This document shows positions 1-34,040 of a DNA stretch of 34,040 bases, piece after piece; within the stretch, counting starts at the first letter, position 1, and every line of letters starts with the position of its first letter. Location: the NCBI RefSeq assembly GCF_003865375.1, contig NZ_RQVS01000017.1:1-34040 (forward strand), in the 5' to 3' direction. A model generated the notes under the pieces. It made no database searches. It saw only the letters and a list, made by a program, of their open reading frames with translations, and was not told where the DNA came from. The translations under genes and the position numbers were made by a program. This stretch comes from Gulosibacter macacae. Lineage in GTDB: Bacteria; Actinomycetota; Actinomycetes; Actinomycetales; Microbacteriaceae.

Positions 1-14
1 CCCGCGGACCCCAG

Positions 15-821
15 CTACACCCTCAACTGCGAAGAGCCCAGATACATGCGCAGATCGCCAATGCGCGTCCCGGCGAGCTCGGGGTTGGAGAGCACGAACG
101 GGCGCACCTCGACGTCGCGGCGGTCGTGAAAGAGGCGCTGATCGCAGATTTCGCCGAGCGCCGCCACGGCCGTTTCGATCGCGGGCACGCTACCGACGAC
201 CTCAACGATGTCGCCGTCGATGAAGTGGTCGTAGCGGGTGACGACGGTGGTCTCGCCGCCGCGGCGACGGGCTGAAATGCGGATGTCACCGGCCGACCAG
301 CCGGGCACCTCGCCCGCGACCGCGTCGTGATGCACGAGCACTGTGCGCGCGGTGATTTCCTCGGCGGATGCTGGGGCTGGGTCGTTGCGCGCCGACCACT
401 TGCGACCGACGAGCAATGCCACGGCGGCAATCGCGAGGATCACGCCGACGAGGTACCCGATGCAGTAACCAATCGCGGGCTGCTGAGTGCCGCTGAGCTC
501 TTGGGCAAGCGCCATCGCCGGGGTGGAGGTGAGGGCACCGGTGAACACACCGACCGAGATTGCTCGGTCGAGACCCATGAGCATGCCCACGAGCACGGCC
601 GAGGCGCCGGCGACCGCGACGACTGCGATCGCCGCGACCATGACCCCGGCTTGGCGACGAAGGTCTTTGAAGAATGTCTGGCCGGCGGCAAGGCCGATGA
701 GATAGACGAAAATGCCGAGTCCGAGGTTCTGAAACACCACGAGCGGCGCTCCGGCCTCGGGAACGAGGGCGCCCGCGATGAGGCCGACAAACAGTGCGCC
801 AGCAACCCCGAACTTCAGCGG
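15..821 (-). pseudogene. AspT/YidE-YbjL family transporter, broken at both ends
   Basis: The reading frame resembles the first membrane half of AspT-family transporters (YidE/YbjL duplication) plus one TrkA-C-like domain. Hydrophobic helices are followed by a soluble segment containing HFIDGDIVEVVGSVPAIE, typical of TrkA-C ligand-binding domains. Complete family members run about 530-560 residues and have a second membrane half, so this is under half a gene. At the 5' end, family-like sequence (KFGVAGALFVGLIAGALVP) is readable only to a TGA at 822-824, with no convincing start; the first GTG (740) lies inside the conserved region. At the 3' end the frame closes at a TAG (15-17) within what should be a second TrkA-C domain. 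The -1 frame stays open there and reads GLFAVEGVAGVRG, which looks more native. A 5' deletion plus a 3' frameshift would explain both. The missing 3' half may lie left of the window. Confidence 0.7.
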
Positions 822-828
822 TCAAAAC

Positions 829-1467
829 GGCATCACCCACTCGGAGTTCTCGACGGCAGAGACAACGATTTTGCACGGCGCGCAGCTCTGGTATGCGTTC
901 CCTGACCGTGCTCGCGACACCCCACCGGGGTTCCAATCGCATCGACCCGAGGTGCTTGAGGGGGAGGGGTGGACCGCCCGCGTCTTCCTCGGGTCGCTCC
1001 TCGGGTCGACGTCACCGGTGCGCACGCATCTGCCACTCACCGGCGCGGAATTGCGCCTCGAGCCTGGCGCCGAGATGGTCATTTCGGTGCCTACCGATCA
1101 TGAGCACGGCATCCTCGCGGTGTCGGGCTCGGTGTCGGTGGATGGCGTTGACGTGCCGTCTGCGCATCTTGCCGTGGTCGGCACCGGCCGCGCCGAGTTC
1201 ACCGTGGTCGCTGGGGATGAGCCGGTGATCGCGCTCGTCATCGGTGGCGAGCCGCTCGGTGAGCGCATCGTCATGTGGTGGAACTTCATTGGCCGCAGCC
1301 ACGAAGAAATCGTTGAGATGCGCGCCGACTACATGCGAGAAATGGGCTTCGAAGACGCCGAAGGGAATCCGGTCGACGATCTACGATTCGGGCCATTCCC
1401 AGCCGACACCCCGGCTCCGCTACCAGCGCCCGAGTTGCCGACGGTGCGCATCCTGCCCCGTGGTTAG
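829..1467 (+). pseudogene. Pirin, C-terminal two thirds only
   Basis: The frame from GITHSEFS onward matches pirin, a bicupin protein of disputed function (transcription cofactor in eukaryotes, quercetinase-like in some bacteria). It covers the end of the N-terminal cupin (HSEFS, LHGAQLWYAFPD) and the whole C-terminal cupin, ending in the pirin tail MWWNFIGRSHEEI. The first roughly 90-100 residues, which carry the metal-binding PHPH-type histidines, are absent. Sequence directly upstream is instead the broken AspT-type transporter on the other strand. The frame stays open back to about 778, but residues before the glycine at 829 do not look like pirin. Without the metal ligands it is unlikely to be an active quercetinase. 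It sits 37 nt upstream of the GNAT gene and would once have been read with it. Confidence 0.8.
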
Positions 1468-1504
1468 CCAGGCAATTGTTCTGTTGTTTTGAAGGAGAGT
1501 AGTC

Positions 1505-1864
1505 ATGACCGAACCCGACGTCAGCATCGACAACCCGCGCATCGTGCGTGGTGCCGAGTCGCGCTATGAGATTCACGTGGATGACTCGGGTTCGCCCGCG
1601 GGCATCGCCGCATTTGTGGATGCACCGGGTGCCGATGGCGTGATCGAGCGCATCTTCCCGCACACCGTCGTTGGCGAGCAGTTTGGTGGCAAGGGGCTCG
1701 CCTCGAAGCTCGTGCGCGTCGCACTCGATGAGACGATCGCGGATGGGCACCGAATTGTCGCGATGTGCCCGTATGTGGCGAGCTGGGTTGAGAAGCACCC
1801 GGACTACCAAGAGCACGTCGTCGAGGCGACGCAGGCGCACTTGCGGGCACTCGGGATTCGGTAG
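1505..1864 (+). CDS. YjdJ-type GNAT N-acetyltransferase-like protein
   Basis: This 119-residue protein belongs to the small YjdJ-type GNAT family (GNAT_2). The acetyl-CoA pyrophosphate loop is seen as GEQFGGKGLASKLVRVALD near residues 57-75. It is followed by the family's signature CPYVASWVEKHPDY, where the Cys and the final aromatic patch are conserved. The length is normal for the family. Substrates are not established; small amines or protein lysines are usual guesses. The ATG is preceded by GAAGGAGAG at a good spacing, and the short gap to the broken pirin gene suggests they were co-transcribed. The gene itself looks intact. Confidence 0.85.
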   Translation: MTEPDVSIDNPRIVRGAESRYEIHVDDSGSPAGIAAFVDAPGADGVIERIFPHTVVGEQFGGKGLASKLVRVALDETIADGHRIVAMCPYVASWVEKHPDYQEHVVEATQAHLRALGIR

Positions 1865-1882
1865 GGCACGGGGTTTCGCACG

Positions 1883-1968
1883 GGGTTTCGATACGCCGCT
1901 GCGCGGCTACTCAACCAACCAACAGCACGCCTGGTTGGTCGAGTAGGCCGAAGGTCGTATCGAGGCCC
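1883..1968. repeat. REP-like palindromic element, copy 1
   Basis: The left arm runs from GGGTTTCGATACG to CTACTCAACCAACC, and the right arm from GGTTGGTCGAGTAG to CGTATCGAGGCCC, with about 12 nt between them. The outer TTTCGATACG/CGTATCGAG and inner CTACTCAACCAACC/GGTTGGTCGAGTAG pairs are near-perfect complements, so the element can fold into one long hairpin. Palindromes of this type look familiar to me from intergenic regions of Microbacteriaceae, but I could not search. Lying between the 3' ends of GNAT and DUF4303, it could also end transcription. Confidence 0.8.
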
Positions 1969-1969
1969 C

Positions 1970-2039
1970 GCGCCTACTCAACCAACCACTCCTTACCTGG
2001 TTGGTCGAGTAGCGGCAAAGCCGCGTATCGAGACCCGGC
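1970..2039. repeat. REP-like palindromic element, copy 2
   Basis: This second copy follows directly. Its inner stem is CTACTCAACCAACC (1974-1987) and GGTTGGTCGAGTAG (1999-2012), a perfect 14-bp match around an 11-nt loop. The right arm continues with CGGCAAAGCCG, itself a small hairpin, and then CGTATCGAGACCCGG, the same outer end as copy 1. The left outer arm is truncated to GGCCCCGCGC, so this is a partial unit sharing its border with copy 1. It ends at the stop codon of the DUF4303 gene. Confidence 0.78.
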
Positions 2040-2657
2040 CTACAACTCCTCGTCGCCCTCGTAGGGGTCGTCGTCGTTGATCTCAGCCCGCCAGAACGCC
2101 TGGGCTGAGGCGATGTGATCGTCATCGCGCCCAGGGTTGAGCGCCTCGAGTGAGTCGAGCACTTCCTCCAAGCGCTCCTCGCTATCGACAACGAACAGCA
2201 CTGGGTTTGAGCCGTGACGGCCGAAGGCATTGCGCACCGCATCCGAACCGAGCGCACGTTCGAATGCAAGATCAGTTGCCGTCAACCACTCAAGTGGCCA
2301 CACATCGGCAGGCACCACATCGGGATGCGCATCGGCCCACTCGCCGAGCTCATCCGCGATGCGCTCGACGTCACCCTCAGGGGTATCAAGGTAGAAGTCC
2401 CACTCTTGCGGCCACCAGCGATAGGTCGCGAGGAGCAGCGCATCCGTCTCATCCTCGTCAGCTTCATTGAGCATCTCGAGATAGTGCGCTTCGGTGTTCA
2501 CGGCAAACGCAGAAATCGTGTTGCCATCAGTCACCACGATCGCCGCGGCATACACATTGCTGCCTTCGAAGTCGTCGACACTGTCGTCGATTGCGGCCAC
2601 GAGAGCGGCGGTGAAGCGTTCGGTCCAGTCGTCGAGGAACTTCTGCAGGGCATCCAT
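2040..2657 (-). CDS. DUF4303 family protein
   Basis: This acidic, soluble protein of about 205 residues resembles DUF4303, a family of unknown function. Visible family traits are the N-terminal segment YAAAIVVTDGNTISAFAVNT, a central WWPQEWDFYLD stretch, and the region preceding FGRHGSNPVLFVVDSEE. No catalytic motif, signal peptide or membrane segment is visible. The ATG at 2657 (MDALQKFLDDW) is preferred over an in-frame GTG at 2678 because family similarity begins there, although no strong ribosome site precedes either. It is followed directly by the REP-like palindromes. The upstream neighbour on the same strand is ddh, 63 nt away; a functional link is not evident. Confidence 0.7.
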   Translation of the reverse strand: MDALQKFLDDWTERFTAALVAAIDDSVDDFEGSNVYAAAIVVTDGNTISAFAVNTEAHYLEMLNEADEDETDALLLATYRWWPQEWDFYLDTPEGDVERIADELGEWADAHPDVVPADVWPLEWLTATDLAFERALGSDAVRNAFGRHGSNPVLFVVDSEERLEEVLDSLEALNPGRDDDHIASAQAFWRAEINDDDPYEGDEEL

Positions 2658-2719
2658 GCCGCCAAATCTAGCGGGCACAGTGTCGTTCGTGCTTCGAGAA
2701 CCTCAGCATGCGGTGCTCG

Positions 2720-3688
2720 TTAGACGTCGCGGGCGATGAGTTCATCGAGCGAGGCGGGGGAGAGGAGGTACGGCGCGACCTCGAGCACCGTCACCGCACC
2801 CACCCGACCTTCGGCGCGCATCCGAGCTGCCGCTCGGCCGTAAGCGACCATCGCGGCGCCGGTGAAGTCGGGGTTGCGTTCGAGTTCGAGCGAGAACTCG
2901 ACCGTCGACCGCGATCCGGCCAAATCACCCGAGGTAATCACGCGGCCTCCGTGCGGCATGCCCTGGTGATCGCGCTCGAACTCGTCTTCCGAGACGAACT
3001 CCACCGTGGTCTCGTAGCCAACGAAATAGTCGGGCATGGTCACAATGGCTTCGCGGATGCGGTCGTGATCGGCAGCATCAGCGACGACAACACCGTGACG
3101 TTGGTGCGCATCCTTGCCGGAAATCTCAGCCCCGCCGGTGCGCGCGGCGGCAAGCGCCTCCTCGCGCGGCACGGTGTACTGCACGCCACGGATGACACCG
3201 GGGATGCGACGAATCGCATCCGAGTGCCCCTGCGAGAGCCCAGGGCCCCAGAAGGTGTGTTGCTCGGCGCTGGGAAAGAGCGCCTCGGCGAGCGTGCGGT
3301 TGATCGAGAAGAGACCAGGATCCCAACCGGTCGAGATCATTGCGACATTGCCACCGTCGCGGGCCGCAGCATCCATTTCCGTGCGGTGGCTCGGGATGAG
3401 CTTGTGGTTGTCGTAAGTGTCGACCGTGGTGAAGAGCTTGGCGAAGCCGGCGGCTTGCTCGGGAATGTCGGTCGCGCTGCCGAGGCAGAGGAAGAGGACG
3501 TCGATCTCGCCAGCGTGGTCGGCGGCGTTCGCCACGGGGAAGACCGGGGCGTCGGTGTCGAGCGCGTCGCGGCGCGAGAAAATTCCGACGAGCTCCATAT
3601 CCGGTTGCAGTGCCACGAGGCGTTCAACGCTGCGGCCGAGGTTGCCGTAGCCAACGATGGCGGCGCGGATGGGGGTGGGAGCAGTCAC
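2720..3688 (-). CDS. ddh: meso-diaminopimelate dehydrogenase
   Basis: This cytoplasmic NADPH-dependent enzyme reductively aminates L-2-amino-6-oxopimelate (tetrahydrodipicolinate) to meso-diaminopimelate in one step, feeding lysine and peptidoglycan synthesis (EC 1.4.1.16). The 322 residues match the Corynebacterium glutamicum enzyme in length and order. The Rossmann motif AAIVGYGNLGRSVE is at residues 9-22, followed by LFLCLGSATDIPEQA, TVDTYDNHKLIPSH and the substrate region STGWDPGLFSINRTLAEAL. Next come GPGLSQGHSDAIRRIPGV and KDAHQRHGVVV. The GTG start is preceded by AGAGAGGAT. It is divergent from the SDR gene with about 117 nt between them. The DapC-like aminotransferase at 12.9-14.0 kb belongs to the alternative succinylase route. 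Confidence 0.93.
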   Translation of the reverse strand: MTAPTPIRAAIVGYGNLGRSVERLVALQPDMELVGIFSRRDALDTDAPVFPVANAADHAGEIDVLFLCLGSATDIPEQAAGFAKLFTTVDTYDNHKLIPSHRTEMDAAARDGGNVAMISTGWDPGLFSINRTLAEALFPSAEQHTFWGPGLSQGHSDAIRRIPGVIRGVQYTVPREEALAAARTGGAEISGKDAHQRHGVVVADAADHDRIREAIVTMPDYFVGYETTVEFVSEDEFERDHQGMPHGGRVITSGDLAGSRSTVEFSLELERNPDFTGAAMVAYGRAAARMRAEGRVGAVTVLEVAPYLLSPASLDELIARDV

Positions 3689-3761
3689 GTGCGGATCCTC
3701 TCTTGGGCGAACCCTGCCACGATACCGAGCCGCGCTCAGGCGTGGTGCATCTTGGCTCGCT

Positions 3762-3790
3762 AGGTTCTAAATGAACGCAATTTGTACACT
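3762..3790 (+). promoter_or_regulatory. Candidate promoter for the SDR gene
   Basis: A relatively AT-rich patch in the ddh/SDR divergent region contains TACACT (3785-3790), a fair -10 box, 16 nt before the SDR start. About 17 nt further up is AGGTTC, a poor -35 match. Only the -10 part is persuasive. The ATG at 3806 has AAGGAAG as ribosome site. Confidence 0.3.
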
Positions 3791-3805
3791 GATAAGGAAG
3801 TCAGC

Positions 3806-4573
3806 ATGTCGCAACTCACCCTCACCGATCGCGTTGTCATTGTTACCGGAGCGGGCTCAGGCATTGGCCGAGTCACCGCCGAGCAGGCTGCCGCCGCTGG
3901 CGCGCACGTCATCGTCGCCGACCTCGCCGAAGGTCCCGCGAACGAAACCGTTGAACTCATCCGCTCGGCCGACGGCGCCGCCACCGCCGTCGTCGGTGAC
4001 ATCTCAGAACCCGAAGTTGTCGACCGGCTCATCGCCACGGCCACCGAGCAGGGCACCCTGCGCGGTGTGGTGAACAACGCCGGTGTGATGGACCTCTTCG
4101 CCGGTGTCGGCGACACCGACGACGCCACTTGGGAGCGCTGCCTGCGCGTCAACGTCACGGCACCGTTCCTGCTCATGCGCGCGGCGATGCCCGCGCTCAT
4201 CGCCTCGGGCGGATCGATCGTCAACGTCGCCTCAGAAGCCGGCATCCGCGGTGCCGCGGCTGGTGCCGCCTACACCTCGTCGAAGCACGCGCTCGTCGGT
4301 CTCACCAAGAACACGGCCTACACCTATGGCAAGCAGGGCGTGCGCTGCAACGCGGTTGCACCCGGCGGCGTCGAGACCAACATCATGTCGTCGATTGACC
4401 CCACCAAGATCAACCAGGCGGGCATGGCGGCCCTCGGCCCCGTGCATGCCTCGGCCGTGCGCATGGCGCAGTCGAGCGAGCTGGCCGCACTCATCCTTTT
4501 CCTCCTCGCCGATGAGGCGAGCAATGTCAACGGCGCCATCATCCCCTGCGACGCGGGCTGGTCGGCTGGCTAA
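3806..4573 (+). CDS. Short-chain dehydrogenase/reductase (classical SDR)
   Basis: This is a 255-residue classical SDR, a soluble NAD(P)-dependent oxidoreductase. The cofactor loop TGAGSGIG lies at residues 14-21. An acidic residue follows beta-2 (VIVADLAEG), which favours NAD over NADP. Other motifs are NNAGV, the catalytic serine in SIVNVASEAG, the catalytic pair in YTSSKHA, and the C-terminal NGAIIPCDAGWSAG typical of FabG-like members. The substrate cannot be told from sequence. The ATG at 3806 follows AAGGAAG at a good distance and is chosen over the upstream in-frame ATG at 3782. The MOSC gene starts 9 nt after the stop, so the two probably form one transcript. Confidence 0.88.
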   Translation: MSQLTLTDRVVIVTGAGSGIGRVTAEQAAAAGAHVIVADLAEGPANETVELIRSADGAATAVVGDISEPEVVDRLIATATEQGTLRGVVNNAGVMDLFAGVGDTDDATWERCLRVNVTAPFLLMRAAMPALIASGGSIVNVASEAGIRGAAAGAAYTSSKHALVGLTKNTAYTYGKQGVRCNAVAPGGVETNIMSSIDPTKINQAGMAALGPVHASAVRMAQSSELAALILFLLADEASNVNGAIIPCDAGWSAG

Positions 4574-4582
4574 CGAGGCAGT

Positions 4583-5284
4583 GTGAACGAGTCGTCGGTC
4601 GAGCAACCAGTTCTCGAAGGCTGCATTCGCGCGGTGCGCACCGGTGAGGTGCGCGTGCAGCAGTGGGGTGGTCGGGAGATCTCAACCGGCGCGGCGAAAT
4701 CGGTGGCGGTGGCGCCCGTGCGGGCCACCGCCACCGGTCTCATTGGGGATGCACAGGGCAATCTGCGGGTGCACGGCGGACCCGAAAAGGCGATTTGCTG
4801 CTATGCGGCCGAGCACTATGCACAATGGCGTGCCGACGGCATCGAATTACCCGATGGTGCGCTCTTTGAAAACCTCACGCTCGAAGGCGTCGTCGATGCC
4901 GATGTGCATCTCGGCGATGTGTTTGAACTTGGGCGCATTCGTGTGCAGGTAACCCAGCCGCGGCGGCCCTGCACCACCGTGTCGGCGCGCTGGGAGCGAC
5001 GCGAACTGCCACGGCTCATGCAGGACCGCGGACGCGTCGGCTACTACCTGCGGGTGCTGGTCGAAGGAGAGATTGCCGCGGGTGACCGGATGCACTTGAT
5101 CGAGCGGTTGCCAAACTCGGTTTCGGTCGCCGAAGTGAACCGGATCATGAACGTCGACCGCACCGATCGGGAAGGCATCGCCCGACTCCTCGCCTCGCCA
5201 GAGTTACCGGAGCGTTGGCGAGCGACGCTCGAGCGTCGGCTTGCGGGCGAACTGGAAGACGACTCAGCGCGGCTCGGCACTTAG
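4583..5284 (+). CDS. YiiM-like MOSC domain protein with 3-alpha domain
   Basis: This 233-residue protein has the MOSC fold used by molybdenum-cofactor sulfurases and by YiiM/YcbX-type enzymes, which reduce N-hydroxylated bases and related substrates with Moco. Visible motifs are VHGGPEKAICCY near residue 67, GALFENLTLEGV near 92 and the molybdenum-site loop QPRRPCTTVSARWER with its cysteine near 132. The C-terminal NSVSVAEVNRIMN begins the 3-alpha domain found in YiiM. The GTG start follows the SDR stop by 9 nt with a weak GAGG ribosome site, suggesting coupling. A role in detoxifying N-hydroxylated compounds is by family analogy only. Confidence 0.87.
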   Translation: MNESSVEQPVLEGCIRAVRTGEVRVQQWGGREISTGAAKSVAVAPVRATATGLIGDAQGNLRVHGGPEKAICCYAAEHYAQWRADGIELPDGALFENLTLEGVVDADVHLGDVFELGRIRVQVTQPRRPCTTVSARWERRELPRLMQDRGRVGYYLRVLVEGEIAAGDRMHLIERLPNSVSVAEVNRIMNVDRTDREGIARLLASPELPERWRATLERRLAGELEDDSARLGT

Positions 5285-5309
5285 GCAGGCCAAGGAAACG
5301 CGAGCGAAT

Positions 5310-5603
5310 CTACGAGATCGTGAGCGTGCCCGAGGCCGCCTCATCGATCGGCTGACCATTCGCATCGAGGTGCCACTCAACTTCAATCTCGAGCTCGCGC
5401 TTCGTGCTCTCGAGGCTGATTTCGTCGCTCACCTCGATGCTCACGCGCAACTCTGAGGGCAGTTCGATTACGGCGCGGCTTTCGCCCTGTGAGAGCGTCA
5501 CCCGGCCCTCGTCGATGCGGTCGGCGATGTTGTGCAGCAGGTCAGCGAGCCGCTCGCGGCTCATATCAGACTCGGTCTTGAACACCTTGATGGACTCAGA
5601 CAT
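5310..5603 (-). CDS. amphi-Trp domain protein
   Basis: This 97-residue acidic protein matches the amphi-Trp domain family, small proteins of unknown function. Characteristic segments are the N-terminal MSESIKVFKTESDMSRERLA, the helix LLHNIADRIDEGRVTL, the strand pattern SRAVIELPSELRVSIEVSDE, and the charged ELEIEVEWHLD that contains the tryptophan naming the domain. The ATG at 5603 has an excellent AGAGGAG ribosome site. A longer in-frame reading upstream to 5768 is Arg-rich and not family-like, so it is rejected. It is convergent with the MOSC gene (25 nt) and divergent from the exporter gene. Confidence 0.85.
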   Translation of the reverse strand: MSESIKVFKTESDMSRERLADLLHNIADRIDEGRVTLSQGESRAVIELPSELRVSIEVSDEISLESTKRELEIEVEWHLDANGQPIDEAASGTLTIS

Positions 5604-5752
5604 GGGGCGACTCCTCTGATCTCTGGCCCGGACTGGAAGTAGTCGCTTGCATTCTCCCAGATCGACCTGGTTACCCCTGGATAGAGCCGATTCGTGACGA
5701 CACGAACAGCGGCCGATTGGACGCCGCAACGAAACCCGAGGATGCTCTTCTC

Positions 5753-6823
5753 GTGACCCTGCCCGCATCCAATTCCTCCGCCCGTTCGGCTGCCATGCCA
5801 GCCCTCCTCATCATCGGCTCGTCGATTTCGCTCCAGATCGGTGCGGCATTCGCCGTGCGACTGTTCCCCGAACTCGGTTCGTGGGGAGTGAATGCACTGC
5901 GACTCATGGTGGCCGGTGCGGTGTTGCTCGCGGTCGTGCGTCCGCGCGCCGGCGGTTGGACGGGTCGGCAATGGCGTTCGGTGCTCCTGCTCGGTCTCGC
6001 CATGGGCGGGATGAACGGCACGTTCTACGCGTCGATCGAACACATCCCGCTCGGTACCGCCGTTGCGATTGAGTTCATCGGTCCACTCCTGCTTTCAGCG
6101 ATTCTGTCGCGGCGGGCGCGCGATCTCATCTGGGTGATCATTGCCGCGCTTGGCATGGGGGCGGTGGCGCTTGACTCGCTTATCGGCGGTAGCGCACTTG
6201 ATCCGCTTGGCGTCGTGTTTGCGCTCGTGGCGGCGGCATTCTGGGCCGCGTATATCCTTGCCGGCGCCCGTGTCGGCGTGCTTGTCCCCGGGAACGGAGG
6301 ACTCGGCTTTGCCCTCGTGATTGGTTCGCTCATCTCGGTGCCGCTCGGCTGGGAGGGCATCGGCATGGCGCTCAGCGATTGGCGACTGCTTGGCCTCGCC
6401 GTCGCAACCGCGATTCTCGGCTCGCTCTTGCCCTACTCACTCGAGTTCGTGGCGCTACGGCGACTGCCAAAGCCCGTGTTCGGTGTGCTCATGAGCCTCG
6501 AGCCTGCGGTCGCAACAATCGGCGGCTGGTTGCTCCTCGCTCAGGTGCCGGGCCCGTGGAAGATCGTCGCGGTGGTGCTCGTCATTGTCGCGAGCATCGG
6601 CATCACCCTCGGCGCTCGCAAGGTTGTCGACATCGAACTACCAATCGAGAACCTCTCGACCGGACCGATCGAGTTGCCGCTGCTGCCCGCGCACGTCGAT
6701 GTGGTCGATCAAGACGTTGGTCCAGATCGCTCGCCGACGGCATCCGCGCCGGGCGAGCAAGACTCGTCAGGCGAAGAAGAAGCGGGTGAGGTGGAAGAAG
6801 ACCGGCGCCGCGAAGACGAGTGA
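5753..6823 (+). CDS. EamA/RhtA-like drug/metabolite exporter
   Basis: This integral membrane protein is of the DMT (EamA) superfamily, closest in pattern to RhtA-type threonine/homoserine exporters. About ten hydrophobic helices span residues 15-290. The hallmark pieces are LQIGAAFAVRLFPELGSWGVN in the first repeat, NGTFYASIEHIPLGTAVAIE, and PYSLEFVALRRLPKPVFGVL with LEPAVATIGGWLLL in the second. A hydrophilic, very acidic tail of about 60 residues follows (EQDSSGEEEAGEVEEDRR), unusual for the family. The last 57 nt run antisense into the end of the cytidylyltransferase gene. GTG at 5753 is taken as the start; an upstream TTG at 5717 is possible. The substrate is not determined. Confidence 0.82.
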   Translation: MTLPASNSSARSAAMPALLIIGSSISLQIGAAFAVRLFPELGSWGVNALRLMVAGAVLLAVVRPRAGGWTGRQWRSVLLLGLAMGGMNGTFYASIEHIPLGTAVAIEFIGPLLLSAILSRRARDLIWVIIAALGMGAVALDSLIGGSALDPLGVVFALVAAAFWAAYILAGARVGVLVPGNGGLGFALVIGSLISVPLGWEGIGMALSDWRLLGLAVATAILGSLLPYSLEFVALRRLPKPVFGVLMSLEPAVATIGGWLLLAQVPGPWKIVAVVLVIVASIGITLGARKVVDIELPIENLSTGPIELPLLPAHVDVVDQDVGPDRSPTASAPGEQDSSGEEEAGEVEEDRRREDE

Positions 6824-7759
6824 GTCGACGCGGTCCATAATGCCGCCGTGTCCGGGGATGAGATCGCCGAAGTCTTTGACGCCGCGATCGCGTTTGATGG
6901 AGCTCATCACGAGACCACCGGCAAAGCCCATGAGGCAGGCGATGAATGCGAACAGTGCCGCCTGCCACGGCGCGAAGGGTGTTGCCCACCACAGGGCCGC
7001 GCCGAGGGCGGTGGCGCTGAGCACCCCACCGATGAACCCCTCCCAAGTCTTGTTGGGGCTCACTTTCGGGGCTACGGAGTGACGGCCGAGCGTCTTCCCC
7101 CAGATGTACTGCAACACATCCGAGCCCTGCACCACGATGATGAGGAAGAGCAGCAGGTTCGCACCTTCCGGGCCGCCGCTGCCCGGCGCCGAACCCTCGG
7201 CCACGACGCGCCCGTGGTGCATCGCCACCGGCAATTGCAGGAGCGCGGGCGCGTGGCTGAGCGCGTAGACGCAGACCATGAGGGCCCACTGCACTACGGA
7301 TGCGCGGCGCAAGAAACCGCGCGTCTCACCCATGAGCGCGGTGCGTGCAGGCAAGAAAAGAAACGCGTAGACGGGGATGAACACTGCAAAGAAGCCGTAC
7401 CAGTGCTGCCAGACCGAGAAATAGTGCAACGGCAGGATGATCCAGAACATCCACACGAGCGCCCGGTGATCTTGCTGTGTCGTCGGTGAGATGGTGATGA
7501 ACTCGCGTAGCGCGAGGAATGAGAGCGCGGTGAAGAGCAGGATCGTCACGGTCTCGCCGGCTGCGAGTACGGCCGTGAGCATCGCCGTCATGATCCACCA
7601 GGCGCCGACGCGCTGACGCAGATTGGTGATCAGGCTCTCGTGCTTTGGCGCGCGCAGCGTGCGCGAGAGGATGAACGTGACGATGGTGGCGATGACGAGC
7701 ACGATGCCCACTCCGCCAAGGAGGTGCCAGCCGGTGTCATCGATGAGTCCGATGGTCAT
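6767..7759 (-). CDS. CdsA/YnbB-like phosphatidate cytidylyltransferase
   Basis: This 330-residue multi-helix membrane enzyme is predicted to make a CDP-diacylglycerol-type donor from phosphatidate and CTP. The CdsA signature is clear near the C-terminus: GSDVLQYIWGKTLGRH, APKVSPNKTWEGFIGG, SSIKRDRGVKDFGDLIPGHG, then GIMDRVDSLVFAAP. The arrangement and length are closer to E. coli YnbB than to housekeeping CdsA. It is the last gene of a three-gene set in which each start overlaps the previous stop (ATGA here), so it is translated together with the acyltransferase and phosphatidyltransferase. Its 3' end overlaps the exporter gene convergently. It is probably an accessory enzyme; a genomic housekeeping cdsA is expected elsewhere. 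Confidence 0.88.
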   Translation of the reverse strand: MTIGLIDDTGWHLLGGVGIVLVIATIVTFILSRTLRAPKHESLITNLRQRVGAWWIMTAMLTAVLAAGETVTILLFTALSFLALREFITISPTTQQDHRALVWMFWIILPLHYFSVWQHWYGFFAVFIPVYAFLFLPARTALMGETRGFLRRASVVQWALMVCVYALSHAPALLQLPVAMHHGRVVAEGSAPGSGGPEGANLLLFLIIVVQGSDVLQYIWGKTLGRHSVAPKVSPNKTWEGFIGGVLSATALGAALWWATPFAPWQAALFAFIACLMGFAGGLVMSSIKRDRGVKDFGDLIPGHGGIMDRVDSLVFAAPVFFHLTRFFFA

Positions 7760-8529
7760 GCGGGAGGCTCCTCACTTGTTGGCGGCTCGGGCGATTCGGG
7801 TGAGGCTTGTGCCGCACCCTGCGATCCAGCCGCCTGATCGGCGGCGATTTCTTCGGCGGCTTCGGCCTCGGGGTCGGGGAGTGCGCGCTCAATGAGCTGC
7901 CGCATCCGAATGAGAAAGTCGTCGTCGCTCTCGTCGGCTCCGATGGTGACCGGCTCGAGAAACGTTGCGGTGCCGAGGAGCGGAACCGGCACGAGGCCTC
8001 CCTTTGGCAGGATGCGGCCGAGATTCGCGAGTGCGACCGGGACGAGCGGCACCTCGGGCCGGGCGCGGGCGATGCGCGCGATCCCGGCCTGAAATGCTGC
8101 GAGCGAGCGCCCGTCGCCGCGGGTGCCCTCGGGGAAGATAATGAGCGAGTCGCCAGCGTCGAGCACCTCGAGCATCCCCGCCACCTGACGGCGGCGCGGG
8201 GCGCCGGGCACGGTGGGGGTGGCCGGTTCGCCCTTACCGCGGTCAACGAGATAGGGATTGAACAGGCGAGTGGCTATGCGACCGCGCGCGCCCGAACCCC
8301 AATAGTCGGCGGCGGCGACCGGGCGCGCTTGGCGTCGCAGCCGACCGGGCAGGATCGCCCAAATGGTGAGGAAGTCGAGGTGACTCGAGTGATTCGCGAA
8401 GAAGACCGCAGGTGTTGGCAGATCGAGCACCGTGGCCGGGCGGGCGTCGATCGCGGATGAGGTCACGATGGGGCGAGCCCCGGTGACGATGCGCACACCG
8501 AGCGCCACGAGCGATTGGGCGACGGTCAC
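7756..8529 (-). CDS. PlsC-type 1-acylglycerol-3-phosphate acyltransferase
   Basis: This 257-residue protein carries the PlsC acyltransferase motifs: catalytic NHSSHLD (block I), the LFNPYLVDRG region, and the glycerophosphate-binding block FPEGTRGDG. It is predicted to acylate lysophosphatidate or a similar acceptor at the membrane. The last 45 residues are a low-complexity Ala/Glu/Pro tail (AEEIAADQAAGSQ) outside the catalytic domain. The GTG start at 8529 overlaps the TGA of the upstream phosphatidyltransferase (GTGA), and its own stop overlaps the ATG of the cytidylyltransferase, so the trio is translationally coupled. The in-frame extension upstream is antisense-like and rejected. Confidence 0.88.
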   Translation of the reverse strand: MTVAQSLVALGVRIVTGARPIVTSSAIDARPATVLDLPTPAVFFANHSSHLDFLTIWAILPGRLRRQARPVAAADYWGSGARGRIATRLFNPYLVDRGKGEPATPTVPGAPRRRQVAGMLEVLDAGDSLIIFPEGTRGDGRSLAAFQAGIARIARARPEVPLVPVALANLGRILPKGGLVPVPLLGTATFLEPVTIGADESDDDFLIRMRQLIERALPDPEAEAAEEIAADQAAGSQGAAQASPESPEPPTSEEPPA

Positions 8530-9233
8530 GGCTGGGCCTCGGCGGCAGCCCGCGCCCGCAGGGCCGCGGTGATGCGACGCAAGCGCACGATGACGGTGAT
8601 GAGTGATCCGAGCGCAATCACCGCGAGGGCCATGGTGAGCACGATGCCGCGCGGCCAGCCAAGTGGCGCTTCGAGGAGCGAGACAAGGCAGGCGAGCACG
8701 AGCACCCACATCCGCGGTGGCTTCGCCATCGGGCCATCGAAGAAGTTACCGACACCGTTTGCGGCACCGAGGGTGCGCACATAGGCAGTCAGCACCGCGA
8801 GGGCCGCGGCGAGCCAGCCGAGCGCGACGCCGAGGTCGACGCCGCCGCTCAGCCACACCGATGCGGTCGCATAACCGGCGCCTGCGATCACCACGAGGTC
8901 GGCAATGCGATCGGGCAGCTCATTGAACAGGTCACCGGTTGGGGTGTGCATCCCGCGTTCAACGGCGAGCATGCCGTCGAGCATGTTGAGCAGCAAGCGC
9001 AACGGCATCAGGCAGGCGGCCGTGATGAGGAGGCCCAGCCGAGCACCGTCGCCGACAAACGCCGATGCCGCGAGCGCGACCGCAGCTCCGAGGGCAACGA
9101 TGACCGAGAGCAACGAGATGGTGTTCGGTGTGAGTCGCAGCGTCGCGAGCAGATCGGCAATGCGCGCAGCCCACCGAGTGGAACGCTGCGGAATCGTGCG
9201 GCGATCGAGTCCGGAGTTCGGTGCGTCATCCAT
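8526..9233 (-). CDS. YnbA-like CDP-alcohol phosphatidyltransferase with altered motif
   Basis: This 235-residue membrane protein of the CDP-alcohol phosphatidyltransferase superfamily normally moves a phosphatidyl group from CDP-diacylglycerol to an alcohol. The canonical motif D-x2-DG-x2-AR-x8-G-x3-D-x3-D is recognisable but altered: N83 replaces the first Asp, D86-G87 and A90 are kept, V91 replaces Arg, G100 is kept, N104 replaces the third Asp and D108 is kept. As I recall it, E. coli YnbA also has Asn at both positions, so those changes may define the subfamily; the Arg-to-Val change is additional. About five membrane helices are visible. It leads the cassette with the acyltransferase and cytidylyltransferase genes. 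The alcohol substrate is unknown. Confidence 0.85.
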   Translation of the reverse strand: MDDAPNSGLDRRTIPQRSTRWAARIADLLATLRLTPNTISLLSVIVALGAAVALAASAFVGDGARLGLLITAACLMPLRLLLNMLDGMLAVERGMHTPTGDLFNELPDRIADLVVIAGAGYATASVWLSGGVDLGVALGWLAAALAVLTAYVRTLGAANGVGNFFDGPMAKPPRMWVLVLACLVSLLEAPLGWPRGIVLTMALAVIALGSLITVIVRLRRITAALRARAAAEAQP

Positions 9234-9321
9234 GCAGGCAGACTATGCCCCGCCCACGACGCCGACGACCAACTGGGGATGCATTCGAGTCGTGCCCAGC
9301 GGCATCCGGCAGGATGCACGC

Positions 9322-9939
9322 ATGGGCAAGACACGTGACCACCTCATTGCGGGGCTCTGGGGCGCCGCCGAAGCCACCTGCTTTTTCATCGTGCCGGATG
9401 TGTGGCTCTCGCGGATCGCGACGAAGTCCCCGCGCCGGGCGATGTGGGCGTCGGTCACCGCCCTCATCGGGGCCGTGGCCGGAGGGATCGCGACGTACCA
9501 GTGGGGCTCCCGCACGCATCCCGAAGCGTCAAAGGCGGCGTTACGACGGTTGCCTGCGATCTCAGCGGCGATGATCGAGCGTTGCGAGACCGACCTCAGC
9601 GAGAAGGGCACGGGCGCCATGCTCAGCGGCCCATTGCGCGGTGTGCCCTACAAGATTTATGCGCGCACGGCGGGGATGCAGCGGCGCTCGCTACCGGAGT
9701 TCATTGCCTGGTCGGTGCCGGCCCGCATCCCGAGGTTCTTGCTGGTCTCGGCGCTCGCGACCGGGCTGACGCGCGGTTCGGAGCGGGTGCTTGGCGTGGC
9801 GCGCACAGCGCGACTTTCGGGACCGGTACACACGGTCTTCTGGATCGCGTTTTATGCCTGGTATCTGCGCACGGTTGGGCGTGAGCCGAGGGCTGATGGG
9901 CGGGCCGACGCGCAAGGAAGCGCGAGTGCTGCGCGATAG
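9322..9939 (+). CDS. Small membrane protein, possibly DedA/VTT-like
   Basis: This 205-residue protein has about four hydrophobic segments. The N-terminal region WGAAEATCFFIVPDVWLSRI and a Gly-rich helix pair (ALIGAVAGGIATYQWG) are reminiscent of YqaA/DedA (VTT-domain) proteins. A mid-protein segment GPLRGVPYKIYARTAG followed by FIAWSVPARIPRFLL resembles the re-entrant loop region of that fold. I do not recognise a named family with certainty. The ATG at 9322 follows GGCAGG; frames opening further upstream do not look coding. It diverges from the lipid cassette across 88 nt, so a membrane-lipid role (DedA-type proteins act as lipid scramblases or transporters) is a reasonable but unproven inference. 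Confidence 0.6.
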   Translation: MGKTRDHLIAGLWGAAEATCFFIVPDVWLSRIATKSPRRAMWASVTALIGAVAGGIATYQWGSRTHPEASKAALRRLPAISAAMIERCETDLSEKGTGAMLSGPLRGVPYKIYARTAGMQRRSLPEFIAWSVPARIPRFLLVSALATGLTRGSERVLGVARTARLSGPVHTVFWIAFYAWYLRTVGREPRADGRADAQGSASAAR

Positions 9940-9948
9940 CATCCGCTC

Positions 9949-11202
9949 ATGACCACGACTACCCGAAAGCTTGGCGAACTTCGCCTCGACGACCACACGC
10001 TCACCCTCCCGCTCACGACCGATCCGGCAGATAGCCGCACGATCGACGTGTTTGCGCGAGTGGCAACTCGGCCAGGCGGCGAGGAGTTGCCGTACCTCGT
10101 CTTCTTGCAGGGTGGTCCCGGGGTGGAGGCGCCGCGCGTCGCGCTCGACCCGATGACACCGAACTGGCTCGGTACCGCGCTCGAACACTACCGACTCGTG
10201 CTGCTCGACCAGCGCGGCACCGGTCGTTCGACCCCGGTCGGTGACGGGCTGCTCGAAGGACGCACGGCTGACGAGGTCGCCGAATACCTCACGCATCTGC
10301 GCGCCGATGGCATCGTGCGTGACTCCGAAGCCGTGCGCGAGTTCTTGGGCGTCGAGACGTGGTCGACACTCGGCCAATCGTTCGGCGGATTCACGACGCT
10401 GCACTATCTCTCAACGCATCCAGAATCGCTCGAGCACGTCTACATCACCGGCGGACTCTCGGCGATCGACCGTCCCGCCGACGATGTGTATGCGCTCTGC
10501 TACGACAAGATGCGCGTGAACACTGAGGCGTACTACCGCCGATTCCCGGAGCATCGCGAGATCGTGCGCGACCTTGTGGCGCGAGCGGAGGCGGGGGAGA
10601 TTGTGCTGCCCGATGGTGAGGTTGTTTCGCCCTCACGTCTGCGTAGCCTCGGGCATTCGCTTGGCTCGAACGATGGCTGGCTCGCGTTGCATGACCTGCT
10701 CGAACTCGACCCAGCCTCGAATGCGTTCCGCCACGACCTCGCGCGCTTGCTGCCCTATGACGGCCGCAACCCCCTCTACTACGTGATTCACGAGTCGTCA
10801 TATGCCGATGGCGTGGTGACCGACTGGGCGGCGGAGCGCGTTGAGCCGCAGGACTTCCGTGAAGACGTAACCCTGCTCACCGGCGAGCACGTGCGCCGCG
10901 AGTGGCTCGAGACGGTACCGGCGTTGCGACCGTGGCGCGAGGTCGCCGAGAAGATTGCCGAGCATCCTTGGCCGAAGCTCTACGATGCGGCGGCGCTCGC
11001 GGCCTCGGAGGCGAAGGGCGCGGCGGCGGTGTACGCGAACGATGTGTACGTGCCGATTGAGTACTCGCTGGAGACCGCGGCGCACCTGCCGGGCGTGCAC
11101 CTGCACATCACTTCGGAGCACGAGCACAACGGGCTGCGCGCGAGCGGGGGTTTGGTACTCGCGAAGCTCTTTGACCTGGCGGCTGGGCGGAGCGTGCGCT
11201 AG
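9949..11202 (+). CDS. Proline iminopeptidase-like alpha/beta hydrolase (S33)
   Basis: This 417-residue cytoplasmic peptidase belongs to the S33 family, which removes N-terminal proline from peptides (EC 3.4.11.5 for characterised relatives). The oxyanion-hole motif LQGGPGVEAPR is near residue 54 and LLDQRGTGRST near 86. The nucleophile S144 lies in LGQSFGGFTTLHY. A helical cap insertion spans about 175-300. The acid is probably D365 in YANDVYVP and the base H391 or H393 in SEHEHNGLR. The length fits the longer prolyl-aminopeptidase subtype seen in actinobacteria and Xanthomonas. The gene starts 9 nt after the small membrane protein gene and converges on the SIMPL gene across a long palindrome. 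Confidence 0.88.
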   Translation: MTTTTRKLGELRLDDHTLTLPLTTDPADSRTIDVFARVATRPGGEELPYLVFLQGGPGVEAPRVALDPMTPNWLGTALEHYRLVLLDQRGTGRSTPVGDGLLEGRTADEVAEYLTHLRADGIVRDSEAVREFLGVETWSTLGQSFGGFTTLHYLSTHPESLEHVYITGGLSAIDRPADDVYALCYDKMRVNTEAYYRRFPEHREIVRDLVARAEAGEIVLPDGEVVSPSRLRSLGHSLGSNDGWLALHDLLELDPASNAFRHDLARLLPYDGRNPLYYVIHESSYADGVVTDWAAERVEPQDFREDVTLLTGEHVRREWLETVPALRPWREVAEKIAEHPWPKLYDAAALAASEAKGAAAVYANDVYVPIEYSLETAAHLPGVHLHITSEHEHNGLRASGGLVLAKLFDLAAGRSVR

Positions 11203-11214
11203 AGGCCACGCGCT

Positions 11215-11284
11215 GCAAGTGACCCTCTGGTGGCGAAGTAGCCCACCCATGGGTGGGGGAGTTGTCCACGAGACGGCCACTTGC
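11215..11284. repeat. 70-nt imperfect palindrome between convergent genes
   Basis: The centre is a perfect 16-bp palindrome, CCCACCCATGGGTGGG (11242-11257). Symmetry continues outward with no insertion or deletion to GCAAGTG on the left and CACTTGC on the right. Counted by hand, 27 of 35 positions per arm are complementary. It fills the gap between the converging peptidase and SIMPL genes, so a bidirectional terminator is the simplest role. There is no U-tract, and a mobile palindromic repeat is the alternative. Confidence 0.75.
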
Positions 11285-11310
11285 GGGCCGGAGCGTGTGG
11301 ACGAGCGAGG

Positions 11311-11952
11311 CTACGCCTCGAATACTGCTTCGACGGCGGCGCTGAGCCAAATGCTCGAGGGCGAGGGTGACACGGTCTCGCCGCCCGCATCCATCACGCT
11401 CTTGGCACGCAGATACTGCTCGGCGACCTGCACCGGTTCGTGGCTACCAAGGCCAGGGTCAGCGATCTCCAGGATGCGCACCTCACCCGCACCAGCCGCG
11501 GCGGCAAGCACCTCGGCCCGCCGACGCGCATCCCGCACCGCCTCAGCAAGCACCGCGTCGGCATTCGCAGGCTTGGTTTCGGGAGTGAGTGACCATTCCA
11601 CACCGCGCAATTGCACACCAGGATGCGCGCCCCAAGCGGCAGTGCGCTCGCCAAGCACTTCGAAGTCGCGGAACGCGGCCGTGATCTCGATCGTCACCGT
11701 GGTGCGCGGTGGCAGGATGCTGCCGTCGGGCGCCGTCGGCCGCCAGGAATAGCGCTGCGGTGCCTCGAACGAGAACCGCTCAAGCGCGTCAGCAGGGAGC
11801 GCCCGCAACTCGGCCTGGATGCGGTTCGCGAGCGATTGCGCCTGCGCCATTGTGGCGGCCGCATCCTCGCCCTCAAATTGCACGGCGAGGCGCGCCAAGC
11901 CGATCTCAGCGGCGAGCGATACGGAATGCGAACCACGGACGCGAATCTTCAT
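11311..11952 (-). CDS. SIMPL domain (DUF541) protein
   Basis: This 213-residue protein fits the SIMPL/DUF541 family, usually secreted or periplasmic oligomeric proteins of unclear function. Family features are the N-terminal strand VRGSHSVSLAAEIGLARLAV, the helix EDAAATMAQAQSLANRIQAE, and the second-domain pattern GVEWSLTPETKPANADAVL. AVRDARRRAEVLAAAAGAG is followed by a strand with GEVRILEIADPG. No signal peptide is visible at the ATG used, so this copy may be cytoplasmic. The family is often longer (about 230-250 residues) because of the export signal. The gene lies 31 nt upstream of the TSUP stop, apparently as a separate small unit. Confidence 0.8.
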   Translation of the reverse strand: MKIRVRGSHSVSLAAEIGLARLAVQFEGEDAAATMAQAQSLANRIQAELRALPADALERFSFEAPQRYSWRPTAPDGSILPPRTTVTIEITAAFRDFEVLGERTAAWGAHPGVQLRGVEWSLTPETKPANADAVLAEAVRDARRRAEVLAAAAGAGEVRILEIADPGLGSHEPVQVAEQYLRAKSVMDAGGETVSPSPSSIWLSAAVEAVFEA

Positions 11953-11983
11953 GCCCGTGAGCGTAGTGGGCCAGGCCGAGATT

Positions 11984-12838
11984 TCAGCTCGACCGTGCGA
12001 TGAAGGTATCCCAACTCAGTTTGACGATGAGCGCGGCCGAGACGATGAGGAACGCGAGGCGCACAAACCGCGCACCTCGATCAATTGCGAGGCGCGCGCC
12101 GAGATACCCACCGAGCATATTGGCGGCGCCTAGCGCGAGTCCGAGTCCCCAAATCACAGCACCGTGCGGGATGAAAATCATCAACGCCCCGAGGTTGGTG
12201 GCGAAATTCACCAGCCTGGCTTTCGCACTCGCCTGCAAGAAGTCGTAGCCGAGCATGGTGACGAGTCCGATGACGAGGAACGAGCCGGTGCCCGGCCCGA
12301 GCAGACCGTCGTAGGCGCCGAGGCCGAAGCCAAGGACGAGGGCGGTGAGCGTGTGGCGGCGGCCGGTGTATCGCAGCTCGTGTTCAAGCCCGAGGTTTGG
12401 TTTGAGCGCAGTGAACGTGGCGACGCCGAGGAGGACCACGATGATGATCGGCATGAACACCTGTTTCGGCAGGTACGTGGCGACTGAGGCCCCGAGCATG
12501 CTGCCGATGAGCGCAACGGCCGCCATGGGGAGCGCCGTGCGCAAATCCGGTCGAACTCGCCGAATATAGGTCGCGGCACTCGTTGCCGTGCCGAATATCG
12601 AACCGAGCTTGTTCGTCGCCAGCGCCTGCACTGGGCTGAGGCCCGGGATGAGCAAGAGCGCAGGTAATTGGATCAGCCCGCCGCCACCGACCACGGCGTC
12701 AACAAACCCGGCCATGAATCCCGCGAGGAGGACGAGCGCGAGGAGCCCCAACGACATGCCTTCGGGAAACCAATTGGCGGGAAGCGCCGTGGCCGGGCCG
12801 ACAGTGGTTGCGGCCGGAGCGAAGTTGACGGCAATCAT
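11984..12838 (-). CDS. TSUP (TauE/SafE) family sulfite/anion permease
   Basis: This 284-residue membrane protein has about eight helices. It carries the TSUP signatures AGFMAGFVDAVVGGGGLIQLPALLL in the first repeat and GFGLGAYDGLLGPGTGSFLV in the second. Family members export or import sulfite, sulfonates or other organic anions; the substrate here is unknown. Other conserved pieces are ALATNKLGSIFGTATSAATY and KARLVNFATNLGAL. The ATG at 12838 lies 25 nt after the aminotransferase stop; no clear ribosome site is seen, and an internal ATG at 12757 (MSLGLLALVLL) is a possible alternative. Same-strand spacing suggests transcription with the aminotransferase gene. Confidence 0.87.
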   Translation of the reverse strand: MIAVNFAPAATTVGPATALPANWFPEGMSLGLLALVLLAGFMAGFVDAVVGGGGLIQLPALLLIPGLSPVQALATNKLGSIFGTATSAATYIRRVRPDLRTALPMAAVALIGSMLGASVATYLPKQVFMPIIIVVLLGVATFTALKPNLGLEHELRYTGRRHTLTALVLGFGLGAYDGLLGPGTGSFLVIGLVTMLGYDFLQASAKARLVNFATNLGALMIFIPHGAVIWGLGLALGAANMLGGYLGARLAIDRGARFVRLAFLIVSAALIVKLSWDTFIARSS

Positions 12839-12863
12839 GCGAGGCAGTGCGGCCGGCGCGCAC

Positions 12864-14036
12864 TCACAGCGTTGCGTTCCGCAAACGATTTGCAGCCGCC
12901 ACGAGCACCTCCGGGCGCTTACAGAAGGCAAAGCGCACGAGCGAAGCAACTCCACTCGCATCCGCGTAAAACGCCGACATGGGCACGGCCGCCACACCGA
13001 CACGTTCGGGCAATTCGCGGCAGAAGGCGGCGGCGTCGGTGACGCCGAGTGGTGCGGCATCGGCGACGGCAAAGTAGCCGCCCTCGACCGGTGACACCTC
13101 GAATCCGGCATCGCGCAGGGCCGGGACGAGCAGGTCGCGCTGTGCCTGCAAGCCGTCACGAATCGCCGCGAACTCGTGGGCGGGGAGCGTGAGACCGACT
13201 GCCGCGCCCTCCTGGAAGGGCCCGGCATTCACATAGGTGAGGAATTGTTTCGTCGTCGTCACGGCATCGATGAGCTCGCGCTGCGCGCAGGCCCAGCCGA
13301 CTTTCCACCCGGTCGTTGAGAACGTCTTGCCCGCTGACGAGATCGTCACAGTGCGCTCGCGCATCCCGGGTAGCGTCGCGAATGGGATGTGCTCACGGCC
13401 ATCGAACGCGAGGTGCTCGTAGACCTCATCGGTAATCACGAGGAGGTCGTGCTCCTTGGCGACCCGAGCAATCGCCTCGAGCTCGGCGCGAGAGAACACG
13501 TGGCCGGTGGGATTGTGCGGCGAATTCAGGATGAGCACCCGCGATCTCTCGGTGACCGCATCCTTCAGGCGCGCCTCATCGAGTGCAAAGCTCGGGGCAT
13601 CGAGACGCACCGGCACGAGCGCACCCTGCGCCAGAGCAACATCGGCGGCGTAGGCGTCGTAGAAGGGTTCAAATGCGAGCACCTCATCGCCCGGTTCGAC
13701 CAGGGCCAGGATGCTCGCCGCGAGCGCCTCGGTTGCCCCGGCCGTGACGAGCACCTCGGTCTCTGGGTCGTAGTCGAGGCCGTACCAATACTGCTCGTGC
13801 GCGGCGATCGCCTCGCGCAATTGTGGGATGCCGCGACCCGGCGGGTACTGATTGCGGCCGGCCGCAATGGCGGCGATTGCGGCGTCGAGCACCGCCTGCG
13901 GGCCCGGGGAATCCGGAAATCCTTGGCCGAGATTGATGGCATCGTGCGCGAGCGCGAGCGCCGACATCTCCGCGAAAATCGTGGTGCCGAATCCACGCAT
14001 CCGGGTTACTAAGGGGTTGCCATCGGGGCGAATCAT
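12864..14036 (-). CDS. PLP-dependent aminotransferase, DapC-like
   Basis: This 390-residue class I/II aminotransferase closely resembles, from memory, Mycobacterium tuberculosis DapC (Rv0858c) and YbdL-like enzymes. Key segments are [58 protein letters not shown] and [19 protein letters not shown]. The PLP contact is [12 protein letters not shown] and the Schiff-base lysine is in [16 protein letters not shown], ending with [10 protein letters not shown]. DapC makes N-succinyl-diaminopimelate from the keto acid and glutamate; methionine or kynurenine specificity is also found in this clade, so the symbol is withheld. ATG at 14036 is the start. An open frame extending upstream lies antisense to tpx and is rejected. 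It diverges from tpx by 69 nt. Confidence 0.85.
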
Positions 14037-14105
14037 GCGCCCATCGTCGCAGACAGTGCGAGGGTTCGGAGCGTGCGTGCATTCGCGAGTGCAAAGATCT
14101 CGCTC

Positions 14106-14606
14106 ATGGCTACTACTGCGCTCCAGGGAAACACTGTCCACCTCACCGGCGACCTGCCCTCGGTCGGTCTCGCCGCGCCCGACTTCGACCTCGTTGGTAC
14201 CGACCTCGGCTCGGTGCGTCTGGCTGACTACGTCGACCGTCGCGTCGTGCTCAACATCTTCCCGTCGATTGACACCGGTGTCTGCGCGACCTCGGTGCGT
14301 GAATTCAACAAGCGTGCTGCCGCGCTCGAGAACACCACGGTGGTCTGCGTGTCGCGCGACCTGCCGTTCGCGCTCGACCGCTTCTGCGGCGCCGAGGGCA
14401 TTGACAATGTGGTGGTCGCCTCGGCTTTCCGCTCGGAGTTCGGCAACGACTACGGCATTGAGCAGGCTGACGGTCCGCTCAAGGGGCTCCTCGCCCGCGC
14501 GGTCGTCGTGACCGACGCCGAGGGCAAGGTGGCCTACACCCAGCTCGTGCCCGAGATCACCGAAGAACCCGACTACGACGCCGCGATTGGCGCCCTGCCC
14601 GAATAG
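14106..14606 (+). CDS. tpx: Thiol peroxidase, atypical 2-Cys peroxiredoxin
   Basis: This 166-residue enzyme reduces H2O2 and organic hydroperoxides using thioredoxin. The peroxidatic cysteine C60 is in [18 protein letters not shown], with its conserved Pro, Thr and downstream Arg. The resolving cysteine C94 is in LDRFCGAEG, with the C60-C94 spacing of the Tpx subfamily. The N-terminal strands ([17 protein letters not shown]) and the C-terminal [18 protein letters not shown] complete the fold, and the length is normal. The ATG used begins MATTALQGN. The gene is followed 34 nt later by a strong inverted repeat likely to terminate it. It looks complete and functional. Confidence 0.95.
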
Positions 14607-14640
14607 GCCTACCCCGCGAATAATCACGCCACACATTTAG

Positions 14641-14683
14641 CTGAAGGCGCACTTGACCGAGCACGCGTTGAGTGCGCCTTCAG
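14641..14683 (+). terminator. Inverted repeat after tpx
   Basis: CTGAAGGCGCACT (14641-14653) and AGTGCGCCTTCAG (14671-14683) are perfect 13-bp complements separated by 17 nt, followed by GCGGTTTCC. The stem is strong and placed correctly to end tpx transcription. The loop is long and the U-tract is weak, so efficiency is uncertain. It lies 25 nt before the next gene's start and would also be in that gene's leader if the promoter lies upstream of it. Confidence 0.65.
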
Positions 14684-14707
14684 GCGGTTTCCTACTACGC
14701 TCGAACC

Positions 14708-17254
14708 GTGTCTACCGCCGCTGAACTGCACCAAACGCGCGCTGACGAGTTCCTGGGCAACTATCTCGCTGAGATCGCCGACCGGCCGGGCATCGACGAA
14801 ATGGTCGAGGCCGGTGCGTTTCGCACCTCGCAGCGGGAACTCATCGAATCGGTCATCGGTGCCGGGCACAGCGGTCTCGCGCGGGCACGTCGCCGCGCCG
14901 AGCACTTCATCCACGACGATGGTGTCACCTACGGCACCGCGCTCAGTGACGAGAGCCCGGGCCCCTGGCGCATTGATCCGCTCCCGGTCATCATCGCCGG
15001 TGACGAGTGGACCTCAATCGAACGCGGTCTCGCCCAGCGCAATGAACTCCTGCGCCGCATCTTCGACGACGTCTACGGCGAGCAACGGTTGCTGCGCTCG
15101 CGGAAAATCCCGGCCGAAGTCGTGCTCGGTCATCACGGCTACGTACGCCAGGCTGCGGGCATTCCGCAGGCGTCCAAGCACCTGATTCTCAGCGCCACCG
15201 ACCTCGGGCGCGATGGCAACGGCGATTGGGTCGTGATTGACGATCGCCTGCAGGCACCATCGGGTGCCGGCTATGCCATGGCCACCCGCCGCATCGTGGC
15301 GCAATTGCTCCCGCGCGTGCACCGGATGGTCGACCTCGCGAAACTGCGCGGGTTCTTCCACACTATGACGGCTGCGGTGCTTGCCGTCGCGCCCGAAACT
15401 GATGGCGAGCCGCGCAGCGTCTTGCTCTCGCCGGGACACGCTTCAGAGACCGCGTTCGACCAGGCGTTCATGGCGTCGCTACTCGGTTTTCCGCTCGTTG
15501 AAGCCGACGACCTCGTCGTGCAATCGGGGCGCGTGTGGTTGCGCGCCAGCCACGGCCTCGTGCCGGTGGATGCGGTGATGCGGCGCGTCGACGAAACCTG
15601 GGTCGACCCGCTCGACCTCCGCGGCAATAGCCGCCTGGGCGTGCCGGGCGTCCTTGAGACGGTGCGGCAGCAACACACTGCGGTGCTCAACCCGATCGGC
15701 GCGGGCGTGCTCGAAAACCCCGGCATTGTGCCGCTGTTGCCTGAACTCTGCAGGGAGATCCTCGGCGAAGAGCCGCTCTTGCCGAGCGCTGAAACCTGGT
15801 GGTGCGGTGACGACACCGGCCGCTCACACGTGCTCGCGAATCTCGAACAGCTCCTGCTCAAGCCAATCCATCGCACGACGATTCCGCACACGATCCCCGG
15901 GTGGGAGCTGTCGAGCACCGAGCGCGAGGAATTGCGCCAGCGCATCGAAGCCGAGCCCTGGGCGTGGACCGGCCAGCGACCGCTCACCCTTTCAAGTGCG
16001 CCGGTCGTGACCGACACCGGCGTCGAAGCTCGCCGCTTCGTGTTGCGCACCTTCGGCGTTCGCCTCGCCGATGAACACGTGCTCATGCCCGGCGGACTCG
16101 GCCGAGTCGGTGCCACCCGCGACACGACTCACATCACGAACGCCTCGGGCGCGCTTGCGAAGGACGTCTGGATCGTCGGCGGCAGCGAAAATCTCGGCCT
16201 ACCGGTGCTCGAACTCGTCGGCGAACGCCGCCGCCCAGTGCGCGAAGCACTCGGCTTCGAAATCACGCCGCGTGGTGCCGACAACCTCTACTGGTTCGGT
16301 CGCTACTCAGAGCGCACCGACGCGACCGTGCGCTTCCTCGCGGTCGCGAACGACCTCGCGAACGATCACGGCGCGCATCCCGATACTCCGGGTGGTGCGG
16401 CGCTGGCCCGCATCCTCGAGGCCGTGTCGCGCACCCTCGGCGTGCGACGTCTCGACGAAAACGAAACGGCAGTGAGCTACCTGCGTAAGCTCGTCGACGA
16501 TCGGCGCACGCCCGGCACCGTCGGTGCCTCAGTCATCCGCCTCGAACTCGCCGCGCAATATGTGCGCGAGCTCCTCTCGGGCGACACCTGGCCGGTGCTC
16601 GCCTCACTCGAGCGCGCCGTTGACGGGGTGCCCGGTGACGACGACGAACTGCAACCGATCTTCGATGAGCTGCTCGGGCCGCTCCTTTCGCTGCAGGGTA
16701 TCGTCGCGCACGGTCTCTACCGGGATGCATCCTGGGCCTTTGTCGACGCCGGCATCCGCATGGAGCGCGCGCAGTTCACGCTCGGCCTGCTGCGCTCGAC
16801 CCTCTCGGATGCACAATCACCCGTCACCGAATACCTCGTCTCAGAAGCCGTGCTCGGCATCGGCGACTCGACCATGACGAACCGCCGTCGGATCGCCGCG
16901 GGACAGGGGCCGCGCGGCCAGGTGGAGTCGACGCTCGACCTCCTCCTCACCGAACCTGACAACCCACGCTCAGTGATGTTCCAGATCGTGCGCATTGCCC
17001 GCAACCTCAGCCGCATCGGCGATGAGCAGCTCGCGGCACGCATGCACGCGCTTGGCGAGACCCTCGCCGCCGCCGATGTCGACCAGCTCACCGACCGCAG
17101 GAGCCTGCTCATCACACTTCTCGATGAGACCCGGAGCGAATTGCAAGCCATCAGCGATGAGATCAGCCGCCGCCACTTCACCCGCCAGGCGCCGCAGTCC
17201 ACGTTCCAGCAGCGCTGGTATGCCGATGAGCGCGAGGAGGGGTGGTCAATTTGA
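14708..17254 (+). CDS. Circularly permuted ATP-grasp/alpha-E fusion protein
   Basis: This 848-residue fusion joins two domains usually encoded separately. Residues about 1-500 form a circularly permuted type-2 ATP-grasp domain (formerly DUF404/DUF407). Visible pieces are WRIDPLPVIIAGDEWTSIER, LRRIFDDVYGEQRLL, the nucleotide-binding part DDRLQAPSGAGYAMATRRIV, and the metal/ATP stretch with VLNPIGAGVLENPG. Residues about 520-848 are the alpha-helical alpha-E domain (formerly DUF403), opening with NLYWFGRYSERTDATVRFL. Comparative genomics predicts such pairs to be peptide or amide ligases acting with transglutaminase-like peptidases. The substrate is unknown. GTG at 14708 starts the family-like sequence. 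The stop overlaps the transglutaminase start, so the partners are coupled. Confidence 0.88.
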   Translation: MSTAAELHQTRADEFLGNYLAEIADRPGIDEMVEAGAFRTSQRELIESVIGAGHSGLARARRRAEHFIHDDGVTYGTALSDESPGPWRIDPLPVIIAGDEWTSIERGLAQRNELLRRIFDDVYGEQRLLRSRKIPAEVVLGHHGYVRQAAGIPQASKHLILSATDLGRDGNGDWVVIDDRLQAPSGAGYAMATRRIVAQLLPRVHRMVDLAKLRGFFHTMTAAVLAVAPETDGEPRSVLLSPGHASETAFDQAFMASLLGFPLVEADDLVVQSGRVWLRASHGLVPVDAVMRRVDETWVDPLDLRGNSRLGVPGVLETVRQQHTAVLNPIGAGVLENPGIVPLLPELCREILGEEPLLPSAETWWCGDDTGRSHVLANLEQLLLKPIHRTTIPHTIPGWELSSTEREELRQRIEAEPWAWTGQRPLTLSSAPVVTDTGVEARRFVLRTFGVRLADEHVLMPGGLGRVGATRDTTHITNASGALAKDVWIVGGSENLGLPVLELVGERRRPVREALGFEITPRGADNLYWFGRYSERTDATVRFLAVANDLANDHGAHPDTPGGAALARILEAVSRTLGVRRLDENETAVSYLRKLVDDRRTPGTVGASVIRLELAAQYVRELLSGDTWPVLASLERAVDGVPGDDDELQPIFDELLGPLLSLQGIVAHGLYRDASWAFVDAGIRMERAQFTLGLLRSTLSDAQSPVTEYLVSEAVLGIGDSTMTNRRRIAAGQGPRGQVESTLDLLLTEPDNPRSVMFQIVRIARNLSRIGDEQLAARMHALGETLAAADVDQLTDRRSLLITLLDETRSELQAISDEISRRHFTRQAPQSTFQQRWYADEREEGWSI

Positions 17255-18243
17255 GCGAACACGACGCCACCGTGAGCGGATTCGACCTTGACCGCATCCG
17301 TGCCGATCATCACCTGCCCCGCACCTATCTCGTGCGGCACGTCACGCGCTATGACTATGAGGCTCCGCGCTCAGCGGCCTACGAGCGAGGTCGGCTGACC
17401 CCGCGCGATACCGCAACGCAGCAGGTTGTGTCGACCACGACGACGCTCGAGCCAACGCCCGAAGTGCACACGACGCACGTCGACAACTACGGCAACCTCA
17501 GCGAGTACATTGAGGTGCGCGAGCCGTACACGATGCTCGAACTTGCGAAGGAATCGGTCGTTCGGGTGGATTGGCCAGCCCCCGATGTGGAGGCACTCAA
17601 CCGTTGGAGCCTCGCGGAGGCCGCGCAGGCCGTGGCCGCGAACGGCGACCCGGTGGACGTCACCGAATTCACGATGGCCTCACCGCTCGTCGAGGTGACG
17701 CCCGAGGTGGCGGCGTACGCGGCTGAAGTACTGCATCCTGATCAGCGCTTTGGTGACGCGCTCGTACACCTCACCACCTCGATCTACACCGACTTCACCT
17801 ACAAGTCGGGTGTGACGAATGTGCGCACCACGCTGAGCGAATTGCTCGAGTTGCGCGCGGGCGTCTGCCAAGACTTCGCCCAGCTTGCGATCGGATGCCT
17901 GCGCACCTTTGGTATTCCCGCGCGCTATGTCTCGGGATACCTCGAGACGAGCCCGCCGCCCGGCGCGCCAAAGCTGCAGGGCTCGGATGCATCGCACGCC
18001 TGGGTTTCTGCGCTCACGCCCGAGGGTGGTTGGGTCGATCTCGACCCGACGAACAACCACTTCGCCGACTCGCGCTATGTCGTGACCGCCTGGGGTCGAG
18101 ACTTCCAGGATGTGTCGCCGCTGCGCGGCATCGTCTATGGCGAAGACACCGAGTCAACGCTCGATGTGGGCGTCGATGTGCTGCTGCTCAACGATCTTGG
18201 CGAAGTGGCTGTCGAGGTTGTGCCGAAGGTGCGACCGGCGTAG
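17251..18243 (+). CDS. Transglutaminase-like cysteine protease
   Basis: This protein of about 330 residues has the bacterial transglutaminase-like N-terminal beta domain (YLVRHVTRYDYEAPRSAAY) and a papain-fold core. The catalytic triad is visible: C206 in AGVCQDFAQLAIG, H249 in SDASHAWVSA and an aspartate at about 265 in WVDLDPTNNH. It is likely to hydrolyse or form peptide/isopeptide bonds and, by context, works with the ATP-grasp/alpha-E ligase upstream. AGGAGG at 17235-17240 sits 10 nt before a TTG at 17251 whose last two bases are the first two of the upstream TGA. The in-frame GTG at 17242 is too close to that site. TTG is therefore the preferred start. No signal peptide is seen, so it is cytoplasmic. 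Confidence 0.88.
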   Translation: MSEHDATVSGFDLDRIRADHHLPRTYLVRHVTRYDYEAPRSAAYERGRLTPRDTATQQVVSTTTTLEPTPEVHTTHVDNYGNLSEYIEVREPYTMLELAKESVVRVDWPAPDVEALNRWSLAEAAQAVAANGDPVDVTEFTMASPLVEVTPEVAAYAAEVLHPDQRFGDALVHLTTSIYTDFTYKSGVTNVRTTLSELLELRAGVCQDFAQLAIGCLRTFGIPARYVSGYLETSPPPGAPKLQGSDASHAWVSALTPEGGWVDLDPTNNHFADSRYVVTAWGRDFQDVSPLRGIVYGEDTESTLDVGVDVLLLNDLGEVAVEVVPKVRPA

Positions 18244-18263
18244 GCCATGGCGAAACGATCGGC

Positions 18264-19166
18264 CTAGGCAGCCGGCAACTCGAGAAATTCGCGCCAGGCC
18301 GGCACCTCGCGTCGGGCCTGCTCGGTACCAAGCTCATACATCCGGGCGAGCTTGCGCACATCGGTTTCGGAGTTTGAGACCGTGAGGTGCTCGGGGCAAA
18401 AGAGGTACGCCTGACCCGCGCGTTCGAGGTCGAACAGCTCCGCCCGTGACTCGTTGTAGCGGCGCGGACGCTTGAGAATCGCGTCGATCACGGCCGGATA
18501 CTTGCGGAATGTCGTGCGATAGAACCCGGGCACCCGGCTCGCGGGCTTCACATAGTCGCGCGGACGCGTCATCACCACGAAATACTTCGAGTACCCGGCC
18601 GCTTTCGCCGCGTCGAGCGCGAAGCCTCCGGTGAGCCCCAGCGCACCGTCGACGTAGGTGCGGCCGTCAAGTTCGACCGGTGGCATGAGCAGCGGCAGGC
18701 TCGAGGATGCGCGCACACGCAGCATGAGATCGCGCATCGTGGAGATGTCGTCGCGACCCCAATATTTCGTCGCACCCGACCTGGCATCGAACGCACCGAT
18801 GGCAAACTGCGTCGGATTCGCCTGATAGGTCGCGAAATCGTAGGGGAGTGCTTGCCCCGGCGCCCCAGTTTCTTCATAGATGTACTTCGCGTTGAACCGG
18901 CCCTTGCCCTGCACCCAGGTGAGCCAACTGCCGAATTGCGGATCGGCGGCAAGGTCAACGAACGAGGTGCGCGCCCGCACGCCATCGCGCGAGAGATAGT
19001 TACCGGTGCAGCTCGATCCCGCCGAAATGCCACCCACCCAGTCGAAGAAGATGCCCTGGTTCAGGAGTTCGGCGACCACCGCCGAGGTGTAGCTTGCCCG
19101 CATCCCACCGCCCTCAAAAATGAGCGCAACATCGTTGACGTTCGTCGTGAGGGTGCTCGTGTTCAT
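18264..19166 (-). CDS. Patatin-like phospholipase/acyl hydrolase
   Basis: This 300-residue serine hydrolase belongs to the bacterial patatin family (YjjU/RssA-like subgroup). The glycine-rich oxyanion loop is EGGGMRASYT (18-27), and the nucleophile S48 is in GGISAGSS. The catalytic Asp of the dyad is in YVDGALGLTGGF. The C-terminal third (VPGFYRTTFRKYPAVIDAIL, then LFCPEHLTVSNSETD) resembles the helical extension of YjjU-type proteins. The enzyme is expected to cleave acyl esters from phospholipids or lysophospholipids. No export signal is seen. It diverges from the antiporter gene by 52 nt, and its 3' end faces the transglutaminase gene. Confidence 0.88.
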   Translation of the reverse strand: MNTSTLTTNVNDVALIFEGGGMRASYTSAVVAELLNQGIFFDWVGGISAGSSCTGNYLSRDGVRARTSFVDLAADPQFGSWLTWVQGKGRFNAKYIYEETGAPGQALPYDFATYQANPTQFAIGAFDARSGATKYWGRDDISTMRDLMLRVRASSSLPLLMPPVELDGRTYVDGALGLTGGFALDAAKAAGYSKYFVVMTRPRDYVKPASRVPGFYRTTFRKYPAVIDAILKRPRRYNESRAELFDLERAGQAYLFCPEHLTVSNSETDVRKLARMYELGTEQARREVPAWREFLELPAA

Positions 19167-19218
19167 AACTTCATCCTCGCATCGACGGGCTCAACCAAAG
19201 TGGCCGTACGATGCAGAG

Positions 19219-20418
19219 ATGACATTCGCGATGCTCGCGCTCATCTGCGCAATCGCGCTGGTGGGGCCGTTGCTCGCACTGCCGCGTAGGATGCGCGTGC
19301 CGGTCGCGCTCGGCGAACTCGCCATTGGTCTCGCGTTCGGGGTGACGGGCACGGGGTGGCTCGAACCTGGGGATGCGACCTTCGCGTTTCTCGCCGAGAT
19401 CGGCTTTGCACTCGTGCTCTTCAAAGCCGGCACACAGGTGCCGGTGCGCACCGAGGGGATGCGACGGGGGTTCTTCCCAGGGGCGGGACGGGCGCTCCTC
19501 ATCGGCCTACTTGCGGTGCCCGCAGGGCTTGGCCTTGCGGCGCTATTTGGCACGCACGATGGGATGCTCTACGCGGTGCTGCTCGCCTCATCGTCAGCAG
19601 CGATCATCGTGCCGGTGATGGGCGAGACGAAGGTGACGAGTCGCAAAGGGCTCGAATTGCTGGTGCAGGTCGCCATCGCCGATGCCGTCTGCATCATCGC
19701 GCTGCCGCTGGTCATCGCTCCCGATCGGATGGCGATTACGGGACTCGGGGTGCTCGCCGTGCTCGCGCTCGCCGTGGTGATCTTCTTCGTGTTGCGCGCC
19801 ATCGAGCGCTCCGGCTGGGAAGAACGCATCCGTGAGGTGTCGAAGGAACGCGGCTTCGCTGTTGAGCTGCGAGTGACGCTGACGCTCCTCTTCTCGATCG
19901 CCGCGGTCGCGGCGCTCACGCACGTCACCGTGATGCTCGCGGGTTTCGCGCTCGGACTTGCGGTCGCGGCGGTTGGTGAACCGAAACGAGTCGGCAAGCA
20001 AATCTTTGCGCTCACCGAGGGGCTCTTCGGGCCAATCTTCTATGTCTGGCTCGGGGCATCGGTGAATCTGCGAGAGGTCGTCGACCACCCGGAAGCCGTG
20101 CTGCTCGGCATCTCGCTCGGCGTCGGTGCGATCGTGCTCCACCTCGTCGGGGTGCTCACCCGCCAGCCTTGGCCGCTGGCGCTTGCGGCGAGTGCGCAGC
20201 TTGGCGTGCCCATCGGCGCAGTGTCGCTCGGAGCTGGGACCGGGGCGTTTCAGCCGGGCGAGACCGGGGCCATCCTGCTCGGTGCGATGGTCACGCTCAT
20301 CGCGGCGACGCTCGCCACCGCGCCGATGCGCCACCACCTCGAGGATGCGCCGGAAGGTGTTGCCGCTGAAGGGGCGAGCGAAGGTGGCACGGTCGAGTCA
20401 GCGCATGAGCCTTCGTGA
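19219..20418 (+). CDS. Cation:proton antiporter, CPA2 (KefB-like) family
   Basis: This 399-residue membrane protein has 11-13 hydrophobic helices matching the Na+/H+ exchanger domain. Conserved segments are VPVALGELAIGLAFG, FAFLAEIGFALVLFKAGTQV, the long helix pair with SSSAAIIVPVMGE and VQVAIADAVCIIALPLV, and the late LFGPIFYVWLGASVNLREV. The C-terminal hydrophilic tail is short and no TrkA-N domain is present, so it lacks the nucleotide-sensing part of full KefB. It probably exchanges Na+ or K+ for protons. The ATG at 19219 is weakly supported by GCAGAG. The stop codon lies inside a short direct repeat. Confidence 0.87.
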   Translation: MTFAMLALICAIALVGPLLALPRRMRVPVALGELAIGLAFGVTGTGWLEPGDATFAFLAEIGFALVLFKAGTQVPVRTEGMRRGFFPGAGRALLIGLLAVPAGLGLAALFGTHDGMLYAVLLASSSAAIIVPVMGETKVTSRKGLELLVQVAIADAVCIIALPLVIAPDRMAITGLGVLAVLALAVVIFFVLRAIERSGWEERIREVSKERGFAVELRVTLTLLFSIAAVAALTHVTVMLAGFALGLAVAAVGEPKRVGKQIFALTEGLFGPIFYVWLGASVNLREVVDHPEAVLLGISLGVGAIVLHLVGVLTRQPWPLALAASAQLGVPIGAVSLGAGTGAFQPGETGAILLGAMVTLIAATLATAPMRHHLEDAPEGVAAEGASEGGTVESAHEPS

Positions 20419-20460
20419 CAAACCTGAGCCTTGTTGCGAGCCTTTGTGACAAACCTGGGC
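20407..20460. repeat. Two direct repeats spanning the antiporter stop codon
   Basis: The 23-nt unit starting GAGCCTTCGTGACAAACCTG at 20407 recurs 31 nt later at 20438 with two mismatches (T for C and G for A). The first copy contains the antiporter TGA. The second lies in the 120-nt gap before the convergent amrS stop. A partial GAGCCTTGTTG sits between the two. The function is unknown. It may be a local duplication or part of a dispersed element. Confidence 0.7.
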
Positions 20461-20538
20461 GAAGTATGGGCCAGGGATGGCGTGTTGGGTCAGGGTTGGG
20501 CAGGGCACTTCGAGAACCTCAATGCGCCAACGGGAGTC

Positions 20539-21609
20539 TCAGTGCTCGGCGATCCGCACGGGGATGCGGCGGGCGCCGAAATTGCCGGCACGTTCAGCGA
20601 AGCGGCCCGGGATCGCCGTGCCGCACTCGCGACAGCGACCGGCCGCATCCAAGTGATAGCCGAGGATGCGGTACCAATCGCGCTCGATGACGGCAGCCCC
20701 GCAGCCTGGGCACCAGGTCGTATCGCCCTCGGCATCGTGCACATTGCCGGTGTAGACGAACTTCTCGCCGGTATCGAGGGCGATCTGTCGCGCCCGCTGC
20801 AAGGTCGATAGCGGTGTGCGCGGTACATCGCGCATCCGATGATCGGGATGAAAGGCGCTGAAGTGATGCGGCACATCATCACCAAGCTCCGCAACGATCC
20901 ACTCCGACATCGCGCGGATCTCCGCATCCGAGTCATTGTGGCCCGGGATGAGCAGCGTCGTGACCTCAAACCAACACTCGGTCTCGTGGCGCAGGTAGGT
21001 GAGCGTGTCGAGCACGACCGAGAGCTTCGCGCCGGTGACACGCTGGTAGAACTCCTCGGTGAAGCCCTTGAGGTCGATGTTCGCGGCATCCATCGCGGCA
21101 TAGAGTTCACGCCGCGGCGCGGGCGAGATATAGCCCGCGCTCACGGCCACCGGATGCACCCCGCGCTCGCGGCAGGCCGCAGCGACATCGATTGCGTACT
21201 CGGCGAAGATCGTCGGATCGTTGTAGGTGAAGGCGACCGATTCGCATCCGCGCGCTTGGGCTACTTCGGCAATACGCTCGGGCGAAGCCTCGTCGGCGAG
21301 CGAGTCGATCTCGCGTGAGGTGGAAATATCCCAGTTCTGGCAGAACTTGCAGCCGAGATTGCAACCCGCGGTGCCGAACGAGAGCACCGAGGTGCCGGGG
21401 TAGAAGTGGTTGAGCGGTTTCTTCTCAATCGGATCGATGCAGAACCCGCTCGAGCGGCCGTAGGTGTCGAGCACGAGCTGGTCGCCCTCGCGCAGGCGCA
21501 CAAAGCAGAAGCCGCGCTGGCCGTCTTTGAGTCGGCACTCGCGCGGGCAGACATCACACTGGATGCGGTCGCCGACCGGGTGCCACCAGCGGGCTACGGC
21601 TCCTGCCAT
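20539..21609 (-). CDS. amrS: AmmeMemoRadiSam system radical SAM enzyme
   Basis: This 356-residue radical SAM protein matches the AmrS family. The N-terminal cysteine-rich module (C18, C21, C25, C35) precedes the SAM cluster motif C83-x3-C87-x2-C90 in TAGCNLGCKFCQNW. Later features are VAFTYNDPTIFAEYAID, NIDLKGFTEEFY, LLIPGHNDSDAEI and HHFSAFHPDHRM. A C-terminal pair CPGC and CREC suggests a zinc or rubredoxin-like knuckle. A 4Fe-4S cluster should cleave SAM to a 5'-deoxyadenosyl radical; the substrate of this system is not known to me. The ATG at 21609 lies inside the end of amrA (16-nt overlap), so the two are translated together. It closes the amrB-amrA-amrS operon. Confidence 0.93.
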   Translation of the reverse strand: MAGAVARWWHPVGDRIQCDVCPRECRLKDGQRGFCFVRLREGDQLVLDTYGRSSGFCIDPIEKKPLNHFYPGTSVLSFGTAGCNLGCKFCQNWDISTSREIDSLADEASPERIAEVAQARGCESVAFTYNDPTIFAEYAIDVAAACRERGVHPVAVSAGYISPAPRRELYAAMDAANIDLKGFTEEFYQRVTGAKLSVVLDTLTYLRHETECWFEVTTLLIPGHNDSDAEIRAMSEWIVAELGDDVPHHFSAFHPDHRMRDVPRTPLSTLQRARQIALDTGEKFVYTGNVHDAEGDTTWCPGCGAAVIERDWYRILGYHLDAAGRCRECGTAIPGRFAERAGNFGARRIPVRIAEH

Positions 21610-22136
21610 GAGCTCACCCCGTATCGCTCGAGGGTGGTGTCGGCGGGCCAGGTGTTCGGGTCGAGGCCTGCCTTGGCGAGCAGGTGGCTGAGGAACTGAT
21701 TTGGGTCGGGCAGGCTCTGCCACACCTGCGGTAGGAAGGTCGCACGGTGGCGGCCCGCGTGTAGCACCACGCCATCGACGCCCGGTCGTAGCGCCGCGAT
21801 GGCGCCGGCCCGGGTGCCGTCATAGCCGATTGCTTTTGGTTCAGTGAGTTCGGACACTTCGATGCGGATCTGGTCGAGTTCACTGCGCTGCAACGGCCCG
21901 AACCGCGGGTCTTGGAATGCCGCCGCGATGGCGTTCTCGGCCACATCGTCGCCGAGATCGCGATAGGCGCGGAGGGTGCCGATGCATCCGCGCAGCTTGC
22001 CGTCGATCGAAAGCGATACGAACGAGGCGCCGGGCTTGCGCAGAGCGTCGTCGCGCGCAGGCATCGGCGCATGCACGCCGAGTTCGTTGGCGATGGTGCT
22101 GCGGGCAATGGCGAGGAGGATCGTGCCGTGGTCCAT
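21594..22136 (-). CDS. amrA: AMMECR1-family AmrA, canonical copy
   Basis: This 180-residue protein is the bacterial homologue of human AMMECR1. The family hexapeptide LRGCIG is intact at residues 48-53 with C51, preceded by GASFVSLSIDGK. The second block ENAIAAAFQDPRFGPLQ and the third block LRPGVDGVVLHAGRHRATF, then LPQVWQSLPDP, are all present. The molecular function is unestablished; the fold and conserved cysteine suggest an enzyme or carrier acting with Memo and the radical SAM protein. It lies between amrB (9-nt gap) and amrS (16-nt overlap), which makes it the operon's cognate AmrA. Two further paralogues lie 1.4-2.7 kb upstream. Confidence 0.93.
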   Translation of the reverse strand: MDHGTILLAIARSTIANELGVHAPMPARDDALRKPGASFVSLSIDGKLRGCIGTLRAYRDLGDDVAENAIAAAFQDPRFGPLQRSELDQIRIEVSELTEPKAIGYDGTRAGAIAALRPGVDGVVLHAGRHRATFLPQVWQSLPDPNQFLSHLLAKAGLDPNTWPADTTLERYGVSSWQEP

Positions 22137-22145
22137 AGTGCGTCC

Positions 22146-22955
22146 CTAGTCAGACGAGGCGGGTGGGGCGTGGAAGGCGACAGTCGCGTAACCGACGACT
22201 CGGCGCAGGTCACCATCGGGGGTATCGCCCGAGTTGCAGGCGCTCACGAGGCTTGGTTGCCAGTGCTTGGCGCGGGCGCGGGTGAGGAGGCCGTTGAGTG
22301 GTCGCACGCCGCAGGCGTCGGTGGGCTGCAGGGTGGCGTCGAGCGCAACGATGCGTTGCAGCGTTTCGGCGTCGTGCGCCCGTGCCGATTCGTATGCCTC
22401 GAAGTGCGAAAGATCGCTCGAAACCAGGATGACCGTCTGCGGGTCACCGTCAAAGAGTGCGATCACTTCGGCGACGGTCGCCGGTGGCACATCGCCGACG
22501 GCGAGCGGTACGAGTGCGAAGTCACCGAGTTGCCGCTGCAGAAATGGCAGGTGCACTTCGAGCGAGTGCTCTTCAGCGTGCACGCGCGGGGCAGTAATCA
22601 CTGCCGGATGCGTGAGTGCCCGGGCAACGAGGTCACGATCGACACGCACATCACCGAGCGGTGTGTTGAAAGCGTCGAAGCCGGCATCGGCAATACCGCG
22701 GATGCCGACGCGGTGGGTCGGGCCAAGCAACACCACGGTGCGCACCGAGCCGATGTCGAGCTGGACATATCCCGTAGCTGCCGTTGGTCCCGAAAAACGG
22801 TGTCCGGCGTGGGGCACGACGAGCGCACGCAACGGCACGCCAGGCGCAACATCGGGCACGCTCGCTTCGGCGAGCATCCGGTCAACCGACGCGCTGAGTT
22901 CAGCCGCATCGGCTGGATAGAACAGTCCCGCAACCGCGGGCGAACGCACGGTCAT
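22146..22955 (-). CDS. amrB: AmmeMemoRadiSam system protein B (Memo family)
   Basis: This 269-residue homologue of human MEMO1 has the fold of class III (LigB-type) extradiol dioxygenases. The metal-site residues can be lined up with those reported for human Memo: H49 in VVPHAGHRFSG, H81 in LLGPTHRVG, H184 in SSDLSHFEAYE and C240 in SACNSGDT. The N-terminal RSPAVAGLFYPAD and EEHSLEVHLPFLQRQLG are also family hallmarks. It presumably binds iron or copper; the reaction is unknown. Being first in the amrB-amrA-amrS operon, it sets expression. Its start is only 42 nt from the divergent 171-residue gene, so a very compact shared promoter region is required. Confidence 0.93.
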   Translation of the reverse strand: MTVRSPAVAGLFYPADAAELSASVDRMLAEASVPDVAPGVPLRALVVPHAGHRFSGPTAATGYVQLDIGSVRTVVLLGPTHRVGIRGIADAGFDAFNTPLGDVRVDRDLVARALTHPAVITAPRVHAEEHSLEVHLPFLQRQLGDFALVPLAVGDVPPATVAEVIALFDGDPQTVILVSSDLSHFEAYESARAHDAETLQRIVALDATLQPTDACGVRPLNGLLTRARAKHWQPSLVSACNSGDTPDGDLRRVVGYATVAFHAPPASSD

Positions 22956-22997
22956 GGCCTCAGTGTGACACCGCGCGCTCTAAGTAGGCTCCATGCT

Positions 22998-23513
22998 GTG
23001 ACCTATTTCGCCGAACAATTGCGTGCCGCGGCCGCCGAGGCGGCGCAGCAACTGCGTGCCGCGGCCATCGAACCGGATGCAGTGGCCGAGTATGAGCCGC
23101 CGCGTCGCCGGTTCATTGGCACGCGGGCCGCGCGGATGCGCGAGATCGGCCGGGCTTGGAAGCTTGGCGCGCTGCTCGTTACCGACGAAGGCGAGCTCCT
23201 CATCGCGGGGGAGACGCTGCGTGCCCACGAGCCGCCGCCGATCCTTGGCTACACCTCGGAGTCGGCGCGTGAGCGCGATGCGTTGCGGCACAGTGCGATT
23301 CGTGGCGGCTTTACCGAGGGCACGACGGTGCACTGGGCGACGCAGCCGATTGATCTGGATGCACTTGACGCCGACTCGACGCCACTCGCCGTTCGTGACG
23401 GTGCACTCGTGGTGCGCTGGTCGCCGCGGGCACCGCTCTCGTCGGCGATGCCACTTCAGGCATATCTTGCCGAGCGGGTGGAACTTGCGATTGCGCCCGA
23501 CCGGGGTGCTTAG
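22998..23513 (+). CDS. Uncharacterised actinobacterial protein inside the amr locus
   Basis: This 171-residue soluble protein has no domain I can name firmly. It opens with an amphipathic, Ala/Gln-rich helix (FAEQLRAAAAEAAQQLRAA), then a basic PRRRFIGTRAARMREIGRAW. A strand-rich part follows (KLGALLVTDEGELLIAGETL), with RDALRHSAIRGGFTEGTTVH and RDGALVVRWSPRAPLSSAM later. I loosely recall similar Microbacteriaceae proteins being labelled glutaminase, but no glutaminase motif is visible, so the label is not used. GTG at 22998 starts family-like sequence; a larger frame running back to 21912 is antisense to amrB and amrA. It is sandwiched between amrB (divergent, 42 nt) and the second AMMECR1 gene (convergent, 10 nt), which hints at a link to the system. 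Confidence 0.7.
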   Translation: MTYFAEQLRAAAAEAAQQLRAAAIEPDAVAEYEPPRRRFIGTRAARMREIGRAWKLGALLVTDEGELLIAGETLRAHEPPPILGYTSESARERDALRHSAIRGGFTEGTTVHWATQPIDLDALDADSTPLAVRDGALVVRWSPRAPLSSAMPLQAYLAERVELAIAPDRGA

Positions 23514-23523
23514 CGCGCGAACA

Positions 23524-24111
23524 CTAGTTCGCGACCGACCCCACAAGCTCCTTCGCCGGGCGAATCGGGTCACCGTAGATGCGCGTCTGGAAGCGCGTGG
23601 CACGAATGTCATCGGCCCAGAAGTTGCCCGGGCGGCCAGCCTTGCGCAGGAGTCCCGACACAAATGCCGCCTTGGTCGGCGCGGTGCGCCACGCGGTTGG
23701 CATGAACGAGGCGTGCTTGCTGCCGCGCTCAAGCAATAGGCCATCAATGTTCGGCCGCAAGTGATCGAAGAGCTCGAGCTGGCTGTGCACCGTGAGCGGC
23801 TCGATATTGGTCACGATTGCCACCTCGATCGCAATTCGTTCGAATTCATCCCGGGTAATCGGCGCAAACCGGGGATCGTGGAATGCCGAGTTCACCGCGT
23901 TTTCAGCGATATCGGCGGCGAGACTGCGGAAGGGACGAACGGTACCGAGGCTGCCGCGCAATTGGCCATCGATGCTCAACCGCACAAACGATGAACCGCG
24001 GCGGTGCAGGTCGATGTCATCGACCATCGGCGGCACATGCGTCCGCAGACCCAACTCGGCAGCGATAGCACCGCGGGCGATGGCAACGTAGGGGTGGACA
24101 GACTCAGACAT
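23524..24111 (-). CDS. AMMECR1 paralogue 2, hexapeptide cysteine lost
   Basis: This 195-residue AMMECR1-family protein keeps the overall pattern: GSSFVRLSIDGQ, AENAVNSAFHDPRFAPI, LRPNIDGLLLERGSKHASF and a C-terminal KAGRPGNFWAD. The defining LRGCIG is LRGSLG (residues 51-56), so the conserved cysteine is serine (S54). The N-terminus adds a short MSESVHP extension compared with copy 1. ATG at 24111 has a strong GAGGAG ribosome site directly preceded by a 7-bp inverted repeat. It may be a non-catalytic partner of the canonical AmrA or have a changed substrate; sequence alone cannot decide. It lies on the same strand as the amr operon but is cut off from it by the intervening plus-strand gene. 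Confidence 0.88.
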   Translation of the reverse strand: MSESVHPYVAIARGAIAAELGLRTHVPPMVDDIDLHRRGSSFVRLSIDGQLRGSLGTVRPFRSLAADIAENAVNSAFHDPRFAPITRDEFERIAIEVAIVTNIEPLTVHSQLELFDHLRPNIDGLLLERGSKHASFMPTAWRTAPTKAAFVSGLLRKAGRPGNFWADDIRATRFQTRIYGDPIRPAKELVGSVAN

Positions 24112-24121
24112 TGGATCTCCT

Positions 24122-24155
24122 CGACCGGAAGCTGAATCGGCGGCGCATCCGGTCG
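24122..24155 (-). promoter_or_regulatory. Hairpin abutting the ribosome site of AMMECR1 paralogue 2
   Basis: CGACCGG and CCGGTCG form a 7-bp perfect stem around a 20-nt loop. On the coding strand the second arm runs straight into the GAGGAG ribosome site (CCGGTCGAGGAG). Folding could hinder or expose ribosome binding, but no known riboswitch is recognised. The paralogue upstream has a similar arrangement. Confidence 0.45.
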
Positions 24156-24191
24156 CTGCGTCGTCGCGTGTGGAGGCGACACTACGCCCGC

Positions 24192-24223
24192 CAACACCTG
24201 TCGCGAGCGGAAAACCGGTGTTG
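24192..24223. terminator. Weak inverted repeat between AMMECR1 paralogues
   Basis: CAACACC (24192-24198) and GGTGTTG (24217-24223) form a 7-bp stem with an 18-nt loop in the 184-nt gap between paralogues 3 and 2. No U-tract follows on either strand. It could slow transcription between the two genes or be chance. Nothing else convincing is seen in the gap beyond the ribosome-site hairpin and a Shine-Dalgarno-like GGAGGG on the plus strand. Confidence 0.3.
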
Positions 24224-24295
24224 TCAGCGATTTCGAAGGAGGGAAGCGAATGCCCAGAAACGTCGGCGCATCATGCATCCGGTTTCTCGGGCGGC

Positions 24296-24838
24296 CTACT
24301 GCTCCCGAAAGGTGCGCACCCGAAAGCGCGAAAGTGATACTTCGTCTGACCAGAAGTCGAGTGGAATGCCCGCGCGATGCTTGAGGTGCGTGACCATGTC
24401 GAGCGAATTGGTGTAGCGCTCCCAGGCTTGCGGCAAGACCGCCGCGTGGTGCTTGCCGTAGCGAATCATCACCCCGTCAACGCCGCGGCGCAATTGCTTG
24501 AGGACGGCGCGCTCGTCGCTCGCCACGAGGCGTTCGGGGGTTTCGAGCACCGACACCTCGAGTCGCACCTCGTCGAGTTCGTCGAGGTCGAGCGGTGCGC
24601 GCTTAGGGTCGCGGAACGCCGCGCTGACCGCGTTGTTCGAAATGTCGTCGCCGAGTTGGCGGAAGGCTTCCGCGGTGGAACCGTGCCCGCGCAGATGACC
24701 GAAGGTGTCGTACACCTCAACCGAACTCGCCCCGCGCTCGCGCAGGCGTTCGCTCAGCGCCGGGTAGGCGACTGTCTTGCCGAGTTCACTCAAGATGGAT
24801 GCGCGGGCAAGGCCGAGCACGAGGTTGCCGTCGATCAT
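24296..24838 (-). CDS. AMMECR1 paralogue 3, hexapeptide degenerate
   Basis: This 180-residue AMMECR1-family protein is the most divergent of the three. The LRGCIG site reads LRGHGS (residues 49-54): cysteine, isoleucine and glycine are all changed and H52 stands where the cysteine should be. The DPRF motif of block two is DPKR (NNAVSAAFRDPKRAPLD). The rest of the fold is kept: GASSVEVYDTFG, LRRGVDGVMIRYGKHHAAV, LPQAWERY and FWSDEVSLSRFRV. ATG at 24838 has a good AGGAG ribosome site preceded by a UNCG-loop hairpin. It begins 100 nt after the acyl-CoA ligase stop on the same strand and could be read through from it. Despite the divergence it shows no frame damage, so it appears to be maintained. 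Confidence 0.85.
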   Translation of the reverse strand: MIDGNLVLGLARASILSELGKTVAYPALSERLRERGASSVEVYDTFGHLRGHGSTAEAFRQLGDDISNNAVSAAFRDPKRAPLDLDELDEVRLEVSVLETPERLVASDERAVLKQLRRGVDGVMIRYGKHHAAVLPQAWERYTNSLDMVTHLKHRAGIPLDFWSDEVSLSRFRVRTFREQ

Positions 24839-24849
24839 GGTTGTCTCCT

Positions 24850-24865
24850 CTCGTCCGGAGACGAG
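24850..24865 (-). promoter_or_regulatory. UNCG-type hairpin abutting the ribosome site of AMMECR1 paralogue 3
   Basis: On the coding strand CTCGTC-TCCG-GACGAG forms a 6-bp stem closed by a C-UCCG-G tetraloop, an exceptionally stable loop class. AGGAGAC, the ribosome site, follows the last stem base directly. Such a structure next to a Shine-Dalgarno site can modulate translation or mark a processed 5' end. No ligand or protein partner can be inferred. Confidence 0.45.
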
Positions 24866-24938
24866 TGCGGGCCCCTGGAGCGGTGCCCAAGCAACCTGAA
24901 AGCCTACGCCCGGTGGGGCTGGAAGTGCTTCGAGGGCC

Positions 24939-26771
24939 TCAGCGCGCGTCCGCGCCGTAAATGTCGGTCATCGCATCCGAGAAATTGGCGAGCACTACCC
25001 GGCGGATGAGCTTCGTCGAGGCCGAGATCTCGCCCTCGGCTTCAGAGAACGAGCGTCGCACGACGGTGAACTTGCGAATTGACTCGGCCCGCGAGACCTT
25101 GAGATTCGCCTGGTCAATCGCGCGCTGAATCGAATCGCGAACTGCCGGATGCGTGCGCGCCTGCTCGAGCGTGAGCTCGCCCACACCGTGGTTGCGCAGC
25201 CACGTCGGCAGCATCGCCTCATCAAGCGCGATGAGTGCACCGATGAACGGCTTGCCCTCGCCAACCACGAGCACTTCGCCGATGAGCGGATGCGAGCGCA
25301 GCTCACCCTCAAGCACCGCCGGCTGCACATTCTTGCCACCGGCGGTGACGATGATTTCCTTCGTGCGACCAGAGATCTTGAGGTAGCCATCGGCATCGAG
25401 GTAGCCGATATCGCCGGTGCGGTACCAGCCGTCCTCATCAAACGAGGATGCGTTGGCCTCGGCATTATTGCGGTAGCCGCGGAAGACACCGGCACCCTTG
25501 ATGCGCACCTCGCCGTCTTCGGCAATGCGGATGGAGGTGCCCGGATAGGGTGCGCCGACGGTGCCGATCTTGATGAGGCCGGGGCGGTTTACCGACGCCG
25601 GCGCCGTGGTTTCGGTCGCGCCATAGCCCTCCATCACCGTCACGCCGATGCCGCGGAAGAAGTGGCCGTGGCGCTCGCTCAGCGCCGCACCACCTGAGAT
25701 CGCGTACTCGACCTCGCCACCCATCGCGGCGCGAATCTTGCCAAGCACGAGGCGATCGGCAACAACTCGGCGCCACCGCTGCAACGCCGAGGGCCCGGCT
25801 TCCGTGTCGAGCGCGACTGACCACGACTCAGCCGCGCGCACGGCCCAGCGGAAAAGCCGTAGCTTCATGCCGGTGCCAGCCTTCGCATCCGCCGAATTCA
25901 CGACCGTTTCGAACACCCGCGGCACCGCAATCAGCCAGGTCGGACGGAACGCCTGCAACTCGTTCACGAGCTGCTTCGTCGAGGGGGCGTAGCCGAGCAC
26001 TGAGCCCGAATGCACGCAGAGCATCTGCGCGAACCGGCCATATGAGTGCGAAAGGGGCAGGAAGAGCAGCGTGCGCTTCTGCACACCATCGGTACCTGCC
26101 GAGACCACATCGTGCAGGCCCGCATCGGCGACACCATTCGCAACGTGCGAGAGCAAATTGCCGTGCGTGAGTTCCACACCCTTCGGGCGGCCGGTCGTGC
26201 CCGAGGTGTAACAGATCGTGGCGAGGTCATCGAAGCGCACCGCATCCCGGCGCGCGGCGACCTCGTCGTCGGCAATCTCGCGACCTGCTTCGCGAAGGGC
26301 GCCCAGCGCATCCTCGTCGAGTCGAAGCACGCGCTCGAGCCCGGTCGATTCGAGCAGGGGCTCGGTAAGTGCGGCGTGATCACCGTTCTCCACGACGAGG
26401 ATGCGAATGGCTGAGTCGGTCACCATCCACTCGACCTGCTCCTGCGAGGAGGTGTGATAGATCGGCACGACGACACCGCCCACGGCGAGCACCGCGAAGT
26501 CGAGCACGGTCCACTCGTAGCGCGTGGCGGCCATGATGCCGACCGTGTCACCGGGGGAGATGCCAAGGGCAATGAAGCCCTTCGCCGTCGCGAGCACATC
26601 ATCAGCAAGCGTGCGCATGGTGATCGGTGCAAAGTCGCCACCGCGGCGTTCCTCGGCGAACACCGATTCGGGGTCGCGTTCGAGACGCTCACGCAACATG
26701 GAGTTGAGTGACTGCTCGGCCGAGAGCTTGGCACTCGGCGGGGTGGTGGTTTCGCGAAGGCGCGGCGACAT
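24939..26771 (-). CDS. Long-chain fatty-acid-CoA ligase (FadD15-like)
   Basis: This 610-residue ANL-superfamily adenylating enzyme activates fatty acids with ATP and CoA. The P-loop motif YTSGTTGRPKGVELTHGNLL is near residues 190-210. VMEGYGATETTAPASVNRPG and GTVGAPYPGTSIRIAEDGE mark the adenylate-binding core. The hinge and C-domain appear as WYRTGDIGYLDADGYLKISG, then RTKEIIVTAGGKNV with the conserved Lys region. The N-terminal SLNSMLRERLERDPESVFAE and QALF-free start are typical of bacterial long-chain ligases related to FadD15. The length is standard. ATG at 26771 follows AGAGAAG. It diverges from the MFS operon over 184 nt and lies upstream of the AMMECR1 paralogues on the same strand. 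Confidence 0.9.
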   Translation of the reverse strand: MSPRLRETTTPPSAKLSAEQSLNSMLRERLERDPESVFAEERRGGDFAPITMRTLADDVLATAKGFIALGISPGDTVGIMAATRYEWTVLDFAVLAVGGVVVPIYHTSSQEQVEWMVTDSAIRILVVENGDHAALTEPLLESTGLERVLRLDEDALGALREAGREIADDEVAARRDAVRFDDLATICYTSGTTGRPKGVELTHGNLLSHVANGVADAGLHDVVSAGTDGVQKRTLLFLPLSHSYGRFAQMLCVHSGSVLGYAPSTKQLVNELQAFRPTWLIAVPRVFETVVNSADAKAGTGMKLRLFRWAVRAAESWSVALDTEAGPSALQRWRRVVADRLVLGKIRAAMGGEVEYAISGGAALSERHGHFFRGIGVTVMEGYGATETTAPASVNRPGLIKIGTVGAPYPGTSIRIAEDGEVRIKGAGVFRGYRNNAEANASSFDEDGWYRTGDIGYLDADGYLKISGRTKEIIVTAGGKNVQPAVLEGELRSHPLIGEVLVVGEGKPFIGALIALDEAMLPTWLRNHGVGELTLEQARTHPAVRDSIQRAIDQANLKVSRAESIRKFTVVRRSFSEAEGEISASTKLIRRVVLANFSDAMTDIYGADAR

Positions 26772-26859
26772 CTCACACTTCTCTGCTGATCAAGAGGATT
26801 GGGGCAAACGAACAAATCTTAGATGTCGGCAGTGATATTCGTACGCGTCCACTCACAAG

Positions 26860-26880
26860 CCGGGCGTGTGTGACGCCCGG
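26860..26880. terminator. Hairpin in the ligase/MFS divergent region
   Basis: CCGGGCGT and ACGCCCGG form a perfect 8-bp stem with a 5-nt loop (GTGTG). It lies 75 nt before the MFS start in a 184-nt divergent region, where a terminator is not expected. It may be an operator palindrome or leader hairpin. Downstream, TAGATT (near 26905) could be a -10 box for the MFS gene. No named operator is recognised. Confidence 0.4.
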
Positions 26881-26955
26881 AATCCCGGTCGCTCGATGTC
26901 AGCACTAGATTGTTGCTAACGCATCTTCCGAGTTTTTCTCGTGCCAGGAGTTCTG

Positions 26956-28335
26956 ATGACCTCGCAGATCAACGTCGATCCCACCGAACCGGCGGCACTC
27001 AGTCGTTCCGAGCGGCTCGACCGGCTCCCGTTCAATCACCGACACGGGAAGTTGCTGGTCGGCTCGGGTGTCGGCTGGGCGCTCGATGCCATGGATGTGG
27101 GACTCATCTCGTTCGTCATGGCCGCCGTGGTGGCCCAGGGCTTCGCCACGACCGGTGAAGCGAGCCTGCTCGCGTCAATCGGCTTCGTCGGCATGGCGCT
27201 CGGCGCGACCTTTGGCGGGCTCATTGCCGACAAGATCGGCCGTCGTCAGGTCTTTGCGCTGACCCTCCTCATCTACGGGCTCGCTACCGGCGCCTCGGCC
27301 CTGGCGACTTCGGTGATCATGCTCATGATCCTCCGCTTCTTCATCGGCCTCGGGCTCGGGGCCGAGCTCCCGGTCGCCTCGACCCTCGTGTCGGAGTTCT
27401 CGCCGCGCCGCATCCGCGGTCGGGTCGTTGTCTGGCTCGAGGCGTTCTGGGCCGTCGGTTGGATCATGGCGGCGCTCATCGGCACGTTCGTCGTGCCCAT
27501 CAGCGACGATGGCTGGCGCTGGGCGTTGGCGCTCGGCATGGTGCCGACGCTTTACGCGATCGTGGTGCGCCTGGGCCTGCCGGAGTCGGTGCGATTCCTC
27601 GAATCGAAGGGCCGCATTGACGAAGCCGAGCGAGCAGTCCGCAACTTCGAAGAAGCCTCGGGCGTGCACACCGCCACCGAACTCATTGAGCGTGCCGATC
27701 GCGAACGCGAAGCGCGCCTCGCCGCCGGTGCGAAGTCGACCGAACCGAAGGTGTCGATCTGGTCGCCCGAACTGCGTCGACGCACCATCGCACTCTGGGC
27801 GATCTGGTTCTGCATCAACCTTGCCTACTACGGCGCCTTCATCTGGATTCCGAGCCTGCTCGTTGCCGCGGGCTTCCCGCTCGTGAAGTCGTTCACGTTT
27901 ACCCTCATCATCACCATTGCCCAGCTGCCGGGCTATGCCGTCGCGGCCTGGCTCATCGAAGTCTGGGGCAGGCGCGCGACGCTGGCTGTCTTCCTCGCAG
28001 GTTCAGCGTTCTCGGCAGTCTTCTTCGGGCTCGCGAACACCGAGACGCTCATCATTGTGGCCGGATGCTTGCTCTCGTTCTTCAATCTCGGCGCCTGGGG
28101 TGCGCTCTACGCCATCGGTCCCGAGCTCTACCCAACGAACATCCGCGGTACCGGTACCGGTGCTGCTGCTGGTTTCGGCCGCATCGCCTCGATCATTGCG
28201 CCGCTACTCGTGCCGGTGCTCATCACCGCGGGCGGCCCGATCCTCGTGTTCTCGGTGTTCGGTGTGGCCTTCGCCATTGCGGCCACCTCAGCGCTCTTCT
28301 TGCCGGAGCAGCGCGGAACCAAACTCGCCGATTAG
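26956..28335 (+). CDS. MFS transporter, aromatic acid/sugar type
   Basis: This 459-residue, 12-helix major facilitator has the arrangement of aromatic acid/H+ symporters and related NaiP-like carriers. GWALDAMDVGLISFVM in helix 1 holds the DxxD acidic motif important for proton coupling in this clade. ADKIGRRQVFALTLLIYG is the conserved loop 2-3 motif, ELPVASTLVSEFSPRRIRGR is the loop 4-5 motif, and PELYPTNIRGTGTGAAAGFG is the signature after helix 10. A charged central loop (about residues 215-265) separates the halves. The substrate is unknown. The ATG at 26956 follows CAGGAG. It is the first gene of a plus-strand run whose next start is 1 nt after its stop. Confidence 0.88.
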   Translation: MTSQINVDPTEPAALSRSERLDRLPFNHRHGKLLVGSGVGWALDAMDVGLISFVMAAVVAQGFATTGEASLLASIGFVGMALGATFGGLIADKIGRRQVFALTLLIYGLATGASALATSVIMLMILRFFIGLGLGAELPVASTLVSEFSPRRIRGRVVVWLEAFWAVGWIMAALIGTFVVPISDDGWRWALALGMVPTLYAIVVRLGLPESVRFLESKGRIDEAERAVRNFEEASGVHTATELIERADREREARLAAGAKSTEPKVSIWSPELRRRTIALWAIWFCINLAYYGAFIWIPSLLVAAGFPLVKSFTFTLIITIAQLPGYAVAAWLIEVWGRRATLAVFLAGSAFSAVFFGLANTETLIIVAGCLLSFFNLGAWGALYAIGPELYPTNIRGTGTGAAAGFGRIASIIAPLLVPVLITAGGPILVFSVFGVAFAIAATSALFLPEQRGTKLAD

Positions 28336-28336
28336 C

Positions 28337-29557
28337 GTGGCGGCCCTTTCTCGACTTCGCAGCGACCTGCCGTGGATCGCGGCTGTGCTCGGCGGTATCG
28401 CCGCCGGGATGCACATGTGGAAGGTATCGCCATTTGTGCCGGTGTTGCGCGGCGACTTTGTAATCTCGCTCACCGATGCCGGACTCCTCATCGCCGTGGT
28501 GCAACTTGCGGGGGTGCTTGGCGGACTGCTCTTCGGCATCCTCATTGAATCGCTCGGGGTGCGCCGCTCGATAGTCATTGGCCTGGTTTCGCTCACGGTC
28601 GCCTCAGTTATTGGCGGTTTCGTTGACAGCTTTGCTTGGCTTCTCGCCCTGCGTGCACTTGAATCGTTCGGCTACATGCTCACGATCGTCTCGGCGCCCG
28701 CGCTCGTGCGTCGGGTCGCCGAAACGCATCGCCTCACAACGGCAATGGGGTGGTGGGCAAGCTATCAGGGCCTCGCCTCGGGCCTCACGCTCGCCTCGGC
28801 AGCCCTCTTCGTCGGTGTGGTGTCGTGGCAGGTGTGGTGGCTCGGTACCGCGGCGGTGAGCGCGGCGGCAGTTGCGCTCATCCTGCTCGTCGTACCCGCC
28901 GATGAACCGCACCCGCAGCGGCGCACTGCGCGGGATGTGTTCGGCGCGCTCCGGCGCACCGTGTCGTTCCCTGCACCCTGGCTCGTCGGCATCACCTTCA
29001 CGAGCTACGCACTGAGCTGGATTGCCGTGATCGGCTTCCTCCCCACCGTCTACGACGCCGCGGGCATTGACCCGCGCACGGCGGGCCTGCTCACAGCCTT
29101 CGCGAGCGCGGTCAATATTGTCGGCGCCTTTGTTGGGGCCTACCTCATTCGCACCAAGCTCGGACCGCGCGGCGTCGTGTGGATCGGCGCCGCGGCCATG
29201 GGCGTCGGCGGCTGGGTCGTGTTCGCCTCGAATGCGCCCTTTGCGGTCACGTACATCGCGGTATCACTCTTCTCAGCGGTCGGTGGCCTCATCCCGGCGG
29301 TGCTCACGCGGCTCGCAGTTGAGTCAGCGCCGGCATCCGGTTCTCTTCCGATCGCACTCGGTCTCGTGCAGCAACTCGCGAACCTCGGCATGTTCATCGG
29401 GCCGATCATCGCCGGCCTCGTCGTTGACCTCAGCGGCACCTGGTCACATTCCTGGCTCATCAATGTTATTGCGGCCGCCTTCGGCGCGACGCTCATCGTG
29501 TTCGCCACGAACCACCGTTTCGGCGTGTCATGGCGTCGACCAGAGAGCGGTGAGTAG
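28337..29557 (+). CDS. CynX/YycB-like MFS transporter, tandem copy A
   Basis: This 406-residue 12-helix MFS protein resembles CynX/YycB/NimT-type transporters of small anions or drugs. Typical parts are MHMWKVSPFVPVLRGDF at the first helix, SLTDAGLLIAVVQLAGVLGG, the loop ILIESLGVRRSIVIGLVSL and LRALESFGYMLTIVSAPALV. LVQQLANLGMFIGPIIAGLV lies near the end. It shares roughly 70% of residues by eye with the following gene, so the two arose by tandem duplication. GTG at 28337 begins 1 nt after the previous stop; the long open frame upstream is out of register with homology. Expression should be coupled to the preceding MFS gene. Confidence 0.85.
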   Translation: MAALSRLRSDLPWIAAVLGGIAAGMHMWKVSPFVPVLRGDFVISLTDAGLLIAVVQLAGVLGGLLFGILIESLGVRRSIVIGLVSLTVASVIGGFVDSFAWLLALRALESFGYMLTIVSAPALVRRVAETHRLTTAMGWWASYQGLASGLTLASAALFVGVVSWQVWWLGTAAVSAAAVALILLVVPADEPHPQRRTARDVFGALRRTVSFPAPWLVGITFTSYALSWIAVIGFLPTVYDAAGIDPRTAGLLTAFASAVNIVGAFVGAYLIRTKLGPRGVVWIGAAAMGVGGWVVFASNAPFAVTYIAVSLFSAVGGLIPAVLTRLAVESAPASGSLPIALGLVQQLANLGMFIGPIIAGLVVDLSGTWSHSWLINVIAAAFGATLIVFATNHRFGVSWRRPESGE

Positions 29558-30809
29558 CTTGCCGGGCGCTACCAGGATGCGACAGCAGCTGCCGTGGATT
29601 GCCGCGGTAATCGGCGGCATGACCGCCGCGATGCACCTCTGGAAGGTGCCGCCGTTTGTGCCGCTCTTGCGTGACGAGTTCGGCGCCTCGCTCACGGATG
29701 CGGGCCTCCTCATTGGCATCATGCAGCTGGCCGGGGTGATCGGTGGGCTGTTCTTCGGCATCCTGATCGAATCGCTCGGCGTGCGTCGCGCCATGGTGAT
29801 TGGCCTTGTTGCTCTCACCGCGGCATCGGTGGCCGGGGCCTTCGTCGGCGACTTCGGCTGGCTGCTCGCCATGCGGGCCCTGGAATCATTCGGCTACATG
29901 CTCACCATTGTGTCGGCGCCCGCGCTCGTGCGCCGCGTCGCGAGCCCAGAGCGGCTCACCACCGCAATGGGCTGGTGGGCAACCTATATGGGTGTCTCCT
30001 CAGGTCTCACGCTCGCGGCGGCGGCGCTATTCGCCGGCACGATTTCCCGGCAAATGTGGTGGCTCGGCACCTCGGCGGTGAGCGCGCTCGCGGTGGTGTT
30101 CATCCTGCTGGTCGTGCCCGCCGATCCGAAGGCCGCCGAACGCCGCAGGCCGCGAGAGGTGCTCGCCTCCCTCGGCCGCACGATCACCGTGCCCGCGCCC
30201 TGGTTCGTTGCGCTCACTTTCATGAGTTATTCGCTGAGCTGGGTGGCCGTGATCGGCTTCCTGCCGACCGTGTATGACGCCGTTGGGATTGGCGCGCGCA
30301 CGGCAGGCCTCCTCACCGCACTCGCAAGCGCCGTGAATATGATCGGCGCGTTCAGCGGGGCACTCCTCATGCGCACGAAACTCGGCCCGCGCGGTGTCGT
30401 GTGGATCGGCGCGGCCGCCATGGGTATTGGTTCCTGGCTCGTGTTCGGTTCGGGTGCACCGTTCATCGTCACCTACCTGGCCGTCCTCGCGTTTTCGGCG
30501 CTCGGCGGCCTCATCCCGTCGGTGCTCACGCGACTCGCCGTCGATTCCGCCCCACCCGGAGGTTCAGTGCCGGTGGCACTCGGTCTCGTGCAGCAGCTCA
30601 CGAACATCGGCCAGTTCATCGGACCGGTGCTCGTCGGCATCCTCGTTGATGTGCGCGGCAATTGGGGCTCGACCTGGTGGGTAAATGTCGCCGGCGCTGT
30701 GCTCGGTTCGATGTTGATCGTCTTTGCGACGAGCCAGCGCTTCGGGGTGCGGTGGCAACAACCGGATGCGCCAGGTGCGTCAGTCACGCACGCGGCACCG
30801 AGCAAGTGA
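29550..30809 (+). CDS. CynX/YycB-like MFS transporter, tandem copy B
   Basis: This 419-residue MFS protein is the close paralogue of the gene before it. Nearly identical blocks include LESFGYMLTIVSAPALVRRV, ILIESLGVRR and RTKLGPRGVVWIGAAAMG. Differences gather in loops and in the first helix (MHLWKVPPFVPLLRDEF against MHMWKVSPFVPVLRGDF). The C-terminal tail is longer by about ten residues. GTG at 29550 overlaps the end of copy A by 8 nt; an ATG at 29577 is the alternative start. The conserved overlap suggests both copies are produced together. Whether they have different substrates cannot be told. Confidence 0.84.
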   Translation: MSSLPGATRMRQQLPWIAAVIGGMTAAMHLWKVPPFVPLLRDEFGASLTDAGLLIGIMQLAGVIGGLFFGILIESLGVRRAMVIGLVALTAASVAGAFVGDFGWLLAMRALESFGYMLTIVSAPALVRRVASPERLTTAMGWWATYMGVSSGLTLAAAALFAGTISRQMWWLGTSAVSALAVVFILLVVPADPKAAERRRPREVLASLGRTITVPAPWFVALTFMSYSLSWVAVIGFLPTVYDAVGIGARTAGLLTALASAVNMIGAFSGALLMRTKLGPRGVVWIGAAAMGIGSWLVFGSGAPFIVTYLAVLAFSALGGLIPSVLTRLAVDSAPPGGSVPVALGLVQQLTNIGQFIGPVLVGILVDVRGNWGSTWWVNVAGAVLGSMLIVFATSQRFGVRWQQPDAPGASVTHAAPSK

Positions 30810-30836
30810 CCGGATGCGCGGGCGTACGCTGACGAT

Positions 30837-31259
30837 ATGACCTCCGCCGAACCCACGCGCCGCGCCTTCGTTCGCTCCGTCACCGCCCTCGGTGGCGCCG
30901 CAGCCACCACCGCATTTCTTGCCGCTTGCACGTCGGGTGGCGGCTCTCCTGTGGAGCCGAGCGCGCCCAGCGAACCCGTGCAGTTGCCGACGGCTGAGGT
31001 GCCCGTGGGCGGGGGTGTGGTGCTCGTTGCTCACAACATCGTGGTGACCCAGCCGACCGCCGGTGCCTTTCACGCCTTCTCGGCGATCTGCACTCATCAG
31101 GGCTGCCCGATCTCGTCGGTAGAAGATCGCGGTGCCTACTGTGCCTGCCACTCCAGCTATTTCGACATCACCTCAGGTAAGCCAGTGGCTGGTCCCGCAA
31201 CGACGGCGCTCCCGACGATTGCGGTGGCGGTAAACGGCGACACACTCACCATCGGCTGA
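30837..31259 (+). CDS. Tat-exported Rieske [2Fe-2S] lipoprotein
   Basis: This 140-residue protein has a twin-arginine signal (TRRAFVRSV, R8-R9), a short hydrophobic stretch and a lipobox FLAAC with C31. It should be exported folded and anchored by lipid to the outer face of the membrane. After a Ser/Pro/Glu linker comes a Rieske domain: cluster ligands C85 and H87 in CTHQGC, and C102 and H105 in CACHSS, with C90 and C104 for the stabilising disulfide. Electron partners are not evident: no oxygenase or cytochrome gene is adjacent. It lies between the MFS pair (27 nt) and malQ (31 nt). Free-standing Rieske lipoproteins of this type are common in actinobacteria, with unassigned roles. Confidence 0.92.
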   Translation: MTSAEPTRRAFVRSVTALGGAAATTAFLAACTSGGGSPVEPSAPSEPVQLPTAEVPVGGGVVLVAHNIVVTQPTAGAFHAFSAICTHQGCPISSVEDRGAYCACHSSYFDITSGKPVAGPATTALPTIAVAVNGDTLTIG

Positions 31260-31290
31260 TCTCGTCGCCCGACGGCCCTAGACTGCGAGC

Positions 31291-33513
31291 GTGACGGCTC
31301 AGACACGCACCCCAGCACTCATTGATCTTGCCGAGCGATTCGGCGTCGCCACCGCCTATTTCGATTGGCAGGGCAACCACGTCGAGGTGTCGGCTGACAC
31401 CCTGATTGCCGTGCTACGAGCACTCGATGTTGATGCGAGTAGCGACGAGGGTGTTGCCGCGGCACTGCGCCGACTCGATGAGCGCGACTGGCGCCGCATC
31501 CTGCGACCCACCACCGTCGCGCTCGCCGGTCAACAACCTGAAGCAGTCGTGCACGTCCCCGACGGCGCTGCGGTCGAGGTGCACGTCGAACTCGAAGACG
31601 GTAGCACGCAGCCTGCCGAACAGATCGACAATTGGACCGAGTCGCGGGACCTCGACGGTGCTCACATTGGCGAGGCAAGCTTCCGGTTGCCGGCTGAGCT
31701 GCCGACCGGCTGGCACCAGATCGTGGCGCGCCTCCGTGTGAGCGAGGTGCCCGAAGCCGCTGCGCAAGTCCTCGGCCTTGCGACGAACCAGGATGCATCC
31801 GGCTCGCGTCGCCGCAATCGCACCAGTGGCGACGGCACGCACTTCGAGAGCCGCAGCACACTCATCGTGGCGCCCCAGCGCCCCACGAAGCAGATCGATG
31901 AGCCGACCTGGGGCCTCATGGCCCAGCTCTACCAGGCCCGCTCGCGCGGATCGTGGGGGATTGGCGACCTCGCCGATCTCGAGACGCTCGGCAAGTGGGG
32001 TGCTGACAAGGGTGCCGACTTCGTGCTCGTGAACCCGTTCCACGCGCCGTCGCCGGTCACGCCGATCGAGCCCTCGCCCTATCTGCCGACCTCGCGTCGG
32101 TTCCTCGACCCGAGCATCATCCGCATCGAACGGGCCGCGGCGAACCTCGTCATCGAAGAGCCCGCACAGCGCCGCCTCGCCGAGCTTGCCTCGTATGCGC
32201 GCCAGCAGAACACCGCCGATGTGATTGATCGGGATGTGAGCTGGCTCGCCAAGCGCGAAGCCCTCGGCATTCTCTTTGACGCCGCCCGCCGAACTGGCGG
32301 TGCCGGTTGGCAGGCGTTTGGCGAGTTTTGCGAGTCAGAAGGCGAGGGGCTCATCAACTTCGCCACCTGGAGCGCGCTCTGCGAGCAGGTTGGTGGCAAT
32401 TGGCAGGACTGGCCGGAAGAGTTGCGCTCGCCCGATTCGCCGGCCGTCGCGCAGTTCCGCGAGCAATTCGCGGCGCGCGTTGAGTTCGCCTGCTGGGTGC
32501 AGTTCGTTGCCCGCGAGCAATCGGCTGCGGTGCAGGAGGAACTGCGTGAGGCCGGCATGTCGCTTGGCGTCATGCACGATCTCGCCGTGGGCGTGCATCC
32601 TTCGGGTGCCGACTCGTGGTCGCTCCATCGTGCGCTTGCTCGCGGCGTTTCGGTGGGTGCTCCGCCGGATGCCTTCAACCAGCTCGGGCAGAACTGGTCG
32701 CAGCCGCCGCTGCGCCCAGACGCACTCGACGCGACTGGGTATCGACCCCTGCGCGACATGCTGCGCGCGAGCTTCGTTGGTGCGGGAGCCCTGCGCATCG
32801 ACCACATCCTCGGTTTCTTCCGCCTCTGGTGGGTGCCCGAGGGAGCGGATGCGAATGCCGGCACGTATGTGCACTACGACCACAACGCAATGCTCGGGGT
32901 GCTCTTGCTTGAGGCCGACCGCGCCGGTGCGCTCGTCGTCGGTGAAGACCTGGGGGTTGTCTCCGATCTCACCCGCGAGGCGATGGCCGAACGCCACGTC
33001 TATGGCACGCAGATCATGTGGTTCGAGCAGGAGTCGGACGGGTCACCGAAGCGTCCCGAGCACTACCGCGAGGAGTGCCTCGCGACGGTCACCACGCACG
33101 ATCTGCCGCCGACCGCGGGCTACCTCGAATTCGCGCATGTGGCACTGCGCGAGGAACTCGGCCTGCTGACACGCTCGGTGGAGGAGGAACTCGACCACGA
33201 GCGCGGCTTGCTCGAAAAGTACTACGCGGTGCTCCTCGAAGAGGGGCTCATTGATGGCCCGGATGCGTCGACTGACGAGGTCGTGCTCGCGCTCCACCGC
33301 CGCATGGCGAGTTCGGCATCGAAGCTCTTTGGCGTGGCCGTGGCTGACCTTGCCGGTGACCGCCGCTCGATCAACCAGCCGGGCACTTTTCGTGAATACC
33401 CGAACTGGACACTGCCGCTCGCAGACCCGAACCGGCAGGTGCTCGGCCTGGAAGAATTGCTCGCCGCCGAGCGTGCATCGGCGCTGGCGGAGGCGGCCCA
33501 GCGGCAATCTTGA
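31291..33513 (+). CDS. malQ: 4-alpha-glucanotransferase
   Basis: This 740-residue cytoplasmic GH77 amylomaltase transfers maltosyl/glucan segments between alpha-1,4-glucans (EC 2.4.1.25). The N-terminal 180 residues form the beta-rich extension seen in actinobacterial MalQ. The barrel begins at WGLMAQLYQARSRGSWGIGD, followed by NPFHAPSPVTPIEPSPYLP. Catalytic residues are visible: nucleophile D504 in LRIDHILGFFRLWWVP, acid/base E552 in VVGEDLGVV and D604 in VTTHDLPPTAGY. The end INQPGTFREYPNWTLPL is a MalQ hallmark. The length is normal. GTG start; it follows the Rieske gene by 31 nt and is probably in the same transcript, though no glycogen or maltose gene is adjacent. Confidence 0.94.
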   Translation: MTAQTRTPALIDLAERFGVATAYFDWQGNHVEVSADTLIAVLRALDVDASSDEGVAAALRRLDERDWRRILRPTTVALAGQQPEAVVHVPDGAAVEVHVELEDGSTQPAEQIDNWTESRDLDGAHIGEASFRLPAELPTGWHQIVARLRVSEVPEAAAQVLGLATNQDASGSRRRNRTSGDGTHFESRSTLIVAPQRPTKQIDEPTWGLMAQLYQARSRGSWGIGDLADLETLGKWGADKGADFVLVNPFHAPSPVTPIEPSPYLPTSRRFLDPSIIRIERAAANLVIEEPAQRRLAELASYARQQNTADVIDRDVSWLAKREALGILFDAARRTGGAGWQAFGEFCESEGEGLINFATWSALCEQVGGNWQDWPEELRSPDSPAVAQFREQFAARVEFACWVQFVAREQSAAVQEELREAGMSLGVMHDLAVGVHPSGADSWSLHRALARGVSVGAPPDAFNQLGQNWSQPPLRPDALDATGYRPLRDMLRASFVGAGALRIDHILGFFRLWWVPEGADANAGTYVHYDHNAMLGVLLLEADRAGALVVGEDLGVVSDLTREAMAERHVYGTQIMWFEQESDGSPKRPEHYREECLATVTTHDLPPTAGYLEFAHVALREELGLLTRSVEEELDHERGLLEKYYAVLLEEGLIDGPDASTDEVVLALHRRMASSASKLFGVAVADLAGDRRSINQPGTFREYPNWTLPLADPNRQVLGLEELLAAERASALAEAAQRQS

Positions 33514-33742
33514 GCCTTTGAGTCGACTGCAAGGCTGCACGGGTGCTATTTCACTTTGCGTACAATTTGCGCGCCTAAAGCCGCATAAAGGATGCAGTTT
33601 TATTACAAATAGGCGCGTCGATCTGCGTTGCGCCCTCGACTTCGTAAGGCTCGCCGGACTCAATCGGCAGCAAGACGAGTGATGATGACGCGACGATGCG
33701 GCCGGTTCAATGACGAACCAGACGACAGGCTCCTCGACGCAT
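33514..33742 (+). other. 229-nt intergenic region, AT-rich patch with promoter-like box
   Basis: This gap before the ABC permease contains the most AT-rich stretch of the window (about 33545-33610, including TTTTATTACAAAT). TACAAT at 33561-33566 is a near-consensus -10 box; no good -35 lies 17 nt upstream. No hairpin suitable as a malQ terminator is clear. Small frames here are Arg/Cys-rich and not gene-like. Confidence 0.45.
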
Positions 33743-34040
33743 ATGGCATTTACGAAGTTCTTACTCAAGCGACTAGTGAACTATCTGGTGCTGGCGTTTA
33801 TCGCCACGTCAATCGCCTATCTCCTCGCTGCCTGGTTGCTCAACCCGCAAGAGGTCATGTATCCGCCGACTACCCAGGGCGGGCGGCCAATTCCACCTGA
33901 GGTGCAGCAGGCCTATTTCGACCTTCGCAATATCAACCCGGATGTATCGATCTGGCAGCGCTATTTGAATTGGCTCAGTGATCTGTTCACGAACCCCTGG
34001 GACGAAAAGTGGCTCATCGCATTCGAGGGTGTAGGTGGGG
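33743..34040 (+). CDS. Peptide-type ABC transporter permease (DppB/OppB-like), 5' part
   Basis: The frame opens with MAFTKFLLKRLVNYLVLAF, a basic N-terminus plus first helix typical of DppB/OppB permeases, and continues IATSIAYLLAAWLLNP. The following LNP/PPEVQQAYFDLRNINPDV and WQRYLNWLSDLF are the periplasmic segment that precedes the second helix in this family. About 99 codons are present and the window ends before the transmembrane core. The protein should import oligopeptides or similar solutes with partner permease, ATPase and binding protein genes beyond the edge. ATG at 33743 is the first start that gives family sequence; a ribosome site is weak. Confidence 0.82.
   Translation, partial: MAFTKFLLKRLVNYLVLAFIATSIAYLLAAWLLNPQEVMYPPTTQGGRPIPPEVQQAYFDLRNINPDVSIWQRYLNWLSDLFTNPWDEKWLIAFEGVGG

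Follow-up and report, generated by a model that had tools for sequence, protein, structure and literature searches.

The window, a 34,040-nucleotide stretch of Gulosibacter macacae DNA, carries an amrB-amrA1-amrS operon and, on the same strand less than 2 kb away, two further AMMECR1-family genes, amrA2 and amrA3, with the opposite-strand gene orfX in between. The features are as follows.

amrS: 20539-21609, minus strand; AmmeMemoRadiSam system radical SAM enzyme (TIGR04337, 615.6 bits against a cut-off of 220)
amrA1 (protein A1): 21594-22136, minus strand; canonical AMMECR1 protein with LRGCIG, DPRF and a single Cys
amrB: 22146-22955, minus strand; MEMO-like protein (PF01875; TIGR04336, 233.9 bits)
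orfX: 22998-23513, plus strand; gene between amrB and amrA2 with no Pfam or NCBIfam match
amrA2 (A2): 23524-24111, minus strand; AMMECR1 paralogue whose hexapeptide is LRGSLG (Ser in place of Cys), with DPRF kept
amrA3 (A3): 24296-24838, minus strand; AMMECR1 paralogue whose hexapeptide is LRGHGS (His in place of Cys), with DPKR
acyl-CoA ligase gene (FadD-like): 24939-26771, minus strand; PF00501, a flanking gene that marks the syntenic border

The amrB-amrA1-amrS set is an ordinary AmmeMemoRadiSam operon. Nine bases part amrB from amrA1, amrA1 and amrS overlap by 16 bases, and amrA1 is the one AMMECR1 gene that shares an operon with amrB and amrS. A sequence-only reading of this DNA had described such a tight operon with two more AMMECR1 genes just upstream; the operon stands, but amrA2 and amrA3 do not adjoin it, orfX intervening across a divergent gap of 42 bases from amrB. 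A profile search from base 23001 gave the null result listed for orfX, which is conserved in two congeners (53% and 63% identity), where it lies beside or close to the acyl-CoA ligase gene.

The A1 protein scores 155 bits with PF01871 and 187 bits with TIGR04335, has the LRGCIG motif with its Cys that identifies AmrA, and clusters in the tree (support 100/99) with the sole AmrA that each of three congeners has. Across the genome, Memo gives one match and TIGR04337 one above its cut-off, which indicates a single amrB and a single amrS. Of the 11 genomes of the genus, the same four have AmrA, AmrB and AmrS above the cut-offs. At 32 of 142 loci AmrA and AmrB lie within one stop-free reading frame, which is consistent with direct pairing of the two proteins in the family.

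AmrB matches human MEMO1 (chains 7kq8/3bcz, E 4e-22), and the His residues of its PHAG (H49) and GPTH (H81) motifs, present in 134 of 135 aligned rows with a gap in the remaining one, align with those of MEMO1 PHAG and GPSH. We take these MEMO1 residues to be H49 and H81, named as iron ligands, with C244 as the third, in PMC11081632; the local alignment with AmrB ends before C244, and the column that might correspond to it varies across the family. That paper also reports no dioxygenase activity of MEMO1 with the substrates its authors tried.

Outside the operon, amrA2 and amrA3 encode proteins that are still recognizably AMMECR1. A2 (PF01871, 123 bits; TIGR04335, 146 bits) and A3 (96.3 and 123 bits) pass, as does A1, the curated cut-offs of 25 bits for PF01871 and 99 bits for TIGR04335, and the claim of three intact AMMECR1 paralogues is borne out. 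Re-reading the sequence returned the three hexapeptides and the DPRF, DPRF and DPKR blocks exactly as first described, together with three intact frames, each start being preceded by a purine-rich, ribosome-site-like stretch recognized by eye. Neither A2 nor A3 has a Cys anywhere in the protein. A3 additionally has a one-residue insertion before the hexapeptide and further changes in the blocks (I→G, G→S, R→K and F→R). It lacks several strictly conserved residues and not the Cys alone. Compared with AmmeMemoRadiSam protein A (TIGR04335; PF01871), both thus lack the LRGCIG Cys, A3 also lacks the Arg-Phe of DPRF, both lie outside the amrB-amrS operon, and there are three copies instead of one. 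Despite their TIGR04335 scores, we file A2 and A3 as AMMECR1-fold paralogues and not as AmrA equivalents because the hexapeptide Cys is absent.

The loss of this residue is exceptional in the family sample. Each of the 201 other distinct AMMECR1 domains surveyed has the hexapeptide Cys; among 204 domains, counting the three of the window, the only two without it are A2 and A3. This count set aside the repeat loci of the window (L001-L003), 13 of 105 phylum genomes with a match, the second match of genome G1020, a fragment of G946 and a short fragment (L035) that keeps RGCIG; a very divergent fused domain (L036), missed by the survey model, reads LGCCVS by eye. Within this sample, mapping of the residue places the loss of an otherwise invariant Cys in these two copies only. 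Three solved archaeal members show LRGCIG in alignments, and human AMMECR1, of the same domain family, keeps it; a G177D substitution inside this motif segregates with disease in one family, according to PMC5502304, and A3 naturally differs from the human motif in three of the six residues. Among the literature matches listed, titles and abstract openings do not describe Cys-less AMMECR1 proteins. The Cys is the obvious active-site candidate, and its role is presumed to be catalytic.

The remainder of each protein appears to be constrained. AlphaFold2 predicts a complete AMMECR1 fold for A2 (pLDDT 91.7) and A3 (pLDDT 94.8), shared with the solved structures 1vaj, 1zq7 and 1wsc; these three AMMECR1 entries are the only PDB matches of the A2 model at E <0.001. 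At columns conserved in at least 95% of the family, A2 keeps 20 of 25 residues and A3 17 of 25, as against 24 of 25 in A1 and 23-25 of 25 in AmrA from three congeners and from a further genus of the same taxonomic family, while at the most variable columns each keeps 8 of 36 (Fisher p 1.7e-5 for A2 and 5.3e-4 for A3). Identity to A1 is similarly concentrated, with 20 of 25 (A2) and 17 of 25 (A3) conserved columns identical versus 17 of 74 variable columns in each (p 6e-7 and 8e-5). Structure alignments covered 50 of 80 named loci and the three window copies. In all three paralogue pairs, second codon positions differ least and third positions most (52-56% of third positions), and the codon usage of amrA2 and amrA3 falls within the range of neighbouring genes. 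In a neutral simulation, a frame at such divergence stays free of stop codons with a probability of 6%, and intact frames by themselves are therefore weak evidence. Taken with the constrained columns, native codons and confidently predicted folds, they are signs that A2 and A3 are still functional proteins.

These data bear on the possibility that amrA2 and amrA3 are recent or foreign functionless copies becoming pseudogenes. Their long branches, their occurrence in one genome, the missing family-defining residue and the looser conserved columns would all fit such decay, but the intact frames, substitutions that avoid conserved columns, a coding-type codon-position pattern, host-like codons and the predicted folds speak against it, and we consider it unlikely. 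A second possibility is that they are enzymes with new chemistry or specificity. Ser in A2, and perhaps also His in A3, would then do the work of the Cys as a nucleophile, base or ligand. The A2 motif is little changed, Ser is a conservative replacement and the predicted fold is intact; nevertheless, Ser or His occurs at this site in none of the 201 other domains, and in A3 the surrounding block is lost as well, which resembles loss of a site more than its reuse. We judge such neofunctionalization to be improbable to a similar degree.

Three AMMECR1 genes were found in one genome, that of G. macacae, among about 1,100 searched; one comparison behind the copy counts took in 50 of 80 named loci. 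A parallel is a tandem pair in the Nitrosomonadales MAG NC_groundwater_1899 (L138, G1102), where the second gene stands beside the first, but both copies there keep the Cys (LRGCIG and MHGCIG). No orthologues of amrA2 or amrA3 were found in the genomes searched, and the two genes are known from this genome only. The sequence-only reading took absence from close relatives as a mark of decaying duplicates, and absence is indeed what the neighbourhood comparison returned: neither gene occurs in any of 10 sampled congener genomes, and in the nearest relative another gene occupies their syntenic slot. The order ligase-MFS-malQ is common to the window and congeners G004 and G008. Given that most predictions of decay tested fail, we read this absence as a one-genome trait and not as decay. 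As the best 80 of 214 relatives in a species-genome scan also include none that is more than about 46% identical to A3, conservation of the two genes over time is unproven.

A2 and A3 are most likely lineage-specific paralogues, although the trees allow more than one origin. Each shares about 40% identity with A1, and the two share 33% with each other; their end branches measure 2.22 (A2) and 1.48 (A3) changes per site compared with 0.40 for A1. Topology tests do not reject a clade of A1, A2 and A3 with the congeners' AmrA (p-AU 0.132 on 149 rows and 0.177 on 57 rows) or one of A1 and A3 with the congeners' AmrA (p-AU 0.122), and the three window copies alone as a clade are borderline (p-AU 0.081). 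The 57-row tree joins A2 and A3 as sisters with weak support (79/76), a grouping that long-branch attraction could cause and that the 149-row tree does not contain. A stepwise loss of the motif from copy 1 to copy 3, as originally proposed, is rejected, the two copies being about equally far from A1 and unstable in their tree placement. Native codon usage argues against a recent foreign origin. Plasmid sequences gave a single Ideonella record at 37-39% identity and no DNA match, viral contigs contained no relative, and no flanking repeats resembling element ends were seen by eye around them. Synteny of the genes on either flank with congener G008 (390 contigs, 92% completeness, 5% contamination) makes an assembly chimera unlikely. 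Although the ends of G008 contigs C121 and C205 do not overlap exactly, one contig ends and the other begins in nearly the same 19 bases, with two mismatches by eye, and the two are therefore probably adjacent.

We tentatively propose, at somewhat short of an even chance, that A2 and A3 are non-catalytic AMMECR1 modules, or pseudo-enzymes, that bind the partner or ligand of A1. Both have lost the presumed catalytic Cys while their predicted fold and much the greater part of the remaining conserved core are kept. The proteins, if produced as we infer, would interact with whichever partner or ligand A1 binds, AmrB and the modified substrate being the most plausible candidates, and once bound may recruit, sequester or tune without catalysing. 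Arguing for this role are the loss of Cys against an otherwise invariant family sample, the kept columns, the predicted fold, the host-like codons and the single amrB and amrS; arguing against it are the absence in 10 congeners, the looser conserved columns, the further strictly conserved residues missing from A3, the position outside the operon and a sigma-70 scan with no promoter-like match in the region. A more specific version, a heteromeric machine with one catalytic AMMECR1 and two Cys-free pseudo-subunits, or decoys that silence AmrB or the substrate, is doubtful. Alternatively, A2 and A3 could be binding domains exapted to another pathway with no link to AmrB or AmrS, for example by co-transcription with the acyl-CoA ligase gene. 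On the one hand, amrA3 follows that same-strand gene by 100 bases and an opposite-strand gene parts both copies from the operon; on the other hand, both copies lie less than 2 kb from the one AMMECR1/MEMO/radical-SAM operon that searches of the genome returned, which chance would rarely give, and congeners carry the ligase without amrA2 or amrA3. We regard exaptation as very unlikely.

AMMECR1 and MEMO range from archaea to man, and Burroughs et al. 2019 is reportedly a paper on Memo-Ammecr1 systems. That work is mentioned in PMC7159879. The parts of the literature examined gave no reaction for AMMECR1 or MEMO. Although the trait is known from one genome only, which limits its value, A2 and A3 are natural Cys-free copies, apparently folded, beside a normal operon, and they offer a handle on the role of the Cys. 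Through them one could ask directly which AMMECR1 properties, such as AmrB binding or substrate binding, need no Cys. If the heteromeric or decoy arrangement were true, A2 and A3 would represent, as far as our searches show, the first pseudo-enzyme branch of AMMECR1 and a naturally occurring separation of binding from catalysis.

The window, which is the entire contig C9 of a 2.82-Mb genome in 37 contigs, carries three AMMECR1 genes, and both their profile matches above cut-offs and their hexapeptides (LRGCIG in A1, LRGSLG in A2 and LRGHGS in A3) bear out the observation of the sequence-only reading, which is real and firmer than sequence alone could tell. The second block is DPRF in A1 and A2 and DPKR in A3.

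Genes of the amr locus in the window (coordinates, strand, profile matches)
20539-21609, - strand: amrS, TIGR04337 match above cut-off
21594-22136, - strand: amrA1, TIGR04335 match above cut-off
22146-22955, - strand: amrB, TIGR04336 match above cut-off
22998-23513, + strand: orfX, without Pfam or NCBIfam match
23524-24111, - strand: amrA2, PF01871 and TIGR04335 matches, both above cut-offs
24296-24838, - strand: amrA3, PF01871 and TIGR04335 matches, both above cut-offs

The genes amrB, amrA1 and amrS form a tight operon, with a gap of 9 bases between the first two and an overlap of 16 bases between the last two. Operon membership of A2 and A3 does not hold up: orfX, on the opposite strand, intervenes between amrB and amrA2, so that A2 and A3 adjoin the operon and are outside it. 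An acyl-CoA ligase gene lies on the same strand, 100 bases upstream of amrA3. Near A2 and A3, a sigma-70 scan returned 0 promoter-like matches (0.3 in shuffles), and terminator-like sites were not in excess (2 versus 1.6 in shuffles); this result carries little weight.

The motif cysteine is present in 147 of 149 aligned AMMECR1 domains, the exceptions being A2 and A3; in all 141 domains left after removing the window rows and identical sequences; and in 60/60 additional phylum members, low-scoring ones included, none of which duplicates any of the 141. The three archaeal AMMECR1 proteins with solved structures have LRGCIG as well. Both A2 and A3 lack cysteine throughout their length, and a new chemistry dependent on serine or histidine, the residues at this site, is possible. 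In human AMMECR1, one family is reported in which G177D, a change inside LRGCIG, segregates with elliptocytosis, midface hypoplasia and developmental delay (PMC5502304). Locus L035 (genome G541, 1501-1659) holds a seemingly truncated AMMECR1 domain with RGCIG, in frame with radical-SAM (AmrS-like) sequence, and is apparently a degenerate amr locus. Locus L036 (G758, 1501-1884) has a very divergent AMMECR1-like stretch that keeps a cysteine-containing LGCCVS, within a frame of ~960 residues whose N-terminus presumably resembles a phosphoribosyltransferase.

Among genomes G000 to G1108, at least one of which was met twice (via locus L089, apparently G590), Gulosibacter macacae alone has three AMMECR1 genes. 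AMMECR1 is present in 4/11 genomes of the genus, 4/398 of the family sample, 30/396 of the order sample and 105/296 of the phylum sample, these samples overlapping and Gulosibacter macacae being counted in each that contains it; all 50 named genomes reached via relatives carry it because they were selected for having it. Given this rarity in the family sample, and the co-occurrence of A, B and S in the identical 4/11 genomes of the genus, the amr set looks like a cassette patchily kept or gained. As to other multiple matches, that of G599 is, by its coordinates, a single gene in two pieces, those on two contigs of G964 look like one split gene, the extra match in G946 is a weak fragment, and G1020 has two full matches on separate contigs. 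A Nitrosomonadales MAG has a true tandem pair, but both of its copies keep the cysteine, unlike A2 and A3. That pair (L138, 5842-7219) consists of overlapping stop-to-stop frames on different tree branches, possibly an acquired copy beside a resident one.

In the tree, A1 clusters with the lone AmrA that each of three congeners carries, at 100/99 support and with 64% identity to the closest one, and A2 and A3 have no supported position among the 149 domains, being weak sisters in a smaller tree (79/76) and apart in the larger. With p-AU values of 0.132 and 0.177, the tests do not reject a single clade of A1-A3 and the congeners' AmrA, as expected from lineage duplication, and the proposed 'stepwise' loss of the LRGCIG site finds no support. 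End branches measure 0.40 for A1, 2.22 for A2 and 1.48 for A3; A2 and A3 may be in early decay. An A3-led profile scan of ~85,000 species genomes, which depends on the presence of either of two peptide patterns and might overlook very near records, gave 214 relatives, the best 80 of which have at most 46% identity to A3 and all carry the cysteine. The A2/A3 trait was found in one genome only, among those searched.

Each of the three congeners has a single amrB-amrA-amrS set, adjoined by a patatin-like gene in G004 and G010. In G008, the nearest, the amr contig stops just beyond amrB; a separate contig begins just before the orfX homologue and continues with ligase, MFS and malQ as in the window, with a different 376-aa frame between orfX and ligase where the window has A2 and A3. 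Relatives of this frame lie elsewhere in 8 other genus genomes, Gulosibacter macacae included. In G004, orfX is immediately beside the ligase and amr is at another place. This synteny indicates that A2 and A3 either arose on the lineage to Gulosibacter macacae by gain or disappeared from every relative sampled. The uncharacterised orfX has conserved counterparts, at 41-63% identity, in two congeners and in G390, a genome from the same taxonomic family. Both congeners have it close to the acyl-CoA ligase; the two genes run in opposite orientations in G008 and in the window, but not in G004. The G004 amrS (L067, 6757-7814) is in two pieces of 61 and 293 residues in different frames and may be frameshifted in that assembly.

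In 32/142 loci AmrA and AmrB lie within one stop-free reading frame, suggesting that the two proteins work together as a pair. The genome has 1 Memo match and 1 TIGR04337 match above cut-off. AmrB is homologous to MEMO1, whose iron ligands are H49, H81 and C244 and for which none of the substrates tried has revealed dioxygenase activity (PMC11081632). AmrB keeps the PHAG and GPTH histidines (conserved in 134/135 aligned rows), and its correspondence with MEMO1 covers these histidines, not the cysteine. From the shared frames, the single partner matches and the likeness to MEMO1, we infer that A2 and A3 would be non-catalytic AMMECR1 modules binding AmrB or the substrate of AmrA1; an unrelated binding role is also possible. 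The proposed multi-AmrA machine is possible.
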